Below, piece after piece: positions 1-64,000 of a stretch of 64,000 bases of DNA. Numbering within the stretch: the first letter of the stretch is position 1; every line of letters starts with the position of its first letter. The stretch comes from an uncultured SAR86 cluster bacterium. Its GTDB lineage: Bacteria; Pseudomonadota; Gammaproteobacteria; Magnimaribacterales; D2472. The stretch lies in assembly GCA_902602185.1 (NCBI GenBank), contig CACKPV010000002.1:124001-188000 (forward strand). Reading direction: 5' to 3'. Position numbers and translations under genes: made by a program. Under the pieces are notes generated by a model, which ran no database searches, was not told where the DNA came from, and worked only from the letters and a program-made list of their open reading frames with translations.

Positions 1-177
1 AAACCACATCCCTGCATTCTCCGGCAAGCTTTGTCGGTACATCAAACCCTGTTGCCGAGTAAAGTTATTATCGGCAATTTCTATACGATCTAAATATTGA
101 TTCAAATCTATTTTTTCAGCTGCAAAAATAGGAGTAAGCAGCCAAAAAATACTTAAACTACTAAGCAGTCTTTTCAC
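1..177 (-). CDS. DUF192 family exported protein (partial, N-terminal 59 residues)
   Basis: A reading frame opens at a GTG at 177 and runs off the left edge of the window. The first 20 residues look like a signal peptide ([14 protein letters not shown]...AAE). After it come [16 protein letters not shown] and WF, which is the signature region of DUF192 (COG1430), a family of small periplasmic or exported proteins of unknown function with a conserved G-L-M-x-R block. There is no ATG before residue 46, so GTG is the only start that keeps the signal peptide. The start lies 17 bp inside the 3' end of rpe, so the two are probably co-transcribed. The C-terminal half is outside the window. Confidence 0.75.
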
Positions 178-832
178 GAAATTGGGAAATCGTCTCTGCA
201 TAATTTTCGCTATTAAAAATTGCCGAACCTGCCACAAAAGTATCAGCACCAGCTTGAGCTGCTGCTGCAATAGTGTCTTTATTGATTCCCCCATCGACCT
301 CCAAACGGATCGATCTACCACTTTGGTCAATTAGGCTTCTGACCGCAGCAATCTTTTCCAGTGAACTATGGATAAAGGACTGTCCACCAAAACCTGGATT
401 GACACTCATAATGAGAACTAAGTCGATGTCCTCCAGCACACTGTCCAAAACATTTACATTTGTTGCCGGATTTAAAACCAAGCCAACCTGACAACCAGCA
501 TCCTTAATTGCATGAATGGAACGGTGGACATGATTCGAGGCTTCAGGATGGAAACTTATTAACGATGCCCCAGCTGTGGCAAAATCTGCTGCCAATGCAT
601 CCACCGGCTCAATCATTAAATGCACATCGATGAAAGCCTCTATGCCATGCTCACGCAAACTTTTACATACCATCGGTCCAATTGTCAGATTAGGGACATA
701 GTGATTATCCATCACATCAAAGTGAACCCAATCAGCACCAGCCTCAAGTACATGCTCGACTTCTTCACCTAATCTTGCAAAATCAGCAGAAAGAATAGAT
801 GGGGCAATTATTATCTCACTCATGGTGCTCAT
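161..832 (-). CDS. rpe: Ribulose-phosphate 3-epimerase
   Basis: This enzyme interconverts D-ribulose 5-phosphate and D-xylulose 5-phosphate in the cytosolic pentose phosphate pathway. At 223 residues it has full family length and a TIM-barrel pattern. Visible motifs are [13 protein letters not shown] near the N terminus, WVHFDVMDN and IDVHLMI carrying the metal-binding His/Asp residues, [16 protein letters not shown] with the catalytic Asp, and the phosphate-binding AGSAIF near the C terminus. ATG starts exist at 832 and 823. The second (MSEIIIAPS) fits the family start better, but neither has a clear ribosome-binding site. The gene overlaps murU upstream by 17 bp and the DUF192 gene downstream by 17 bp. 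Confidence 0.95.
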
Positions 833-1520
833 TTTCTTCTTTTAGCATCTGATTGGCAAGTGAAAGTCTTTCTTGTGTCCCGACATCAATCCATAATGCA
901 GTTGATTCTTCTCCTGTTACTTGACCGCTTTCAATGAGTTTTACTAAGACAGTATCCCAAATATTAAAATATGCATTTTCAAAAGTACTTTGTTTAAAAA
1001 TTATTGGGTTGATTATCGAGATGCCTGACCATGTCAAATTATTGGAATCACTTTTAACCAAAACTCTGTCTTTTTTGATAGAAAAATCACCATTAGAATT
1101 ATGATCGGGATTGGGAACACCTACTAAATGGGCTGCAGGAACATTTTTGGGAAGGTCAGCTAAATTTATTTTATGGACAATATCAGAATTCATTAATAGA
1201 AATGGTTGATCCTCAAAAAAAGGAAGCGCATTTAAAATTGCACCTCCTGTTCCTAAGGGTACTTTTTCTTTTGAAAATGTTATTTTTTCATTGGGGAAAG
1301 TAGCTCTGACATGATCGACTATTTGAGAACCTAAATACGAAACATTAATAACAATTTCTGAAAAAATAAACCTGTCTCCTGAACATTCAATGTTAAGCAA
1401 AGAATTAATATTTCTTTCAATAAGAGATTGGTTATGAACATAAAGCAAAGGTTTAGGAGTTGTATCAGTCAATGGAGCAAGCCTTCGACCATACCCTGCT
1501 GCTAATATCATTGCTTTCAT
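816..1520 (-). CDS. murU: N-acetylmuramate-1-phosphate uridylyltransferase (MurU-type nucleotidyltransferase)
   Basis: The N terminus [18 protein letters not shown] followed by TPKPLL is the nucleotide-binding signature of sugar-phosphate nucleotidyltransferases, and 234 residues fits MurU. In Pseudomonas, MurU converts MurNAc-1-phosphate and UTP to UDP-MurNAc in a peptidoglycan recycling route that bypasses MurA. Its stop overlaps rpe and its start overlaps the stop of the adjacent kinase by one base. Pairing with an AmgK-like kinase is what supports MurU over a generic mannose-1-phosphate guanylyltransferase, and the same pair sits near lptD in Pseudomonas. The substrate is inferred from context. 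Confidence 0.85.
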
Positions 1521-2674
1521 TAAAGTATTGCCTCTAACTTCTTGTTAAGAAGGTTAAAAACCTCAATTCTCAGAAAATCCTTGAGTTCTTGATGGTTATC
1601 TGGAATTATCACTATTAAATTATTTAGAATTAATGGTAAGTCTGGCAGTCTAAAAGTTCTACCATTCTGTCGGTATAAATTACTTAGTGTTCCTAGTATT
1701 CTTAAATTTCTCTGAATACCTCCCCAGATTGCATATTCATAAATAGTTTCTTGATCTTCAATTCCTGCAAAATCCCATTCAGCAAGAGTTCTATTTATTT
1801 CACTATCATCATCAAAACACTTCAAAATATCAAAGGTAAGATTAAAATTGTAGTGATCAATGTATAATCCTGCCAAATCAATTCCTGCTGGACCCTTGCA
1901 AGTGTCTTGAAAGTCTATTATTCCAACAAAGTCGAGATCATCTGGTCGATGCATTAAATTTCTAACTTCAAAATCTTGATGGCAATTTACCCAGGGTTGA
2001 AGAGAAAGATTTTGTAAAGTCTCTTCTATAAGATTTTGTAAGTTTTCTTTTTGAGAGCTAAAATTTGCCAAGTTAATTTCCAGTAAGTCAGATAAAAAAT
2101 AATCTTCAAACCTTTTCATTTGAGCTTCTAGATCTTCGTTAGATAAATATTTTAAATCAGGGAAATCTAACCCAACAAATGTAACTAATGCACGAAAAGC
2201 AAATTCACATGTAGGAAAAGAATCCATTCCTACATGTTCAAATCCGTCAGGAAACTTTTCCAGAAAACTTTCATAGAAATCCTCTTGTATTGTTACACCG
2301 ATTTTGTCTTCAAATGCATAAACCTTTGGAATTAATCCATTAATAGAATGGGGGTAATCCCAATCTCTAAAATTTTCCGGTTGTTGTTGATGGGCAAGAT
2401 TAGATAATTCAACAAATTGCTTATTTGAACCAACCTCGGGATCAAGGAAACAAAAAATAACACTACATGGATTATTACTTCCAGGCCAAGTCCGATTTCT
2501 TAATTTACTGGGGATCTCGTATTTATACCAATTTTCAGTAAACTCTTTGTAGTCATGAGTATCAAGAATTAGTCTAAAGTACTTTCTGTCACTAGCTTCT
2601 TGACTGAGCACCTCAATTTTTTGAGGAGTATAACCAAGTAAATTCGAGATTTCTTTTACCTTAGAAATTTCCAA
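1520..2674 (-). CDS. amgK: AmgK-like anomeric MurNAc/GlcNAc kinase
   Basis: This is an aminoglycoside-phosphotransferase-fold protein. CHQDFEVRNL near residues 231-240 supplies the catalytic Asp and the metal-binding Asn, and GIIDFQD near 251-257 supplies the metal-binding Asp. AmgK phosphorylates MurNAc and GlcNAc at C1, feeding MurU next door. At 384 residues it is longer than the roughly 340 usual for AmgK as I recall it. The extra length sits in the N-terminal lobe, roughly residues 40-75 and 95-115, with an aromatic- and Asn-rich sequence. Translation is coupled to murU by a one-base stop/start overlap, and the gene starts 1 bp after the upstream SDR ends. Confidence 0.8.
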   Translation of the reverse strand: MEISKVKEISNLLGYTPQKIEVLSQEASDRKYFRLILDTHDYKEFTENWYKYEIPSKLRNRTWPGSNNPCSVIFCFLDPEVGSNKQFVELSNLAHQQQPENFRDWDYPHSINGLIPKVYAFEDKIGVTIQEDFYESFLEKFPDGFEHVGMDSFPTCEFAFRALVTFVGLDFPDLKYLSNEDLEAQMKRFEDYFLSDLLEINLANFSSQKENLQNLIEETLQNLSLQPWVNCHQDFEVRNLMHRPDDLDFVGIIDFQDTCKGPAGIDLAGLYIDHYNFNLTFDILKCFDDDSEINRTLAEWDFAGIEDQETIYEYAIWGGIQRNLRILGTLSNLYRQNGRTFRLPDLPLILNNLIVIIPDNHQELKDFLRIEVFNLLNKKLEAIL

Positions 2675-2675
2675 A

Positions 2676-3533
2676 TTAACTGTTTTTTATCTCATCAGGT
2701 AGGTGAGTGTCATCAGGTACAAAAAAATCTGGCATTAATTCTCCAAACGGAGCTTGCGCATATTTTGAGAAATCTCGAACACCAGCTTCATACAGAACTA
2801 AATCATCGATACAAAAATTGCCCGAATAAGATTTTGAGTCCTTCGTTAAGATTTCGTACGCAGCATCAGCCATGATCTCAACAGTTCTAGAAATTTTCAT
2901 AACCGCATCCCCACCGAGATGGTTTTGCACTGCTGCTGTTTGGATTGCTGTGCGTGGCCATAAAGCATTGACTGCCACACCTCGATCTTTAAATTCTTCA
3001 GCCATACCCAAAACACACATACTCATAGTGTACTTGGCCATGGTATAGGCAGTGTGCCCGGCAAACCATTTTGCTGACATATCCAAAGGTGGAGAAAGGT
3101 TTAAAATATGTGGATTCTCTGCTTTGAGTAGATGAGGTAAACAATACCGACTAACCATATATGTACCTCTGCCATTAATTTGATGCATAAGATCATACCT
3201 TTTCATCTCAGTATCCATGGTGTTAGTCAGTTGGATAGCTGAGGCATTATTGATACAAATATCAATGCCGCCGAAGTGTTCTACCGTTTGGTTCACAACG
3301 TCTCTAACATTATCTTCATCGCGAATATCACAAATGAGAGGTAGGGCTTCGCCTCCAGCCTCGACAATTTCCTCCGCAGCTGTATAAATCGTGCCAGGTA
3401 ATTTTGGATGCGGTTCAGCAGTCTTTGCTGCTAGCGCTAATTTGGCACCATCTTGTGCAGCTCGCTTTGCCATGGCAAGGCCAATACCTCTGCTCCCACC
3501 GGAAACAAATATCACTTTATCTTTTAAACTCAT
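2676..3533 (-). CDS. Short-chain dehydrogenase, HSDL2-like
   Basis: The 285-residue sequence is a classical SDR. VSGGSRGIG at the N terminus is the Rossmann glycine motif, INNAS follows in the middle, and the YTMAK segment is the YxxxK catalytic pair. The N-terminal half closely resembles the SDR domain of hydroxysteroid dehydrogenase-like protein 2 (HSDL2), including the long insert around AKTAEPHPKLPGTIYTAAEE. The SCP2 domain of animal HSDL2 is absent. The substrate cannot be read from sequence; a hydroxyacyl or lipid-derived alcohol would be typical. A second SDR lies 9 bp upstream in the same direction, so the two are probably co-expressed and may act in one pathway. Confidence 0.85.
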   Translation of the reverse strand: MSLKDKVIFVSGGSRGIGLAMAKRAAQDGAKLALAAKTAEPHPKLPGTIYTAAEEIVEAGGEALPLICDIRDEDNVRDVVNQTVEHFGGIDICINNASAIQLTNTMDTEMKRYDLMHQINGRGTYMVSRYCLPHLLKAENPHILNLSPPLDMSAKWFAGHTAYTMAKYTMSMCVLGMAEEFKDRGVAVNALWPRTAIQTAAVQNHLGGDAVMKISRTVEIMADAAYEILTKDSKSYSGNFCIDDLVLYEAGVRDFSKYAQAPFGELMPDFFVPDDTHLPDEIKNS

Positions 3534-3542
3534 GTTTTCTCC

Positions 3543-4283
3543 TTAAAATTTTTCCATGTAAGGTCTCAAGTCCATTTCTTGAGTCCACGCTGAGGGATGC
3601 TGCACGTGCACACTCCAATAAGCTTCAGCAATCTCTGTAGGTTGTAAGATACCATTTTTTTCCTTCAAGGCATAAGTCTCTGGAAAATTCTCCTGAATAA
3701 ATGGAGTATCAATGGCCCCATCAATTATAAAATGGGCAACATGGATCCCTTGAGGTCCTAATTCTCTTGCCATACTTTGTGATAACGAACGCAGAGCAAA
3801 TTTAGCTCCAGAAAACGCTGCAAACCCTGCACCACCCCTGACCGATGCAGTAGCACCGGTAAAGAAAATGGAACCTCGACCTCGAGGCAGCATATATTTT
3901 GCTGCTTCTTTACCTGTTAGGAACCCACCAAAGGCTGCCATCTCCCAAACTTTCCGATAAACCCGAGCAGTTGTCTCAGTGATAGGGAAAAACACATTTG
4001 CACCAGGATTAAAAATGACCACATCAATCGGAGCAATGTTTGATTCGACCTCCTGAAACAGAGTTTTTATTGCGTCCTCATCACGGGCATCAACACCAAA
4101 AGGAGTAGCTTGCAAACCAGCTGCTTGAATTTCATTAGTTAAAGATTCCAGTTCATTAAAGTTACGCTCCCTTCTAACAGGACACACATGGTAACCCATA
4201 CTGGCAAACTTTTTAGTAAGAGCTCCCCCAGTAGAGACTCCTGCTCCGATAATAATTGCTGAAAATTTAGTATAATCTTTCAT
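3543..4283 (-). CDS. Atypical short-chain dehydrogenase with Phe replacing the catalytic Tyr
   Basis: This is an SDR fold with IIIGAGVSTGGAL as the nucleotide-binding loop and ATASVRGGAGFAAFSGAK around the active site. The canonical YxxxK is FSGAK here, so the catalytic Tyr is replaced by Phe. Some SDR clades with an AAF-x-x-AKFALR block share this, so it may be a family trait rather than damage. Reading can begin at 4325, but the first 14 residues (MLSFNHNRKTAAIL) do not belong to the fold. The ATG at 4283 gives a normal SDR start and leaves 53 bp for a promoter divergent from the gene at 4337. It lies 9 bp upstream of the HSDL2-like SDR. Confidence 0.75.
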   Translation of the reverse strand: MKDYTKFSAIIIGAGVSTGGALTKKFASMGYHVCPVRRERNFNELESLTNEIQAAGLQATPFGVDARDEDAIKTLFQEVESNIAPIDVVIFNPGANVFFPITETTARVYRKVWEMAAFGGFLTGKEAAKYMLPRGRGSIFFTGATASVRGGAGFAAFSGAKFALRSLSQSMARELGPQGIHVAHFIIDGAIDTPFIQENFPETYALKEKNGILQPTEIAEAYWSVHVQHPSAWTQEMDLRPYMEKF

Positions 4284-4336
4284 GAGGATTGCTGCTGTCT
4301 TTCTATTATGGTTGAAAGATAGCATTTTTTAAATAT

Positions 4337-4948
4337 ATGAAAATCTCTACTGTCGACTTTATTTTTGATTTTGCCAGTCCAAATGCTTATTTATGCCATA
4401 AAGTTATTCCCTCTATTGAAGCAAAAACGGGGGTAACATTTAATTATATCCATTGCTTATTAGGTGGGATTTTTAAAATTACCAACAATCAAGCACCTAT
4501 GATAAGTTTTGCTAACATCCAAAATAAATTGGAATACGAATCTTTGGAAATGCAACGTTTTATCGACAAATATGCATTATCAAAATTTACAATGAATTCG
4601 AATTTCCCAATTACTACCGTCACCCTACAGCGCGGCGGTTTGGTTGCTGAAGAACAAGGTTGTGGTGCTGCCTACCGAGACCTCATGCTCAAAGGCATGT
4701 GGGAGGAGGATGCCAATTTGGGTGATCTTGAAGTTTTTTCGGATTATGTCAAACAGTTGGGGTTAAACCCTGAACAAACCCTTGAAAAACTGTCTTCTCC
4801 AGCAATTAAACAGCTGCTGATTGATAATACTTCGATGGCTGTGGAACGAGGTGCTTTTGGTGTCCCCACTTTTTATGCCGGATCAGAAATGTTTTTTGGG
4901 AAAGAACGCTTGTCACAACTTGAAGAATTTTTATTAACTCAAAATTAA
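4337..4948 (+). CDS. 2-hydroxychromene-2-carboxylate isomerase / DsbA-family oxidoreductase
   Basis: The 203-residue protein shows the HCCA-isomerase pattern of the DsbA/GST-kappa superfamily. FIFDFASPNAYL at the N terminus has the Ser used in place of the DsbA CxxC, a central helical insertion follows, and GVPTFYAG and MFFGKERL lie at the C terminus. Members are glutathione-dependent isomerases of aromatic degradation, but many genomes carry paralogues of unknown substrate. No other naphthalene-pathway gene is seen here, so the name describes family only. The gene is divergent from the SDR pair and precedes lptD by 31 bp (from the chosen lptD start). Confidence 0.8.
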   Translation: MKISTVDFIFDFASPNAYLCHKVIPSIEAKTGVTFNYIHCLLGGIFKITNNQAPMISFANIQNKLEYESLEMQRFIDKYALSKFTMNSNFPITTVTLQRGGLVAEEQGCGAAYRDLMLKGMWEEDANLGDLEVFSDYVKQLGLNPEQTLEKLSSPAIKQLLIDNTSMAVERGAFGVPTFYAGSEMFFGKERLSQLEEFLLTQN

Positions 4949-4979
4949 ACTTTTGATCAATAAATTGTTCCAATATCCC

Positions 4980-7301
4980 ATGTCATTTAAGAAAGTTTTT
5001 TCTCTATACGTAATTCTGCTGGCAGCCCCTCTTTCAGCTCAAGATTCATTAAATTTTTTGACCCCAACTACTAATAAAAGTGCTGTCTGTTGGGTTTATA
5101 ATCCAGTATTTGCCGACAGTGAGAAAACTAGTGTAAATGCATTAAATATTGCTTTAACAGAGGACTCGTTAAGTTTAAAAGGCGAGGTAGCAATAGATTC
5201 AAAGACTCGACTGTTTAAGGGGGCAACAGCACAATTTAATGAGTCTTCTGAGTTGATAGAGTTTGCTGATGGTGGTGAAGTCTATGAGAATAATTTTTAT
5301 CTTCGTGCAGAAAGTGGTTCTGTCAATGATGCCACTGATGAATTTGCTTTTGAAAACGGATTTTTATATTTCCAGCCTAGCAATCTCACTGTGAATTTTA
5401 ATAAGGCACAAATTCGCAATGATAATCAACTAACTTTCCAAAATGCCAGTCTCACAACTTGTGATGCCAGTCCAGCAAGTTGGACTCTGAGTGGGAGTGA
5501 AGTCCAAATTGATGATGCAACCGGCTATGGTTTTATCAAAAAAATGCGGTTAAAAATCTTTGATCGAACTGTCTTTGGTTTTCCATATGTCCCTATTTAT
5601 CCTTCCTCAACCAGTGAGGGTCAAAACATCCGCCTATCTAGATTCCTTGAACCCTCCATTGCGTATTCTTCCGATGGTATTGATGCCACAATTCCTTACC
5701 GTTTTGTCATCGACCAATACAATGATGTTGTTGTGAGTCCTCGTGTGATTGCAGATCGTGGAGAAGGGCTTGAACTGCTATGGACATCTTCTTCTGTAAC
5801 TAATAATTCCAGTTTAGATTTATTGTATTTGAATAGTGATGACAAATTTGGTGAGCGCTTTCCTACACATAGCCGTGCGCAAGATTCACGATGGGCAGCT
5901 GCCTATCGACAATCTTATAAGCTCGATAATACCCAACTTCAAATCAACTGGATCGATGCTTCGGATATCCATGTTTTTCGAGATATCTCTGGCGAGGTTG
6001 TGAATGTGAATTTTCAACGAGTTGAGTTTTTACCACAATCACTTACATTACAGGGTCAAATCGATAAGTTGACTTATACCGTTGATTATTCAGGCTATCA
6101 ATCAACTAACCCTTTACTTACCAATGGGTATACAAAATCTCCTGGAGTGGACGTGATATTTAAAGATCATGTGCAAAACTGGCAAATATCTTCTCAAGTA
6201 AATTTTGCTAAATTTTCTGCTGACTCCCTACATGATTATTTAGGCATGGACGTATTAGAAGGTAATTATCTCATGCGATTAGAAGAAGTGCCCGAAGGTG
6301 AACGCTTATTTACTAATTCAGCGATGCAACGGGATTATTTCATTGGTAACTGGCAAGCACAAACGACCATTGGTTTAAAAACCTTATCCTATGATCTTCA
6401 TACACCGACAACTTCAATCTCTGATAAAGAAATTCCATATTTCTCGACATCACTTACTTCATATTTCACGAAACCATTGGAAACAGGTTTGGCAATATTG
6501 GCACCGAGTATTCTCTTGGGATATACCAAATATGAAGACCAAAGCAATCATCCCATCTTTGATACCTCTGTTATACCTATGGGAGTTGGTACTTTTATGC
6601 AAGAACGTTTCTCAGGTTATGATTTGATTGCTGATGATCAATTCCTCGCAGTTGGAATCAACTATAATAAATATTCATTAGGAAAAGATGTTTTCTCCTT
6701 GTCTTTAAAGAAAAAATTTTTTTATAAGCAAAGTCAGGTATCGTTTCCACAGTTCGGTTTTGGCGTCCCGGATGAGGGCCCCCTTAGCTCCTCTTTCAGT
6801 TGGCAAAGTCCCCTACCAATAAAAATTTCTGGTTACCTTACTTATAATGAACAACATCACCGAGTGAATAATGCAAGTATATTAGTAGATTATGCCTATC
6901 AAAATGTCACCGTTGGTATCGGTAAACGCTATCGCAGAATTAACTCAGAATTTGCTGAGGCTCTAGATTTAACCGAAGCACATCTCAAAATTCCTTTGCC
7001 TCAAGGAATGGGAGTTTTCATGCAAGCACAATACGATAATGAAACCAACGAACTGATTGAAAGTGAAATTGGCTTCGGCTATGAAAATTGCTGTGTTTAT
7101 ATAGGACTTTCTGCTTCAAAACGTACCTTACGCCGATTTAGTGATGTAAATAGTTTAAACAATATGTTTTTAAATGAAGCTTGGGGCAATATAATAGATT
7201 TGGAAAACAAAAGTAGGATTAACTTAAACTTTGAATTTAAAGGTTTTAATTCCAAAAAACTAACTGTTGGAAAACGATTAAGGAATTCGATATTTAACTA
7301 A
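4980..7301 (+). CDS. lptD: LPS-assembly outer-membrane protein LptD
   Basis: LptD inserts lipopolysaccharide into the outer leaflet of the outer membrane with LptE. The ATG at 4980 begins a clean signal peptide (MSFKKVFSLYVILLAAPLSA); the in-frame TTG at 4953 only adds nine residues before it. An OstA-type beta-jellyroll domain (about residues 40-180) is followed by a large C-terminal beta-barrel. Four cysteines sit where the family's two interdomain disulfides need them: CWVY near the mature N terminus, TTCDAS after the jellyroll, and an adjacent pair in ENCCVYIG near the C terminus. At 773 residues the length is normal. surA starts 2 bp downstream, the usual arrangement. Confidence 0.95.
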   Translation: MSFKKVFSLYVILLAAPLSAQDSLNFLTPTTNKSAVCWVYNPVFADSEKTSVNALNIALTEDSLSLKGEVAIDSKTRLFKGATAQFNESSELIEFADGGEVYENNFYLRAESGSVNDATDEFAFENGFLYFQPSNLTVNFNKAQIRNDNQLTFQNASLTTCDASPASWTLSGSEVQIDDATGYGFIKKMRLKIFDRTVFGFPYVPIYPSSTSEGQNIRLSRFLEPSIAYSSDGIDATIPYRFVIDQYNDVVVSPRVIADRGEGLELLWTSSSVTNNSSLDLLYLNSDDKFGERFPTHSRAQDSRWAAAYRQSYKLDNTQLQINWIDASDIHVFRDISGEVVNVNFQRVEFLPQSLTLQGQIDKLTYTVDYSGYQSTNPLLTNGYTKSPGVDVIFKDHVQNWQISSQVNFAKFSADSLHDYLGMDVLEGNYLMRLEEVPEGERLFTNSAMQRDYFIGNWQAQTTIGLKTLSYDLHTPTTSISDKEIPYFSTSLTSYFTKPLETGLAILAPSILLGYTKYEDQSNHPIFDTSVIPMGVGTFMQERFSGYDLIADDQFLAVGINYNKYSLGKDVFSLSLKKKFFYKQSQVSFPQFGFGVPDEGPLSSSFSWQSPLPIKISGYLTYNEQHHRVNNASILVDYAYQNVTVGIGKRYRRINSEFAEALDLTEAHLKIPLPQGMGVFMQAQYDNETNELIESEIGFGYENCCVYIGLSASKRTLRRFSDVNSLNNMFLNEAWGNIIDLENKSRINLNFEFKGFNSKKLTVGKRLRNSIFN

Positions 7302-7303
7302 TT

Positions 7304-8545
7304 ATGAAAAATTTATTTGTAGCAACATCTCTCTCAATGAGTATCTCTATTTTTGCAGCTATCGATGTTCTCGATCGAGTAGCTATTATCGTTGATGAGG
7401 GAGTTATTATGGAATCACAACTCCAAGATCGTTTACAAAATACCAAAATCCGTTTAGCTGAGCAAAATATCCAACCCCCATCCGAAGAACAATTATTAGA
7501 CGAAATCAAAGAGCAGTTAATTATTGAAGAGCTTCAATTACAACGTGGTCGTGATGCTGGTGTGCGCATAAGTGACGGTGAACTCAATCAAACGTTTATC
7601 AGAATTGCTCAAAACAATGGTTTGTCGTTAGAAGAATTTATAGTGAATTATGAAGACTCCGGTCAAAGTTATGAGAAACTCCGAGAAGAAATTAGGAATG
7701 ATATGGTGATACAAAGGGTGCAGCAAGGAATGGTAGGGAATGCTATCAACATCACCCAACAGGAAATCGATGGATTTTTGCAAACAGATGAAGCTATCGA
7801 ACAACTCACGCCAGAATTACTAGTGCGACAAATCCAAGTTGCTACCCGACTTGAGGCAGATAACATTTATCAAGACATTCAAAGTGGTATGGATTTTCTT
7901 ACCTTGGTAGAAGAATATTCGATCAATAGAAATAAAAATAATGGGGGATTAATGCCTTGGAGAAAAATTAGTGCCATGCCGACGGTATATGCAGAGGCAC
8001 TAACCAAACAACCTTTGGGTTTTGTATCTTCCCCAATTCAGACTGGTGCTGGTTTTAATATTTTAAAACTAGAAGATAAACGCGGGCCTCTTGTGACTTT
8101 TGAGGAACAATGGAACGTTAGACACATTTTAATTGCTCCTTCTGAAATTTTAGATCTTGATAGCACCAAGGCATTACTAACAGAAATCCGTGACAACATT
8201 CTCAACGGGGCTGATTTTGGAGAATTGGCAAGAGAATATTCTGAGGATCCGGGCTCTGCCTCCCAAGGTGGTGAATTAGATTGGTTACCTCGAGGGGTAA
8301 CAGCACCAGAATTTGAAGCTGCCATGGTCAATGCAGAAATCAATGTATTGTCCCCTATCTTTGAAACACAATTTGGTTTTCATTTCTTAGAGGTATTAGA
8401 TAAAAGAACTGAAGACATTACAGATATTACAATTGAAGATCGAGCCTATTCGGTCTTGTTTGCAAGAAAATTTGATGAAGAGCTTGAAAATACATTGCGC
8501 TCTATGCGTGCAGAAGCTTTCGTTGAGTTCAAAAATTTATATTGA
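7304..8545 (+). CDS. surA: Periplasmic peptidyl-prolyl isomerase and chaperone SurA
   Basis: SurA escorts unfolded outer-membrane proteins, including LptD, across the periplasm. The sequence has a signal peptide (MKNLFVATSLSMSISIFA), an N-terminal SurA helical domain (about 20-165), and two parvulin PpiC domains. The first runs from ELLVRQIQVA to ILKLEDKRG and the second from VRHILIAPSE to FHFLEVLDKR. In the second, DFGELAREYSEDPGSASQGG is a canonical parvulin signature. At 413 residues it is close to the E. coli length. It lies between lptD and pdxA; its stop codon overlaps the pdxA TTG start by two bases. Confidence 0.95.
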   Translation: MKNLFVATSLSMSISIFAAIDVLDRVAIIVDEGVIMESQLQDRLQNTKIRLAEQNIQPPSEEQLLDEIKEQLIIEELQLQRGRDAGVRISDGELNQTFIRIAQNNGLSLEEFIVNYEDSGQSYEKLREEIRNDMVIQRVQQGMVGNAINITQQEIDGFLQTDEAIEQLTPELLVRQIQVATRLEADNIYQDIQSGMDFLTLVEEYSINRNKNNGGLMPWRKISAMPTVYAEALTKQPLGFVSSPIQTGAGFNILKLEDKRGPLVTFEEQWNVRHILIAPSEILDLDSTKALLTEIRDNILNGADFGELAREYSEDPGSASQGGELDWLPRGVTAPEFEAAMVNAEINVLSPIFETQFGFHFLEVLDKRTEDITDITIEDRAYSVLFARKFDEELENTLRSMRAEAFVEFKNLY

Positions 8546-9507
8546 AAACTATTCTATATTCTCCAGGTGATCCTGCTGGTATTGGTACTGATTTATTTCT
8601 GGAGCTGGTAAATAATAAGTTTTTTGACACCCTGCAGACACGAATTGTTTGTTTGGCTGATCCCCATCTTCTTCAAGCAAGAGCATCAATGCTTGGTTTT
8701 GATAATGATTTTCAGAAATTGTGCGCGTGGCATATGCTTCCAGAGAGTCAAGATTGTATTGAATCATGTCCTGATACCACTGCGGGTAAACTAAATCCAC
8801 AAAATGCTAGCTACATTATGCAAGTCTTAAATTTTGGAATTCAACAGTGTATGGAACATTCTGATTTTGCTTTGGTTACAGGTCCGATCAGTAAAGAAAA
8901 TATCATTGAAGGTGGTATCAGTTTTTCAGGTCATACCGAATTCATTCAAGAACAAACAAAAAGTCCTGACGTGTTGATGTTGCTTGCTTCAGAGAGGATA
9001 AGGGTAGCTTTGGCTACAACGCATATACCTCTAAGAAAAGTTGCTGATCACATTTCGCAAGAACTTATTGTTTCAAAAGTTACTATTCTTTTTGAAGAAC
9101 TGCAGCAGAAATTTGGTATTGTTAATCCCCAAATTACAGTGTTGGGACTTAATCCGCATGCTGGTGAAGGAGGGAAATTAGGAACCGAAGAACAAGACAT
9201 TATTATTCCTGCCATCCAAACACTCCAACAACAAGGAATCACCGTGAAGGGCCCCCTATCAGCAGATACAGCTTTCAGTAAAGATCTATTGGACAGTACC
9301 GATGCCTATCTTGCCATGTTTCATGATCAAGGATTACCCGTCTTAAAAACATTGAGTTTTGGTGATTCCATCAATATTACCTTGGGAGTTCCTATTATTC
9401 GAACCTCTGTTGATCATGGAGTTGCTTTGGATATTGTTGGACAACGAGTGGCTAATCCCTCTTCACTGAAAAATGCTTTTATTATAGCTAACGAATTATT
9501 AGGATGA
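8542..9507 (+). CDS. pdxA: 4-hydroxythreonine-4-phosphate dehydrogenase
   Basis: PdxA oxidises 4-phosphohydroxy-L-threonine in the DXP-dependent pyridoxal 5'-phosphate pathway. Family blocks visible are YSPGDPAGIG at the start, SFSGHTEFIQE with a metal-binding His, THIPLRKV, LNPHAGEGGKLGTEE, PLSADTAF, AMFHDQGLPVLK and RTSVDHGVALDI. Translation appears to begin at TTG 8542, which overlaps the surA stop (ATTGA) and starts exactly before the conserved N terminus. The 3' end overlaps rsmA by 4 bp. Length (321) is normal. Confidence 0.95.
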   Translation: MKTILYSPGDPAGIGTDLFLELVNNKFFDTLQTRIVCLADPHLLQARASMLGFDNDFQKLCAWHMLPESQDCIESCPDTTAGKLNPQNASYIMQVLNFGIQQCMEHSDFALVTGPISKENIIEGGISFSGHTEFIQEQTKSPDVLMLLASERIRVALATTHIPLRKVADHISQELIVSKVTILFEELQQKFGIVNPQITVLGLNPHAGEGGKLGTEEQDIIIPAIQTLQQQGITVKGPLSADTAFSKDLLDSTDAYLAMFHDQGLPVLKTLSFGDSINITLGVPIIRTSVDHGVALDIVGQRVANPSSLKNAFIIANELLG

Positions 9508-10262
9508 TCGATCGATCACATAGAAGAAAATTTGGACAAAACTACTTAGTTGATCCAATAATCATTCTTCGTATTCAAGAACTACTCAATCCGCAACCAT
9601 CTGATAACTTTTTTGAAATTGGACCAGGACAAGGTGCACTTACAGAATTTCTGGTCAACCAAGCTAGTCACCTTACTGCGATCGAAATAGATACCGATAA
9701 TATAAAGACTCTTGAAAAAAAATTTAACACTAAGAACTTTCAAGTGATCCATGCGGATATCATGCAAGTTGACTTACAAACCATTTTAGAAGAGGGACAT
9801 AGGATTGTTGGTAACTTACCCTATAACATTGCTTCCCAAATTATTTTACAGTTAAGCACTGTTGGACAATGCTGCAAAGATTTGCACTTCATGGTCCAAA
9901 AGGAAATGGGTGATGTGATGACAGCCTCTCCTAAAACTAAATCATGGAATAAATTTGCTGTCAAAGTACAGTGGTTTTTTGATACTGAAAAGATTTTAGA
10001 GGTTCCTCCAACAGCCTTTGATATAAAACCCAAAGTAGAATCGGTTATCGTGCGCTTAATCCCTAAATCTATCGATCTTTCTGAAAAAAAAAGAAAAAAA
10101 TTATTTAACCTTATTGACCAATCTTTTCATGCTAAACGTAAAACTATTGGAAATAATCTAAAATCTTTTAAGATTGATTGGTCCCTTCTCAATATTGATC
10201 AATCAATGCGAGCTGAAGAACTGTCACTTCAAGAATTCGAGGCTATTCTTAATCATGTCTAA
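9504..10262 (+). CDS. rsmA: 16S rRNA dimethyladenosine transferase RsmA/KsgA
   Basis: KsgA dimethylates two adjacent adenines near the 3' end of 16S rRNA using SAM, a late 30S maturation step. Seen are HRRKFGQNYLVD at the N terminus, the SAM motif FEIGPGQGALT, acidic motif II AIEID, HADIMQ, and the catalytic GNLPYNIASQI. A C-terminal helical domain follows. At 252 residues it is slightly short but complete. It overlaps pdxA by 4 bp and runs 8 bp into apaH. The apaG gene often found between them is missing. Confidence 0.95.
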   Translation: MIDRSHRRKFGQNYLVDPIIILRIQELLNPQPSDNFFEIGPGQGALTEFLVNQASHLTAIEIDTDNIKTLEKKFNTKNFQVIHADIMQVDLQTILEEGHRIVGNLPYNIASQIILQLSTVGQCCKDLHFMVQKEMGDVMTASPKTKSWNKFAVKVQWFFDTEKILEVPPTAFDIKPKVESVIVRLIPKSIDLSEKKRKKLFNLIDQSFHAKRKTIGNNLKSFKIDWSLLNIDQSMRAEELSLQEFEAILNHV

Positions 10263-11061
10263 GTATGTCATTGGTGACGTTCAGGGTTGTTACGATGAAT
10301 TAACGCTTCTTTTACAAAAGATAGAGTTTAACCCAGTAAACGACTCCCTTTATTTTCTTGGGGATCTTATTAACCGAGGTCCTAAATCATTAGAGGTCCT
10401 AAACTTTTGTTTACAGCATAGAGAATCTGTGACAACCATTTTAGGTAATCATGATATTTACTTGCTCTATTTAATCTCAAATAGGAAACAAAATTATGAT
10501 TTACAAGATGTTCTAAATGCTCCTAATCTTGATGCTATCTATCAATGGTTAATTACAAAACCGTTGTTATTAAAAGTCTCATGCGATCAAGGCAAAAATT
10601 TTTACCTGACACATGCGGGTGTCCCCCATATCTGGTCTTTAGAGGATGCCATGCATTACAATGCTGAGTTTATGATGGCAGCAACGCATGATGCTGAGAA
10701 AATGTTTCGCAATATGTGGGGGGATCTACCCTCCAAGTGGAACCCCAAGTTAAAGGGTTATAGTCGTTTGCGCACTATCATCAATTATTTTACTCGAATG
10801 CGCCTAGTGGATGATGAAGGAAATATGGACCTAAAAACAAAAACATTTAACCCAGAATCATCGTATAAGCCGTGGTTTACCTTCAACAGTCAGATTTTAC
10901 AAAATTCTGATACTAAAATACTGTTCGGTCATTGGGCTGCTTTAAAGGGAGCAACAAACCTTCAGAATATTATTGGGTTAGATACCGGGTGCGTTTGGGG
11001 CGGTACATTAAGCGCTATGCGTCTTGAAGATCACAAAATATTTCAGGTCGAGTCTCTATGA
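10255..11061 (+). CDS. apaH: Bis(5'-nucleosyl)-tetraphosphatase (symmetrical) ApaH
   Basis: ApaH hydrolyses diadenosine tetraphosphate to two ADP, and in E. coli it also removes Np4 caps from RNA. It is a calcineurin-like metallophosphatase with the full motif set: GDVQGCYDEL, FLGDLINRGP, GNHD, LTHAGVPH and FGHW, ending in GLDTGCVWGGTLSAMRL. The open frame extends further upstream, but the family start is the ATG at 10255 (MSKYVIGDVQG), which overlaps rsmA by 8 bp. The product is 268 residues. It overlaps cca by 4 bp. Confidence 0.95.
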   Translation: MSKYVIGDVQGCYDELTLLLQKIEFNPVNDSLYFLGDLINRGPKSLEVLNFCLQHRESVTTILGNHDIYLLYLISNRKQNYDLQDVLNAPNLDAIYQWLITKPLLLKVSCDQGKNFYLTHAGVPHIWSLEDAMHYNAEFMMAATHDAEKMFRNMWGDLPSKWNPKLKGYSRLRTIINYFTRMRLVDDEGNMDLKTKTFNPESSYKPWFTFNSQILQNSDTKILFGHWAALKGATNLQNIIGLDTGCVWGGTLSAMRLEDHKIFQVESL

Positions 11062-12077
11062 AGATTTATCAAGTTGGAGGCTCAATCCGAGATGAGTATT
11101 TAGGTATTACCTCTAAAGATAGAGATTGGGTGGTAGTGGGAAGCTCTCCAGAGGCCATGATTGCTGCAGGTTACAAACCAGTTGGAGAAGATTTCCCTGT
11201 ATTCTTGCATCCCGAGACTGCAGAAGAATATGCTCTTGCAAGAACGGAGAAAAAAATCGCACATGGCTATAAAGGCTTTGAATTTTATTGCAGTCCCGAC
11301 GTTACTCTCGAAGAAGATTTAATGCGACGTGATCTGACAGTCAATGCTATAGCTAGGGATCATGAGGGAAATATTTATGATCCCTTTAACGGTATTAAAG
11401 ATTTAAATAATAAGGTTTTGCGACATACTTCTAAGGCGTTTATCGAAGATCCATTGAGGGCCTTACGTCTGGCTAGGTTCAAATCACATGAAAAAATGTG
11501 TGATTTTTCGATTCATACAACTACCAAATCTCTTCTCCAATCGTTTGCCGATACAAATGAGTTGGCATATCTTTCGGCTGAGAGAGTTTGGCAAGAATTT
11601 ATAAAGGCTCTTTCCAGCCCTAAGAGTAATAATTTTCTTAAATTTATTTGGGAATATAATCTGCAGTCTCCCTGGTTCGAAGACCTAAGTTTTAATGAGC
11701 ATAATGAATCTGCAGATCCTTTTGTTAAATGGTTTGAACTCAATGCTTTAAATAATTTCTCTGAAATCACAGCTCTTCAAATCCCAAATAAATTTCAACA
11801 GATCGTTGATGTTGGTAAGAATTTATTGGCAATCGTGACCAGTACAAATGACGATAAACTGGTATCAAATATTAATGTACTCAATATACCTCGCAACTTC
11901 TCAATTATTGAGTTGTTGTTAACGTCAAATATTTTTGACTCTGATAGGGACTATTTGATCAAATTGAAAGATAATATTATGCAACAAGACTTTTCTGCTC
12001 TCGCAAACATCAAACATGATGAACTTGAGGCAAAGAAAAAAGATTTAGTATTACAGGCAATTAAAGGTATCAAATGA
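11058..12077 (+). CDS. cca: tRNA nucleotidyltransferase (CCA-adding), short form without HD domain
   Basis: This enzyme builds or repairs the 3' CCA of tRNAs. The N-terminal nucleotidyltransferase domain shows IYQVGGSIRDEYLG, KDRDWVVVG with the catalytic Asp pair, EEYALARTEKK, and DLMRRDLTVNAIAR followed by YDPFNGIKDL. DPLRALRLARF marks the template/neck helix. The protein is 339 residues, shorter than the 412 of E. coli Cca, because the C-terminal HD phosphohydrolase domain is not present. It should add CCA but lack 2',3'-cyclic phosphodiesterase activity. It overlaps apaH and folM by 4 bp each. The tRNA-Phe gene in this window encodes its own CCA, so repair is the likely main role. Confidence 0.92.
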   Translation: MKIYQVGGSIRDEYLGITSKDRDWVVVGSSPEAMIAAGYKPVGEDFPVFLHPETAEEYALARTEKKIAHGYKGFEFYCSPDVTLEEDLMRRDLTVNAIARDHEGNIYDPFNGIKDLNNKVLRHTSKAFIEDPLRALRLARFKSHEKMCDFSIHTTTKSLLQSFADTNELAYLSAERVWQEFIKALSSPKSNNFLKFIWEYNLQSPWFEDLSFNEHNESADPFVKWFELNALNNFSEITALQIPNKFQQIVDVGKNLLAIVTSTNDDKLVSNINVLNIPRNFSIIELLLTSNIFDSDRDYLIKLKDNIMQQDFSALANIKHDELEAKKKDLVLQAIKGIK

Positions 12078-12802
12078 ATAAAACAATATTGGTAACAGGG
12101 GCTGCAAAAAGAATTGGTAAAGAAATTGCTTTAACTTTTGCTGCGGAAGACTGGAATATTATTATCCATTGTCATAGCTCCACTGCAGACGCAGAAAAAC
12201 TTGCAGCCGAAATTAATACCAATAGAGAAAATCAGGCTAAGGTTGTGCAAGCTAATCTTGATAAAGATGACCATGTTGCCAGATTAATTGAGGATACCAA
12301 AAGTTGTTATGGACGATTAGATGCCATAGTAAATAATGCTTCGGCTTTTTACCCTACTCCCATTGGAAGCCTCTCTCAAGAAGATTGGGATCAACTCATC
12401 GGCAGTAATCTGAAGGGTCCACTCTTTTTAATCAATGGGTTAATTGATATGTTGAAAGAATCAAAAGGAGTAGTGATAAACATGACTGATATGAATGTCG
12501 ACAGAGGTTTGTCAAAATATGCTATTTATACCGCAGCAAAAGGTGGTTTATTAGCAGTGACAAAAGTCTTAGCTAGAGAATTAGCACCGATTATCAGAGT
12601 CAATGCTGTAGCTCCTGGAGCTATCCTTGAGCCTCCAAATACATCCTGGAGTGATGAAGTGAGGAATCGTATTTTAGCCAACATTCCTCTTGGACGATTG
12701 GGAACAGAAAAAGATATTGCGGGTGCTGTAAAATTTCTGGTAGATTCTCCTTATATTACAGGAGAAGTGATCAATGTTGATGGTGGCAGATCACTCTCAT
12801 GA
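12074..12802 (+). CDS. folM: Pteridine-reductase-type SDR (FolM-like dihydromonapterin reductase)
   Basis: This is an SDR whose N terminus TGAAKRIGKE and following HCHSS match pteridine reductases (PTR1/FolM), where an Arg replaces a Gly of the Rossmann motif and binds NADPH phosphate. VNNASAFYPTP, the catalytic YTAAKGG and the C-terminal VDGGRSLS are typical. FolM reduces dihydromonapterin or dihydrofolate. Nearby folK and folB support a pterin role. No dihydrofolate reductase gene is in the window, while thyA, which produces dihydrofolate, is at the far right. Overlaps with cca and the next gene are 4 bp each. Confidence 0.85.
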   Translation: MNKTILVTGAAKRIGKEIALTFAAEDWNIIIHCHSSTADAEKLAAEINTNRENQAKVVQANLDKDDHVARLIEDTKSCYGRLDAIVNNASAFYPTPIGSLSQEDWDQLIGSNLKGPLFLINGLIDMLKESKGVVINMTDMNVDRGLSKYAIYTAAKGGLLAVTKVLARELAPIIRVNAVAPGAILEPPNTSWSDEVRNRILANIPLGRLGTEKDIAGAVKFLVDSPYITGEVINVDGGRSLS

Positions 12803-13857
12803 GTGATGATTTTAAAATCAATGATGCAACTTACTCTGGTACCAAAGAAGTTGATCAAAACTTAAAATTTGATACCAATCTATTGCAAGATTGGATGCAT
12901 GAACACATCCCTAATTGTGAATCTATCAGTTCGGTTGAGCAATTTAAGGGAGGGCAATCAAATCCAACCTACAAAATCCTTACCAAAACTGATGCCTATG
13001 TCCTTCGGCGAAAACCTCCAGGAAAATTATTACCCAAAGCACATGCGGTAGATAGGGAATATAAGGTCATAAGTGCTTTAGAAGAAACTGATGTTCCTGT
13101 TCCAAAAACTTTCGGTCTCTGCGATGATCATGATGTTGTTGGTACCCCTTTTTTTATGATGGAATTTGTCGAAGGTAAAGTCTTTTGGGATCATCTTTTA
13201 CCTTCATGCTCGAAAACAGAAAGAGCACAAATCTACCGCGATAAGAATCGCGTCATAGCGGCTCTGCATGGTGTTGACTATAGTGCTGTGGGATTAGACG
13301 ATTTTGGTAAAACTGGAAATTATGTAGCTAGACAGGTAAATACGTGGACCAAACAATACCTAGCTTCAGAAACTGAAAATATTGAGGAAATGAATAAGCT
13401 CATCGAATGGTTGCCTGCAAATATTCCCGCAGATGATGCCACATCCATTGTGCATGGTGATTTCCGATTAGATAATATGATTTATTCTGATCAGAAGGTT
13501 GCAGGTGTTCTCGATTGGGAGTTGTCCACCTTAGGTCATCCAATAGCTGACTTTTGCTATCACTGCCTAACCTGGAGAACTTTACCTGATTTTTATGATC
13601 ACAAAAAGTTAGATGAACTTGGCATACCCACTGAAATTCAATATCGGGATATGTATTCAGAAACTACAGGTAAAGATCTCTCGCAAGATTGGGAATTTTA
13701 TATGGTTTATAGTCTATTTAAGGTAGCAGCCATTTGTCAGGGTATTCTCGGAAGAGTTCGTGATGGAACAGCTGCAAGCAAACATGCAGAAGAAAGAGGG
13801 CGAAATGTATTCCCGCTCTCAAAAGGAGCATGGTCAATAGTCGAAACTAACTTTTAG
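12799..13857 (+). CDS. Phosphotransferase family protein (ACAD10/ACAD11 kinase-domain-like)
   Basis: The 352-residue protein belongs to the aminoglycoside-phosphotransferase fold. An N-lobe block FKGGQSNPTYKI is followed by YVLRRKPPGKLLPKAHAVDR. The catalytic loop is IVHGDFRLDNMIY and the metal-binding segment is GVLDWELSTLGHPIADF. This motif set is typical of the kinase domain fused to acyl-CoA dehydrogenases in ACAD10/11, which phosphorylates 4-hydroxyacyl-CoAs in animals. In bacteria these proteins usually stand alone next to acyl-CoA dehydrogenases, but none is nearby here. The gene ends the long operon from lptD and overlaps folM by 4 bp. Its 3' end overlaps the convergent DUF6356 gene by 11 bp. 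Confidence 0.85.
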   Translation: MSDDFKINDATYSGTKEVDQNLKFDTNLLQDWMHEHIPNCESISSVEQFKGGQSNPTYKILTKTDAYVLRRKPPGKLLPKAHAVDREYKVISALEETDVPVPKTFGLCDDHDVVGTPFFMMEFVEGKVFWDHLLPSCSKTERAQIYRDKNRVIAALHGVDYSAVGLDDFGKTGNYVARQVNTWTKQYLASETENIEEMNKLIEWLPANIPADDATSIVHGDFRLDNMIYSDQKVAGVLDWELSTLGHPIADFCYHCLTWRTLPDFYDHKKLDELGIPTEIQYRDMYSETTGKDLSQDWEFYMVYSLFKVAAICQGILGRVRDGTAASKHAEERGRNVFPLSKGAWSIVETNF

Positions 13858-14077
13858 TGTCAATATCCCTATTTAAAGGATTAATATTTTTTTTGTACAG
13901 CTCATTTACAGTACTACTTCCAACTGTATCAAATAAAAAAGGGAAAATAGCATGTATCATTGCTCCAATCCCTCCTATGATCATGCGCAAACCATAAATC
14001 ATGGCGTCTTTGAGGTGCTGAAAATAAGATTTATTGATCGCTCTTAAATGAGCCGTAAAAAAATTCCCCCGTTTCAT
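13847..14077 (-). CDS. DUF6356 family small membrane protein
   Basis: This 76-residue protein matches the DUF6356 pattern as I know it. It has an N-terminal FTAHLRAINKSYFQHLKDA segment, a hydrophobic hairpin (GLRMIIGGIGAMIHAIFPFLF) and a TVGSSTVNELY tail. The family is small, membrane-associated and of unknown function. It is convergent with the phosphotransferase gene and overlaps it by 11 bp at the stops. folK lies upstream across a 37-bp gap. Confidence 0.7.
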   Translation of the reverse strand: MKRGNFFTAHLRAINKSYFQHLKDAMIYGLRMIIGGIGAMIHAIFPFLFDTVGSSTVNELYKKNINPLNRDIDTKS

Positions 14078-14114
14078 GTTTTATCATGATAACAAAAATT
14101 CAAACACACACCTA

Positions 14115-14489
14115 TTACAGCAGTTCTTTTAGGGGTTCTGAAACAAAAGCATATTCTTTTATTTCATGACTTTCGAAAACAATTTCATCCTTATTGATTT
14201 GCAAGACAATATCAATATCCAGTGTTCTTGCTGAAAATTTAGGAACATCTCTTTGTCTGCCAGAAGCGTCCTCTATAGCTTTCAGTTTTTGATTAAGTGC
14301 ATCAAAATCAAGATCTGAATCCCCTGCTAAAACAAGATTTAAAAAATCATCACCTTCAAAACCTTCGGCCGAAGTTTGATGTGTTGACGAAATAGCAATG
14401 TTGGTAAGAATCTTCTTAAGTTCGGCAATAGCAAAAGCAATATTTTCTTCTGCCTTAATGTTACTGCCAAGTGAGAGGTAATACTTCAT
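14115..14489 (-). CDS. folK: 2-amino-4-hydroxy-6-hydroxymethyldihydropteridine diphosphokinase
   Basis: FolK (HPPK) transfers pyrophosphate from ATP to 6-hydroxymethyl-dihydropterin in folate synthesis. Seen are YYLSLGSNI at the start, a FLNLVL block, AIEDASGRQRD, and the signature ARTLDIDIVL with the Mg-binding Asp pair. At 124 residues it is shorter than the roughly 160 of E. coli HPPK, mainly by trimming after the signature and in loops; the catalytic residues remain. It overlaps the folB stop by one base, so translation is probably coupled. Confidence 0.9.
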   Translation of the reverse strand: MKYYLSLGSNIKAEENIAFAIAELKKILTNIAISSTHQTSAEGFEGDDFLNLVLAGDSDLDFDALNQKLKAIEDASGRQRDVPKFSARTLDIDIVLQINKDEIVFESHEIKEYAFVSEPLKELL

Positions 14490-14836
14490 TATCTATGAAT
14501 GATTAATCCCACATCTTCAGCACCCCGCAGTGCACCTGGTTTGGAAACCCTTAGCTTGATTGATTCTACACCGAAATCTCTTTTAACTAATTCGGCAATA
14601 TTTTCAGCAAGAGTTTCTTGAAGATGGAATGATGACTCCTCGACAAACTTTATTACGGCCTTCGTAATGGCTTTATAGTCTGTGGTGTCTTTAATAGAGT
14701 CAGTTGCTGCTGCCTTTTTACAATCAAAAGGAAACTCCATATCAATACTAACCTCTTGTTTAACCTTGCGTTCCCAATCGAAGATTCCAATGATAGTTTC
14801 GATTCTTAAATCTTTTATGTAGATAATATCTTTCAT
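14489..14836 (-). CDS. folB: Dihydroneopterin aldolase FolB
   Basis: FolB cleaves dihydroneopterin to 6-hydroxymethyl-dihydropterin and glycolaldehyde, the step before FolK. At 115 residues it is full length. Visible are IYIKDLRIETIIGIFDWERK with the conserved Gly-Ile-x-x-x-E region, DTTDYKAI with the catalytic Tyr, SSFHLQETLAENIAE, and the C-terminal RVSKPGALRGAEDVG with its Lys. It lies between folK and tsaD; plsY, often found here in relatives, is absent. Confidence 0.93.
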   Translation of the reverse strand: MKDIIYIKDLRIETIIGIFDWERKVKQEVSIDMEFPFDCKKAAATDSIKDTTDYKAITKAVIKFVEESSFHLQETLAENIAELVKRDFGVESIKLRVSKPGALRGAEDVGLIIHR

Positions 14837-14839
14837 CAG

Positions 14840-15832
14840 TTAGATCATATTTAATGGCCATTTTGCTGTGGCAGAAGAATTATAGTCGTTTTTTCCAATA
14901 TCTTTTAATGACCCTAGGTATGCGATCATGGCTGCGTTGTCTGTGCAATGTTTGATTGGAGGATATAAGACTTTTACTCCAAGTGCTTCTTGTAAGGATG
15001 ACATGCGTTGCCGTAAGGTTTTATTTGCAGCAACCCCTCCTGCCAGCACGAGTGTTTCATTCCCAGTCTCAAGAAAGCTTTGCACTATCTTTTTTTCAAG
15101 AACATCAAAGGCTGCTTGTTGAAAACTTGCAGCAATATGAGGAATTTCTGCTGGCAAATCATTAATCTTTTGGACTTCATATAACACTGCAGTCTTTAAA
15201 CCACTGAAGCTCATATCTAGTGTGCCTGAGTGAAGCATGGGTCGGGGGAAAACATATTTCTTTGGATCTCCATCTAAAGCTTTTTGCTCAATCATAGGGC
15301 CTCCGGGATAGCCAAGATGCATAAGTTTGGCAACTTTATCAAATGCCTCTCCAATGGCGTCATCCAAAGATTGTCCAATTATCTTATAAGACTCGAATTT
15401 TTGAGCATCGATGATCAATGAATGTCCACCAGATACCAACAAACAGGTAAACGGAAAATCATGATCCTGAAAATCTAAAAAAGGAGCTAAAACATGAGCT
15501 TCCAAATGGTTGACAGGGATGAGTGGTTTATTTAAAGCTAAGGCAAGTCCCTGTGCAAAAGCCTCCCCTACAATGAGGGCACCTAATAAACCTGGCCCTG
15601 CAGTATAGGCAATTCTGTCTATTTGAGTGAGATCAAAATTATTGGTGCCCGTCGACAGTATTTCTAATAATTTGCGACAATGATCTCGGGAAGCTAATTC
15701 AGGAACAACTCCACCGAAATCGGCATGCAAATCTATTTGCGAATAAACTGCCTCATGCAGAAGTCCCTGTGTGCTATCGAATAAGGCAACAGCAGTCTCA
15801 TCACATGAAGTTTCAATACCTAAAGTAATCAT
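14840..15832 (-). CDS. tsaD: tRNA N6-threonylcarbamoyladenosine synthase subunit TsaD
   Basis: TsaD transfers threonylcarbamoyl from the TsaC product to A37 of ANN-decoding tRNAs, working with TsaB and Tsa[19 protein letters not shown] opens the ASKHA fold, HxxxH metal ligands lie in [10 protein letters not shown], and [21 protein letters not shown] and [13 protein letters not shown] follow. The frame continues upstream to a TTG at 15847, but the ATG at 15832 gives the standard N terminus, and 330 residues is usual. It is divergent from rpsU with about 50 bp between starts, the classic gammaproteobacterial arrangement. Confidence 0.95.
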
Positions 15833-15882
15833 CAATTTATTTTGCAAATATTATCAGAAAAGCATACACTACGGTGCTGATT

Positions 15883-16101
15883 ATGCCTTCAATAATAATT
15901 AAAGATACTGAACACTTCGATATTGGGCTTCGAAAGTTTAAACGTGCTTGTGAAAAAGCTGCAATTGTACCTGATATTCGTAAAAAAGAATTCTATGAAA
16001 AGCCTACGGAGATGCGAAAAAGAAAAATGGCTGCTGCCAAAAAAAGGGCACGCAAGACCAATCGCATGAATAACCCATCTCGTCGAAGATCATTCCGATA
16101 A
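15883..16101 (+). CDS. rpsU: 30S ribosomal protein S21
   Basis: bS21 is a small basic protein of the 30S platform next to the anti-Shine-Dalgarno sequence. [20 protein letters not shown] is slightly altered from the common IRVRENEPFDVALRRFKR, but [22 protein letters not shown] and the Arg/Lys-rich tail are typical. The ATG at 15883 is preferred over the GTG at 15874 because the family starts with MP. The product is 72 residues. yqeY begins 3 bp after the stop. dnaG and rpoD, usual partners of this macromolecular-synthesis operon, do not follow here. Confidence 0.95.
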
Positions 16102-16104
16102 ACC

Positions 16105-16548
16105 TTGTCAATTCTGCAAGAAATAAATACAGATCTTAAGCAAGCAATGCGAGAACAAGATGTCTTAACACGAGACACTTTGAGGATGCTTGTTGCAGAA
16201 ATCAAACGTTATGAAATTGATAATAAAACATCTGCCAATGAAGAAGATATTCTTAAAATTATAAAAAAAATGTTAAAGCAAAGAAAAGATTCAATCGAAC
16301 AATTTACTGCTGGAAATCGTCAGGATTTAGCTGATAAGGAAAAAGCCGAAATAAAAGTAATAGATAAATACATGCCTGAACTAATGTCAGAGGACGCTAT
16401 CAAGGAAATTGTCACCAAAGTTATTGCAGACACCGGGGCAAATGGTCCGCAAGACATGGGTAAAGTTATGGGACAGATAAAATCTGCTCTATCTGGTCCA
16501 GCTGACATGGGTCTTGTGAGTAAATTAGTTAAAGAACAGCTTAGTTAA
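16105..16548 (+). CDS. yqeY: GatB/YqeY domain-containing protein
   Basis: This 147-residue YqeY homologue resembles the tRNA-binding tail domain of GatB amidotransferase. Landmarks are LKQAMREQDVLTRDTLRML, KMLKQRKDSIEQFTAGNRQD, IDKYMPELMSEDAI and the C-terminal GKVMGQIKSALSG. The role is unproven, though an involvement in tRNA amidation is often suggested. Translation starts at TTG 16105, three bases after the rpsU stop, with no strong ribosome-binding site. Coupling to rpsU is therefore likely. Confidence 0.9.
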   Translation: MSILQEINTDLKQAMREQDVLTRDTLRMLVAEIKRYEIDNKTSANEEDILKIIKKMLKQRKDSIEQFTAGNRQDLADKEKAEIKVIDKYMPELMSEDAIKEIVTKVIADTGANGPQDMGKVMGQIKSALSGPADMGLVSKLVKEQLS

Positions 16549-16572
16549 AACTTTAGGAGATATAATTGTTAT

Positions 16573-17280
16573 ATGCCTCGTTCAAGTAGTAGAGGGTTGG
16601 ATAACCTCAGATCATTATCCATTGAAACAGATGTCAATCTTCATGCTGAAGGGTCGGCACTGATCAAGTGGGGTAATACTCATGTGCTCTGTACCGTATC
16701 CATTGAACATGGTGTACCAAGATGGATGCGTAATTCTGAGAAAGGTTGGTTGACAGCTGAATATGGTATGTTGCCCCGATCCACTCATGAACGAATGGGA
16801 AGAGAAGCAGCTAGAGGTAAGCAATCAGGGCGAACCCAAGAAATACAAAGACTGATTGGTCGATCCTTGCGCCAAGCTGTAAATTTAAAATACCTTTGTG
16901 AAAAAACTATTCAAATTGACTGTGATGTCATTCAAGCAGATGGAGGAACAAGAACAGCATCAATTACCGGGGCTTGTGTAGCATTATTTTCTGCTATCAA
17001 AAATCATCACGATGACCAAAGAGCAATGCATCAATTAGTGAGTGCAGTCTCTTTAGGCATTAAAGATGATGAAATTTTAGTCGATCTTGATTATGAGGAG
17101 GATAGTGCAGCTGATACCGATCTAAACATTGTGATGACAGAAGATCAAAATATTATCGAAATCCAAGGTACTGCTGAACATGCTCCGTTTAGTGTTGACC
17201 AATTGCATACTATTGTAAGCAAAGCTAAAGTAGCTACCGATAAAATCATACGTATCCAAAAAGAAGCACTAAAATTATGA
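16573..17280 (+). CDS. rph: Ribonuclease PH
   Basis: RNase PH is a phosphorolytic 3'-5' exoribonuclease that trims tRNA precursors. The 235-residue sequence has PRSSSRGLDNLRSLSIET at the start, EYGMLPRSTHERMGREA with RNA- and phosphate-binding Arg residues, QEIQRLIGRSLR, DCDVIQADGGTRTASITG and the DLDYEEDSAADTDLN catalytic block. A good AGGAG lies at about 16556, 12 bases before the ATG. Its stop overlaps the pyrE start in an ATGA. The rph-pyrE pair is widely conserved. Confidence 0.95.
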   Translation: MPRSSSRGLDNLRSLSIETDVNLHAEGSALIKWGNTHVLCTVSIEHGVPRWMRNSEKGWLTAEYGMLPRSTHERMGREAARGKQSGRTQEIQRLIGRSLRQAVNLKYLCEKTIQIDCDVIQADGGTRTASITGACVALFSAIKNHHDDQRAMHQLVSAVSLGIKDDEILVDLDYEEDSAADTDLNIVMTEDQNIIEIQGTAEHAPFSVDQLHTIVSKAKVATDKIIRIQKEALKL

Positions 17281-17915
17281 AGTCTTATCAGGAAAAATTT
17301 ATTTCGATTGCTATCCAAAAACAAGCTCTGCAATTTGGTGATTTCACTCTCAAATCAGGACGTCAGAGCCCATATTTCTTCAATGCTGCAAATATGCTTG
17401 CTGCCAAAAGTATATTTGAGGTTGCCCAGTGTTATCTTGAGTGCATTGATGATAATGGTCTATCTTTTGACTGTATGTTTGGTCCTGCCTACAAAGGAAT
17501 TTTTCTTGGTTCGGCTATCGCAACTTTAATGGGCCAATCTGAAAGTACTATAAGTCTTGCCTTTAATCGGAAAGAGGTGAAAGATCATGGTGAGGGTGGC
17601 AATATCATCGGACACATTGAAGGTGATGTTTTAATTATTGATGATGTGCTATCTGCGGGCACGGCTGCAAAAGAAGCAATTAATACTGTAGAGCAATCAG
17701 GGACTCAACCAGCTAAATATGTATTGGTTGGCTTAGATCGTCAAGAGAAAGGTCAAGGCGAATTATCTGCCAGAACTGAACTTGAATCTCAGTTCGATAT
17801 TAAAGTACTCTCAATTATCAGCCTTGATACACTAATTGATTATATTGATTCTGATCGAACTTTGGATGCTTCTCTTTCAGCCATGAGAGACTATCGACAA
17901 GTCTGGGGGGCTTAA
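17277..17915 (+). CDS. pyrE: Orotate phosphoribosyltransferase
   Basis: PyrE makes orotidine 5'-phosphate from orotate and PRPP in pyrimidine synthesis. The sequence shows FTLKSGRQSPYFFNA, MFGPAYKGIFLG, AFNRKEVKDHGEGG with the catalytic-loop Lys/His, and the PRPP motif VLIIDDVLSAGTAAKEA. Length is 212. It overlaps rph by 4 bp, and its stop overlaps the ribE start by one base. pyrB lies nearby on the opposite strand. Confidence 0.95.
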   Translation: MKSYQEKFISIAIQKQALQFGDFTLKSGRQSPYFFNAANMLAAKSIFEVAQCYLECIDDNGLSFDCMFGPAYKGIFLGSAIATLMGQSESTISLAFNRKEVKDHGEGGNIIGHIEGDVLIIDDVLSAGTAAKEAINTVEQSGTQPAKYVLVGLDRQEKGQGELSARTELESQFDIKVLSIISLDTLIDYIDSDRTLDASLSAMRDYRQVWGA

Positions 17916-18529
17916 TGTTTACAGGCATAGTTGAAACTGTAGGAACAATCGAGAAACTAGAACAGCAAGATGACATATGGATACTTGAAATTGCTGTCGA
18001 TGCTGATTTCTCCAATGATCTAAAACAAGGTGCTAGTGTTTCTGTAAATGGTATTTGCTTAACTTTTATCGACACACCCTCAAACTTACTAAGGTTTGAT
18101 GTTGTCAAAGAGACCTATGATCGAACCAATCTTGCTTTCCTAAAAAGAGGTAATCTTGTGAATCTGGAACGCTCACTGAGTTTTGGTGATGAAATAGGTG
18201 GCCATTTAGTTTCTGGTCACATTCACTGTGTGGGGAAAGTTGTTAAACAACAGTGTAAAAATAATAGTACAGATCTGCTTATTGCTCTTGAAAACATTGA
18301 TACTTCTTACCTTTTTGAAAAAGGTTATATTGCAATTAACGGATGCAGTCTGACACTGGGTGAGATTGAAGGCAGCTCATTTTACTTACATTTAATTCCA
18401 GAGACATTAAATGTAACTAATCTATCTGAAGTATCTGAAGGTGATTATCTAAATATTGAGTTTGAACAAAGTACAGTCACAACAGTAGAAACTGTTAAAA
18501 AACTTCTAAAGTCAAACTACAATCTGTAA
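17915..18529 (+). CDS. ribE: Riboflavin synthase alpha subunit
   Basis: Riboflavin synthase dismutates two 6,7-dimethyl-8-ribityllumazines into riboflavin and a pyrimidine. The two tandem lumazine-binding barrels are clear. The first starts MFTGIVETVGTIEKLE and has SVNGICLTF; the second has HLVSGHIHCVGKVV and AINGCSLTLGEI. A C-terminal trimerisation helix follows. At 204 residues the length is normal. No FMN riboswitch precedes it; it is translated from a TAATG junction with pyrE. Confidence 0.95.
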   Translation: MFTGIVETVGTIEKLEQQDDIWILEIAVDADFSNDLKQGASVSVNGICLTFIDTPSNLLRFDVVKETYDRTNLAFLKRGNLVNLERSLSFGDEIGGHLVSGHIHCVGKVVKQQCKNNSTDLLIALENIDTSYLFEKGYIAINGCSLTLGEIEGSSFYLHLIPETLNVTNLSEVSEGDYLNIEFEQSTVTTVETVKKLLKSNYNL

Positions 18530-19029
18530 TGGTTACATCAGAACAGGGATCTGAAAATAATTTCAGAGTACAAATCACTCCTAATAGTTCCCTAAATGGC
18601 TCAGTCCGTTATTTCTTTTTAGGCAGTATCATCTTTATATGTAGCATTATTGGCATTGGATTTTTCTTTGTTGGTGGTGTTTTGATTCTCCCTTTTGCTG
18701 GACTCGAAATTCTTTTGGTGCTGTTAGCATTCAGCATAAGTTTTCGCTGGAGTAGTCAAAAACAAATAATCCTGTTATCTCAAGAACAAGTGGAAATCCA
18801 AAAAGGTTACTCTAAACAATTATTCACCTGGAAAGAGTTCCGAACTTTTACAAGTTTTAATGTCATGAAAAAAGGTCGGGAAGAACTAGAACTGAGTTTC
18901 CAGTCCAAAGGAGAAAAGATCATTATTGGAGATTTTTTGAATGAGGATGATAAAAAGATTCTGAGAGATACAATTTCAGAAATAATTTCAGTTTTAAATG
19001 AGCAGCAGTTTATTGCGACAAATACTTAG
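18529..19029 (+). CDS. DUF2244 domain-containing membrane protein
   Basis: The 166-residue protein has an N-terminal VQITPNSSLNGSVRYFFLG segment, two adjacent transmembrane helices around residues 25-70, the PFAGLEILLVLLAF signature and a soluble C-terminal domain (IILLSQEQVEIQKG...). This matches DUF2244, a family of integral membrane proteins of unknown function. It follows ribE with a TAATG overlap. Its 3' end overlaps the convergent pyrB gene by 20 bp, so no separate terminator fits between them. Confidence 0.75.
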   Translation: MVTSEQGSENNFRVQITPNSSLNGSVRYFFLGSIIFICSIIGIGFFFVGGVLILPFAGLEILLVLLAFSISFRWSSQKQIILLSQEQVEIQKGYSKQLFTWKEFRTFTSFNVMKKGREELELSFQSKGEKIIIGDFLNEDDKKILRDTISEIISVLNEQQFIATNT

Positions 19030-19903
19030 TCAAAATTGCCATTCGCATAGCAACGCCATTGGCTACCTGATCTAAGATAACAGACTGTTTACTTTTATAG
19101 ACAGCCTCGGTAATTTCAATGCCTTGGTTTACAGGTCCCGGATGCATTAAAATTGCGTTGGGGTTTGCTTTTTGCAATCTTTGCTCATTAACTTGATAAT
19201 CTTCAATATAACTAATCTGATCAATCTGACCATCCATCCTCTCGTGTTGAATCCTCAAGGCCATAATGATATCTTTGCCCTCAATAGCTTTGTCTAAATC
19301 ACTTTCATACTTTAACTTACTGCTATCAACTTTAGTACATAAATCAGGATGGCCACATAAAGTAACCGAAGAATTAAAATGTTTTATGCCATCAGTAAAA
19401 GATTGGTAAACTCTTGAGTGATCCAAATCACCCACGATAAGTATGTTCAAATTTTCTAACCCTTTGTGTTGATGGATTGTCATCAAATCTAATAGACCTT
19501 GGGTTGGATGAGAAAAGGCACCCTCTCCCGCACTGACAAAAGTCATTGGTTTTCTTATGTGATTTATTAAATCTTCTATTACCGCATCACTATGACGTAA
19601 AACACATAAATCAATATCCATCTGAGCGAGGGTATCGACTGTATCTTGGAGGGTTTCTCCTTTTGATAGCGATGAATTAGATGCATCAAAGTTGATAACA
19701 TGGCACCCCAAACTTTTTGCTGCTATTTCAAACGATATTTTTGTTCTCGTGCTGGGCTCACAAAAGAGAGTTAATATCCTTTTATCAGGGAATATTGATT
19801 CGCTTTTAATATTACCTTCTTCATCAATAAATTTGTTGGCAAGCTCTATAAGCTCTAGGATTTCTTTTTGTGAAAAGTCTTGGAGTGATATTAAATGCTT
19901 CAT
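19010..19903 (-). CDS. pyrB: Aspartate carbamoyltransferase catalytic chain
   Basis: PyrB condenses carbamoyl phosphate with aspartate in pyrimidine synthesis. The carbamoyl-phosphate motif FCEPSTRTKISFE is intact, with SLSKGETLQDT carrying the neighbouring-subunit Ser/Lys loop, HPTQGLLDLMTI, and LMHPGPVNQGIEI near the C terminus. At 297 residues it is somewhat short for the family but complete. No dihydroorotase-like pyrC' gene follows, unlike in Pseudomonas; ridA lies directly upstream, separated by 2 bp. Confidence 0.93.
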   Translation of the reverse strand: MKHLISLQDFSQKEILELIELANKFIDEEGNIKSESIFPDKRILTLFCEPSTRTKISFEIAAKSLGCHVINFDASNSSLSKGETLQDTVDTLAQMDIDLCVLRHSDAVIEDLINHIRKPMTFVSAGEGAFSHPTQGLLDLMTIHQHKGLENLNILIVGDLDHSRVYQSFTDGIKHFNSSVTLCGHPDLCTKVDSSKLKYESDLDKAIEGKDIIMALRIQHERMDGQIDQISYIEDYQVNEQRLQKANPNAILMHPGPVNQGIEITEAVYKSKQSVILDQVANGVAMRMAILTKYLSQ

Positions 19904-19905
19904 AG

Positions 19906-20289
19906 TTATGGAATCTCCACGATTGCATCCATCTCTACAGCCACTCCTTTAGGTAATGCAGATACTTCAATAGTTGCTCTTGCTGGAAAAGGTTTCGTAA
20001 ATCTCTTCTCCATAATTGCATTTAATGTATTGAAATTATTGAGATCGGTTAAATAAATAGTCAATTTGACTATGTTATCTAAAGAGCAGTTTGCTGCCTT
20101 GCATATTGCTTCTAAGTTGTTGAGCACTTGGTCAACAGCTGCATCAAAACTTTGATCAACAATTTCCATGCTTGAAGGTTCAAGTGGGATTTGCCCAGAA
20201 ACATATAACATATTATTTGAAATGACAGCTTGCGAATAAGCTCCGATAGCCTGAGGTGCTTGATCAGTTGTAATTGATTTCTTAGTCAT
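19906..20289 (-). CDS. ridA: RidA family 2-iminobutanoate/2-iminopropanoate deaminase
   Basis: RidA hydrolyses reactive enamine/imine intermediates released by PLP enzymes. The 127-residue sequence has QAPQAIGAYSQAVISNNMLY, SGQIPLEP, QVLNNLEAI, KLTIYLTDL, and the active-site region PARATIEVSALPKGVAVEMDAI containing the substrate-binding Arg. It lies between spoT (8 bp) and pyrB (2 bp), matching the spoT-ridA order of pseudomonads. Confidence 0.95.
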   Translation of the reverse strand: MTKKSITTDQAPQAIGAYSQAVISNNMLYVSGQIPLEPSSMEIVDQSFDAAVDQVLNNLEAICKAANCSLDNIVKLTIYLTDLNNFNTLNAIMEKRFTKPFPARATIEVSALPKGVAVEMDAIVEIP

Positions 20290-20297
20290 TTGTCTGG

Positions 20298-22490
20298 CTA
20301 TCCATTCGTTTTCTTTTGATCATTAATTTCTCGTTTACAGCTGGAAACTGTTTTCATTGATCTTACTTTTTGCATAATTTTTTTCAATTCAAAAAGTGAT
20401 CCTATTTCAACATCAATAAATATTTCGGTGAAATCTTTGCTAATTTCCTTCGATTCTACAGAAATGATATTGATATTAGAGGTTGTGAATCTAGATGCGA
20501 TATCTGCGAGCACACCTGGACCATTTTCACACATTACTTTAAGGTGACATGCATAATTGTGAGGTTTGCTTGCCTCAGACCAAACAGTCGGAATCAGCCT
20601 GTCAGATTTATTTTTGTATTTGGCAATCTCTCGACATTTATTATGGTGGATCACAATGCCTCGCTCTGTATCCGAATGGCCAATGATTTGGTCTCCGGGT
20701 ATTGGTAAACAACATTTTGCAAAAATAGCCTGAACTCCATCAATCTTATTATTTTTTAATTCTGAAAATATTTTTGTATTCTTATCAGCTTCTCGGATTT
20801 GCAAGCCATCATAAAATTTCTCTGCAACTAAAGAACTAGTCTTTCTTCCAAGACCGATATCAGTTACTAAACGATTCAAAGACTTAACTCCTGCACTGTT
20901 AAGGATTCTTTTTAGTAAAGACCCTCGATAGTCATCCAAAGACTTTCCTGAGCGTTTTAATTCATTTTCCAAGAGTACCTTCCCTGCTTTTCTAGCTTTC
21001 GATACTTTTTGATGCCGTAGCTGAGCACGAATTGCAGTTCGTGCTTTACTCGTTGCAACGAAATTTAACCATGCAGGGTCAATGATGGCATTTTTTGAGG
21101 TTTCAATTTCTACTGTTTGTCCACTCTCTAATTGCACATTCAGTGGAGCATACTTTCTATTGATTTTACAACCTGACACAGAATTTCCTAAGTCGGTATG
21201 CACTGCATAAGCAAAATCTACTGGTGTTGATCCTGAACGAAGATTAAAAATTTCACCCTTTGGAGAGAAGACATAAACTTCATCAGAAACAAGATCTGTC
21301 TTGACAGATTCTAAGAAGTCTTCTGAATTGACTGATTTTTGGTGCAATTCTTCTAAACCGGTCATCCAATTTCCTACATGAAAGTTTTTATCAAAATCTT
21401 CAGTCTTGTAATGAGAGTGTGCACAGATTCCATTTTCTGCTATTAGCTCCATGCTTTTTGTTTGAATTTGTACTTCGATTGGTATTGAATCAATTGCAAG
21501 AAGTGTTGTATGCAATGCTTGATACCCATTGGACTTTGGGATGGCAATATAGTCTTTGAATCTTCCTTCAATAGGTTTGTAAAAATTGTGGATTAAGCCG
21601 AGGGACCGGTAACAATCCTCAACAGAGTTGACAATAATACGAAAGCCGTAAACATCAAGGATTTCAGAGAAAGGTTTTTGTTTGGTTTTGATCTTTCTAT
21701 AAATGCTTGAGATATTTTTTTCCCGACCTTGAACTGTAGACAGGATGTCACTTCTTGATAAGTGTTTTTTTATTTCTTTTCGAATTTTATAAACAATCTT
21801 CTTTCGTCCACCACTTGCTTTTTTAATAGCCGATTCAATCATTTCTGCACGCAAAGGATGTAAGCATTTAAATGCAAGATCTTCTAATTCACCTCTTACT
21901 TTTTGCATTCCTACGCGCAGTGCAATGGGTCCATAAATTTCTAGAGTTTCTTTTGCGACCTTAATTTGTTTCGTTCTAGGTAAAAAATGGATTGTTCGCA
22001 TATTATGCAAACGATCAGCAAGTTTAACGACAATTACTCTCACATCTTTTGCCATGGCAAGAGCCATTTTTTGAAAACTACTGAGATTTCTTTCTTGATT
22101 GGTTTGAAATTCTATTTTTCCAAGCTTGCTGACACCATCAACAATCTCGGCCACATCCTTTCCAAAAATTTTTTCAATATTTCTTTTTTGAATGTCACAA
22201 TCTTCAAGCACATCATGCATTAATGCAGCACAAATTGTTTCAATATCCATATTGAACTCGACAAGAATTGAAGCAACTTCTAAAGGATGGCTAATATAAG
22301 GTTTACCGTCCATTCTCTCTTGACCGTCATGGGCATTAGCAGCAAAAGTATAGGCATACCTCATCATATTGATTTGTTTTTTTGTAAATGCTTTTTGAGT
22401 CTCACCAAAAAAATTATTGGGAAATTCTAAAAGTTTATGTTTGGGAAAGTTGGTTTCTGAAAAGTTTGCGGGAAGTGCTCTTTCACTCAA
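20298..22490 (-). CDS. spoT: Bifunctional (p)ppGpp synthetase/hydrolase SpoT
   Basis: SpoT makes and degrades the stringent-response alarmone. The N-terminal HD hydrolase domain is intact: YTFAANAHDGQERMDGKPYI, LMHDVLEDC with the HDxxED core, and KLADRLHNM. A synthetase domain with DVYGFRIIVNS and a YQALHTTL block follows, then a TGS domain (YVFSPKGEIFNLRSGSTPVDFAYAVHTD), a helical/zinc-finger-like region with CCLPIPGD, and a C-terminal ACT domain. The start is a TTG at 22490 (MSERALPAN); the first ATG codons lie inside the HD domain. At 730 residues it is full length. No relA gene is seen in the window. Confidence 0.95.
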   Translation of the reverse strand: MSERALPANFSETNFPKHKLLEFPNNFFGETQKAFTKKQINMMRYAYTFAANAHDGQERMDGKPYISHPLEVASILVEFNMDIETICAALMHDVLEDCDIQKRNIEKIFGKDVAEIVDGVSKLGKIEFQTNQERNLSSFQKMALAMAKDVRVIVVKLADRLHNMRTIHFLPRTKQIKVAKETLEIYGPIALRVGMQKVRGELEDLAFKCLHPLRAEMIESAIKKASGGRKKIVYKIRKEIKKHLSRSDILSTVQGREKNISSIYRKIKTKQKPFSEILDVYGFRIIVNSVEDCYRSLGLIHNFYKPIEGRFKDYIAIPKSNGYQALHTTLLAIDSIPIEVQIQTKSMELIAENGICAHSHYKTEDFDKNFHVGNWMTGLEELHQKSVNSEDFLESVKTDLVSDEVYVFSPKGEIFNLRSGSTPVDFAYAVHTDLGNSVSGCKINRKYAPLNVQLESGQTVEIETSKNAIIDPAWLNFVATSKARTAIRAQLRHQKVSKARKAGKVLLENELKRSGKSLDDYRGSLLKRILNSAGVKSLNRLVTDIGLGRKTSSLVAEKFYDGLQIREADKNTKIFSELKNNKIDGVQAIFAKCCLPIPGDQIIGHSDTERGIVIHHNKCREIAKYKNKSDRLIPTVWSEASKPHNYACHLKVMCENGPGVLADIASRFTTSNINIISVESKEISKDFTEIFIDVEIGSLFELKKIMQKVRSMKTVSSCKREINDQKKTNG

Positions 22491-22507
22491 GGTTGAATAC
22501 CAGAAGA

Positions 22508-22777
22508 TTAGCCAAGAACATCAGGTTCGCTGGGTTTAGTTGAAGAAAATTGATCAAGTAAGACATCTTCTTCAAGAGTTCTATCTAAAGTTTCTTTATC
22601 AATTAACCCTTCCTCAATTTCTTTAAGAGCAATAAGGGTGTTTTTATCATCTTTTGTTTCAACCAATGGCTCTCTGCTGGTAGATGCCAATTGCCGCGCT
22701 CTTTTTGAAGCAAGCAAAATTAAATCGAACCTACTAGGCACGTTTTTAAGACATTTTTCAACTGTAATTCTAGCCAT
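22508..22777 (-). CDS. rpoZ: DNA-directed RNA polymerase omega subunit
   Basis: Omega helps fold beta' and, with DksA and beta', binds ppGpp. ARITVEKCLKNVPSRFDLIL and SKRARQLASTS are the classic N-terminal signature. The ATG at 22777 (MARITVEKC) is preferred over the upstream in-frame ATG at 22795 (MLPEFYMAR). The acidic C-terminal part (EIEEGLIDKETLDRTLEED...) is normal for proteobacteria. It lies between gmk and spoT, the conserved order that links it to alarmone control. Confidence 0.95.
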   Translation of the reverse strand: MARITVEKCLKNVPSRFDLILLASKRARQLASTSREPLVETKDDKNTLIALKEIEEGLIDKETLDRTLEEDVLLDQFSSTKPSEPDVLG

Positions 22778-22816
22778 ATAAAACTCCGGGAGCATATTGT
22801 AATTGCAAAATAGCCC

Positions 22817-23443
22817 TCAAGACAACAATTCTTTTAATAAGTTTATCTTTTCTTCTCTATGCGAATCAATCCTTTGTGTATCTTTAATGATCTCTAACAA
22901 TTCTTCGATTGCTGCATCAAAAGACTCATTTACAATTAAAAAATCATATTGGTCAGCATAAGATAATTCGAACAGCGCATTTTTCATTCGTCTTTCAATA
23001 ATTAAATTGCTGTCTAAACCTCGTCTTGTGATTCGATTTCTCAATTCGAGCATGCTTGGTGGTAAAACAAAAATTGAGGAATTGGGTATAGAGGTTCTTT
23101 GAATCTGGGTGAAACCCTGAACATCAATTTCTAAGAAAACATTAATGCCCTCTTGTAATTTTGAAGTCACAAAATCTTCGGCTGTACCATAATAGTTGTC
23201 ATGTACCTTGGCATACTCAATAAAAGTATTATTGCCAATCAACTCTTCAAATTCACTCTCAGCAACAAAAAAATAATCTTTACCTTCTTGATCTCCCTCT
23301 CTGGGTGTTCGAGTTGTATGAGAGACCGAGAATTCACATGGAATATCTGCTGCCTTGCTTCTTGTAATGACATCCTTAATCAAAGAAGATTTTCCAGTCC
23401 CAGAAGGTGCAGAGACAACAAATAATTTTGAATCACTCGACAT
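22817..23443 (-). CDS. gmk: Guanylate kinase
   Basis: Gmk phosphorylates GMP to GDP. The P-loop is FVVSAPSGTGKSSLIKDVI, the GMP-binding block is FSVSHTTRTPREGDQEGKDYFF, and DVQGFTQIQ and ITRRG follow. The length of 208 is standard. The 5' end overlaps yicC by 11 bp, so the two are likely co-translated. rpoZ lies downstream. Confidence 0.96.
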   Translation of the reverse strand: MSSDSKLFVVSAPSGTGKSSLIKDVITRSKAADIPCEFSVSHTTRTPREGDQEGKDYFFVAESEFEELIGNNTFIEYAKVHDNYYGTAEDFVTSKLQEGINVFLEIDVQGFTQIQRTSIPNSSIFVLPPSMLELRNRITRRGLDSNLIIERRMKNALFELSYADQYDFLIVNESFDAAIEELLEIIKDTQRIDSHREEKINLLKELLS

Positions 23444-24296
23444 TCTGAACCTGCTCTCTCATCTCTTCAATAAGTATTTTGATACTTAAACCAATTTCCT
23501 TTAATGTTACTGAACTTACTTTTGCCAAGATGGTATTAATTTCTCGCAACATTTCTAAGATAACAAAATCTATTTTTTTGCCACTTGATATCTCCTGAGT
23601 AAAATCTTTTTTTAACTGGGACAGATGAAATGCCATTCTTTCAATCTCTTCAGCAATATCAATCTTCGCAACATAATTTAGTGCTTCCAATTTAAGCTCA
23701 TCAGCCGTTAGATCTACTTTTAAGGATTTCATTTTATCTAAATAAAGTTTTCTCCGCTTTTGCAGATCTGCTTTGAGACCTGATTCCATTTTATTTAACA
23801 ATTTCTGAATTTGTTGGAGTTTTTTATTAAAAATCTTTTGAATTTTGCTACCCTCCTCAGATTTAAGTTGAATAAACTGAGATAAAGTAGCTTTAAATTG
23901 ATGGTTAAGATCTTTCTTGCTTAAAGTTCTGGAAGGCTTTTCATTGACGATGCCTGGTAAGTCTTTTATGTGACCAAATGTAAGAAGTTTGCTCAGGGGT
24001 GATTTATTAACAGCATTTTGGATTTCCTGAACTTTTTTTGTATCAATGACAAAAACGTTATCAGAGGTAGTATTCATATTCACTTTGACTTCGATTGATC
24101 CTCTTCTGATAACTTTCTGAACCTGTTTGCGAATAAACATTTCACTTTGGCTATCTAAAAAATTTGATTTAAATGAAATATCCAAGAATTTATTATTTAA
24201 ACCTTTGATTTCATAAGTAATATCAGCTGATGGATATTTAGATGTCTCTGATAAGGAAAAAACATCAGAAATAAATGCTGTCATACTTCTAAGCAT
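23433..24296 (-). CDS. yicC: YicC family endoribonuclease
   Basis: The protein opens with MLRSMTAFIS, close to the family MIRSMTGF start, and contains YEIKGLNNKFLDISFK and the C-terminal QGKKIDF-type block (SSGKKIDFVILEMLREINTILAK). The extreme C terminus (IEEMREQVQNVE) also fits. YicC-family proteins were recently described as endoribonucleases acting on small RNAs; the exact role here is unknown. At 287 residues it is full length and overlaps gmk by 11 bp. In relatives, yicC lies beside rph, which is about 6 kb away here. Confidence 0.9.
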   Translation of the reverse strand: MLRSMTAFISDVFSLSETSKYPSADITYEIKGLNNKFLDISFKSNFLDSQSEMFIRKQVQKVIRRGSIEVKVNMNTTSDNVFVIDTKKVQEIQNAVNKSPLSKLLTFGHIKDLPGIVNEKPSRTLSKKDLNHQFKATLSQFIQLKSEEGSKIQKIFNKKLQQIQKLLNKMESGLKADLQKRRKLYLDKMKSLKVDLTADELKLEALNYVAKIDIAEEIERMAFHLSQLKKDFTQEISSGKKIDFVILEMLREINTILAKVSSVTLKEIGLSIKILIEEMREQVQNVE

Positions 24297-24322
24297 GTTC
24301 TTATTGTATTTGTTTAAAAAGT

Positions 24323-26329
24323 TTAATTAAACAAACTCACAATTATGCCATCGACCGGAAGCAAGCCCGCAATAACCAAACTGACTATGGCCATAACATT
24401 GATAAGGATATTCATAGATGGTCCGGAAGTATCTTTGAATGGATCACCAACAGTATCACCAACTACGGCTGCTGCATGAGTGTCTGAACCTTTACCACCA
24501 TGATTTCCTTTCTCTATAAATTTCTTGGCATTATCCCAAGCACCGCCCGCATTTGCCATCATTAAGGCAAGCAAAACACAGCCAAGAAGGCCACCTGCTA
24601 ACATTCCACCTAATGCCTTAGCTCCTAATAGAAATCCTACTAGGGGAGGCATTGATACCGCAATGATTCCAGGCAGCAACATTCTTTGGAGCGCAGCTTT
24701 GGTTGCAATCTCAACACACTTGTCTGTATCTGGCTCCCCTGTGCCCTCAAGTAATCCGGGAATTTCTTTAAATTGTCTTCGTATCTCATTGATCATATCA
24801 AATGCGGCATCACCTACTGCTGTCATAGTTATTGATGAAACTAAAAACGGTATTGCTCCTCCGATAAACATACCCACCAACACAATGGGATCGGATAAAA
24901 TTAATTCAAAGGCATCATTGTTTGCTTGGACAACTTGAACAAAGGCAGCAATGATTGCTAATGCTGCAAGCGCTGCTGCTCCAATTGCAAATCCTTTTCC
25001 AATTGCAGCTGTTGTATTCCCTAACTCATCTAAAGAATCAGTAATTTCTCTGACCTCTTCTCCCATTCCTGCCATCTCAGCAATTCCACCAGCATTATCT
25101 GCAACCGGTCCATAAGCATCTATTGCCATAGTTATCCCAACAGTGGCCAACATACCTACTGCGGCAATGCCAACACCATACAAACCATAAAAGGATGTAG
25201 AAACAAAAATAATACTTGCCAGCACAAATATAGGGATCACTACTGACTGCATTCCAACCGATAAACCAGTAATCATCACAGTGGCTGAACCAGTCTCACC
25301 AGATTTAGCAATTTTTCTTACTGGAGTACTGCCAGTGTAATACTCGGTGATGAGTCCAATCAAAACTCCACCCACAGCACCGGTCAAGACACAACCCCAG
25401 ACCCAAACACCGTCGGTTATCGACATGCTTTGTACCAGAAAATATGCCATTACAATAAAGATCACGGGAGAACCCATTGTGCCAAATCGTAAAGCAGCTG
25501 CCGGTGACTGAGAAGATTGTGTTCGTACAATGAAAATTCCAACTAAAGATGCAACCAATCCAATAGAAGCAAGAAGTAACGGCAACATCATTAAACTTTC
25601 AGAATCTGCAGATTGAATCGTGTAAGCAATAGCAATGGTCGCAATCATCGACCCACAGTATGATTCAAAAATATCAGAACCCATTCCCGCAACATCACCA
25701 ACATTATCACCAACATTATCTGCGATGACTCCTGGATTTCGAGGATCATCTTCGGGAATCCCAGCTTCAACTTTACCAACAAGGTCGGCACCTACGTCAG
25801 CACTTTTTGTAAAGATTCCTCCACCAACACGGGAAAAAAGAGCAACCACTGAGGCACCCATACCAAAACCTTCAAGATAATGACCTTCTCCTAAAAAGAA
25901 GAATAAACCTCCTAATCCCAGGAGACCCAATGAAGCAACACATAAACCCATAATAGAGCCACCATAAAATGAGATTGAAAGAGCTGTTGCAGGGCCTTTA
26001 TCTTGAGCCGCAGCTGCAGTTCTAGTATTAGATTTGGTGGCAGCATACATGCCAATAAATCCAGCTAATGCAGAACTGGATGCTCCTACCACCACAGCTA
26101 CTGCTGTTTGCCAATTCAGTGCAAAATAGACTAAAACAGTTAGCACTAGAACAAATATCAATAGATAAACGTACTCTGTTCTCATAAATTTCATGGCACC
26201 TGAGTGAATGAGATCACCAATTCTTTTAACTTCGGCATTACCCTCAGAGTAAGACAATACAAGTCTAAAAATAATAAATGCAGTAACCAAACCTACGAGT
26301 CCTAAAAGTGGTGGTATAAATGTTGGCAT
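24323..26329 (-). CDS. hppA: Membrane-bound ion-translocating pyrophosphatase
   Basis: This 668-residue polytopic protein hydrolyses pyrophosphate and pumps H+ or Na+ out of the cytosol. The catalytic Asp/Lys loops are intact: [54 protein letters not shown] and [15 protein letters not shown] near the C terminus. The segment [15 protein letters not shown] has Ala where K+-independent enzymes have Lys (GNTTKA), which points to the K+-dependent subfamily. That group includes Na+ pumps as well as H+ pumps, and sequence alone read by eye does not settle which. It lies between yicC and the symporter gene. Confidence 0.95.
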
Positions 26330-26368
26330 AAGTATCTCCCTATTAAAGTGGGTTAAATTTTATCAAAT

Positions 26369-27625
26369 TTATGCTTTATTAAATACTTCCTTATTGAAAG
26401 AATTTTCTGATCTAGCAACAACACAAGCAACTGTGGCATCCCCAGTGATATTTACTGAAGTTCGAATCATATCTAATATTCTGTCCACTGCTAAAATAAT
26501 TCCAATTGCTTCTAATGGCAAATTAAATTGCTGCAAAATTATAACCAAAGTAATGGTCCCAGCAGATGGCACTGCGGCTGTTCCTATGGAGGTTATAACT
26601 GCCAAAAGAACAACTTGGACATACTGAATTAAAGTCAAATCCATTCCAGCAATTTGCGCTATAAAAATTGTGGCCATTCCTTGCATAATGGCAGTACCAT
26701 CCATATTGATAGTTGCGCCAACAGGAACTACAAAAGATGCAACATCTTTATCAACTCCAATATCTTGATTAACTGTTTTCAAAGTTACTGGGATAGTTGC
26801 TGCACTCGAAGAAGTCGAGAAAGCAAAGATTGCAGCCTCTTTCATCTTATTGAAAAACCACAAAGGGTTTAGTTGTGCCAAAAACTTTAATAATAATGAA
26901 TATGTTACAAATGCATGAATCAATAAAACACCGGTTAATAAAACAACATACAACACAACATCTTTGAAGATATTAAATCCATCCGTAATGACAAATTTAC
27001 CGATCAAACAGAAAACACCCACAGGAGCAATGGTCATGACCATGAGCACTAATTGAAGAAAGACGGTATTTAACTTCTCAAAACTTGCACTGAGGTTACC
27101 AGTCAAATGATTAGTTTTATTTAAAGCTAACCCGAATAAAATACTAAAAAACACAATGGCTAACATATCGTTGGAAGCCATAGCCTCAAGAATGTTGGCA
27201 GGGAAAATACCTGCGATAGTTTCATATAATGATTGTCCTTGAGGTAACTGATCAACATTTTGTGGCATGGAATTGAGATAATTCGATCCTGGTTTGAAAA
27301 TTGAACCCACAAATAATGATAACGAAACAGCTATTGCAGTGGTAAATAAATACAGACCTACTGTTTTGCCAGCAATGCTTCCAAAACTTTTCAAGCTAGT
27401 TAACGATGCTATGCCTGAAACCAAAGAGAAAAACACTAATGGCACAACCAGCATTTTTAATAGATTCATAAAAATCTCACTGCCAAGATTAAAAACCATC
27501 TCTTCTAAAAAAACCTTAGAGGTTGTCACGAATGTGAAAGGTGCATAGAAAAAGAAAGCTCCCACCAGAGCACCAAGAAACATTCCGAGGAGAATATTGC
27601 GAGTAAGATTTTTAGGTGATTCCAT
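26369..27625 (-). CDS. Dicarboxylate/amino acid:cation symporter (DAACS family)
   Basis: The 418-residue membrane protein has the hallmark re-entrant loop STSSSAATIPVTLKTV (Ser-rich HP1) and VGATINMDGTAIMQG with the NMDGT motif of TM7, then GTAAVPSAGTITLVIIL (HP2) and DRILDMIRTSVNITGDA in TM8. These mark GltP/DctA/EAAT-type transporters that import glutamate, aspartate or C4-dicarboxylates with Na+ or H+. The TM8 Asp-Arg pattern cannot be assigned confidently by eye, so no specific symbol is given. It directly follows the rubredoxin gene in the same direction with 2 bp between them. Confidence 0.92.
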   Translation of the reverse strand: MESPKNLTRNILLGMFLGALVGAFFFYAPFTFVTTSKVFLEEMVFNLGSEIFMNLLKMLVVPLVFFSLVSGIASLTSLKSFGSIAGKTVGLYLFTTAIAVSLSLFVGSIFKPGSNYLNSMPQNVDQLPQGQSLYETIAGIFPANILEAMASNDMLAIVFFSILFGLALNKTNHLTGNLSASFEKLNTVFLQLVLMVMTIAPVGVFCLIGKFVITDGFNIFKDVVLYVVLLTGVLLIHAFVTYSLLLKFLAQLNPLWFFNKMKEAAIFAFSTSSSAATIPVTLKTVNQDIGVDKDVASFVVPVGATINMDGTAIMQGMATIFIAQIAGMDLTLIQYVQVVLLAVITSIGTAAVPSAGTITLVIILQQFNLPLEAIGIILAVDRILDMIRTSVNITGDATVACVVARSENSFNKEVFNKA

Positions 27626-27627
27626 GG

Positions 27628-27801
27628 TTATGTAATTTCAATCATATCGAAGTCTTCTTTGCCAACTCCACAATCTGGACAAACCCAATCATCGGGAACA
27701 TCTTCCCATTTTGTACCTGGATCAATGCCATCATCTGGCCAGCCTTCTGCTTCGTCGTAAATAAGTCCACAAACGATACATTCCCACTTCTTATATTCCA
27801 T
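27628..27801 (-). CDS. Rubredoxin
   Basis: A 57-residue reading frame on the minus strand encodes a complete rubredoxin, a one-iron electron carrier. The two CxxC iron-binding knuckles are [12 protein letters not shown] (Cys 8 and 11) and [13 protein letters not shown] (Cys 41 and 44), with [10 protein letters not shown] and WEDVPDDW between them. Its start is divergent from ubiC, and the stop lies 2 bp before the symporter start. The rubredoxin-ubiC-ubiA neighbourhood matches pseudomonads. Confidence 0.97.
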
Positions 27802-27869
27802 TGTTCAAATCCAAAAGTAAAAACATTGATAAAACTTCATCGTATAATATCAGATTTGATGTTCAAATA

Positions 27870-28358
27870 ATGAAACCCCAGCAAATTTTAAATTGGCAAT
27901 CCAGTGAAATTCTTCGTACCTTCCAAAATCAAGAAATTGAGAGCTGGTTGCTTGAAAAAGGTCCTATCACAGAGCGCATTCGATCTTCTTCAAACTTTAA
28001 ACTCGAAGTGCTGAAAGATGAATTTGCTCCAATAGATACAATCAATGATGATCTTATCATTAAGAATTTTCCAACCAATAAGGTCAGAGAGGTAAAGCTT
28101 TTTGCTGATGACAATGAGTTTGTTTTTGCCCGCAGTATTATTCCACAAGAAACCATTCATCAAGGTTTATCATTGCTCGGCAACATAAAAGATAAACCAT
28201 TGGGAGATATAATTTTTTCTGAACCAAATATTTCCAGAGAAATTTTTCTATATGCAAAATTTCAATACCAGCATCAAGAAATCTGGGGGAGAAAAATCAT
28301 CTATACTGTCAACAATTATCCCTTTAGCATTGCTGAGGTTTTTATAATTCCGGAATGA
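27870..28358 (+). CDS. ubiC: Chorismate pyruvate-lyase UbiC
   Basis: UbiC converts chorismate to 4-hydroxybenzoate, the first committed step of ubiquinone synthesis. The 162-residue protein has WLLEKGPITERI, FARSIIPQETIHQG, KPLGDIIF and IFLYAKFQ, matching the family at low but clear similarity, and a C-terminal EVFIIP. The frame stays open upstream to 27801, but that would overlap the rubredoxin start and add 23 unrelated residues, so the ATG at 27870 is chosen. It overlaps ubiA by 4 bp. Confidence 0.9.
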   Translation: MKPQQILNWQSSEILRTFQNQEIESWLLEKGPITERIRSSSNFKLEVLKDEFAPIDTINDDLIIKNFPTNKVREVKLFADDNEFVFARSIIPQETIHQGLSLLGNIKDKPLGDIIFSEPNISREIFLYAKFQYQHQEIWGRKIIYTVNNYPFSIAEVFIIPE

Positions 28359-29203
28359 AAAGACTTTTAAGTTTCTGTTACTTAATGCGACTTGATAAGC
28401 CAATAGGAATTTTTTTACTCCTTTGGCCAGCACTCATTGCCTTTTTTATTACAACTCCTGCACCCATAAATACCTCTTATCTATTCATTGTAATTATTGG
28501 AGCTATAGTTACTCGATCTGCAGGTTGTGTAATTAATGATATTTTTGATAAAGATTTTGATGCACAAGTGGAAAGAACTAAATCTCGTCCCCTAGCAGAT
28601 CAATCTTTGTCTGTTACTGATGCTTGGATAACTTTTTTTGTGCTAGGCGTAGTTGCCCTACTTTTATTACTTCTCCTTCCAAAAGCAGCAATCCTTTCAT
28701 CAATTCTTCTTGCTGTTTTAATTGTCCTTTATCCCTTATCAAAGCGCATTATAAAAATACCGCAACTATTTTTGGGTATTACATTTGGAAGTTCTGTCAT
28801 TGTTGTATCAGCAATGCATGATGCTCTTTTTTCTGAAGTTATGTGGTTATTATTCCTGGCTAATTTTTGTTGGATAATAGCTTATGATTCGTACTATGCG
28901 ATGTGTGATCAAGATGATGATATCTTGCTCGGCATAAACTCATCTGCATTGTACTGGGGCAACAATACCACTAAATATATTTTGTTATTGCAAATGAATG
29001 TTCTTTTGCTTTTAGGATTTTTAGGGGGCTTAACCAACATGGGATATGTTTGGTTTGTTGGCTTATTTTTTGTGTTTATCTGTTTTATTTTTCAATTATA
29101 TCAAGCACGACAAAAGAACTATCTTCTTGCCTTTAAAAATAATAATTACGTTGGTTTCATTATTTTGCTTGCTCTACTAGTTGAAAAATATATTATGATT
29201 TAA
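28355..29203 (+). CDS. ubiA: 4-hydroxybenzoate polyprenyltransferase UbiA
   Basis: UbiA is an inner-membrane enzyme that prenylates the ring made by UbiC. The Mg-diphosphate motifs are visible as NDIFDKDFDAQVERTKSRPLA (first Asp-rich motif, within about residues 68-88) and CDQDDDILLGINSSAL (second). MRLDKPIGIFLLLWPAL at the N terminus and eight or nine predicted transmembrane helices fit. At 282 residues it is full length. Confidence 0.95.
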   Translation: MKRLLSFCYLMRLDKPIGIFLLLWPALIAFFITTPAPINTSYLFIVIIGAIVTRSAGCVINDIFDKDFDAQVERTKSRPLADQSLSVTDAWITFFVLGVVALLLLLLLPKAAILSSILLAVLIVLYPLSKRIIKIPQLFLGITFGSSVIVVSAMHDALFSEVMWLLFLANFCWIIAYDSYYAMCDQDDDILLGINSSALYWGNNTTKYILLLQMNVLLLLGFLGGLTNMGYVWFVGLFFVFICFIFQLYQARQKNYLLAFKNNNYVGFIILLALLVEKYIMI

Positions 29204-29209
29204 CTGAAA

Positions 29210-29617
29210 ATGAAAATACTACCTAAAACACTACCTCATTTAAAATTGTGTGCTGCCAACTACTCCCAGTTAATGCAAATCTTTGGTGGCAAGTTTTTAG
29301 ATAAATCATCATTTAGGGGTTTGGATGACTTAGCTTTAATTACTGTGACAAAAGTTTTTGAATCAGAACATACTGCCTCACTAGAGTTTAAGCAGGTAGA
29401 TCAGAAGAATAAATTAAATTCTTTTTTGCTGCGTATTTGTCTATATAAAGATGCAAAATTAGCCGAAGTTACATCTTATCAGGGTGAGAAACCAATGCCT
29501 TTCTATTTTAAAAAGACACATGCACAATCTTCTGACGAACATGCGCAACAAAATCTATTCTTTGCTGAGTTTTTAGAAAACTTAAAAACACTTCAATTTT
29601 TACAAAAACCTCAGTGA
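29210..29617 (+). CDS. yqiB: DUF1249 family protein (YqiB-like)
   Basis: The 135-residue protein matches DUF1249: an N-terminal LPHLKLCAANYSQLMQI segment, a central LEFKQVDQKN block and a C-terminal YDAKLAEVTSYQ-like region (YKDAKLAEVTSYQGE). Function is unknown. In E. coli yqiB is close to yqiA, and here the two overlap by 4 bp, which supports both names. A short hydrophilic tail (KKTHAQSSDEHAQQN) precedes the C-terminal helix. Confidence 0.8.
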   Translation: MKILPKTLPHLKLCAANYSQLMQIFGGKFLDKSSFRGLDDLALITVTKVFESEHTASLEFKQVDQKNKLNSFLLRICLYKDAKLAEVTSYQGEKPMPFYFKKTHAQSSDEHAQQNLFFAEFLENLKTLQFLQKPQ

Positions 29618-30192
29618 CAATATTTTATTTTCACGGTTTCGCATCATCAGCTCAATCTACCAAAGCTGTTGTGTTTAAAGAATATATCAATGAGCATTTC
29701 CCCCAAATAAAGATTGTAGTGCCGGATATTGCTAATAAAATTGAGGATTCATTCATTCAACTAAAGCAACTCATCAAGCAAGAGGCTGGAAATAAATGTT
29801 TTATTGGTAGTTCACTGGGAGGCTTTTATGCTTCGTTTTTTGCAGAGCAGTTAAATGCCAAAGCAGTCTTAATTAATCCTGCTTCTACGCCCTATTTAGG
29901 GATGGAAATGTATCTTGGAATGAATACCAATCATGCTACAAATGAAGAGTTTGAAATTACTGATGAAGATTTACAGTGTTTGAAAACACATAATGTTTCC
30001 TCTTTGAAGAATCCAAAAAATTATTTGATTTTGCACGAAACTGGGGATGAAGTTATTCCCTCACAATATACGTTTGATTTTTATCAAGGTTGCTATTTTA
30101 TCGTCAGATCCGGAGGCAGCCACTCCTTTGATTCGTTTGCGCAACATCTCCAAAGTATCACTGATTTCTTACAACTCTCAAAAAGTAAGTAA
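29614..30192 (+). CDS. yqiA: YqiA-like alpha/beta-hydrolase esterase
   Basis: The 192-residue protein is a small alpha/beta hydrolase. IFYFHGFASSAQSTKAV opens with the oxyanion-hole HGF, FIGSSLGGFYASF has the nucleophile elbow G-x-S-x-G, a late DEVIP segment (ETGDEVIP) supplies the likely Asp, and GGSHSF supplies the His. E. coli YqiA is an esterase of unknown physiological substrate. The start is a GTG at 29614 inside the end of yqiB. A non-coding leader of about 280 bp follows, before glnII. Confidence 0.88.
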   Translation: MTIFYFHGFASSAQSTKAVVFKEYINEHFPQIKIVVPDIANKIEDSFIQLKQLIKQEAGNKCFIGSSLGGFYASFFAEQLNAKAVLINPASTPYLGMEMYLGMNTNHATNEEFEITDEDLQCLKTHNVSSLKNPKNYLILHETGDEVIPSQYTFDFYQGCYFIVRSGGSHSFDSFAQHLQSITDFLQLSKSK

Positions 30193-30241
30193 AATTTTTT
30201 AATGTTTTCATAAAAAACATGGGATATGTCCTGCCCTACTC

Positions 30242-30269
30242 TTGCGTACTGCAATCAAACAAGTAAAAT
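30242..30269 (+). promoter_or_regulatory. Candidate sigma-70 promoter for the glnII leader
   Basis: TTGCGT at 30242-30247 and TAAAAT at 30264-30269 are separated by 16 bases. A transcript would start near 30276, about 70 bases before the glutamine aptamer. The -35 element matches four of six consensus bases and the -10 matches five of six. Other arrangements in this AT-rich leader cannot be excluded. Confidence 0.4.
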
Positions 30270-30346
30270 TAAATGGCATTTTAATTTTGCACCATACTCC
30301 ATGGTTAAAAAGGAGCCCGTTAACGTGGGTTAGTTAGAGTTAAAAT

Positions 30347-30393
30347 CGTTCATCTTCTTTGGAAGACGGAAGTAGGCAGTTGCCGAAGGAACG
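30347..30393 (+). ncRNA. Glutamine riboswitch (glnA RNA motif)
   Basis: The leader of glnII contains the conserved core of the glnA glutamine aptamer. P1 pairs CGTTC 30347-30351 with GAACG 30389-30393. P2 pairs TCTTC 30353-30357 with GAAGA 30362-30366. The invariant CGGAAGTAGG runs 30367-30376, P3 pairs GGC 30375-30377 with GCC 30382-30384, and GAAGGAACGC closes the core at 30385-30394. This order and these bases are what I recall as the family consensus. A hairpin (30401-30405 with 30413-30417) follows but has no T-run, so control is more likely at translation, with the AGGAG at 30466 about 75 bases downstream of the aptamer. Glutamine binding would be expected to lower GlnII synthesis. Confidence 0.88.
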
Positions 30394-30476
30394 CGTTCGT
30401 TAAACCGATCGAGTTTAGCTTCAAAGATCCTGCAGACAAAAAATGCAAACATTTTGTTAATTTTTAGGAGAAATAA

Positions 30477-31445
30477 ATGAAAACATATGAATATATTTGG
30501 TTAGATGGTTATCAACCAGAACCGCAAATGCGAAGCAAGGTCAAAGCTACAGAAGATGAAACTCCACCGGACTGGTCTTTTGATGGTTCATCCACACAAC
30601 AAGCAGAAGGAGGCAGCTCAGATTGTCTACTTTTACCAGTGCAGACTTATGCAAATCCCAACGGCCATGACCTTGTGATGACACAAGTTCAGGCTGCTGA
30701 TCATACTACACACCCCTCAAATTTTAGAGCTGCAGCTGCCGAAGTAGTCACCGATGAGTGGTGGTTTGGTTTTGAGCAAGAATTTTTCTTTACCGATCCT
30801 GATAAAGGTGAGCCTCTAGGTTGGGAAGACGGTGAACCGCGTCCTCAAGGGGACTATTATTGTGGAGTTGGTGCAGCTAATGTTGTGGGAAGAGAAATCT
30901 CGGATGCGCATCTTCATGCTTGTCTTGATTTAGGTATTACCTTAACGGGCACAAATGCTGAAGTGGCTTTGGGTCAGTGGGAATATCAATGTTTTGGTAA
31001 AGGGATCAAAGCTGCAGATGATCTGTGGGTCAGTCGCTACCTTTTATTTAAAATTGCTGAAGAGTTTGGAGTCGGTGTCAACCTTCATCCTAAACCTAAA
31101 ACTGGAGACTGGAATGGTTCTGGAATGCATACTAACTTCTCAAATGAAGCTATGCGAACTGCAGGCTCTGAGGAATTATTTTCCAGCATGTGTGACAAAC
31201 TTGGAGCAGTCCACGAAGAAGGTATTGCTGCTTATGGTTCGGATAACGATATGCGACTAACCGGTTTGCATGAAACACAAAGCATTGATACTTTCTCCTA
31301 TGGAGTCAGTGATAGAGGTGCAAGTATTCGTATTCCCGTATATACCGTCGAGCATGACTGGAATGGGTATCTAGAGGATAGACGTCCAGCATCCAATGCA
31401 GATCCTTACAAGATTCTTGCACATATTGTAGGAACCCTTTCCTAA
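30477..31445 (+). CDS. glnII: Glutamine synthetase type II (eukaryote-like GSII)
   Basis: This enzyme makes glutamine from glutamate and ammonia. It is GSII, not the common dodecameric GSI. The N terminus YEYIWLDGYQ with PDWSFDGSST is the beta-grasp region, FEQEFFF, GQWEYQCFG, GDWNGSGMHTNFS and MRLTGLHETQ carry the active-site Glu, His and Arg residues, and GASIRIP and YLEDRRPASNADPY close the protein. At 322 residues it is a little shorter than typical bacterial GlnII. GSII lacks the adenylylation tyrosine loop of GSI, so GlnE-type control should not apply. The leader riboswitch gives a direct feedback alternative. A clear TAGGAG precedes the ATG. A strong hairpin follows the stop. Confidence 0.97.
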   Translation: MKTYEYIWLDGYQPEPQMRSKVKATEDETPPDWSFDGSSTQQAEGGSSDCLLLPVQTYANPNGHDLVMTQVQAADHTTHPSNFRAAAAEVVTDEWWFGFEQEFFFTDPDKGEPLGWEDGEPRPQGDYYCGVGAANVVGREISDAHLHACLDLGITLTGTNAEVALGQWEYQCFGKGIKAADDLWVSRYLLFKIAEEFGVGVNLHPKPKTGDWNGSGMHTNFSNEAMRTAGSEELFSSMCDKLGAVHEEGIAAYGSDNDMRLTGLHETQSIDTFSYGVSDRGASIRIPVYTVEHDWNGYLEDRRPASNADPYKILAHIVGTLS

Positions 31446-31459
31446 AACACTAACATCTC

Positions 31460-31494
31460 AAACCGGTGGTATCCTTCCACCGGTTTGAATTTTC
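31460..31494 (+). terminator. Rho-independent terminator of glnII
   Basis: A perfect 10-bp stem (AAACCGGTGG 31460-31469, CCACCGGTTT 31477-31486) with a 7-base loop lies 15 bp after the glnII stop. It is followed by GAATTTTC, a short, imperfect T-run. The symmetry could also serve the convergent 31516-31809 gene, whose minus-strand transcript would read AAACCGG... into A/T-rich sequence. Confidence 0.75.
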
Positions 31495-31515
31495 AGATCT
31501 AGACTTAACTATTTA

Positions 31516-31809
31516 CTATTTATGTTCCAAAACAATGGGGCCTGAGGCTGGATCCGTAATACCAACCTCCTCATTAATAGTTATTAACATATGTCTAATA
31601 GTATCTAAGAAACTAATCATCTTAGGCATTGCCTCATCCATAGCATCTTTTGATTCCCATAATCCAATGCTACAAAATTTGTTTTCTGCAATCTGAACAA
31701 GTTGACCCGATACTTGTCCAACATGCAGTGATTCATTCTGGAAAGCATCAAAGAAGTCATTCTCCAGTTCCGGTTTGACATGAAATTTAACAATATTCAT
31801 ATGTGGCAT
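31516..31809 (-). CDS. Antibiotic-biosynthesis-monooxygenase-like (dimeric alpha/beta barrel) protein
   Basis: The 97-residue protein has a ferredoxin-like ABM/dimeric alpha-beta barrel pattern. A first strand MNIVKFHVKPE is followed by a helix FFDAFQNE, a strand GQLVQIAENKFCSIGLWES with the typical W, and a helix DAMDEAMPKMISFLDTI. Such proteins range from quinol monooxygenases to stress-related enzymes, so no reaction is assigned. ATG starts at 31809 and 31800 are both possible. It is convergent with glnII and transcribed on its own. Confidence 0.6.
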   Translation of the reverse strand: MPHMNIVKFHVKPELENDFFDAFQNESLHVGQVSGQLVQIAENKFCSIGLWESKDAMDEAMPKMISFLDTIRHMLITINEEVGITDPASGPIVLEHK

Positions 31810-31890
31810 GTGTATTTCTCCAAAATTAAGTACTTAAATTATTATGACAAAAAAACTGTATGTTTAGTAAAGCGTGTTTATTTCTTTTGA

Positions 31891-32307
31891 TTAGTTTCTG
31901 ACCAACGGCAAAGACTCTTCCACCCAAGTTAACATCCCTCCTTTTAAGATCAGGGTTTGTTTAAAATCTCTTTTTTGTAACTTTTCTCCTATATTAGCTG
32001 AATCCCTTCCCATTTCACAAATTAAAATAATAGGTTTATCTTTATGTTTATCTAAATCGCTGGAATTGTTATCAAAATCTGCAGACGGAATATTTTTTGA
32101 ACCGGTAATGTGGCCAGTTTCAAATAACTCTTTCTTCCGCAGATCAATAATCATGCCATTTTCTTTGTTCACAATTCTGGTTAAATCATTTGGACTTATG
32201 CGCTGTCCGCCTTTCTTCATCTCTGATCGGAAAAACAGGAAAACAAATAAGAATAATGGAACTGAGTAAAACCAGTAATCAATCAAAAAAAGGTTAAATT
32301 CCAACAT
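31891..32307 (-). CDS. Membrane-anchored rhodanese-like protein (YibN-like)
   Basis: The 138-residue protein has one N-terminal transmembrane helix (about residues 10-27, YWFYSVPLFLFVFLFF) and a cytosolic rhodanese domain. MIIDLRKKELFETGHITGSKNIP is the CH2A-type substrate-fold motif, and ILICEMGRDS carries the active-site Cys. This architecture matches YibN, often found next to gpm genes, and gpmA is divergent 45 bp away here. Sulfur transfer is inferred from family; the acceptor is unknown. Confidence 0.88.
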   Translation of the reverse strand: MLEFNLFLIDYWFYSVPLFLFVFLFFRSEMKKGGQRISPNDLTRIVNKENGMIIDLRKKELFETGHITGSKNIPSADFDNNSSDLDKHKDKPIILICEMGRDSANIGEKLQKRDFKQTLILKGGMLTWVEESLPLVRN

Positions 32308-32352
32308 ATATCTATCTATTATCCATTAAAATAATCAATATCACAGATAATT

Positions 32353-32964
32353 ATGAATTTAGTTCTTGTAAGGCATGGTCAAAGTGAGTGGAATGCTCTC
32401 AACCTATTTACTGGCTGGAAAGATCCAGGTTTAACCGACCAAGGCAGACAAGAAGCAAATCAAGCAGGGCAATTGATTCAAAGCCTTAATCTTGATTTTG
32501 ATGTGATGTTTACTTCTGCATTGGTTCGGGCGCAACTGACCGGAGACATTATTTTAAATATTATTAAACAGACTCATATTCCCACAATCAAAAATCAAGC
32601 ACTGAATGAGCGAAATTATGGTGATTTAGCTGGTCTCAATAAAGATGATGCACGAGCAAAATGGGGGGCAGAGCAGGTACAAATTTGGCGACGTTCCTAC
32701 GATATCCCCCCTCCAGGAGGAGAAAGTTTAAAAGATACCGGAGAGCGAGTGATGCCCTACTTCAATCAAGAAATCTTACCGTTGATTAAAAAAGGTCAAA
32801 ATATCTTGATTTCAGCTCATGGCAATTCCTTGAGATCAATGATTAAGTTTCTCGACAATATTTCAGACACCGAGATAGTAAAGTTAGAAATACCAACCGG
32901 TGCCCCGATCCATTTTACTTTTAATGAACACGGTGATGTCGACTCTCGCACGGACTTGTTTTAG
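32353..32964 (+). CDS. gpmA: 2,3-bisphosphoglycerate-dependent phosphoglycerate mutase
   Basis: GpmA interconverts 3- and 2-phosphoglycerate in glycolysis and gluconeogenesis. LVLVRHGQSEWNALNLFTGW contains the catalytic RHG, then DPGLTDQGRQEA, SALVRAQLT, LNERNYGDLAGLNK and LISAHGNSLRSMIKFLD with the second His. At 203 residues it is shorter than the 250-residue E. coli enzyme, but the motif spacing is complete. It is divergent from the rhodanese gene and followed 4 bp later by mutY. Confidence 0.9.
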   Translation: MNLVLVRHGQSEWNALNLFTGWKDPGLTDQGRQEANQAGQLIQSLNLDFDVMFTSALVRAQLTGDIILNIIKQTHIPTIKNQALNERNYGDLAGLNKDDARAKWGAEQVQIWRRSYDIPPPGGESLKDTGERVMPYFNQEILPLIKKGQNILISAHGNSLRSMIKFLDNISDTEIVKLEIPTGAPIHFTFNEHGDVDSRTDLF

Positions 32965-32968
32965 AACT

Positions 32969-33955
32969 ATGCACTCTGACTTTCCTCAAAAAATCGTTAG
33001 CTGGTATACAGTCAATGGGAGAAAAGATCTGCCATGGAGACGCAATATATCTGGATACCGCATTTGGATTTCCGAAATCATGTTACAGCAAACACAGGTC
33101 AAAACTGTCATTCCCTATTACCAAAAATTTATTAAATACTTCCCTTCTTTGTCAAAACTTTTGCAAGCATCAGAGGATGAGATACTGTCATTGTGGGCAG
33201 GCCTTGGTTTTTATCGACGTGCCAAGAATATTTATAAAGCTTGCAGAATCATAGAAACCGATTTCAGTGGACGATTTCCAAGAACTTTTGATGATTTAAT
33301 TCAACTTCCAGGTATCGGTAGATCAACTGCGGGAGCCATTATGTCTATTGCTTATCAGCAACCGTTTCCGATTCTTGATGCGAATGTTAAAAGAGTGCTA
33401 TCCAGATACATTGCTTTGGATCAAAATCTTAAGCAACCTGAAAAAATTCTTTGGCAAGCATCTGAAGAAATGACAGCTAAGGAAAATATCTTTGAATATA
33501 CTCAAGGCATTATGGATTTAGGGGCAACAGTATGCACGGCTGCAAAACCGAGTTGTCAGCAATGTCCAGTTGAAAAAGGTTGTGGCAGTGCTCATATGGT
33601 TCTTGCCAATAAACCAAAACGTCGTTCAACCGCGAATCCTACACGAAAGTTACATTTTGTATTACCAATGTCAGATAAAGGGTTTTTAATGCAAAAAAAA
33701 TTGGAGGCAGAATATTGGGAGAGTTTGTGGGTTCCTCTATCAAAGGATCTTATAGGAAATATTCCAATAAATGCCTCCGTTGACCTTCAACATAAACTCA
33801 GCCACCTAAACCTCAAGATCAAAATAGATATCACTCAGGCAGCTCCTGATGAACAATTATTATCCAATCAAGAATATAAATGGATTAACAAAACGGACAT
33901 TGCAGCTTATGCTATGCCTACACCAATAAGAAAGTTGCTGGAGCATTATGTCTAA
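32969..33955 (+). CDS. mutY: Adenine DNA glycosylase MutY
   Basis: MutY removes adenine mispaired with 8-oxoguanine. KDLPWRRN, ISEIMLQQTQVKTVIPYY, WAGLGFYRRAKN, the helix-hairpin-helix LIQLPGIGRSTAGAI, and DANVKRVLSR with the catalytic Asp are present. The [4Fe-4S] cluster ligands are CTAAKPSCQQCPVEKGC (C-x6-C-x2-C-x5-C). A NUDIX-like C-terminal domain follows. The ATG at 32969 is used because the frame upstream of it overlaps gpmA. The product is 328 residues. It overlaps yggX by 8 bp. Confidence 0.95.
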   Translation: MHSDFPQKIVSWYTVNGRKDLPWRRNISGYRIWISEIMLQQTQVKTVIPYYQKFIKYFPSLSKLLQASEDEILSLWAGLGFYRRAKNIYKACRIIETDFSGRFPRTFDDLIQLPGIGRSTAGAIMSIAYQQPFPILDANVKRVLSRYIALDQNLKQPEKILWQASEEMTAKENIFEYTQGIMDLGATVCTAAKPSCQQCPVEKGCGSAHMVLANKPKRRSTANPTRKLHFVLPMSDKGFLMQKKLEAEYWESLWVPLSKDLIGNIPINASVDLQHKLSHLNLKIKIDITQAAPDEQLLSNQEYKWINKTDIAAYAMPTPIRKLLEHYV

Positions 33956-34223
33956 AACTATTTTTTGTAAAAAGTATCAAAAAGATTTGCCAGCACTAGA
34001 GCAGCCCCCTATGCCAGGACCGTTAGGATTAAAACTTCAGGAGACCATCTCGCAAGAGGCCTGGGAAGCATGGAAATCACATCAAACCACACTTATCAAT
34101 GAAAAACATTTGGATATGTCAAATGCGGATAATCGACACTGGTTATTAGAGCAGATGGAATTGTTCTTTGAGAATAAAGACTATGCCAAAGCGGCTGGAT
34201 TTAAAGCTTTAGATGAAGAATGA
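33948..34223 (+). CDS. yggX: Probable Fe(2+)-trafficking protein YggX
   Basis: The 91-residue protein opens SKTIFCKKYQKDLPALEQPP, with the conserved Cys, then PMPGPLGLKLQETISQEAWEAW, LINEKHLDM and NRHWLLEQMELFF. YggX protects iron-sulfur clusters from oxidative damage and is usually encoded beside mutY, itself an iron-sulfur enzyme. Its stop codon overlaps the -35 box of the tRNA-Phe promoter. Confidence 0.95.
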   Translation: MSKTIFCKKYQKDLPALEQPPMPGPLGLKLQETISQEAWEAWKSHQTTLINEKHLDMSNADNRHWLLEQMELFFENKDYAKAAGFKALDEE

Positions 34224-34248
34224 CAAGTTTGAAATTCTTAGCTATAAT
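34220..34248 (+). promoter_or_regulatory. tRNA-Phe promoter
   Basis: ATGACA at 34220-34225 (one mismatch to TTGACA) and a perfect TATAAT at 34243-34248 are separated by 17 bases. The predicted start is near 34255, nine bases before the mature tRNA. The -35 box overlaps the yggX stop codon. Confidence 0.75.
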
Positions 34249-34263
34249 CCATGAATCAATTTT

Positions 34264-34339
34264 GCCCAGATAGCTCAGTTGGTAGAGCAAAGGACTGAAA
34301 ATCCTTGTGTCGGTGGTTCGATCCCACCTCTGGGCACCA
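34264..34339 (+). tRNA. tRNA-Phe (anticodon GAA)
   Basis: The 76-base cloverleaf has a 7-bp acceptor stem (GCCCAGA with TCTGGGC), a D-arm GCTCAGTTGGTAGAGC, an anticodon stem AAGGA/TCCTT enclosing CTGAAAA with GAA at 34297-34299, a T-arm GGTGGTTCGATCCCACC, and an encoded CCA end at 34337-34339. Its 3' half is duplicated at 39831-39877, marking it as the integration target of the island downstream. Confidence 0.97.
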
Positions 34340-34340
34340 T
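34294..34340 (+). repeat. attL: tRNA-Phe 3' segment, left direct repeat of the island
   Basis: The 47 bases from the anticodon stem through the encoded CCA plus one T are identical to 39831-39877. The match begins at ACTGAAAAT in the anticodon region and ends at GCACCAT. Both flanks diverge at once. Integration into the 3' half of a tRNA with restoration of the gene is the mode used by P4-type tyrosine recombinases. Confidence 0.9.
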
Positions 34341-34367
34341 TCTTAAATCATTCTTCAGATTTAAACA

Positions 34368-34393
34368 GGTGAACAGTCAGTTGCCTGTTCACC
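34368..34393 (+). terminator. Hairpin between tRNA-Phe and the island operon
   Basis: A 9-bp perfect stem (GGTGAACAG 34368-34376, CTGTTCACC 34385-34393) with an 8-base loop is followed by AAATTGATTTTTAATT. It lies between the tRNA and the end of the convergent helicase gene, inside the island. It can terminate the tRNA transcript and possibly the operon from the other side. Confidence 0.6.
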
Positions 34394-34403
34394 AAATTGA
34401 TTT

Positions 34404-36929
34404 TTAATTGAGTCTTTTTGAGTAGAGTTCTTCTGAACTTATAACAGTATCCCATAAACCTATGCCCAAATTTTCTGGGTCATGTTTGGTAAATCCTTTG
34501 TAATGCAATGATGCATCTTCGTATCTTTTAAAAGACTCAACTGCTGAATTCATTTCAGTTGAATTAAATAGTCCCAAACTGCGAAGCAAGTCAAATTCTC
34601 CAACCGTTAGTGAAGTTACTTGCTTAAATAAACCTGGTTCTACTTTTGTAATCACATCTTCAAGGCACAACTCCCTAAAATCAGTTAAATACATGAATAT
34701 AGGAATTCTGGTTGCGAATTTTTGAAGTTTTTCTTGAATTTGTCTTCTTAAATTTCTTGTTTTTTTCTCCTCGTCAGAAAGTTCTTGCTTTTGTTTTTTC
34801 GTGAGTTCATTTTCTACAGAATCTTTCTTTAGTTTATTTATTTTTTCTGATTTGTTAATTATTTTTTCAATGTCGGTATTCAAGTTTCTAAAACCTTCAA
34901 TCTTCATGAGTTTTTCCATTGCTTCTGGATTTTGCATTAATCTTGCTAAAGTTGTGTTATCAACATGGACTAATCTTGCACTCTCAAACTTTTTTGCAAG
35001 TTGAGAACCAGAAGTTCCAACTGTGCCTATATCTAGGACTGCTCTTGCATTTACCTGGCCCATTGAGCTTCCATCAAAACAAAGAACCGGAAGAAATTTT
35101 ACAAATTTTCTAACTTTTATTTCTGGGTCAATAGGTTCCACATTTAATTTACAACTATATTCGGTAATAAGTCTTAGTGCTCTGTTTGGTGCAAAATCAA
35201 ATACATAACATTCATCTTTTATAATTTCTTCTTTGTTTGGTGAGTCTTGAACTCCAATAGTCCATGGTGATTGAACCCTAAAGGCAGTTTGGAAATAGGT
35301 TTCTGGAGAGGTTGTATTTCTTAACATGAATAAACCCGTCCATGGTTTTACAGTGACACCAGTGGTTAGTTTTCCACAAGATAGTGTAATAGTCTTCGTT
35401 CTTAAAGGGTTATCTGTCATCTTTTTTCTAACAGGAATGAGTGCCTTGGAACCAATACCTGCTTTTGTTCCAGCACAGGCAATAATTTCATAATCATGAT
35501 AAAAAGTATTTGCTCTTTGCATCATGAGATTTTTCATTGCATGACATGATGCAATAGATGGCATAAACCACAATGTATGAGTTAATAAATTCTTTACTGC
35601 AGCATGTTGAAATGGAAAATATTGACTATCTCCACCAACCTTAAGAGATGTATAAGCATTTTTTATGCCTGAACCTCGAATTAAATCCAACCACTGCTGA
35701 ACATGATTTTCATGTTTAAACCTTGCACCCTCACCGTTACCAGTTGCTTTGAAAAATTCATTTAAATCAAACTCATCATATTCTCCTGTATCAGTAATTT
35801 GCGAAATGGAGTTGGGCATTTTATAAGTCATCATTACCATCCTTGGTAAGGATGCATATGGATTATCCTCTCCAACCCATCTCTCTTTAGCATCTTGCTC
35901 ATCAGAATAAGCCCAATTAAAAATTTGCTCTTCTATAAATTCTCCAGATTCTATTGCTCTAAATGGAGTGCCACTTAGATATAAATAATGATTAGTTTTC
36001 AGAGGAGAAATGCTTTCATCCCAAATTTTTTGTGAATCTGTATAACCTTCTTCTTTTCTAATTTCTTCGTTTTCTTTTTTTAAATTGTCATCTACAGATG
36101 AAAGGATTCCTTTTGAATTTTCATTCCAAGCACCATAATGATATTCATCTAAAATAATGCAGTCCCAGTTTATTTTATGAGCCCATTCATTTTTGACTTT
36201 AATTCCACCTGCTTTACTTTTTCCTAAAAAATCTTGAAAGGATGCAAAACATACATATGGTTTATCCACAGAAACATCTTGATTGGTTTCTGTCTTGCCT
36301 TGGATAAATTGCCAATTTTTAAAATCTATATGTGTTAATAAATCCTCTTTCCATGACTCCTCAACTGCGGGTTTAAAAGTTAAAACAAGCACTCGTTTCC
36401 AATCCATTTCTTGAGCAAGTTTGTATGCAGAAAAAGTTTTCCCAAATCGCATTTTGCAATTCCATAAAAAGTGTGGAGTTTTTTTCTCAGTTGCTTTGTA
36501 AGACTTAAAGTATTTGGATGTAATATCTACTGCTTCTTTTTGTTCTGGTCTTAGAGAGAAGTTATGCTCTCTTTCAGGGTTCATTGATTCTTTGTTTTTT
36601 GCAGCAATGATTGCTGCTTTTAATTCACCTGGATTACATCTAAACCATTCATAACCAACTTTCTCGTATCCATTCTTTTCTAAAATTTTATGAACTAAAT
36701 GGTCTTTAAAAAAAGTACCATCATTTCTCATCGATGATTCTTCAACTAAAACCTCATATCTCTTAATTCCCTCTGGACCGGCAGTTGGAAAATGTTCTTT
36801 CATTCTTTCCTCAACGCTTCTTTCGGTATATCCAACTCTGATAAGTCCTTCGTATTCTTTAGATAATTCTGTATATCCATAAATCTTTGGTGAATGGTTA
36901 GAACGACTTGGAAAGAAGCCCTGAGACAT
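34404..36929 (-). CDS. GIY-YIG nuclease / SF2 helicase fusion (predicted restriction subunit)
   Basis: The 841-residue protein fuses two activities. Residues 15-100 form a T5orf172/MUG113-like GIY-YIG nuclease domain: IYGYTE, then IRVGYTERSVEERMKEHF with the catalytic Arg region, and YEWFRC near 93-98 with the likely Glu. Residues 125-570 are a superfamily-2 DEAD-like helicase with Walker A variant MRFGKT (160-165), motif II DEYH (261-264), motif III SGTPFRA (319-325), motif V TTGVTV (522-527) and motif VI QTAFRVQSP (547-555). A Lys/Glu-rich, probably coiled-coil stretch lies near 680-740. The start ATG shares one base with the methylase stop (TAATG). A translocating nuclease guided by the adjacent methylase's site choice is the natural reading; the activity is inferred. 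Confidence 0.85.
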   Translation of the reverse strand: MSQGFFPSRSNHSPKIYGYTELSKEYEGLIRVGYTERSVEERMKEHFPTAGPEGIKRYEVLVEESSMRNDGTFFKDHLVHKILEKNGYEKVGYEWFRCNPGELKAAIIAAKNKESMNPEREHNFSLRPEQKEAVDITSKYFKSYKATEKKTPHFLWNCKMRFGKTFSAYKLAQEMDWKRVLVLTFKPAVEESWKEDLLTHIDFKNWQFIQGKTETNQDVSVDKPYVCFASFQDFLGKSKAGGIKVKNEWAHKINWDCIILDEYHYGAWNENSKGILSSVDDNLKKENEEIRKEEGYTDSQKIWDESISPLKTNHYLYLSGTPFRAIESGEFIEEQIFNWAYSDEQDAKERWVGEDNPYASLPRMVMMTYKMPNSISQITDTGEYDEFDLNEFFKATGNGEGARFKHENHVQQWLDLIRGSGIKNAYTSLKVGGDSQYFPFQHAAVKNLLTHTLWFMPSIASCHAMKNLMMQRANTFYHDYEIIACAGTKAGIGSKALIPVRKKMTDNPLRTKTITLSCGKLTTGVTVKPWTGLFMLRNTTSPETYFQTAFRVQSPWTIGVQDSPNKEEIIKDECYVFDFAPNRALRLITEYSCKLNVEPIDPEIKVRKFVKFLPVLCFDGSSMGQVNARAVLDIGTVGTSGSQLAKKFESARLVHVDNTTLARLMQNPEAMEKLMKIEGFRNLNTDIEKIINKSEKINKLKKDSVENELTKKQKQELSDEEKKTRNLRRQIQEKLQKFATRIPIFMYLTDFRELCLEDVITKVEPGLFKQVTSLTVGEFDLLRSLGLFNSTEMNSAVESFKRYEDASLHYKGFTKHDPENLGIGLWDTVISSEELYSKRLN

Positions 36930-38425
36930 TAGTAAACCTTTATAGTAGTTTCAATTTCATTTATTTCTTCTTTTGAGAGTTTAAATATTGAATAAAGTTT
37001 TTCATCAGTAACATCGTAATTATCTAGTTTTGGAACGAATCTAAACTTTTCCATTGTAAATGAGATGCCAGACGTTGCTTGAGACAATAAATATCTAAAA
37101 AATTTTGTTCTCATATAGTTCAAGAAATTTTCAGTAATTTTTTCATTTTTAAATGGTCCAACCATCAAATATGAATCAGTGCATATTTGTTTAGGAGGCA
37201 ATATCATAGATGTTGATAGCACTCTATATTGACCAGATTTATCTGGTTGTCCGGCATGCTCACTTGTTCGGGCACTAATCATAATTTTATGCATATCAAC
37301 AAAATCTTTTCCTTTGCGAATATCTAATTGATTTACATACCCTATACCTTGGCTATGATGCAACTGAACACTTTTATTTGTTTTGTCTTCACTGCCTCTG
37401 TCCTTTGTTACAAATCCAAAAACATTTCTTGGTTTTATAAACTCCTCAACTGATTCAAAATCATTTGCGATTACTTTATTAACAATATCAATGCCAATAT
37501 TATTTCTAATAAAGATTGGAAACTCATTTAATCTTCGGGTTCTAGAAGTTTGTTTTCCATCTTTGGTATTAACTACCTCGCATGGTCCGTCATAATCTCT
37601 TTCCCATAAAAAATAATTAACACCGCCACCTAAACTTACTCCAGGAAAACACTCTTTTGCATTAATAAAGTCATTCAAATATTTGACTCTAGTATCTGAA
37701 AGCATTTCATCTCTAAAGTCATTAAGCCCCTTTCCACCAGCAAACCATCTGGAGGGAATAATCATCGAAATGAACCTTGGTTTTAGTTTCTTTGCTGCTG
37801 CAACAAACTTATGATAAATAGGTATAGCGCTTGCTCCATGACCACCATCCTTCATTTGATATGGTGGATTGCCAATAATTACATCAAATTTCATATTAAA
37901 TAATTCCTCCGGTTTATCCTCATGAATAAAGGAGTATGCATATGATTCTAACCCCTTTTCTCTTTGGTGTATGTCTCTGCTTGCACCGCAGTATTTACAT
38001 TTTTTTCCATCTGCATAAAAATGCTCTGATTCAAAGTACTTTAAATTGCCCTCATCATCATCAAAATCAACAATTGAATATTTCCCACCTACATTCTTGG
38101 AACAATAAAGAGTTCTTCTAGATATTTGCGAGGTAAGTCTTGTTGTTGCAATGCCAAAGACTTGATTTTTTAGAATATGTTCTAGTCTTTGTTTTATATC
38201 AGGAATCTTGTTTTCTAGTCCGTCCAGCAATCTTTTGTTTATTTCTCTTAAGAAAACTCCTGATTTAGAAACAGGGTCTAAAAATGTTGCTGAGTCATCA
38301 CTCCATATCTCTTTTGGAAGTTGGTCAAGCATTTGATTTGCTACATCTGGAGGAGTAAATACTTCATCACTGCTTAAGTCTGCGAGACAAGTAAGAATAT
38401 CTGGATTATGAGGGATATTCAGCAT
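36929..38425 (-). CDS. Eco57I-type N6-adenine DNA methyltransferase (modification/specificity subunit)
   Basis: The 498-residue protein has motif X EVFTPPDVANQML (21-33), a motif I variant FLDPVSKSGVFLRE (48-61) for SAM binding, a CKYCGA zinc-knuckle-like segment (Cys 143 and 146), and the adenine-methylase catalytic NPPY (186-189) in FDVIIGNPPYQMKDGGHG. PSRWFAGGKGL and GVSLGGGVNYFLWERD follow, then a long C-terminal region that likely recognises DNA. Eco57I-like methylases of this exact motif set recur in bacteria, to my recollection often beside a GIY-YIG/helicase gene, but I know of no experimental study of the module. It overlaps the small upstream subunit by 7 bp and the helicase by 1 bp. 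Confidence 0.87.
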   Translation of the reverse strand: MLNIPHNPDILTCLADLSSDEVFTPPDVANQMLDQLPKEIWSDDSATFLDPVSKSGVFLREINKRLLDGLENKIPDIKQRLEHILKNQVFGIATTRLTSQISRRTLYCSKNVGGKYSIVDFDDDEGNLKYFESEHFYADGKKCKYCGASRDIHQREKGLESYAYSFIHEDKPEELFNMKFDVIIGNPPYQMKDGGHGASAIPIYHKFVAAAKKLKPRFISMIIPSRWFAGGKGLNDFRDEMLSDTRVKYLNDFINAKECFPGVSLGGGVNYFLWERDYDGPCEVVNTKDGKQTSRTRRLNEFPIFIRNNIGIDIVNKVIANDFESVEEFIKPRNVFGFVTKDRGSEDKTNKSVQLHHSQGIGYVNQLDIRKGKDFVDMHKIMISARTSEHAGQPDKSGQYRVLSTSMILPPKQICTDSYLMVGPFKNEKITENFLNYMRTKFFRYLLSQATSGISFTMEKFRFVPKLDNYDVTDEKLYSIFKLSKEEINEIETTIKVY

Positions 38426-39063
38426 GAATTATGTGCCTCATCATAGTTAACAAGTTTGTAATCTTTGATAGGTGAAGGGATATGAACTTCGTCTCCCATA
38501 TCAGAAAATAAAGCTACCTTATCAAATGGGGGATATGCAAGTAAATCTGAAAGTGTGAAGTCTCTTCTTTTAAGTTTGTTGTTTATAATTGCCCATTCAC
38601 AAAAAGTGACTGGATTCTCACTATCAACTTCCTTTAGGGTGAGTGCATCACCATGAATAATATTTTTGTCGATAATAAATTTAATAGACTTAATTAAATT
38701 TTCATTGGAGTATTCTTTAAAATATTTTTCATATACCTCAATAAATCTATTAAATAGTCTTTCTCTTGCAGACTGAGCATTGTCTTCAAGAATATCCACC
38801 CCATAAATTGAACCAACAACAACTATAGAATTTCTTTCAAACTCATACTGATTTTTTTTATATTTTTTTACAAGAATATCTAATTTTCTGTTTAATACTT
38901 CAATTAAAAAGTTTCCATCTCCACATGCTGGTTCCAGAAACCTTGAATCAAGTCTTTCGGTCTCTTGTTTGACTAAATCTAGCATTGCATTAACCTCTCT
39001 TTCTGAGGTATTGACCTCACCGAAGTCTGCAACTCTTTCTTTTGATTTAACTTGATTACTCAT
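38419..39063 (-). CDS. Small N6-adenine methylase-like SAM-binding subunit
   Basis: The 214-residue protein contains a good SAM-binding motif I (FLEPACGDGNFLIEVL, residues 42-57), preceded by ERVADFGEVNTSEREVNAML resembling motif X, and a motif II-like IYGVDILEDN (86-95) and IHGDALTL (136-143). No NPPY/DPPY catalytic tetrapeptide is present; the nearest is AYPPF at 176-180. It may bind SAM or activate the larger methylase without methylating DNA itself. It is the first gene of the operon. Its ATG has no Shine-Dalgarno sequence and lies 7 bp from a CATAAT-like -10, which suggests a leaderless mRNA. The last residues (YDEAHNSC) overlap the next gene. Confidence 0.8.
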   Translation of the reverse strand: MSNQVKSKERVADFGEVNTSEREVNAMLDLVKQETERLDSRFLEPACGDGNFLIEVLNRKLDILVKKYKKNQYEFERNSIVVVGSIYGVDILEDNAQSARERLFNRFIEVYEKYFKEYSNENLIKSIKFIIDKNIIHGDALTLKEVDSENPVTFCEWAIINNKLKRRDFTLSDLLAYPPFDKVALFSDMGDEVHIPSPIKDYKLVNYDEAHNSC

Positions 39064-39070
39064 TGATTCA

Positions 39071-39100
39071 ATTATGCCATTAAATAAATTTTGGCATAAT
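39071..39100. promoter_or_regulatory. Palindromic divergent promoter/operator of the island
   Basis: A perfect 9-bp inverted repeat, ATTATGCCA (39071-39079) and TGGCATAAT (39092-39100), is separated by 12 bases of A/T. Each arm contains a CATAAT -10-like box reading outward: one lies 7 bp from the methylase-operon ATG (39063) and the other 6 bp from the micro-frame ATG (39107). The right arm and the start that follows recur at 39923-39956, upstream of the lipoprotein gene. It may be a symmetric promoter, an operator for an unseen regulator, or both. Confidence 0.5.
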
Positions 39101-39119
39101 AAATATATGAAAAAGTTAG
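39086..39119 (+). repeat. 34-bp gene-start repeat, copy 1 (copy 2 at 39923-39956)
   Basis: The segment from AAATTTTGGCATAAT through ATGAAAAAGTTAG is present at 39086-39119 and 39923-39956, differing at one position (A/G at 39101/39938). It covers a -10-like box, the start codon and the first four codons of two lipoprotein-like frames. One copy lies inside the island and one just outside, with attR between them. Confidence 0.8.
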
Positions 39120-39166
39120 CATTGTTAGTCTCTTTATTTATTATTGTTGGATGTGGGCAATCATGA
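39107..39166 (+). CDS. Putative 19-residue micro-lipoprotein or truncated gene start
   Basis: A short frame encodes MKKLALLVSLFIIVGCGQS and stops. It is all signal peptide with a lipobox (IVGC) and three residues after the Cys, like entericidin-size lipoproteins. Its first 13 bases and the 21 before them match the start of the lipoprotein gene at 39944 with one mismatch. It could be a real lipopeptide made from a leaderless transcript, or the remnant 5' end of a copied gene. Confidence 0.35.
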   Translation: MKKLALLVSLFIIVGCGQS

Positions 39167-39200
39167 AGAAGACTTTAGAAGATCTTTAAATTAAACAAAT

Positions 39201-39226
39201 TATGAAAAATATACTTTTAATGATTT
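39201..39226 (+). repeat. 26-bp gene-start repeat, copy 1 (copy 2 at 42140-42165)
   Basis: The 26 bases TATGAAAAATATACTTTTAA plus TGATTT occur identically at 39201-39226 and 42140-42165. In the second copy they encode the start of the exported repeat protein (MKNILLMI). Here they open a frame of 24 codons that leads nowhere recognisable. This looks like a displaced gene-start fragment. Confidence 0.6.
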
Positions 39227-39246
39227 TAGAAGTTAGACATACTTTG

Positions 39247-39283
39247 CAATATTTATGCACAGTCGTGCACATTTAGAATATTG
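39247..39283. repeat. Imperfect inverted repeat upstream of the island's exported-protein gene
   Basis: Nested arms CAATATT (39247-39253) with AATATTG (39277-39283) enclose TGCAC (39256-39260) and GTGCA (39265-39269). The structure sits in a 295-bp gene-poor stretch (39064-39358) that otherwise holds the palindromic promoter, the micro-frame and a gene-start fragment. It could be a regulator or recombinase binding site; there is no T-run to make it a terminator. Confidence 0.4.
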
Positions 39284-39358
39284 TGCAAAAATATTTAATT
39301 GAGAGATCTATCATAAAAAGATAAACTCAGTATTTAGCAAAAAAAATGGAGATTAATT

Positions 39359-39727
39359 ATGAAAAAATTATTTTTAACTTTTGCAATCATTCCTATTAGT
39401 TTGTTTTCAGATGATATTTACTTGAAGTGCGAAACTGATCAAGATTTTGTTGAATCATTGCAAATGCAAGAAACCTACGAACTAACAATTAATATGGATA
39501 GCAAAATTGCTGATGTGTCATCTTTAAGTCCAAAATTGTCTGGTAAAATAAGAATTGGAGTCCAACCTGAAGAAATTGTAGTGAATGGTTATATTCCGAG
39601 TATATTTGGTACTCCATATCTTGTTGATTTTAAAATTAATAGAAAAGACCTTGAAATGAAATCAAGTTTTTTAGGTTATAAGATTGGTCAATGCTCTAAA
39701 GTAGAAATTGAAGACAATGTCTTTTAA
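39359..39727 (+). CDS. Small exported protein of unknown function (island cargo)
   Basis: I do not recognise this 122-residue protein. It starts MKKLFLTFAIIPISLFS, a standard signal peptide with probable cleavage near FSDD. The mature part is about 105 residues, mainly predicted beta-strand, with two Cys (YLKCET and GQCSKV) that could form a disulfide linking the two ends. It has repeated polar/hydrophobic alternation (LTINMDSKIADV, VDFKINRKDLEM). A GGAG-type site lies 7 bases before the ATG. It is the last gene before attR. Confidence 0.7.
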   Translation: MKKLFLTFAIIPISLFSDDIYLKCETDQDFVESLQMQETYELTINMDSKIADVSSLSPKLSGKIRIGVQPEEIVVNGYIPSIFGTPYLVDFKINRKDLEMKSSFLGYKIGQCSKVEIEDNVF

Positions 39728-39830
39728 TTAAAAGTTTCCATAAAAAAAATTTTATTATTTTTTCTAATTTTACGAAGGACTTCGAGCAAGACTTTTTTTA
39801 AATTTATTATCTTGCTTGATTTTAAGAATA

Positions 39831-39877
39831 ACTGAAAATCCTTGTGTCGGTGGTTCGATCCCACCTCTGGGCACCAT
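39831..39877 (+). repeat. attR: partial tRNA-Phe copy, right direct repeat of the island
   Basis: Forty-seven bases are identical to 34294-34340. They include the anticodon loop, T-arm, 3' acceptor strand and CCA, but the 5' half of the tRNA is missing, so this is not a functional gene. Just before it lie an AGCAAGA/TCTTGCT inverted repeat (39785-39791, 39810-39816) and a CGAAGGACTTCG palindrome, possible recombinase arm sites. Confidence 0.9.
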
Positions 39878-39943
39878 GCTTATTTAGTTTCTTAAGATTT
39901 AAGTCCAAATACAATATAAAAAAAATTTTGGCATAATGAATAT

Positions 39944-40414
39944 ATGAAAAAGTTAGTGATTCTTTGTGTGTTTTTTATCTTTTCATGCTCTGATAATAAA
40001 AATTTAGAACAAGTTAGTTATAGTGAATTTAAGCAAGAAGTATTAGCTGATCAAATTGCTGAGGTAACCTTTAAAAGTGATCAGACAACAATAATTGGTA
40101 TTCGTATTGATGGTACAAAGTTTGAAACCATGAAACCAATGTACATATCAGATGAAGTTTTAGAGAGTGCTCTTATAGAAAATGAGGTTGTTCAATCCTA
40201 TGAAGCTTTGGAGCAACCCTCTATAAAATTTCAACTATTGATTAATGCACTACCAATAATTTTAATAATAATAATTCCCCTTTTACTGCTTGCAATTTGG
40301 GCAGCGTATCTTGCATCCAATAGAAATCAATCAAAGGCATTGTGGTTTTTCTTAACTTTAATCTTCCCATTTGCCATAGTCATTATTGCTTTTAAAGATA
40401 AAGTGAAGAAATAA
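39944..40414 (+). CDS. Lipoprotein-like membrane protein with FtsH periplasmic (FtsH_ext-like) domain
   Basis: The 156-residue protein begins with a hydrophobic signal and a loose lipobox ending in Cys15 (IFSCSD). Residues 25-90 resemble the periplasmic domain of the FtsH protease: VSYSEFKQEVLADQIAEV, a TTIIGI strand, and DGTKFETMKP, close to the common DGTKF-x-T-x-x-P pattern. A transmembrane segment follows at 97-122 in the position of FtsH TM2, but instead of AAA and protease domains a second helix (131-150) and a short Lys tail end the protein. It might bind FtsH or its partners HflKC as a decoy or adaptor. That role is inference. The start region is shared with 39107. Confidence 0.65.
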   Translation: MKKLVILCVFFIFSCSDNKNLEQVSYSEFKQEVLADQIAEVTFKSDQTTIIGIRIDGTKFETMKPMYISDEVLESALIENEVVQSYEALEQPSIKFQLLINALPIILIIIIPLLLLAIWAAYLASNRNQSKALWFFLTLIFPFAIVIIAFKDKVKK

Positions 40415-40423
40415 TCCTCATTA

Positions 40424-40681
40424 TTATCTTTTTAAAGTTTTTAATAATTCTTCGACTTTGATATCAAAATTGTCATCACTCAAAGCATCTTTAACACATG
40501 CTTGTAGATGACTTTTTAAAATCTTGCCTTCTACAGAAGAGATAGCATTTTTAACAGCTTTGATTTGATTGAGAATGTCAATGCAGTATTTATCATCATC
40601 AATCATTTTAGCAATACCCCTTATTTGCCCTTCTATTCTATTGAGGTTAGCTAGTTGATCTTTATGACATGGATGGCTCAT
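40424..40681 (-). CDS. CsoR/FrmR-family metal-sensing transcriptional repressor
   Basis: The 85-residue all-helical protein shows LANLNRIEGQIRGIAKMID, KYCIDILNQIKAVKNAI and SHLQACVKDA. Cys33, His58 and Cys62 give the x-C-H-C pattern of Cu(I)-sensing CsoR, rather than the HCHH set of nickel/cobalt RcnR. The N terminus MSHPCHKDQ adds extra potential ligands. The ATG at 40681 is chosen because it overlaps the MerT-like stop as ATGA; longer readings add residues belonging to the other frame. As the last gene of the metal operon it likely represses it and releases DNA on metal binding. Confidence 0.85.
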   Translation of the reverse strand: MSHPCHKDQLANLNRIEGQIRGIAKMIDDDKYCIDILNQIKAVKNAISSVEGKILKSHLQACVKDALSDDNFDIKVEELLKTLKR

Positions 40682-41043
40682 AAAAAACTGGGGACAAGAT
40701 AAGTAAAAATTGTGGCAAAAATAAATAAGGCTGCAGAAGCATAGTAGATATATCTTGATCTTCTCCTGCTTCTCATGCATGCCTGACCAAGTTCTGGGTC
40801 GGCTGGACAAGGCATATGATAGGTTTTGTAATTTACGTAACCGGCGATGCCAAGCATTGTCAGGGCAAATAGAGATATGTATAACTTATATTGGGATAGC
40901 ACGATTAGAAATGGAAAAACGGTGATCAAACTTGCAAAGGAGGCACCTGCACCAACTGCAACAAATACTGCGGGTAAAGCACAACATATCAATGTGGATG
41001 ATGAGGCAAATAAAGACAAAAAATTAGCAGACTTGTCATTCAT
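40678..41043 (-). CDS. MerT-like metal transport membrane protein
   Basis: The 121-residue protein has three predicted transmembrane helices. The first carries adjacent cysteines (LICCALPAVFVAVGAGAS, Cys20-Cys21), the signature of MerT. A loop with a second Cys pair (CPADPELGQAC) lies between helices 2 and 3, again as in MerT. No mercuric reductase or MerR is present. The regulator beside it is CsoR-type, so copper or another soft metal is at least as likely as mercury. It is co-transcribed with the MerP-like gene (5 bp gap) and csoR (4-bp overlap). Confidence 0.8.
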   Translation of the reverse strand: MNDKSANFLSLFASSSTLICCALPAVFVAVGAGASFASLITVFPFLIVLSQYKLYISLFALTMLGIAGYVNYKTYHMPCPADPELGQACMRSRRRSRYIYYASAALFIFATIFTYLVPSFL

Positions 41044-41048
41044 GATAA

Positions 41049-41450
41049 TTAGATCTTAAGTATGCTCATCCCCGTTGCATTCTGACCATTTGCAAGGATC
41101 TTTTGACTGATGACATCGAAACTAATCTCTGCATCACTGGTATAAGCTATCAAAACCTTTCCTTTAGTCAGATCAACATCAATCTTTTTTACAGCAGCAT
41201 CTTTCATAAATGTTTTTTCAATACCTCTTGCACAAAAATCACATACCATTCCTTTCACACTCACAACAGCTATCTGTGAATTATCAAGGCCGTCAACAAA
41301 GTTCTGGAATCTATCAGAATCCAATTGCAACTTAGTACCATCAACTAAAATGTCATTGTGATGATGACCCTCATGTGTATGAGTCTCATCAAGATCCATA
41401 GCATGGGATAAAGAGGTGAATAAAAATATAAACATTACTAAATACATCAT
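41049..41450 (-). CDS. Periplasmic heavy-metal-associated (MerP/HMA-like) protein
   Basis: A signal peptide (MMYLVMFIFLFTSLSHA) is followed by a His-rich linker (ETHTHEGHHHND) and a ferredoxin-like HMA domain with the metal-binding site KGMVCDFCARGIE. In MerP and copper chaperones the CxxC binds a soft metal and passes it to the membrane carrier. At 133 residues it is longer than MerP because of the His-rich insert and a preceding strand (DGTKLQLDSDRFQNF). It lies between the outer-membrane gene and the MerT-like gene. Confidence 0.82.
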   Translation of the reverse strand: MMYLVMFIFLFTSLSHAMDLDETHTHEGHHHNDILVDGTKLQLDSDRFQNFVDGLDNSQIAVVSVKGMVCDFCARGIEKTFMKDAAVKKIDVDLTKGKVLIAYTSDAEISFDVISQKILANGQNATGMSILKI

Positions 41451-41460
41451 TCTTTTGCTC

Positions 41461-42066
41461 CTAAAATCTATACATCAAATGTACATCAAATTCAGTCTTA
41501 TCATTATAACCAAACTCCATCAGTACATTGCCTTTAAAAAACTTTAACACTGGGTAAGTGGATCGTTTATCATTTAATGAATTTTTTTTGGTTTTGAACA
41601 TAATCCAGGTATGAAAGTCTCCATATTCTCCAAGATATGGAGCAAATCCTGCTTGGAAATATTGATCATTGTAATCCAGCTTTGAGGTTACAACCTCTTT
41701 TAGTCCAAACCCTACAAACCATCTTCTTGTCTCCCAATCTCCGTGAACACCATAAAAATAATCTTCCATGCCCTTCGAGCTTAAACCAGATTGGAAGTAT
41801 AAATTCCTTTGAGAATTGTCAGTATTTTTTCTATTCAGCAAATACGTAAATCTTGCATAAGAATAATTGGTGTTAAAAAATTTATCTTTTAATCTCTCTA
41901 TACCAATTGAATATTTATAAGAAGGAGAATAATGATAGTACAAAGAATCTTTCATATTATCGGAGAATGCCATTATTGTGGAACCGCCTGAATAGGAAAT
42001 AGGCCTGGCATCACTGTAATTGATGCAAATTGCAAATAAAATGATAACTCTTAAACTAATACCCAT
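41461..42066 (-). CDS. Predicted outer-membrane beta-barrel protein of the metal cluster
   Basis: The chosen start, ATG 42066 (MGISLRVIILFAICINYSDA), gives a signal peptide; reading from 42168 would add 34 hydrophobic residues that do not fit. The mature 180-odd residues are rich in aromatic, alternating amphipathic strands (YSYARFTYLL, RNLYFQSGLSS, RRWFVGFGLKEVV, YFQAGFAPYLG) and end in FDVHLMYRF, the C-terminal Phe typical of outer-membrane barrels. I do not recognise a named family. As first gene of the csoR/merT/merP-like operon it may be a metal-related porin or structural partner. Confidence 0.65.
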   Translation of the reverse strand: MGISLRVIILFAICINYSDARPISYSGGSTIMAFSDNMKDSLYYHYSPSYKYSIGIERLKDKFFNTNYSYARFTYLLNRKNTDNSQRNLYFQSGLSSKGMEDYFYGVHGDWETRRWFVGFGLKEVVTSKLDYNDQYFQAGFAPYLGEYGDFHTWIMFKTKKNSLNDKRSTYPVLKFFKGNVLMEFGYNDKTEFDVHLMYRF

Positions 42067-42140
42067 GGGGGGTATATTATAGTAAAAGAGAAAATAAATA
42101 AATGAGAAGTTGGCAGTATGGAATACAATTAGTTGAATAT

Positions 42141-42533
42141 ATGAAAAATATACTTTTAATGATTTCAATAATTTTCCATACGGTTATCCAAGCCGAAGTT
42201 GAAGTATGGGATTGTAACGAGCTTAAAGGTGCTAAAATTGTGAGCTCCGATGGTGAATATCTCGGCACGTTGGGGCCGTCTTGGGAATCAGATTCAATTT
42301 ATAATGAATACTCAGAATATTCCTCAGAATGGGGCTCAAATAGTATTTATAACGAATATTCTGATTATGGCAGCGACTATTCTAATGCATCTGTATTCAA
42401 TGAATACGCCTCTGATCCTCCCAAGATAATTAATGAGGATAATGAAGAAATCGGTTTGTTATCAGTGGGGCCGGATTGGGATGATGAGAGAAAACATCCT
42501 GAGGATATTAAATATACCTGTGACTGGGATTAA
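42141..42533 (+). CDS. Exported protein with tyrosine-rich SIYNEYS repeats
   Basis: The 130-residue protein starts at ATG 42141 with a signal peptide (MKNILLMISIIFHTVIQA); an in-frame ATG at 42102 would put 13 residues ahead of it. The centre has three consecutive repeats of about 16 residues: SDSIYNEYSEYSSEWG, SNSIYNEYSDYGSDYS and NASVFNEYASDPP. They are flanked by GEYLGTLGP and IGLLSVGP, which resemble each other. Comparable S-x-x-N-x-Y-x-x-Y-G-S repeats occur in uncharacterised secreted bacterial proteins. The acidic C terminus has one Cys (YTCDWD) that could pair with the Cys in VWDCNE. It ends 1 bp before the convergent monooxygenase gene. Confidence 0.65.
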   Translation: MKNILLMISIIFHTVIQAEVEVWDCNELKGAKIVSSDGEYLGTLGPSWESDSIYNEYSEYSSEWGSNSIYNEYSDYGSDYSNASVFNEYASDPPKIINEDNEEIGLLSVGPDWDDERKHPEDIKYTCDWD

Positions 42534-42534
42534 T

Positions 42535-43638
42535 CTAGAATTTATAAATTCTATCCATTTGCCAATTAATAATATTAGTCTTGGACATAATAAAATTTCT
42601 TGCTTTTCTCACTAATGGATTGCTTATGTGGTTATGGACAGCTTGTTCTTTAGATAATCTGGTAATCAATTTCACTCTGGGCATTCTTATTTTTTCATAT
42701 TTATCCTGCACCTCTTTGAAATCATTTGCGTTGGATAATAAGTCACTAAAAACATAACCATCTTCGATGGAGAGGCATCCGCCTTGACCTAAAAAAGGGA
42801 CTATCGGGTGAGCAGCATCTCCAAATAATGTCATAGAGTCAGTACAATACTGATTTGAAACTGGTCTGATATAAATACCCCATTTATAAAATTTGTCAGC
42901 AGAATTTACGGTTGCTAGATGGTACTTGGACATCAAACCAATATCTGTCTTTAATTCCTCAATGTCTCCTTCCTGTATCCATGACTCTTGCTGTTGCGTT
43001 GAGGTCTTGATGACTCCAACAAAACTCGACAAAGTCTTGCTGATTGGATACAGCACTAAATGCTTGCGCGGAGAAAGCTGAAGATAAGCATCTTTAGTGC
43101 TATTTTGACCGATGCACCGCCATGCAGAATAGCCACTAAATACCGGAGCTTCTTTGCTTTTAAAGTACTTGTCTCGTATTGTTGATTTGATGCCATCGCA
43201 AGCTGCAAGATGCCAAATTTTGTAGGTTTGACTATTTTGGAATTGTGTAACTTTCGTTGTTGGATTAAAAGAAATAAATTCATGATCAAACCTAACCTTT
43301 CCACCTAGCTCAAGATATTTTTTATATAAAATATTTACAAGTCGTTCTCTAGAGATACAGCAAACGCGTGAATCTACTGAGGTAATGAAAGCCTCGTCAT
43401 CGAGAAAATTAATCTTCTCTGAGAATAGACCTTCTTTAAAAAGATGCTCTTTAAGGTCAAGTTGTTCAAGCAAATTGATGGCATTGGGAGATAAGGATAT
43501 GCCGGCACCACCTTCTCTAAGATGAACTGATCTCTCAAAAATAACTGAGGGGATATCTTTGTTTGCTAAAAAACAGCCCAAAGATAATCCGGCTATCCCT
43601 CCACCAACAATGCCAATATGATCAGAGTAGTCTTTCAT
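42535..43638 (-). CDS. FAD-dependent monooxygenase (class A flavoprotein hydroxylase)
   Basis: The 367-residue protein has the FAD-binding GIVGGGIAGLSLGCFL at the N terminus, the ACDGIKSTIRD motif that contacts FAD and NAD(P)H, and LFGDAAHPIVPFLGQGG near the C terminus. It fits the UbiH/salicylate-hydroxylase/TetX fold. The substrate is not inferable; GLGQG-type closing and a VRVLY-like fingerprint are not distinctive. It is convergent with the repeat protein (1 bp gap) and divergent from the SGNH hydrolase (27 bp). Confidence 0.88.
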   Translation of the reverse strand: MKDYSDHIGIVGGGIAGLSLGCFLANKDIPSVIFERSVHLREGGAGISLSPNAINLLEQLDLKEHLFKEGLFSEKINFLDDEAFITSVDSRVCCISRERLVNILYKKYLELGGKVRFDHEFISFNPTTKVTQFQNSQTYKIWHLAACDGIKSTIRDKYFKSKEAPVFSGYSAWRCIGQNSTKDAYLQLSPRKHLVLYPISKTLSSFVGVIKTSTQQQESWIQEGDIEELKTDIGLMSKYHLATVNSADKFYKWGIYIRPVSNQYCTDSMTLFGDAAHPIVPFLGQGGCLSIEDGYVFSDLLSNANDFKEVQDKYEKIRMPRVKLITRLSKEQAVHNHISNPLVRKARNFIMSKTNIINWQMDRIYKF

Positions 43639-43665
43639 GAATTGATTTCATTATATAATCTTTAA

Positions 43666-44439
43666 ATGCATAAATTCCTTGCTGTATTCATTTCTTTGAC
43701 TTTAGGTTTCAGTGCTTATGCAGAGAAAGAAAATGATGTGTCTTCAATTATGTTGATTGGGAATAGCTTTTTCTACTACAACAACAGTTTACATAATCAT
43801 TTGGGTGATCTTTATGATGCCGATCCTGAGTTAGATACACCCAAGCGCCGTTCGATCACCATCAATGGGTCAGCTTTATCATGGCATGATGTTGAAAGCT
43901 ACATTTCTAATACAGAAATTGGGAGTTTTAAAATTGATTCATCGACGAACACTTATCAACCCTACACAGACCGCAATATAGATGTTGCCATTATGATGGA
44001 TTGCAGTCTATGTCCTATCAACGAGCAAAGAAAACCGAGTTTTGAGAAATACGTCAAGCAACACTCTGATACCTTGCGTGCTAAAGATATTGAGCCAATA
44101 TTATTTATGAGTTGGCCCTATAAAAATACTCCTAAAATGCAAGTAGCTTTGGAAAAAGCCTTTATTGATGTAGCAACATCTAATCGGATTAGATTAATAC
44201 CTGCTGGTCCAGCTTTTTTTTATGTCAATCAAAATTTTCCAGAGATAAATCTATATACAAACGATAATCGTCATCCCAGTCCAGCTGGCACTTACTTAGC
44301 CACCTTAATGGTCTTTACTACTTTGACCGATAAATCACCAATAGGAAATAGTTATACAATGGGGTTGGATAAGGATGCAGCAAAAACCTTGCAAGAAGTT
44401 GCCTGGCTGACTCACCAAAATTTTCAACAAAAAAATTAA
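43666..44439 (+). CDS. Exported SGNH-hydrolase-like protein
   Basis: A signal peptide (MHKFLAVFISLTLGFSAYA) is followed by SIMLIGNSFFYYNN, where G-N-S-F is the block I nucleophile region, and later by NDNRHPSPAGTYLAT with the D-x-x-H catalytic pair. Blocks II and III are weaker (DVAIMMDCS and FMSWPYKN). SGNH proteins include lipases, acetyl-xylan esterases and sugar O-acetyl hydrolases; this one is predicted to be periplasmic or exported. At 257 residues it is complete. A small lipoprotein gene follows after 46 bp. Confidence 0.8.
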   Translation: MHKFLAVFISLTLGFSAYAEKENDVSSIMLIGNSFFYYNNSLHNHLGDLYDADPELDTPKRRSITINGSALSWHDVESYISNTEIGSFKIDSSTNTYQPYTDRNIDVAIMMDCSLCPINEQRKPSFEKYVKQHSDTLRAKDIEPILFMSWPYKNTPKMQVALEKAFIDVATSNRIRLIPAGPAFFYVNQNFPEINLYTNDNRHPSPAGTYLATLMVFTTLTDKSPIGNSYTMGLDKDAAKTLQEVAWLTHQNFQQKN

Positions 44440-44485
44440 GTAAATTTAGTTTATAACCCCTGCAGAATATGTAATACTTAATTGC

Positions 44486-44977
44486 ATGAGAATGCTTTCT
44501 GCACTTCCACTAGTTTTTGTTTTGCTCTTTTCGAGCAGTTGTGCAATTTTCGTTGATGAATATCAAGTTAATCAAAGAAAAGTCATTGCTTATCTTTTAG
44601 AGGACCTCCCACTACCTGATGATGCGGATATCATTAAAGTTCCCAGTGTCTTGTTAGGTACTGGTAATGCTATCTCAGGACGTATTGTCTTAGAGTCTGC
44701 TTTTAGCCCAGCTGAAAATCTTATCTTTTATGGTAATCAAACACTAACCACTGGGTGGCAGTTAATTTCATCAAAAGTAGGTGAAGAGATAACTTTGGTT
44801 TATTTTAAGAGTGGCCGTTATGCCACCATGGAACTAAAACCAAGCAGAAGCATTGGAGGGTTTATTACAGGTACAGTGGGCACTGATATTATTATCTCCG
44901 TTGTCCATCCCGACGCAATTTCTGATCAAAATCCATATGATGATCTGAATTACAACAATCTCCCCGAAGTTCCCTAA
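44486..44977 (+). CDS. Putative lipoprotein of unknown function
   Basis: I do not recognise this 163-residue protein. The N terminus MRMLSALPLVFVLLFSSSCA has a lipobox ending at the Cys (SSSC). The mature part contains LLEDLPLPDDADIIKVPSVL, GNAISGRIVLESAFSPAEN and GWQLISSKVGEEITLVYFK, resembling small lipoproteins with a BAMBI- or YpfJ-like alternation, and ends acidic. DLPLPDDA-x-I is seen in several proteobacterial lipoproteins of unknown role. It is followed 13 bp later by the SDR-like gene. Confidence 0.6.
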   Translation: MRMLSALPLVFVLLFSSSCAIFVDEYQVNQRKVIAYLLEDLPLPDDADIIKVPSVLLGTGNAISGRIVLESAFSPAENLIFYGNQTLTTGWQLISSKVGEEITLVYFKSGRYATMELKPSRSIGGFITGTVGTDIIISVVHPDAISDQNPYDDLNYNNLPEVP

Positions 44978-44990
44978 GCTTTAATCCTTA

Positions 44991-45668
44991 ATGCATCATC
45001 CTGTTTCACTTATCGCAGGTGCGAGTGGTTTAATTGGAAGCCATGTACTAAGGTACCTCATTGAAAAAGACCAGTCATGCATTCTTGTTGTCAGACAAAA
45101 AATTGAAGGTCTTGATGACAATATTCAACAAGTTATTACAAACTTTTCTTATCTTGATAAAGATCTTTCTGGTTCGTTACCAGTAGTTGATCATTTTTAT
45201 CTATGTTTGGGGCTACGTTTAAAAACTAATGAACTAATATTTATGGATGCAAATAAGAAGCAGGAATTTGCAATGGTTGATTTCGATTACTCCCTAGCAT
45301 TAGCAAACATTGCATTTAAAAATGGAGCAAAAAAAATTAGTATAGTTTCTGCAGCAGGGGCAGATGCTAATTCATTCAATTATTATGCAAAAATTAAAGG
45401 TAAATTGGAGCAAGCAATTTCAGACATCGGTTTTGAGCAAGTCACAATAGCTCGACCTGGTCACCTTTTAGGATTAAGAGAAGAATCTAGAGGGGTTGAG
45501 ATTCCTATTTTGGAAACTGGATTGAAATTAGCTGAGCCCTTTATGCAGGGCCCTCTGAAAAATTTTCGTCAGATAAAAGCAAGCAAAGTAGCTGCAGCCA
45601 TGGTTCGTGCTACTAATACCGATAGGTCGGGCAAACAGATTCTCCACTTTAATGACTTTGTTAGCTAA
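44991..45668 (+). CDS. Atypical SDR, NAD(P)-binding (HTATIP2/TIP30-like)
   Basis: The 225-residue Rossmann protein opens LIAGASGLIGSHVLRYLIE, an atypical-SDR glycine motif, with FYLCLGLRLKT, SIVSAAGADANSFNYYAKIKG (YxxxK) and ARPGHLLGLREE. This combination is characteristic of HTATIP2-like oxidoreductases. Substrate is unknown. The 3' end overlaps the convergent bacterioferritin-like gene by 8 bp. Confidence 0.8.
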   Translation: MHHPVSLIAGASGLIGSHVLRYLIEKDQSCILVVRQKIEGLDDNIQQVITNFSYLDKDLSGSLPVVDHFYLCLGLRLKTNELIFMDANKKQEFAMVDFDYSLALANIAFKNGAKKISIVSAAGADANSFNYYAKIKGKLEQAISDIGFEQVTIARPGHLLGLREESRGVEIPILETGLKLAEPFMQGPLKNFRQIKASKVAAAMVRATNTDRSGKQILHFNDFVS

Positions 45669-46095
45669 AGTCTTTTAACATCACTTTTAATTCAAGTGAA
45701 TGTTGTTCTTCTTCTCCAATCATGCCTCTTGCATACTCTTCTAAATACACAGAGACTCCCTCAACACTTTCTAGAAGTTTCTTGTAAAGACTAACTGCAT
45801 GAAGTTCATGCCCAAGACTTTCTTCAAGAATATCTTTGATTGAGTGACGATTGGTCTCTTCAATTTTCGCAATCTTTTGACTAGGATGACCGTCCATACC
45901 CACAATAAGCTCCCCTGCTTGCTGAGCATGAACAAGAGATTCAGTTGCCTGCTCTTTGAGGAATTGCACAATCGGGAGTCGATATGGTCCACTGACCATC
46001 ATGGCAGAATGGGTGTAACGAACTACTCCTGCCAATTCATATTCCATAATCTCATTTAAAATATTACATACCTTTTCTGTATTCATTGATTCCAT
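45661..46095 (-). CDS. Bacterioferritin-like (ferritin-superfamily) protein
   Basis: The 144-residue four-helix protein shows the di-iron carboxylate pattern: EIMEYELAGVVRY, ATESLVHAQQAGELI with E-x-x-H, ESLGHELHAVSLY, and GEEEQHSLEL with a second E-x-x-H. It is shorter than heme bacterioferritin (about 158) and may be a Dps-like or bacterioferritin-subgroup protein that oxidises Fe(II) or stores iron. AAGGAG lies before the ATG at 46095. A Fur-like palindrome sits about 70 bp upstream (46167-46185), consistent with iron control. Confidence 0.8.
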   Translation of the reverse strand: MESMNTEKVCNILNEIMEYELAGVVRYTHSAMMVSGPYRLPIVQFLKEQATESLVHAQQAGELIVGMDGHPSQKIAKIEETNRHSIKDILEESLGHELHAVSLYKKLLESVEGVSVYLEEYARGMIGEEEQHSLELKVMLKDFS

Positions 46096-46166
46096 GCTGA
46101 TCTCCTTTCAATCTTGAAAGCATTGTAATCTAAAATTTCCTAAATTCTCTTGTTGCAAAAAGTAGT

Positions 46167-46185
46167 AAGAATGAGAATCGTTCTT
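46167..46185. promoter_or_regulatory. Fur-box-like palindrome upstream of the bacterioferritin-like gene
   Basis: AAGAATGAGAATCGTTCTT (19 bp) is a near-palindrome resembling the Fur consensus core (two GAGAAT/ATTCTC-type hexamers). It sits in the 88-bp gap between the methyltransferase stop (46184) and the ferritin start. No Fur gene is in the window, so this rests on similarity alone. Confidence 0.55.
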
Positions 46186-47209
46186 AATCTATGTTCTTTT
46201 TGAGTAAGTGATGAGACACAAAATATTCTTCTCCGTTATTAAGAGCAAAAAATACTTCACAAGTTAAGAAAAATATTTTCCAACGATAGTACCATGTGCT
46301 GGGATTATCATAGTGAGCAGCAAATATTTGCATGATTTGCTTTTTATTTTGAACATGTTTCCTTAGCCAATCTTTGGATGTAATCGAGTAATGATTTCCG
46401 TTCACTTCCCAACGGTTCTCTACTTCAAAATATTTAGGAAAATGTGAAAAAATATCTAAGCTGGGCATGACTCCTCCAAGAAAAAAATATTTCGTCATCC
46501 AATCAAAATCATGTTTAATTTCATACAAATAAATATGCTCTTTATGGCAAAAGATATGAATAAATAACTTCCCGTCATCCTTTAAGTAGCTGTTCAATGT
46601 TTTTAAAATGGAGTCATAATTTCTTAAATGCTCAAACATCTCAATTGAAACGATTCTGTCAAATTGCTGATCAAACCGAAGATTATTCACATCTTGTCTT
46701 ATTGCTGTTAGATTGTTGAGGCCTCTGTCTTTTGCTTGAGCGTTAATAAAAGCTATTTGATCAGAAGAGTTGCTCACTGCAGTAAAAGTTGATTCTGGGA
46801 ATTGCTCTGCTGCAAATAAAGAAAAACTTCCCCAACCGCATCCTAAATCTAAAATATTTTGACCGGACTGAATGCCTGCCCTTTTCAAGTAGAGATTTAG
46901 CATATTAATTTCTGCTTCGTCTAGAGATATTTCCTTGCTGCCATCCAAATTATATAAACTACAAGAATATTTTAATTTTTGACCGAGCACCTGCTGAAAA
47001 AATTTTGGAGGTACTTCATAATGTTGCTCATTGGCTGCAGCAGTTTCTTCTGCAATGGCACCAGCAGCAAAGTCTTTGAGCAATTGTTTTTTTTGATCGA
47101 CAAGAGAAGGGTCAGCAAGCCTCTTTTGAGACAGGAACTTGGCACCAATTTTAATAATTACATCAGGTAACCACCCACTTTCTGCTAATTTAAAAATTGC
47201 TTTTATCAT
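46184..47209 (-). CDS. CFA/coclaurine-N-methyltransferase-like SAM methyltransferase
   Basis: The 341-residue protein has YSCSLYNLDGSKEISLDEAE, the SAM motif ILDLGCGWGSFSLFAAE, IVSIEMFEHLRNY, and LFIHIFCHKEHIYLYEIK with DWMTKYFFLGGVMPS. That last block matches the coclaurine-N-methyltransferase-like branch of the cyclopropane-fatty-acid synthase family more than true CFA synthases. Bacterial members occur in clusters with a CFA synthase and DUF1365 and may methylate unsaturated or modified acyl chains. It overlaps its neighbour's stop by 4 bp and closes the operon; its product may act on the lipid made by the preceding gene. Confidence 0.85.
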   Translation of the reverse strand: MIKAIFKLAESGWLPDVIIKIGAKFLSQKRLADPSLVDQKKQLLKDFAAGAIAEETAAANEQHYEVPPKFFQQVLGQKLKYSCSLYNLDGSKEISLDEAEINMLNLYLKRAGIQSGQNILDLGCGWGSFSLFAAEQFPESTFTAVSNSSDQIAFINAQAKDRGLNNLTAIRQDVNNLRFDQQFDRIVSIEMFEHLRNYDSILKTLNSYLKDDGKLFIHIFCHKEHIYLYEIKHDFDWMTKYFFLGGVMPSLDIFSHFPKYFEVENRWEVNGNHYSITSKDWLRKHVQNKKQIMQIFAAHYDNPSTWYYRWKIFFLTCEVFFALNNGEEYFVSHHLLKKNID

Positions 47210-48375
47210 TTTTGACTTAGTAAATACTGTGAAACAAATAAACGATCATTCAAAAAACCACCGCGACAATAAGCAAGATACATTTTCCAAGTGCGTTTAA
47301 ACTTTTCATCAAATCCCAAAGGCTCTATTTCATCCCAAGATTGCAAAAAGTTGTGATACCAATTTTCCAAGGTTTTCGCATACGAGTGAGGAAAACTGAT
47401 TGTTTCCTGAGCTTCTAAATTATTTGATGCAACCAATTCTTTTATGGCAGCATCAGAAGCTAATTCACCACCTGGGAAAATATAAGTTTGAATAAAGTCT
47501 GGTGATTTCTGATATTGAGATAATAATTCATCTTTTATGGTTATAGTTTGAATCACTGCTTTGCCATTGGGCTTTAGTAACTTTTGTACTTGTTTAAAAT
47601 ATGTATCCCAAAAAGTTGATCCTACAGCTTCAAACATTTCGATCGATACAACCGCATCATAACTACCTGTGATATTTCGATAATCTATCAATTCAATCGC
47701 ACAATAACCTGAGAGTGATTGAATTCTCTGCTTGGCAAATTTGAATTGACTTGGTGATATAGTAATCCCCTTAACTTTATAGCCCTTTGAGGCTGCATAC
47801 TCCATGAATCCACCCCAACCACAGCCAATTTCTAGGATTGATGCTCCAGGTTCAAGATTCAGCAAGTCAAGAATATTTTGATACTTTAAATGCTGGGCTG
47901 CCTCCAAGGATTGCTTATCATTAAGTGATTCAAAAATAGCTGAGGAGTATGTCATCGATGAATCTAGCCATAATGAGTAAAACTGATTACCAAGATCATA
48001 ATGGGCGGCAATATTTTTTTTGCTTCCTTGCAAAGTATTTTTATTAAAAAAATGATTGAGTCGTGAAAATAATTTAAAAGTAAATTTGCCCTGTGTGATG
48101 CCTGAAAGAGAATTGATGTTTTTTGAAAGAAAGTCCATCAACTTTAATAAATCATTAGTTGACCAAAAGCCTTGTAAATATCCTTCGGTAAAACCAAGAG
48201 CTCCTCTTCTAAATACTAACCATATACCTTTCCACGACAAAAAATCTATCTGCACTTGCTCTGGATGGTTGCCAACATGTATCGATTTCCCATTGGGAAA
48301 AGTAAATATTAGAGAGCCATCTTTAAGATTCTTTACATTTGCATGCAAAAAATTTTCAAGAACCTTTGTCAGCAT
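47206..48375 (-). CDS. cfa: Cyclopropane-fatty-acyl-phospholipid synthase
   Basis: This is a canonical CFA-synthase sequence: HYDLGNQFYSLWLDSSMTYS, the SAM motif ILEIGCGWGGFMEYAA, VVSIEMFEAVG, QTYIFPGGELAS, SYAKTLENW and MYLAYCRGGF. CFA synthase adds a methylene from SAM to the double bond of membrane phospholipid acyl chains. An in-frame ATG exists at 48396, but the ATG at 48375 is 6 bases after GGGAG and gives 389 residues. It overlaps the DUF1365 stop, and the two CFA-like genes overlap each other by 4 bp. A paralogous methyltransferase directly follows. Confidence 0.92.
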   Translation of the reverse strand: MLTKVLENFLHANVKNLKDGSLIFTFPNGKSIHVGNHPEQVQIDFLSWKGIWLVFRRGALGFTEGYLQGFWSTNDLLKLMDFLSKNINSLSGITQGKFTFKLFSRLNHFFNKNTLQGSKKNIAAHYDLGNQFYSLWLDSSMTYSSAIFESLNDKQSLEAAQHLKYQNILDLLNLEPGASILEIGCGWGGFMEYAASKGYKVKGITISPSQFKFAKQRIQSLSGYCAIELIDYRNITGSYDAVVSIEMFEAVGSTFWDTYFKQVQKLLKPNGKAVIQTITIKDELLSQYQKSPDFIQTYIFPGGELASDAAIKELVASNNLEAQETISFPHSYAKTLENWYHNFLQSWDEIEPLGFDEKFKRTWKMYLAYCRGGFLNDRLFVSQYLLSQK

Positions 48376-49090
48376 AACCATCTCCCTCATGCGCAAATAC
48401 TTTAAATTTTTTTAACCATAAAAATAAAGCTTGCAAATGAATCCTAAATAAAACAAGTCTAGAACTTATTAATAATCTTAAATATATTTGGGGTTTTTGA
48501 AAAGCACCTATTGTTTGAAACTCCCCCCTTATATTTGTAACAATTTCTGCCTTTTTCTTTGGATTAAATTGATTAATTCGTATTTTAAAAGGATTAAGAG
48601 ATACTCTGAATTTATAAAATCCACTTTTTTCAGCAAAGGGAGAGACATACATTTTTTTCCTAACTTCCAACCACTGATCGGATTGCAGAGGATTGCCTGC
48701 ATTATGCACAAAATATGTTTGGTCTTCATAAAACGTATTTTTTACTTCAGGGACAAGATAGATGCATTGGTCATTATGCAATAGAAACCAAAAGCATACT
48801 GGATTAAATGACCTTAAAAAAAAGATATTAGGAGTCCTTAATAAATTTACTTGAACATCATCTACATTAATCTGATGCATCTTCAAAAAAGTCTGAAATT
48901 CATTAATAATTGACTGTGAACAATCTGTAAAATTTTTGTCATACCAAAAAAACCTTGATGAAATAGATTTAAACAAATTAGTTTCGAAATCAAAGATATC
49001 TTCAACAAGCAATGACTTATAACCATAGTCAAAAGCATGTTTTTGGTCTCCCACCCTACTATGACTAACGATGCCATTCAAAAACTTCAT
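48356..49090 (-). CDS. DUF1365 family protein
   Basis: The 244-residue protein starts MKFLNGIVSHSRVGDQKHAF, typical of DUF1365, and contains RSFNPVCFWFLLHN, the NPVCFW signature, EVKNTFYEDQTYF, and KMYVSPFAEKSGFY. DUF1365 proteins are almost always next to an FAD oxidoreductase and CFA synthases, as here, and are inferred to act on the same lipids. It overlaps the FAD gene by 4 bp and the cfa gene by 20 bp. Confidence 0.85.
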   Translation of the reverse strand: MKFLNGIVSHSRVGDQKHAFDYGYKSLLVEDIFDFETNLFKSISSRFFWYDKNFTDCSQSIINEFQTFLKMHQINVDDVQVNLLRTPNIFFLRSFNPVCFWFLLHNDQCIYLVPEVKNTFYEDQTYFVHNAGNPLQSDQWLEVRKKMYVSPFAEKSGFYKFRVSLNPFKIRINQFNPKKKAEIVTNIRGEFQTIGAFQKPQIYLRLLISSRLVLFRIHLQALFLWLKKFKVFAHEGDGYADKGS

Positions 49091-50289
49091 AATTTAATGT
49101 CACCTTGCAACTTCTTGATTATATTAAAAGCAGATTGGATCCCATCCTCATGAAATCCATACCCTAAATGAGCTCCAACGTAGAAAGTATTATTCACTCC
49201 CTGTAAATTTTTTATCTGTTGCTGTCCGGCAAGAGTACTTTCATTAAATATAGGATGCTCATATGTGAGTTCTTCATGAATAGTGCCTTGAGGTTGGGGG
49301 AAATTACCAATTGATACAAAAATTTCATGTTCTGTATCTAGTTTTTGTAAATTATTCATCCAATATGTAACAAATTCTTTTTGCTGAGTTCTCATACCAT
49401 TCCAAGATGCCCATTGTTTTTTGTTTGGTGGCATGAGTGCAGAATCTTCATGCAGTACGACAGCATTGTTAGAGTATGTGAATTTACTCAATGTTTCAGA
49501 TTCGGTTGGTGATATATCATCTAAAATATTGGCTACTTGGTTAGCATGGCAAGCAAAGATAACTGCATCATAAATTTCTGTTTTGTTATCAACAAAGATT
49601 TCGACACCCTGATCAGTTCGTGTAACTCTCACATCAACATTGAGGAAAATATTATTAATATTTGCATGTTGAAGTAACTTTGGAATATAAGTTTTGCTTC
49701 CTGAAATAACTGAATACCATTGAGGTCGTCTGAGTAAATTAAATAGACCATGATTATCGAAGAACTTTGATAAAGATCGCATCGGAAAGTCTTTTATAGT
49801 CTCTCCTGAAGATGACCAAATTGCAGCAGACATAGGAAGAATATAATAGTTTTTAAAAAACTTAGAAAACTTTTTTTGATCCAACCAAGAATCAATAGAA
49901 TCCATAGATTGAATGTTCTTAGCAAGTCTGTTGAAGCGAATAATTTCAAAAAGCAATCTAATTTTTTGTGGATTGCGTAAAAAACGAAGTGAAAGATAAT
50001 CATCAACACCCCAAGAAAAGTCTTCACTTGTCACCCCAAAGGACATGGCAGTTGGATGTAACTCCACTTGCAACTCAAGAAAAAGATCGGTCAGTAAAGG
50101 ATAATTTCTATTATTCATGACGATAAAACCAGTATCTACATTGACTTGTTTGTCTAAGTCAAGGGCATGAGTATGAGTATGACCACCTAACCTACTATCT
50201 TTTTCAAACAAATCAATGGCATGATCTTGAGCCAAATAATATGCTGCTGAGAGACCGGAAATTCCCGATCCAATGATTGCGATTCTCAG
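49087..50289 (-). CDS. FAD-dependent amine-oxidase-like oxidoreductase with non-canonical CTG start
   Basis: The protein belongs to the NAD(P)/FAD amine-oxidase superfamily found beside DUF1365 and CFA synthase. Frames starting at TTG 50235 lack the dinucleotide-binding motif. Reading upstream in frame gives RIAIIGSGISGLSAAYY, a perfect GxGxxG Rossmann motif, and no ATG, GTG or TTG exists before the stop at TAA. The CTG at 50289 overlaps the previous gene's TGA as CTGA, the same geometry as the ATGA overlaps elsewhere, and AGGGG lies 8 bases before it. The protein is then 400 residues. GGHTHTHAL and GAHLGYGFHEDGIQSA near the ends match this family. Start assignment is inferred. Confidence 0.8.
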   Translation of the reverse strand: MRIAIIGSGISGLSAAYYLAQDHAIDLFEKDSRLGGHTHTHALDLDKQVNVDTGFIVMNNRNYPLLTDLFLELQVELHPTAMSFGVTSEDFSWGVDDYLSLRFLRNPQKIRLLFEIIRFNRLAKNIQSMDSIDSWLDQKKFSKFFKNYYILPMSAAIWSSSGETIKDFPMRSLSKFFDNHGLFNLLRRPQWYSVISGSKTYIPKLLQHANINNIFLNVDVRVTRTDQGVEIFVDNKTEIYDAVIFACHANQVANILDDISPTESETLSKFTYSNNAVVLHEDSALMPPNKKQWASWNGMRTQQKEFVTYWMNNLQKLDTEHEIFVSIGNFPQPQGTIHEELTYEHPIFNESTLAGQQQIKNLQGVNNTFYVGAHLGYGFHEDGIQSAFNIIKKLQGDIKL

Positions 50290-50510
50290 AATTTACCCCT
50301 AGTAAAACGCATTCTGATTGCATAAATCCTGAGCAAAGCTACAAATGTAATAATGCATTGGGTAAAAATAGAAATAGTTAAAGGGTCGCTCCAGTGCCAT
50401 CTATCAATAGTGATCCAAAGCAAAAAAGTTTGTAAAGGGAAATTAATTGCCAATCCGATAAGCACAATAATAATGCTTTCCCGAAAAGCAGTTTTTTCAG
50501 TTTGATTCAT
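50286..50510 (-). CDS. Small two-helix membrane protein (DUF7220-like)
   Basis: The 74-residue protein has an N-terminal MNQTEKTAFRES and two transmembrane segments (about 12-33 and 47-63) ending in a basic tail RIYAIRMRFTRGKF. The pattern resembles DUF7220 proteins as I recall them, without proof. It is the first gene of the lipid-modification operon, and its stop overlaps the CTG start of the FAD protein. Confidence 0.6.
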   Translation of the reverse strand: MNQTEKTAFRESIIIVLIGLAINFPLQTFLLWITIDRWHWSDPLTISIFTQCIITFVALLRIYAIRMRFTRGKF

Positions 50511-50534
50511 ATGTTCTCCAAATAAGAAACAAAG

Positions 50535-50864
50535 TTATGGATTTAGCTTTACTGCTGTTCCGTATGCAACAACTTCAGAAGCTCCGGGAGTGATTTGTGA
50601 AGTCTGAAAACGAAACATAATGATCCCGTCAGCACCTTTTGCTTCAGCATCCTCAATCATTCTATTAAAAGCCTGATCACGTGTACCTTGCAAAAGCTTT
50701 GAGTAACTAACCAGCTCCCCGCCAATAACATTCTTTAGACTTGCAATAATATCACTGCCAAAATTTCTGGCTCGCACTGTGCTTCCAGTCACTATCCCCA
50801 AATGAGATTGAATAGTTCTGCCAGCAATATTCTCACCCGTAACAACAATAACTTTTGAATCCAT
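50535..50864 (-). CDS. YbjQ/UPF0145 family protein
   Basis: The 109-residue protein has VVTGENIAGRTIQSHLGIVTGSTVRARNFG (within residues 8-37), GELVSYSKLLQGTRDQAFNRM, AEAKGADGIIMFRFQTSQI and SEVVAYGTAVKL, the full YbjQ signature. The family is a pentameric domain of unknown function, sometimes called heavy-metal-binding by annotation pipelines. It lies between the aminotransferase (24 bp) and the small membrane gene (24 bp). Confidence 0.9.
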   Translation of the reverse strand: MDSKVIVVTGENIAGRTIQSHLGIVTGSTVRARNFGSDIIASLKNVIGGELVSYSKLLQGTRDQAFNRMIEDAEAKGADGIIMFRFQTSQITPGASEVVAYGTAVKLNP

Positions 50865-50888
50865 AAATTAAGAATATTATAAAAACTG

Positions 50889-52103
50889 CTAAATTTCTAT
50901 ATCAGCAATTTGGGCAGCAACGGTAAAAATATCCATAGCTAATTCGAGTTGTTGAAGATCTATATAGGTTGGAGCAATCCGTAAGACAGCATCATTTGGA
51001 TCGTTCCCATAGGGGAAAGTTGAACCAGCAGGAGTTAACAATAACCCTGCTCCCTTACATAATTCGACAATACGCTTTGCAACAGGTTTAGAAGCATAAT
51101 AAGTGACAAAGTAACCACCGGTAGGCTCAGTAAAAGTGCCACAAGTTTTAGGTAGTCTTTTTAATTTATCAACCACCAAATCAAATTTTGGCTTGATTAA
51201 GGTTGCATGTTTTTGCATGTGAATTTGAATATTTTCTTTGTTTTGCAGAAAATTAACATGTCTTTTTTGATTTATCTTGTCTGGACAAATAACCATCATA
51301 TTTCGCACTTGTTGAAGCATTGCAAAATTATCTGGTCCTGTTGTGAGAAATGACAATCCGCCTCCTCCAAAAGTCACTTTTGAAAAAGAAGTGAATACAG
51401 CAATATTATCCAGAGCTCCAATTTGCTGAGCCAATAATGGAATTGGGGTTTGCTTTAAAGTTTTAGCAAAATCATGAATAAGATAAGCATGATCAAATAA
51501 ATTAATAAAATTTGGGTTATAAGCTTTTGTTAACTCAAGAAAAGAGGCGATGTTTTGATCGGTAAACACCTCCCCAGATGGATTTGAATGCCGTGGAACA
51601 CAAATAATTCCTTTGATATTATTATTCTCTTGCAGCCTTTCCTGCAAATGTTGAAGATCAATACCATCTTCACATAAATTGAGAGTAAGCATTTTTATGC
51701 CAAAGCCGTCCAAGGTAGCAAAATGTCTATCAAACCCAGGAACCGTGCAAAGAAATGCTATTTCCTCCTCTTTTCTCCATGGTTGCTCTCTCCCTTCTAG
51801 TCCCAGCAAAAATCTTCCCAGTATCATTTGCGTCATTAACAAATAGCTGGATTGTTCTCCTGCCATAGTTAACTCCAATTTACTATCTAATAATTCAGCT
51901 CCAAGTTTTCGTGCCTCAATAATGCCTATGGGTTCTCCATAATTTCGCAGATCAATATCATTCTCACCGATAAAGTCTACCTCTCCATGCAATAGTTCGT
52001 TGGAGAGATCTAACTGATCTGCATGCGGCTTACCTCGCGTTAAATCAATGGCAAGGTTCAACGATTTTAAGGTATCGTATTTTTGTCGAAGATCTTCTAA
52101 CAT
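50889..52103 (-). CDS. PLP-dependent aspartate aminotransferase, type Ic
   Basis: The 404-residue fold-type I aminotransferase has RGKPHADQLDLSNELL near the start and LRNYGEP, then VPRHSNPSGEVFT as the motif around the conserved Asn and FDHAYLIHDF with the Asp and Tyr, and TSFSKVTFGGGGLSF with the PLP-binding Lys. These features match the 'MocR-type/AspAT Ic' group described from Corynebacterium and other bacteria. Preference for aspartate is a family expectation. It is divergent from rmuC with 38 bp between starts. Confidence 0.85.
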   Translation of the reverse strand: MLEDLRQKYDTLKSLNLAIDLTRGKPHADQLDLSNELLHGEVDFIGENDIDLRNYGEPIGIIEARKLGAELLDSKLELTMAGEQSSYLLMTQMILGRFLLGLEGREQPWRKEEEIAFLCTVPGFDRHFATLDGFGIKMLTLNLCEDGIDLQHLQERLQENNNIKGIICVPRHSNPSGEVFTDQNIASFLELTKAYNPNFINLFDHAYLIHDFAKTLKQTPIPLLAQQIGALDNIAVFTSFSKVTFGGGGLSFLTTGPDNFAMLQQVRNMMVICPDKINQKRHVNFLQNKENIQIHMQKHATLIKPKFDLVVDKLKRLPKTCGTFTEPTGGYFVTYYASKPVAKRIVELCKGAGLLLTPAGSTFPYGNDPNDAVLRIAPTYIDLQQLELAMDIFTVAAQIADIEI

Positions 52104-52141
52104 GCTATGAGTATTTCATATTTAATGGAATAATAAAGCAT

Positions 52142-53218
52142 ATGTCAGCAGATATAAATTTAATTTTGCTCCAAATTTTAATTCTCGTCCCAATTATTAT
52201 TTTTGCTTTGAGATTTTTCTTAAAACGAGATTCTGAAAAAACAAATATTGATTTAGAAAAACTTGTAGCACGGGTAATTGAAGAGAAAACTGAAAATTCA
52301 TCAAAGAATAGTCTAGAAAAAATTGGTCTCACTCTCAATCCGTTTAAAGAGCAGTTAAAAGAATTAAAAGATGAACTCAAGGATATTAGAAGTCAGCAAT
52401 CTGCCTCGAAAGAGAACTTTGATTCTTCAATGAAGCGCATGTTTGAACAAACCCAATTAATCCAAGAATCAGCTGGTCAATTGACCACTGCTTTGAAAGG
52501 CAACCAAAGAAAACAAGGAGAATGGGGCGAGATGCTCTTAGAAAAAAGTCTTGCTGAATCGGGACTCAGGAAAGATAAAGATTACTTCCTTCAAAAGGGT
52601 TATAAAACCGCAGATGGTACTTCTGTTCGTCCGGATGCTGTTGTGTTGTTACCTGGTGATCGGTCCATTGTTATTGACTCAAAAGTACCTCTTACAGCTT
52701 ATATGAAATACTTCGAAGCCGATAATGATGCCGATAAGGAAAAATACGTTAAAGAACATGTAAGAGCCTTAAAAAAACATATTTCTGATTTATCAAAAAA
52801 AGGTTACAACACAATTAAAGAACTTAACTCACCTGATTATATTTTAATGTTTGTTCCAGAGGCAGCATTGTCACTGGCCATCAATAATGATTGGGACCTT
52901 CAGGCTTTGGCAATGCAAACTAAAATGGGTTTCGTGACACCCATAAACCTTATACCCATCTTGAGAATGGCTGAAAGTTTATGGAGACAGGATCGCATCA
53001 ATGAGAATGCTGAAGCAATTGCAATCCAAGCTGGCAAATTTATTGATAAATTTAATGGTCTCCATGATGATTTCAATAAAGCTAAAGGATATTTTAAGAA
53101 TGCTAATGAGTTCTTAGATAAAGCGCAGGGTAAATTAGAATCAGCACCAGGAAACTTAAAAGGCCAAATCAAAAAGCTTGAAGACTTAGGGGCTAAAGCT
53201 AAAAAAATATCTAGCTAA
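52142..53218 (+). CDS. rmuC: DNA recombination protein RmuC
   Basis: The 358-residue protein has an N-terminal transmembrane helix (ILLQILILVPIIIFALRFF), a coiled coil (KEQLKELKDELKDIRSQQ onward), and the RmuC nuclease-like core: RKQGEWGEMLLEKSLAESGL, VRPDAVVLLPGDRSIVIDSKVPL and YNTIKELNSPDYILMFVPEA. The core belongs to the PD-(D/E)xK superfamily. RmuC limits inversions and was linked to phage defence in some bacteria. The next gene starts 1 bp later. Confidence 0.93.
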   Translation: MSADINLILLQILILVPIIIFALRFFLKRDSEKTNIDLEKLVARVIEEKTENSSKNSLEKIGLTLNPFKEQLKELKDELKDIRSQQSASKENFDSSMKRMFEQTQLIQESAGQLTTALKGNQRKQGEWGEMLLEKSLAESGLRKDKDYFLQKGYKTADGTSVRPDAVVLLPGDRSIVIDSKVPLTAYMKYFEADNDADKEKYVKEHVRALKKHISDLSKKGYNTIKELNSPDYILMFVPEAALSLAINNDWDLQALAMQTKMGFVTPINLIPILRMAESLWRQDRINENAEAIAIQAGKFIDKFNGLHDDFNKAKGYFKNANEFLDKAQGKLESAPGNLKGQIKKLEDLGAKAKKISS

Positions 53219-53219
53219 C

Positions 53220-54725
53220 GTGCCTTATTTAAACTTTTGGAAAGTTGCCTCTTATTTCTGGATACTTCCATTTCTTCTATTTTTCTCAGTATTTGTTGGT
53301 TATGCTGCCTCGTCACCCCTCAATGAACTAGTTTTAATGGAGCAAATTATCCAGTTGGTTAAAGAAACAGTGCTATTAATTGTGCTAATAACCCTTATCA
53401 CCCTGATATTATCAGTTCCTGCTGCAATAGTTACCGGTCTCTTTGACTTTTTTGGCAGAAGTTTTTTTTCTTGGGCTTTGTGCCTGCCATTAGCATTCCC
53501 AATTTATATTTATGCCTTTATTTTTGTTGGCTTCTTCGAGTCAGTTCCAAGTCTTCATGATTTTCTCAGAGGAAATATTTGGGTCTCAGCCATAATCATA
53601 TCAATGGGATTATTTCCTTACACATTTCTGCTTTGCAGAGTTCAGATTCGAAATCTTGGAGTGCCTCTATTCAAAACAGCACAGACATTGGGGCATAGCA
53701 ATCTTTCATCAATCTTAAAAATAGTCTTACCGGCATTAAGACCGGCATTAATTGCTGGTTCAACATTAGCTGCATTCGAAGTTCTTGCAGACTTGGGGGG
53801 TGTATCCACATTGGGTATTCAAACAATAACTGTCGGTATCTTTGATGTTTGGTTTGGTTATGGTGATTTAAACTCATCAACAAAATTGTCATTATTGCTT
53901 TTTTTGTTCGCTCTACTAATTTTTGCTATGGGAAGTTTCCTTGGTGCAACACAAAAAAATATTGCCATCTCTTCAGGCAAAAGTTCACATCAACCGTTAA
54001 AACTGAATAAAACGAAAAGTTTTCTAGTTTTTAGTTTTTGTTTGATTTTGTTTGTTTTAACTTTTGCATTACCTTTTTTACAACTTGTCCTCTGGAGTTT
54101 TCAGGGAAATTTTGAATCGGTATTTAACCTTTTAGGTAATTCCATTACTCTTGGCATAGTAGTATCCCTGCTTACAGCTTTTATCGGTGTCATACTTGCC
54201 CTCAGTGCAGCTAGGAAAAAAAGTATTTTAATTAATCTATCGGTTGCTGGATATGCTATTCCAGGAGCAGTTATTGCAATTGCCTTATTAATTGTAGGTA
54301 ATATATTTTTTAATACTTCTATAACAAATTTTGGGTTATTAGGTCTTGCACTGTGTCTAATCATAAGGTTTTTAACTCCTCTTTTCAGATATATATCCTC
54401 TGCATTGCAAGGTATGGCAGAGTCGTCTAAAAAAGCACTCCTAACTCTTCCGACTTCATCACTCCGAGCTTTTTTACAGATTTACTTTCCTGTCATCAAA
54501 CCATCGTTAATGGTGGGTGTTTTAATCGTATTTATTGAGGTCATGAAAGAGCAACCGGCAACCTTGCTTCTGCGTCCCATTGGTTTTGATACTTTGTCAT
54601 CAAAAATTTATAACTTCACATTTGAAGGTCAATGGGAGTTAGCAGCTACTCCAAGTATTATCTTAATAATATTCAGTTCTGTTGCAGTATTATTGCTTTA
54701 TCAAGAAATGAATAAAAATGAATAA
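53220..54725 (+). CDS. Iron(III)-type ABC transporter permease (FbpB-like)
   Basis: The 501-residue protein has two fused six-helix permease halves. EAA loops are visible (AQTLGHSNLSSILKIVLPALRPAL and SSKKALLTLPTSSLRAFLQIYFPVIKPSL). GIFDVWFGYGD and GTLSSKIYNFTFEGQW-like segments fit the FbpB/CysTW family. It would take up ferric iron bound by a periplasmic FbpA, but no fbpA or fbpC is near. It starts at GTG 53220, 1 bp after rmuC, and overlaps gcvT by 8 bp. Confidence 0.85.
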   Translation: MPYLNFWKVASYFWILPFLLFFSVFVGYAASSPLNELVLMEQIIQLVKETVLLIVLITLITLILSVPAAIVTGLFDFFGRSFFSWALCLPLAFPIYIYAFIFVGFFESVPSLHDFLRGNIWVSAIIISMGLFPYTFLLCRVQIRNLGVPLFKTAQTLGHSNLSSILKIVLPALRPALIAGSTLAAFEVLADLGGVSTLGIQTITVGIFDVWFGYGDLNSSTKLSLLLFLFALLIFAMGSFLGATQKNIAISSGKSSHQPLKLNKTKSFLVFSFCLILFVLTFALPFLQLVLWSFQGNFESVFNLLGNSITLGIVVSLLTAFIGVILALSAARKKSILINLSVAGYAIPGAVIAIALLIVGNIFFNTSITNFGLLGLALCLIIRFLTPLFRYISSALQGMAESSKKALLTLPTSSLRAFLQIYFPVIKPSLMVGVLIVFIEVMKEQPATLLLRPIGFDTLSSKIYNFTFEGQWELAATPSIILIIFSSVAVLLLYQEMNKNE

Positions 54726-55776
54726 AACTTTCTTGTATGAGACACACCTGTCTTTGAATGCAAAACTGGTGAACTTTTCAGGTTGGGAGATGCCAATCAA
54801 TTATGGCTCACAAATCAGAGAGCATAATGAGGTTAGGAATAATATAGGTATTTTTGATGTTTCGCATATGAGCATTTTTGATATTACTGGTAAAGATTCT
54901 AAAGATTTTCTCAGTTATATTTTAGCTAATAACATAACTAAAATTGTTGAGGGCCAAGCATTGTATAGTCTCATTTTGAATCATGCTGGGGGTATACTTG
55001 ATGATCTTATAGTTTATAAACTGCACGATGGATACAGAGTGGTCTCAAATTGTGCAACACATGATCAAAATGCCAATTGGTTTCAATCAAATATCTTGTC
55101 TTTCGATGCAGAAATAACTTATCGCGAAAATCTTGGAATTCTTGCGGTACAGGGCCCTAATTCTTCTAAAGTGCTTTCTTCATCAGTGAGTAAGCAACTG
55201 ATGGAATTAACAAATTTTACATTTATAGAGTTGGAAGGTTTGTTTGTTGCAAAGACAGGCTATACAGGAGAGGAAGGTTTTGAAATTATAGGCAGTTTTG
55301 ATTTGCTTAGTGAGTTGTGGGACCAGCTAATTTCTGCAGGCATATCCCCTATTGGTCTAGCTGCTAGAGATACTTTGAGATTGGAGGCTGGTCTGAACTT
55401 AAGTGGTACTGACATGAATACAACCAACAACCCCTACGAATCAAATCTTGGTTGGACTGTGGATGTTCAGGACCCTGATAGAAACTTTGTTGGTAAAGAA
55501 GCCCTGTATACACTGAAAAAAAATAATTCTTTAAAGTTAGTTGGTTGTATTTTAGAGTCAAAAGGTATTTTAAGAAGTGGTCAAAAAATAATTCAAGGTA
55601 ATAGAGAGGGTATTGTTTTAAGTGGTACGTTTTCACCAACTTTGCAAAAAAGTATTGCGCTAATTCGAGTTCCAAATGATTTTGAAGGTTCAGCCCAGGT
55701 TGAAATCAGAAATAAGCTCTTTGATATTAAATTAGTCTGTCCACCTTTCGTTAGAAAAGGTAAAATTATGGTATGA
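54718..55776 (+). CDS. gcvT: Glycine cleavage system T protein (aminomethyltransferase)
   Basis: GcvT releases ammonia from the aminomethylated H protein and makes 5,10-methylene-tetrahydrofolate. HLSLNAKLVNFSGWEMPINYG, EVRNNIGIFDVSHMS, SLILNHAGGILDDLIVYK, KTGYTGEEGFEI and ARDTLRLEAGLNL are diagnostic. At 352 residues it is slightly short but complete. It starts inside the 3' end of the permease gene, so no dedicated leader or glycine riboswitch exists at this locus. Confidence 0.95.
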   Translation: MNKTFLYETHLSLNAKLVNFSGWEMPINYGSQIREHNEVRNNIGIFDVSHMSIFDITGKDSKDFLSYILANNITKIVEGQALYSLILNHAGGILDDLIVYKLHDGYRVVSNCATHDQNANWFQSNILSFDAEITYRENLGILAVQGPNSSKVLSSSVSKQLMELTNFTFIELEGLFVAKTGYTGEEGFEIIGSFDLLSELWDQLISAGISPIGLAARDTLRLEAGLNLSGTDMNTTNNPYESNLGWTVDVQDPDRNFVGKEALYTLKKNNSLKLVGCILESKGILRSGQKIIQGNREGIVLSGTFSPTLQKSIALIRVPNDFEGSAQVEIRNKLFDIKLVCPPFVRKGKIMV

Positions 55777-56171
55777 CAGATACGCCTCCAGACTTAAGAT
55801 TCCTAGCATCTCATGAATGGATTAGACTTGATCAAGAAACTAAAATTGCAACAGTAGGTATTAGTAATTTTGCGCAAGAGCAGTTAGGTGATGTGGTATA
55901 TGTCGAATTACCCGAAGTTGGCGCTGTTCTGATCTCTGGAGATGAAGTTGCAGTTGTTGAATCAGTCAAGGCTGCTTCTGAGGTTTATGCTCCAATCTCA
56001 GGTGAGGTTGTTGAGATTAACAATGCACTTGAACAGGATCCAAACCTTGTCAATGATTCACCCTATGATGGTGGTTGGTTTTTTAAGGTTAAGGTTGAAG
56101 AAGATCATCAAGAAAATATTGACAGTTTGATGACCACAGAAAATTATTTACAACGACTCGAAGAGAATTAA
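55773..56171 (+). CDS. gcvH: Glycine cleavage system H protein
   Basis: The lipoyl carrier of the glycine cleavage system. LRFLASHEWIRLDQETKIAT, VGISNFAQEQLGDVVYVELP, and VAVVESVKAASEVYAPISGE with the lipoylated Lys in ESVKA (the K of VKA) are present. EDPNLVN-type GDP loop and a C-terminal GGWFFKVKVE fit. It overlaps gcvT by 4 bp; gcvP follows 7 bp later. 132 residues. Confidence 0.96.
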   Translation: MTDTPPDLRFLASHEWIRLDQETKIATVGISNFAQEQLGDVVYVELPEVGAVLISGDEVAVVESVKAASEVYAPISGEVVEINNALEQDPNLVNDSPYDGGWFFKVKVEEDHQENIDSLMTTENYLQRLEEN

Positions 56172-56178
56172 ATTATCA

Positions 56179-59025
56179 ATGTCCCAGAAAAAAAATTTCC
56201 TTGATAGGCATTTAGGCATTACTGATAATCACCAGAAGGATATGCTCTCTATGCTTGGGTATGAAACTCTTGAATCTCTTATTGAATCGGTAGTACCAAA
56301 ATCTATTCTAGAAACAGATCCTCTTAATGTTGGTGATGGTATGACAGAATTAGAGGCTCTCAAAGAACTTGATAAAATTGCAAAAGAAAACAAAGTGTTT
56401 AGATCTTTTATAGGTCAAGGTTATTACGGCACCATCACTCCAAAAGTAATAAAAAGAAATGTTCTTGAGAATCCAAGTTGGTACACTTCCTATACCCCCT
56501 ACCAGGCAGAAGTCTCGCAAGGCAGACTTGAAGCTCTCATCAATTTTCAAACTACCATAACTGAATTAACCGGTATGGAGATTGCAAACGCTTCATTACT
56601 CGACGAAGCTACAGCTGCAGCAGAAGCAATGACCTTGGCAAAAAGACTTGCTAAAAATAAATCAGATACTTTTTTTGTTGATGAAAATTGTTTTGAGCAA
56701 ACAATCAATGTGCTGCAGACCCGCGCAAAACCTTTAGGCATTAAGATATTATTAGGAAGTCCTGAAGCTTGCATGCATGAAGAGTTCTTTGGAGTCCTGC
56801 TTCAATATCCTAATAAGATGGGATGTATTGAAGATTATTCAGCTATCTCACATTATTGCAAAAAACAAAAATCCCTGCTTTTATGTGCAACAGATTTATT
56901 AGCATTAACATTACTTAAACCACCAGGTGAGTTTGGAGCTGATATTGTCATAGGCTCATCCCAAAGATTTGGTGTGCCAATGGGGTTTGGGGGCCCGCAT
57001 GCTGCCTTTATGGCAACGCATGAATCTTTTAAACGTTCACTTCCCGGAAGAATAATTGGAGCAACAAAAGATGCAAATGGAGATCTTGCTTACAGACTGG
57101 CTTTACAAACAAGAGAACAACACATTAGGAGAGAGAAAGCTACAAGCAATATTTGTACTTCGCAAGCATTGTTAGCTGTCATGGCTGGGTTTTATGCTTT
57201 ATATCATGGTCCAGATGGTCTACGTGCAATTGCTGAAGAAATTCATAAAAAAACATGTTTTTTATACACTTGTTTGAAAGAGCATAATCAAATTAAATCT
57301 GATAATTTTTTTGATACGTTGGTGATCACAAAAACAACAACCGCTGCAAAAGAGTTAGAACAGCATAAAATTAATGTAAATTGGTTAGATGAAAATTCAT
57401 ATAGTCTTTCTGTTGATGAAACAACTACTGATGCTGACATAGATGAATTAGTAAAATGTCTTGGAAGTTCCAATGAATCTTATACTGCATCAAAAATCAA
57501 AAAGATAAAAATACCATCATCTCTGCAACGCCAATCATCTTTCATGGAGCAAGATAGATTCCACAAATATCATTCTGAAACAGAAATGATGAGATACATT
57601 AAAAGACTTTCGGATAAAGACATTGCTCTAGACAGGTCTATGATCCCTCTTGGTTCATGCACCATGAAACTAAATTCAGCATCTGAAATGGCACCAGTAA
57701 GTTGGCCTGAATTTGCAAATATTCATCCTTTTGCTCCAAAAGATCAAACAACTGGTTATAACAAAATGATCTGTGAACTTGAGAATATGCTTTGCAATAT
57801 TACTGGGTATGCTGCAATTAATCTTCAGCCCAATGCTGGTTCACAAGGAGAGTATGCGGGCTTGTTAGCTATAGATGCATATCATCGAGAGCATGGGGAT
57901 TCCAATAGAAACATTTGCTTAATCCCTAGGTCTGCACATGGAACTAATCCTGCATCTGCGATGATGGTTGGCATGCAGGTTGTTCCTGTTGAGTGTGATA
58001 AAAATGGAAATATTGACTTAGATGATCTTAAGGTTAAGGCCGAGGAATATTCAGATTCGTTGTCAGCAATTATGATCACTTATCCATCAACTCATGGAGT
58101 TTTTGAAGAACATGTCACAGATGTTTGTAAAGTGGTTCATGATAATGGTGGGTTAGTTTATATCGATGGTGCCAACCTAAATGCCTTAGTAGGAGTTTGT
58201 TTGCCCGGACAATTTGGGGGAGACGTCTCACACTTAAATTTGCATAAAACTTTTTGTATCCCTCATGGAGGTGGTGGCCCAGGTGTAGGACCAATTGGTG
58301 TGGTTGATAAGCTCAAAAAGTTTTTGCCTTCATCGCATAATAATATTGAAAGTGTTGGTCCTGTTTCAGCAACAGACTTTGGCAGTGCAAGCATTCTGCC
58401 TATTAGTTGGATGTACATAAAAATGATGGGTTCTCGAGGCTTGAAAAAAGCTACTATGACTGCAATCCTCAATGCTAATTACATTGCTAAAAGGTTAGAG
58501 CCTCACTATGAAATTCTTTACAGAGGTAAAAATAACTTGATTGCACATGAATGTATTCTCGATGTGCGCCCCTTAAAGGACTCAGCAAACATCGAAGTTG
58601 ATGATATAGCAAAACGATTAATGGATTACGGCTTTCATGCTCCAACTATGTCTTGGCCAGTGGCAGGAACTCTAATGATTGAGCCCACAGAAAGTGAATC
58701 CAAAAAAGAGATTGATAGATTTTGTGATGCTATGATTTCAATACGTAAAGAGATTGCAAATATAGAGTCAGGAAATGCAGACTCAACAAACAATGTCCTT
58801 AAAAACGCACCCCATACAGTGGAGGAAGCCTGCGCAGATAACTGGGCATATCCATACTCCAGGAGTGATGCTGTATACCCAAATAATGTGAAAGCATCAG
58901 AAAAATATTGGCCCCCAGTTAAGAGAGTTGATAATGTTTATGGTGATAAAAATTTGCAATGCAGTTGCCCTTCTATGGATGAGTTTGATGCACCGGTAGT
59001 TCTAAAATCTGCCAATCTTGCTTAA
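56179..59025 (+). CDS. gcvP: Glycine dehydrogenase (decarboxylating), P protein
   Basis: The single-chain 948-residue P protein decarboxylates glycine and loads H protein. The N-terminal half begins DRHLGITDNHQKDMLSMLGY, and the PLP domain in the C-terminal half has LNLHKTFCIPHGGGGPGVGP with the Schiff-base Lys, RSAHGTNPASAMMVGM, and MIEPTESESKKEIDRFCDAM. Glycine-rich FGGPHAAFMA and EHAPYTPYQ-like segments (YTSYTPYQAEVSQGR) fit. The last 53 bp overlap the 3' end of a HAD gene on the opposite strand. Its product feeds one-carbon units used by thyA nearby. Confidence 0.95.
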   Translation: MSQKKNFLDRHLGITDNHQKDMLSMLGYETLESLIESVVPKSILETDPLNVGDGMTELEALKELDKIAKENKVFRSFIGQGYYGTITPKVIKRNVLENPSWYTSYTPYQAEVSQGRLEALINFQTTITELTGMEIANASLLDEATAAAEAMTLAKRLAKNKSDTFFVDENCFEQTINVLQTRAKPLGIKILLGSPEACMHEEFFGVLLQYPNKMGCIEDYSAISHYCKKQKSLLLCATDLLALTLLKPPGEFGADIVIGSSQRFGVPMGFGGPHAAFMATHESFKRSLPGRIIGATKDANGDLAYRLALQTREQHIRREKATSNICTSQALLAVMAGFYALYHGPDGLRAIAEEIHKKTCFLYTCLKEHNQIKSDNFFDTLVITKTTTAAKELEQHKINVNWLDENSYSLSVDETTTDADIDELVKCLGSSNESYTASKIKKIKIPSSLQRQSSFMEQDRFHKYHSETEMMRYIKRLSDKDIALDRSMIPLGSCTMKLNSASEMAPVSWPEFANIHPFAPKDQTTGYNKMICELENMLCNITGYAAINLQPNAGSQGEYAGLLAIDAYHREHGDSNRNICLIPRSAHGTNPASAMMVGMQVVPVECDKNGNIDLDDLKVKAEEYSDSLSAIMITYPSTHGVFEEHVTDVCKVVHDNGGLVYIDGANLNALVGVCLPGQFGGDVSHLNLHKTFCIPHGGGGPGVGPIGVVDKLKKFLPSSHNNIESVGPVSATDFGSASILPISWMYIKMMGSRGLKKATMTAILNANYIAKRLEPHYEILYRGKNNLIAHECILDVRPLKDSANIEVDDIAKRLMDYGFHAPTMSWPVAGTLMIEPTESESKKEIDRFCDAMISIRKEIANIESGNADSTNNVLKNAPHTVEEACADNWAYPYSRSDAVYPNNVKASEKYWPPVKRVDNVYGDKNLQCSCPSMDEFDAPVVLKSANLA

Positions 59026-59656
59026 AACATTCCTGTTCTAAATCTTTGTCTGGGTTAACTGCAATGGGTGTCTCAACTGCTCTCATTAAATCAATATCTA
59101 AAATGGAATCGGTGTAAAAAGTTGAATGTGAAAAATCTTTAAACCCATGCGTCTTCATCCACTCCAACACTTTATCAAACTTGCCTGAACCTAAAGCAGG
59201 TGGGTGTATGACTTTACCAGTGAAATAGCCCTCTTTCATTTCTAGCTCCGTGCTCACCAAGTGCTTGAATCCCAAGCGATCAGCTATCGGTTTTGCCAAA
59301 ATAGATGTTGTTCCGGTTGCAAGGAGCAATGTGGTGTCTTCTGTCATTTGTTCGTGCACCAATTTCAAGGCATATACGTTGATCATGGGTTCAATCACTT
59401 CTCGTAAGAATGATTGTCTTATCTCGTGAATATAGTCATCTGTTTGCCCACACAAATATTGAATATTAAATTCATAGTAGGAAACGAAATCCATGTTGCC
59501 TTCAATAAACTGTCGATGAAAAATTTTATTCTGAGGTTCATAATCTTTGCGATAAATAAAATCATTCAATATTAAATATTCCAACCATGAGTGATCTGAA
59601 TTGCCATTCAAAATGGTATTATCTAAATCAAATATCGTTAGTTTTTTTTGATTCAT
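58973..59656 (-). CDS. HAD-IB family phosphatase
   Basis: The 227-residue protein has the HAD motif I FDLDNTILNGN, motif II ATGTTSIL, and motif III/IV around GSGKFDKVL and FYTDSILDIDLM. The cap and spacing fit the SerB-like HAD-IB group (TIGR01490 type) which sits next to rppH in pseudomonads. Substrate is unknown. Its stop overlaps gcvP by 53 bp in antiparallel orientation, and its ATG abuts the rppH ATG as CATATG. Confidence 0.88.
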   Translation of the reverse strand: MNQKKLTIFDLDNTILNGNSDHSWLEYLILNDFIYRKDYEPQNKIFHRQFIEGNMDFVSYYEFNIQYLCGQTDDYIHEIRQSFLREVIEPMINVYALKLVHEQMTEDTTLLLATGTTSILAKPIADRLGFKHLVSTELEMKEGYFTGKVIHPPALGSGKFDKVLEWMKTHGFKDFSHSTFYTDSILDIDLMRAVETPIAVNPDKDLEQECFKQDWQILELPVHQTHP

Positions 59657-60136
59657 ATGAGAAAAGGTTATAGGCCTAATGTTGGCATAATTATTGCAAA
59701 TACAAAAGGAAAGTTATTGTATTGCAAAAGAAGAAGATCAAATAATTGGCAATTTCCACAGGGGGGCATTGATAGAAATGAAACTCCAGAGCAAGCAGCA
59801 TTTAGGGAATTATTTGAAGAAGTAGGTATCAAAAAGCACAATGTTAAAATAATTGCTGAGTCACAACACTGGTATCAATATGATCTACCAAAAAAATTTC
59901 AACTGAATAAATTATTGTGGAATAATTTTAGAGGCCAATCACAAAAATGGTTCATTTTTAAATTAATCGCAGATACTAAGATAAGTTTCGATAATGATCC
60001 TCACCCTGAATTTGATGGTTATAAATGGGTAAATTTTTGGGATCCGATAGATGAAATAATTGAGTTTAAAAAAGATATTTATCAAAAAGTTTTAACTGAA
60101 TTTGAACAACCTTATAAGAAGGAGTTTGAAACATGA
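59657..60136 (+). CDS. rppH: RNA 5'-pyrophosphohydrolase RppH
   Basis: RppH removes pyrophosphate from mRNA 5' ends to trigger decay. The Nudix box is PQGGIDRNETPEQAAFRE with the LFEEVGI completion, preceded by GYRPNVGIIIANTKGKLLY and followed by KWFIFKL. An ATG lies at 59648 and one at 59657; the second gives the usual MRKGYRPNVG start and a 159-residue protein. It abuts the divergent HAD start with no gap. It overlaps the TSUP gene by 4 bp. Confidence 0.94.
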   Translation: MRKGYRPNVGIIIANTKGKLLYCKRRRSNNWQFPQGGIDRNETPEQAAFRELFEEVGIKKHNVKIIAESQHWYQYDLPKKFQLNKLLWNNFRGQSQKWFIFKLIADTKISFDNDPHPEFDGYKWVNFWDPIDEIIEFKKDIYQKVLTEFEQPYKKEFET

Positions 60137-60924
60137 TCTTGCTTTTGGGCTATATTTTCTTGGGAATAGTTGTTGGTTTTATGGGGGGTCTTTTCGGAAT
60201 TGGGGGGGGAGTTTTCATTGTCCCTTTTTTGTACTTTGTATTTAATTTCCTTGATTTTTCTCCAAACTTTCAAATACATTTAGCAGTGGGTACCTCTCTT
60301 GCAAGCATTATCATTACTAGCTGTGCCTCTACTTATTTCCATAATATCAAGGATGGTATTAGGTGGGATTTTTTTCAAAAAATGGTTCTTGGTATAGCAA
60401 TTGGTGCTTTATTTGGTGCAACTGTTTCTATAAAGATTCCTGAAACAAGTTTAAAGCTGGCATTAGTGGTTTTTTATTTGACGATTGCTATTTCAATCTT
60501 TTGGACAAGTAGTTTCAAGTTGATTAATGCAATGCTAACCGGATCTGTGGTTACATCAATTTATGGATTCTTTAGTGGGGTGTGCTCATCTCTTCTGGGG
60601 ATCGGTGGTGGCAGTTTAACAGTACCTTATTTCAATGCAATTGGTTTTAAAATGGCTCAGTCTATAGGCACTGCATCTGCTTGCGGAATCCCAATTGCAT
60701 TGAGTGGTACTTTGGGTTTTATTATTGCCGGTTGGGGAACCACCTCTTTACCAAATTATTCTCTAGGATTTGTTTATCTCCCTGCTTTTTTTGGCATTAG
60801 TTTTGGAACTTTAATATCCGTGCAATATGGAGTCTCAGTAGCTCACTCTCTTGATGATAAAATACTTAAAATGTTATTTGCACTCTTTTTATTTGGAGCA
60901 AGTATAGCTTTAATAATGTCATGA
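60133..60924 (+). CDS. TSUP (TauE/SafE) family membrane transporter
   Basis: The 263-residue protein has about eight helices in two inverted repeats. The first repeat starts GFMGGLFGIGGGVFIVPFL, the second has GFFSGVCSSLLGIGGGSLTVPYF, each with the GxGGG signature of TSUP carriers. Substrates of the family include sulfoacetate, sulfite and thiosulfate. In pseudomonads this position, between rppH/ptsP and lgt, also holds a TSUP gene. It overlaps rppH and lgt by 4 bp each. Confidence 0.88.
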   Translation: MILLLGYIFLGIVVGFMGGLFGIGGGVFIVPFLYFVFNFLDFSPNFQIHLAVGTSLASIIITSCASTYFHNIKDGIRWDFFQKMVLGIAIGALFGATVSIKIPETSLKLALVVFYLTIAISIFWTSSFKLINAMLTGSVVTSIYGFFSGVCSSLLGIGGGSLTVPYFNAIGFKMAQSIGTASACGIPIALSGTLGFIIAGWGTTSLPNYSLGFVYLPAFFGISFGTLISVQYGVSVAHSLDDKILKMLFALFLFGASIALIMS

Positions 60925-61730
60925 TTATCGAATTATCTGATTTTTTTAATAATCCCAGTTTAATCTCTTTGGGTGGTTTAACCATTCAATATTATGCAAT
61001 TACTTGGTTGCTTTCTGCAGTTTTTATATATCTATTTTTGAAATATTCTCCAATTACTAAAGAATTAGGGTTAACAAAGGAACAAGTAAATGACTTAGTC
61101 TTTTTATATGGACTTATCTTTGGAGCAATGATTGGAGGTCGTATTGGTTACATGTTGTTCTATGGTTGGAGCCAATTGATGATGAATCCACTAAAAATAT
61201 TTTTTATATGGGAAGGAGGGCTCTCCTTCCATGGTGGACTGATAGGTGTTCTGATTAGTTTGTTTATTTTTTCGAAAAAATATTCACTAAGTTTTTTAAG
61301 ATTACTTGATGCCGTTGCTGTTGCTATGCCTATTGGCCTGTGTCTCGTTAGGATTGGAAACTTTCTAAACGGAGAATTATATGGTCGCGCAACTGATGGA
61401 ACTTGGGGATTTATCTTTCCTAATGATCCTTTTGGGTTAGCAAGACACCCCTCCCAACTTTATGAATCATTTGGCGAGGGTCCTCTGTTGTTTCTAATAT
61501 TATTTTACATATCAAAATTAACTTTACGCCCAGGTATTGTCAGTGCATCATTTTTGATTGGTTATGGACTCATTCGTTCCATCATTGAAGTTTTTAGACA
61601 GCCTGATGCTCATATTGGATTTCTTGCCGGGGAGTCGTTGACTTTAGGTCAATTACTTTCCTTGCCCATGATAATATGTGGTTTAGTATTATTAGTGTTT
61701 AGTTATAAAAATCATGAAAAATTATCTTGA
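60921..61730 (+). CDS. lgt: Prolipoprotein diacylglyceryl transferase
   Basis: Lgt attaches diacylglycerol to the lipobox Cys of prolipoproteins in the inner membrane. FGAMIGGRIGYMLFYG, WEGGLSFHGGLIGVLI, RIGNFLNGELYGRATDGTWG with the catalytic Arg region, and ARHPSQLYE are all present. 269 residues, seven predicted transmembrane segments. It would process the putative lipoproteins in this window (44486, 39944, possibly 39107). It overlaps thyA by 17 bp. Confidence 0.96.
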   Translation: MIIELSDFFNNPSLISLGGLTIQYYAITWLLSAVFIYLFLKYSPITKELGLTKEQVNDLVFLYGLIFGAMIGGRIGYMLFYGWSQLMMNPLKIFFIWEGGLSFHGGLIGVLISLFIFSKKYSLSFLRLLDAVAVAMPIGLCLVRIGNFLNGELYGRATDGTWGFIFPNDPFGLARHPSQLYESFGEGPLLFLILFYISKLTLRPGIVSASFLIGYGLIRSIIEVFRQPDAHIGFLAGESLTLGQLLSLPMIICGLVLLVFSYKNHEKLS

Positions 61731-62580
61731 CCTTTTAGAGTTAATTCTCGAGAGTGGAGAAACAAGGGAGGATAGGACTGGTGTCGGCACCATTTCTTCT
61801 TTTGGACATCAATTAAAATTTGATCTACGGGACGGTTTTCCAGCTGTAACAACAAAAAAATTGGCATGGAAAGGAGTTGTATCTGAATTATTGTGGTTTA
61901 TAGAGGGTTCAGATGATGAGAGGAGGTTAGCTGAAATTAGGTATGGAGATATCCGAGAAAATCTTACTGATATAAAAAAATTTCCTACTATCTGGACAGG
62001 TAATGCAGACAGTCAAGGCAAAGAGCTTGGTTATAAAAATACCGAGATGGTAAAAAAACTCGGGCCGATATATGGGGTCCAGTGGAGAAACTGGGATGGT
62101 TGTGATCAGGTAAAGCAATTATTACAATCACTGAAGCATAATCCCAATAGTAGAAGACATATATTAAGCGCTTGGAATGTCAGCCATATTGAAAAAATGG
62201 CTCTACCTCCTTGTCACTTGCTAGCCCAATTTTATGTTTCGCAAAATAATGAGCTTGATTGTCACATGTATCAAAGGAGCGCAGATATGTTTTTAGGAGT
62301 TCCATTTAATATTGCAAGTTATTCGTTATTAATGCATATTTTTAGCAGCATACTCTCATTAAAACCAAGATATTTTATTCACTCCTTTGGTGATGCACAT
62401 ATTTACCTTAATTCAGTTGAACAAGTAAAAGAACAAGTCTTGAGAAAGCCAAAAGAGCGACCCATTTTAAAAATGCCTAAAATTGATAGCATTGAAGATC
62501 TAATTGACTGTAATATTGATGACTTTATTCTGGAGGGTTATGATCCTCATCCTCCAATACGCGCGGAAATGGCTGTTTAA
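61714..62580 (+). CDS. thyA: Thymidylate synthase
   Basis: ThyA methylates dUMP to dTMP using methylene-THF. TREDRTGVGTISSFGHQLKF, ELLWFIEGSDD, YGVQWRNW, RRHILSAWNVSHIEKMALPPCH with the catalytic Cys, and QRSADMFLGVPFNIASY are diagnostic. At 288 residues it has an insertion relative to the 264 of E. coli (around RYGDIRENLTDIKKFPTIWT). Located at the end of the rppH-TSUP-lgt-thyA run; a hairpin follows. Confidence 0.97.
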   Translation: MKNYLDLLELILESGETREDRTGVGTISSFGHQLKFDLRDGFPAVTTKKLAWKGVVSELLWFIEGSDDERRLAEIRYGDIRENLTDIKKFPTIWTGNADSQGKELGYKNTEMVKKLGPIYGVQWRNWDGCDQVKQLLQSLKHNPNSRRHILSAWNVSHIEKMALPPCHLLAQFYVSQNNELDCHMYQRSADMFLGVPFNIASYSLLMHIFSSILSLKPRYFIHSFGDAHIYLNSVEQVKEQVLRKPKERPILKMPKIDSIEDLIDCNIDDFILEGYDPHPPIRAEMAV

Positions 62581-62581
62581 G

Positions 62582-62604
62582 AGGGTATGCTACCCTTGGT
62601 TTTG
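62582..62604 (+). terminator. Short hairpin between thyA and the TPR gene
   Basis: AGGGTA (62582-62587) and TACCCT (62591-62596) form a 6-bp stem with a 3-base TGC loop, followed by TGGTTTTG. It overlaps the stop codon of the convergent TPR gene. The T-run is weak, so it may end transcription from either side inefficiently. Confidence 0.45.
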
Positions 62605-64000
62605 AATGTAATCTCTTCTTAGAGCAATATTTTTCACTCTTATTTCTTCGTTTTCAGTATATTTAATCCAATTATTAGCAGTTTGCTTAATTTTTTTATC
62701 TTCATCACGAGCAGCAATCCTAAATTCTTTCTTTGCTTCTTCAAACCTTTGTAACTCAAAGTAAGTCTGTCCAAGTGCCATTCTAGCCTGCGATATGTCT
62801 GCAAGTTTGCCCTTCTCTAAACCATTCTTGAAAGAATCTACAGCTTGTTCAAGCTTATCAACCGAAAGGTAGAGGCTTCCTAAAATAATAAAAGTCTGCC
62901 CATCTTTAGAAAGCTTTGCAGCTTGTTCCAAAACCGGGATGGCTCTATCAATTTCTTGGGCCATCCTCCAAGCATCAGCAAGTAATTTAAGATTCTTTTC
63001 CGTATCTTTAACTACTGGAAGCATGACTTCTTTTTCTACCTCAGCACCCCTGGAATTTTTTTCTTTAACTACTGTTAGAACTTGTTTGGTACGACCACTT
63101 TCCAAAACTTTTGCTGCCCAATAAGGATTTTTATTAAGTAGCAGTAATTGAGTAAGAGCAACATATTCAGATTCTTTATTTAAGAAATCTTTCTGATATG
63201 CTGCTTTCAACGTAATCATATAATCTAATTCACGCTTCTGTTGAGCATAAATAGCACCCAGTGCTATGAAGTAATCTTTTTTAGGATATAAATTTACAAG
63301 GATTTCATAAATCTCTTGTTGTTTGATCAAAGTAACTTGCTCCCCAATCCTTGGTTTTAATTCACTGTACAAGGCAGCAAGCAAGGTGTACCAACCTTCT
63401 TTTGGTTTGTATCCTTCAAGTTCTGCAGTTTCCATAGCATTCAACATACTGTCAATTGATTTTTCATAAGTATCAAATTTTTCAGATTGGATTTTTTTAT
63501 CTTCAGCAAGTTGATAATAGCCTTGAGCTAATAGATACCACCCTTGAGCTGTAATGGTTTCCACTTCTTCCATCCACTGAAGTAATTGATTGACACCCTC
63601 CTGATAGTTTCCGTCGACAAAATTAAGAGTAGCAAGGGTATATAATGCGTTAACCCGATAAGGAATGGTTGATTCTGGTTCAACTAATAATTTTTCATAC
63701 GCATCTTTTGCCTTGGCATAATCTTCTCGCTGTATATATATAACTCCAAAGTATTGCCACATTACAGAACGATCATAACTTTTCAAAGAATCTTTGCGTT
63801 CGTATAATTCATTCAAAATCTCCAAAGCTCTCTCAACATCCGGAGCCTCTTTTCCTTCATCATCGACTTCTTCTAATGCCTCAACAATCTTTAATATTCT
63901 CTTTGCTGTTGAAGTTTGAAGTGCTCTTGCCTTCTTATAAGTAGTCTTTTTTTCAGCAGACTGAGAAGTCTGAGCACTAATTTGAGGGACATTAAAAGTA
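62590..64000 (-). CDS. TPR-repeat protein (partial, N terminus beyond the window)
   Basis: The frame stays open to the right edge with no stop, so the start lies outside the window; TTG 63825 is only an internal codon. Tetratricopeptide-like helices fill residues across the sequence (YFGVIYIQREDYAKAKDAYE, YTLATLNFVDGNYQEGVNQL, LAQGYYQLAEDK, IILGSLYLSVDKLEQAVDSF, MALGQTYFELQRFEEAKKEF). The most N-terminal visible part (NVPQISAQTSQSAEKK) resembles the end of a signal peptide. Such proteins in marine gammaproteobacteria are often periplasmic scaffolds. No further function is assigned. Confidence 0.8.
   Translation of the reverse strand, partial: TFNVPQISAQTSQSAEKKTTYKKARALQTSTAKRILKIVEALEEVDDEGKEAPDVERALEILNELYERKDSLKSYDRSVMWQYFGVIYIQREDYAKAKDAYEKLLVEPESTIPYRVNALYTLATLNFVDGNYQEGVNQLLQWMEEVETITAQGWYLLAQGYYQLAEDKKIQSEKFDTYEKSIDSMLNAMETAELEGYKPKEGWYTLLAALYSELKPRIGEQVTLIKQQEIYEILVNLYPKKDYFIALGAIYAQQKRELDYMITLKAAYQKDFLNKESEYVALTQLLLLNKNPYWAAKVLESGRTKQVLTVVKEKNSRGAEVEKEVMLPVVKDTEKNLKLLADAWRMAQEIDRAIPVLEQAAKLSKDGQTFIILGSLYLSVDKLEQAVDSFKNGLEKGKLADISQARMALGQTYFELQRFEEAKKEFRIAARDEDKKIKQTANNWIKYTENEEIRVKNIALRRDYIQNQG

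What the first reader, a model, noticed from the sequence alone, without database searches (positions are those of the whole stretch)
34294..39877. Integrase-less genomic island at tRNA-Phe
A 47-bp copy of the tRNA-Phe 3' half (34294-34340) recurs exactly at 39831-39877 and brackets 5.5 kb of defence-type cargo, yet no recombinase, excisionase or replication gene lies between the copies. P4-type elements normally carry their integrase. This unit is either a decayed island or a minimal element moved in trans by a helper, like known satellites. Both flanks diverge exactly at the repeat edges.
Basis: partly seen in the sequence, partly recalled or inferred. Interest (0 to 1): 0.75.

Follow-up and report, generated by a model that had tools for sequence, protein, structure and literature searches.

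The report
Integrase-less defence cassettes at tRNA-Phe
Ocean SAR86 bacteria stack small gene cassettes, often DNA-cutting defence systems, in one tRNA gene; nearly all lack the integrase that should insert them but many keep what look like its DNA docking sites, so another element probably moves them, and the copy in this window is a decayed stack of such cassettes.

Summary
The repeat is real: 47 nt of the tRNA-Phe 3' half (34294-34340) recur exactly at 39831-39877, with no recombinase between. But this is one edge of a larger stack. Three congeners join tRNA-Phe directly to the sequence at 42539, so 34341-42538 is all inserted, as at least three cassettes: a restriction-modification cassette that lost its right end; a 0.7-kb cassette (~39190-39877) that lost the tRNA copy on its left; and a lipoprotein/metal-handling stretch with no outer tRNA copy.

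The genome belongs to SAR86. About 48 of 203 genomes of the order carry two or more tRNA-Phe 3' copies. Of 47 bounded units dissected in 40 genomes, three encode a tyrosine integrase. Many integrase-less units keep conserved ends: short repeats match between the two ends of a unit (14 of 15 units; at most 12 in 200,000 permutations) and sit 61 and 49 nt from the core in all 19 class-A right ends checked. The three integrase-bearing units have the same layout at similar distances. I read the repeats as integrase arm sites, and the units as attP-plus-cargo cassettes moved in trans. The helper for the window's cassettes was not found, and this copy looks decayed.

The parts
34264..34339 (+). tRNA-Phe(gaa), the target gene; its 3' part is supplied by the newest insert
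   Evidence: ARAGORN
34294..34340 (+). att core copy 1 (3' half of tRNA-Phe from the anticodon loop)
   Evidence: exact repeat
34341..34393 (+). class-A left end: GGTGAACAG 34368-34376 and inverted CTGTTCACC 34385-34393; one 11-nt repeat missing compared with L051 and L069
   Evidence: end alignment and geometry
34404..36929 (-). 841-aa T5orf172 (GIY-YIG-like) / ResIII helicase restriction protein
   Evidence: Pfam and PADLOC
36929..38425 (-). 498-aa Eco57I-type DNA methyltransferase
   Evidence: Pfam 5e-32, PADLOC
38419..39063 (-). 214-aa second methyltransferase-like protein
   Evidence: weak MmeI_Mtase 5.4e-6, PADLOC MTase_II 2.3e-9
39190..39287 (+). internal class-B left end with GTGCACA-type repeats at 39255-39287; the tRNA copy expected just before ~39190 is missing (deletion scar, inferred)
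   Evidence: aligns to the left end of L083u1; pattern occurs 5 times in 203 genomes, the other four 64-65 nt after a tRNA-Phe copy (coordinates); no remnant found
39359..39727 (+). 122-aa protein of unknown function, starts with a signal-peptide-like stretch; cargo of the class-B cassette
   Evidence: ORF; no Pfam, PADLOC or PHROG match
39783..39830 (+). class-B right end with inverted repeat 39783-39790 / 39811-39818
   Evidence: shared with L053, L064u2, L066u2, L068 and by alignment L083u1; coordinates
39831..39877 (+). att core copy 2 (distal tRNA-Phe 3' half)
39944..40414 (+). 156-aa lipoprotein-like protein with FtsH extracellular domain; part of the second inserted stretch
   Evidence: Pfam 2.2e-7
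40424..42168 (-). metal-handling set: CsoR/RicR-like repressor, MerT-like protein, HMA chaperone, 235-aa protein
   Evidence: Pfam and NCBIfam; same set at tRNA-Phe in G011, G056, G116, G107, G124
42539..43638 (.). start of the ancestral right flank (monooxygenase gene 42535-43638, minus strand), directly after tRNA-Phe in congeners

Best explanation
34341-42538 is a decayed stack of at least three small cargo cassettes inserted one after another into tRNA-Phe. Shown: the stretch is absent from congeners; relatives have precise tRNA-Phe insertions; nearly all such units lack an integrase; many carry conserved ends with matched, fixed-distance repeats. Inferred: a lambda-type tyrosine integrase supplied by another element binds the end repeats (arm sites) and the anticodon-stem core (7-nt overlap CTGAAAA), excises the cassette as a circle bearing attP, and inserts it into the anticodon loop of tRNA-Phe, rebuilding the tRNA and leaving the old 3' half as the distal repeat. 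The newest cassette is then next to the tRNA. This copy probably no longer moves as one piece, because its outer ends are of different classes and two tRNA copies are gone.
For: Empty sites: tRNA-Phe joined to the 42539 flank in G002, G004, G007; G005 plus five other occupied loci match an empty genome only after the distal copy. 47 units in 40 genomes, three with integrase. Left and right repeats match within a unit in 14 of 15, at most 12 in 200,000 permutations (k-mer tests). Right repeats at 61 and 49 nt from the core in 19 class-A units; integrase-bearing units at 62/50, 66/55, 74/63. Left double repeat occurs 8 times in 203 genomes, always at tRNA-Phe units. Repeat types shared by integrase-bearing and integrase-less units: L077 with L076; L078 with L048, L059, L061, L067, L081u1. 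TTGAACAG-type units with different R-M cargo occur in three host families (L065, L079, L087).
Against: No integrase carrying the GAACA or GCACA repeat types was found in SAR86, IMG/VR or twelve other integrase regions. No circular form was observed. TTAACACA integrase-less units keep repeats mainly at the left end. Similar repeats in phage contigs lie near primase-like genes, so the repeats could be origins.
Confidence: 0.66

Rival explanations
1. Decay only: each unit was an ordinary integrase-bearing element that lost its integrase after insertion, and none is moved in trans today.
For: The window copy is clearly decayed. Integrase-bearing units exist at the same site. Several units lack recognisable repeats at one or both ends.
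Against: At least 14 integrase-less units keep matched repeats at both ends with unchanged spacing, which is unlikely if the ends had no function. 44 of 47 units lack an integrase, and end types recur with different cargo in different families.
Confidence: 0.17
2. The end repeats are replication-origin repeats for a P4-alpha-like primase of a helper; units are satellites replicated by it, and the integrase is a separate matter.
For: Similar double repeats in IMG/VR contigs L094, L097, L140, L141 lie beside 680-797-aa proteins that look primase-like (the primase identity and the likeness to P4 alpha repeats are from memory, not tested).
Against: Distance from repeats to the recombination core is constant, which an origin would not need; integrase-bearing units with unrelated repeat sequences have the same layout; G080's unit has an integrase but no recognised replication gene.
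Confidence: 0.1
3. Cassettes move by homologous recombination through conserved flanks (transformation or transduction), not by an integrase.
For: Close relatives share cassettes in different array contexts (L064, L066, L068), which flank exchange would also give.
Against: Junction-exact occupied/empty pairs in several genera with 89-99% identical outer flanks and unrelated inserts; end types conserved across families.
Confidence: 0.05

Closest known systems
Additive flexible genomic islands (Alteromonas fGI1, PMC4119200; Methylopumilus fGI-2 at tRNA-Lys, PMC10872708)
   Same: Variable cassettes added at a tRNA gene and marked by repeats of its 3' end
   Different: Here the 47-nt repeat starts in the anticodon loop, and the cassette ends carry matched arm-like repeats; the cited texts I read do not report such ends
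Dehalococcoides ssrA-specific genomic islands (PMC3146451)
   Same: Tandem islands at one RNA gene bounded by its 3' repeat; only 16 of 31 carry the integration module
   Different: Their integrase is a serine recombinase; here the bearing units have tyrosine integrases and cassettes are mostly smaller
CIMEs (cis-mobilizable elements, att-bounded without recombinase; concept from memory, term found in PMC5704250)
   Same: att sites kept, recombination genes absent, stacked next to complete elements
   Different: No conjugative parent here; end repeats suggest recognition in trans
Tycheposons (Hackl 2023, read only through PMC10872708 and PMC10187409)
   Same: tRNA-associated cargo elements of marine bacteria
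   Different: Described as carrying tyrosine recombinases; absent from most units here
CALINs and MITEs (hitchers, PMC11389934)
   Same: Works like them: ends kept, recombinase supplied by another element
   Different: No attC sites or transposon ends are involved as far as seen; the target is a tRNA gene

Membership tests
Additive flexible genomic island / tRNA cassette array | Variable cassettes next to a tRNA, bounded by repeats of its 3' end | tested here: met
Additive flexible genomic island / tRNA cassette array | Same location, different content between strains, absent in some | tested here: met
CIME | Bounded by att repeats and lacking recombination genes | tested here: met
CIME | Derived by deletion from a conjugative or mobilizable element | tested here: inconclusive
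   no conjugation gene matched in unit 1; integrase-bearing relatives G015, G127 and G080 were not scanned in full
CIME | Mobilised in cis after accretion with a complete element | not testable with these tools
   needs experiment
Tycheposon | Encodes a tyrosine recombinase | tested here: not met
P4-like or other phage satellite | Encodes its own integrase | tested here: not met
P4-like or other phage satellite | Packaging by a helper phage | not testable with these tools
   no exact att in IMG/VR is weak evidence only
Integron cassette array (CALIN) | attC recombination sites | not tested
   the repeats are tRNA halves by sequence; no attC model was run

The most novel reading that the evidence does not exclude
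SAR86 hosts a dedicated cassette system: families of attP-only cargo cassettes, each tuned by its end repeats to one phage-type integrase carried by rare helper elements, stacking restriction-modification systems and other cargo in tRNA-Phe; an integron-like economy built on a lambda-type integrase in a streamlined lineage that mostly lacks integrases.
Probability: 0.42. Interest if true: 0.76.

Novelty: new variant of a known kind. Interest (0 to 1): 0.62.

Why it matters
SAR86 is an abundant surface-ocean lineage (general knowledge) with genomes of about 0.7-1.8 Mb here, most holding only two tyrosine recombinases, presumably XerC and XerD. A site where 44 of 47 units lack an integrase while many keep integrase-style ends would explain how defence genes turn over in such genomes. 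It also makes an open question testable: whether integrase-less islands are dead relics or passengers with a specific helper. The end repeats act as an address label for finding that helper.

Tried and rejected
IMG/VR exact searches for the 45-nt att, the class-A right end and the right double repeat: no hits. IMG/VR hits to left double repeats are not att sites; several lie beside primase-like genes, kept as a rival. Twelve regions with other or weak integrase matches in SAR86 carry none of the repeat types searched. Phage records: no relative of the G080 integrase, 21-28% relatives of the G015 integrase. The recurrent ~108-aa protein p109 has no Pfam or NCBIfam match and no significant PHROG match, and gave a poor fold (mean pLDDT 61), so no fold search was made. 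Remnant tRNA copies near 39190 and 42539 were looked for and not found. The first all-unit k-mer test contained a 198-bp unit whose ends overlap; it was repeated without it. One paper on marine virus-packaged elements (PMC9618062) was not held.

Full report
OBSERVATION. The window has one tRNA gene, tRNA-Phe(gaa), 34264-34339. Its 3' 47 nt (34294-34340) recur exactly at 39831-39877, and 51 of 52 match with flanking bases. Between them lie a T5orf172/ResIII helicase protein (841 aa), an Eco57I-type methyltransferase (498 aa), a second methyltransferase-like protein (214 aa) and a 122-aa protein. None matches a recombinase. The assembly (1.09 Mb, 82% complete) holds only two PF00589 proteins, 316 and 321 aa, the usual number in relatives and by size presumably XerC and XerD.

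EMPTY SITE. Congeners G002, G004 and G007 have the Fe-trafficking gene, then tRNA-Phe, then within about 12 nt a monooxygenase gene that is 42535-43638 in the window. The window matches that flank from 42539. The inserted stretch is therefore 34341-42538 (8.2 kb), not 34341-39877. Congener G005 carries a 1.03-kb unit followed, after its distal tRNA copy, by the same flank (34 of 35 nt identical to G007). Five further occupied loci match an empty genome at 89-99% over 300 nt, on the distal side only. Insertion is site-specific and has happened repeatedly.

A POPULATION OF UNITS. In 203 genomes of the order about 48 have two or more copies of the 45-nt tRNA half with up to 3 mismatches (my count; reversed-pattern control zero in every genome listed). 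I dissected 47 bounded units in 40 genomes, 0.2-9.5 kb long. Three encode a tyrosine integrase: G015 (9.5 kb), G127 (8.5 kb) and G080 (4.1 kb; missed by Pfam's catalytic model but phrog_1 1.8e-22). All 40 genomes were covered by the PF00589 search, and a PHROG scan of 37 larger unit proteins found no further integrase; very divergent ones could still be missed. By my reading about 17 of 47 units carry restriction-modification genes, of types I, II and III. The metal-handling set of the window also lies at tRNA-Phe in G011, G056, G116, G107 and G124, att-bounded in the last three.

CONSERVED ENDS. Units with unrelated cargo share their ends. Class-A left end: about 29 nt after the tRNA, two direct 8-nt repeats and an inverted one (TATGAACACTTATGAACAC...GTGTTCATA and variants). 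Class-A right end: two direct repeats, a conserved ~50-nt segment ending TCGAGTCAAGA or similar, then ACTGAAAATCC. The repeats match between the two ends of a unit: 14 of 15 units, at most 12 in 200,000 permutations of my type assignments; k-mer tests agree, also after removing near-identical left ends. The exception, L063, looks like a hybrid. The right repeats lie 61 and 49 nt from the core in the 19 class-A right ends checked, whatever their sequence; the three integrase-bearing units have differently spelled pairs at 62/50, 66/55 and 74/63 nt. The left double repeat TATGAACASTTATGAACAS, with one mismatch allowed, occurs 8 times in 203 genomes, each time at a tRNA-Phe unit. This is the layout expected of arm-type sites on both sides of an attP core; the overlap would be the anticodon loop CTGAAAA (inference). 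Two repeat types are shared between integrase-bearing and integrase-less units: AGGTTCAC (L077 with L076) and TTAACACA (L078 with L048, L059, L061, L067, L081u1; the latter keep repeats mainly on the left).

THE WINDOW COPY. The left end (34341-34393) is class A, GTGAACAG type, with one 11-nt repeat missing compared with L051 and L069. The right end (39783-39830) is class B, shared with L053, L064u2, L066u2, L068 and L083u1. Class-B cassettes begin with a GTGCACA double repeat that occurs five times in 203 genomes: four start 64-65 nt after a tRNA-Phe copy (coordinates); the fifth is the window at 39255, where no tRNA copy precedes it. So about 39190-39877 is a separate cassette with the 122-aa gene, and a deletion removed the tRNA copy together with the right end of the R-M cassette. 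Beyond 39877 lie further inserted genes without an outer tRNA copy. The window holds a decayed composite.

MECHANISM. Shown: site-specific insertion, absence of integrase, matched ends, fixed spacing. Inferred: an integrase supplied in trans recognises end repeats and core. The helper for the GAACA and GCACA types was not found. The main alternative for the repeats is origin repeats of a P4-alpha-like primase, because similar repeats lie near primase-like genes in some IMG/VR contigs. Constant spacing and the parallel layout in integrase-bearing units favour arm sites.

KNOWN CONTEXT. tRNA-anchored additive islands (PMC4119200, PMC10872708), Dehalococcoides ssrA islands of which 16 of 31 carry the integration module (PMC3146451), and hitchers without their own recombinase (PMC11389934) are known. 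I found no description of this in SAR86 in the held library, but most subscription papers are not held. The addition here is matched, spacing-fixed, arm-like ends in integrase-less units.

LIMITS. Genomes are single-cell or metagenome assemblies of mixed completeness. Shared ancestry of ends inflates simple permutation tests. No mobility was observed.

Noticed in passing
L149:6118-6444, L143:7549-7872, L152:4111-4431, L151:5732-6046, L148:2871-3182: A ~108-aa protein without a known family recurs in nine tRNA-Phe units with unrelated cargo, nearly all with class-A right ends; it might be a mobility or accessory factor.
   Followed up: partly
L150:5934-5955 and the following ~20 nt (SCGC AAA168-P09, a few kb downstream of a glmS-like gene): A class-A right end joined through only ACTGAAAATCC to a class-A-like left end (TTCTTAGAGCATT), without the tRNA half: looks like an attP-like remnant at a second site.
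   Followed up: no
L155 (7,952 bp), L156 (3,551 bp), L157 (6,375 bp), L162 (3,506 bp): Small whole contigs carrying integrase genes in SAR86 genomes; they may be free or unplaced mobile elements and possible helpers.
   Followed up: no
window 39091-39119 and 39928-39956: Near-identical promoter-plus-signal-peptide starts (TTTTGGCATAAT...ATGAAAAAGTTAG) 837 nt apart; the first leads into a truncated lipoprotein reading frame; a similar TTTGGCATAAT follows the left repeats in L059u1.
   Followed up: partly
window 34404-36929: The helicase restriction protein has full-length 47-49% relatives on plasmids of alphaproteobacteria and Corynebacterium and 50-53% relatives in gut phage records; within the SAR86 order only one other genome (G046, 59%, contig end) has it.
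   Followed up: partly
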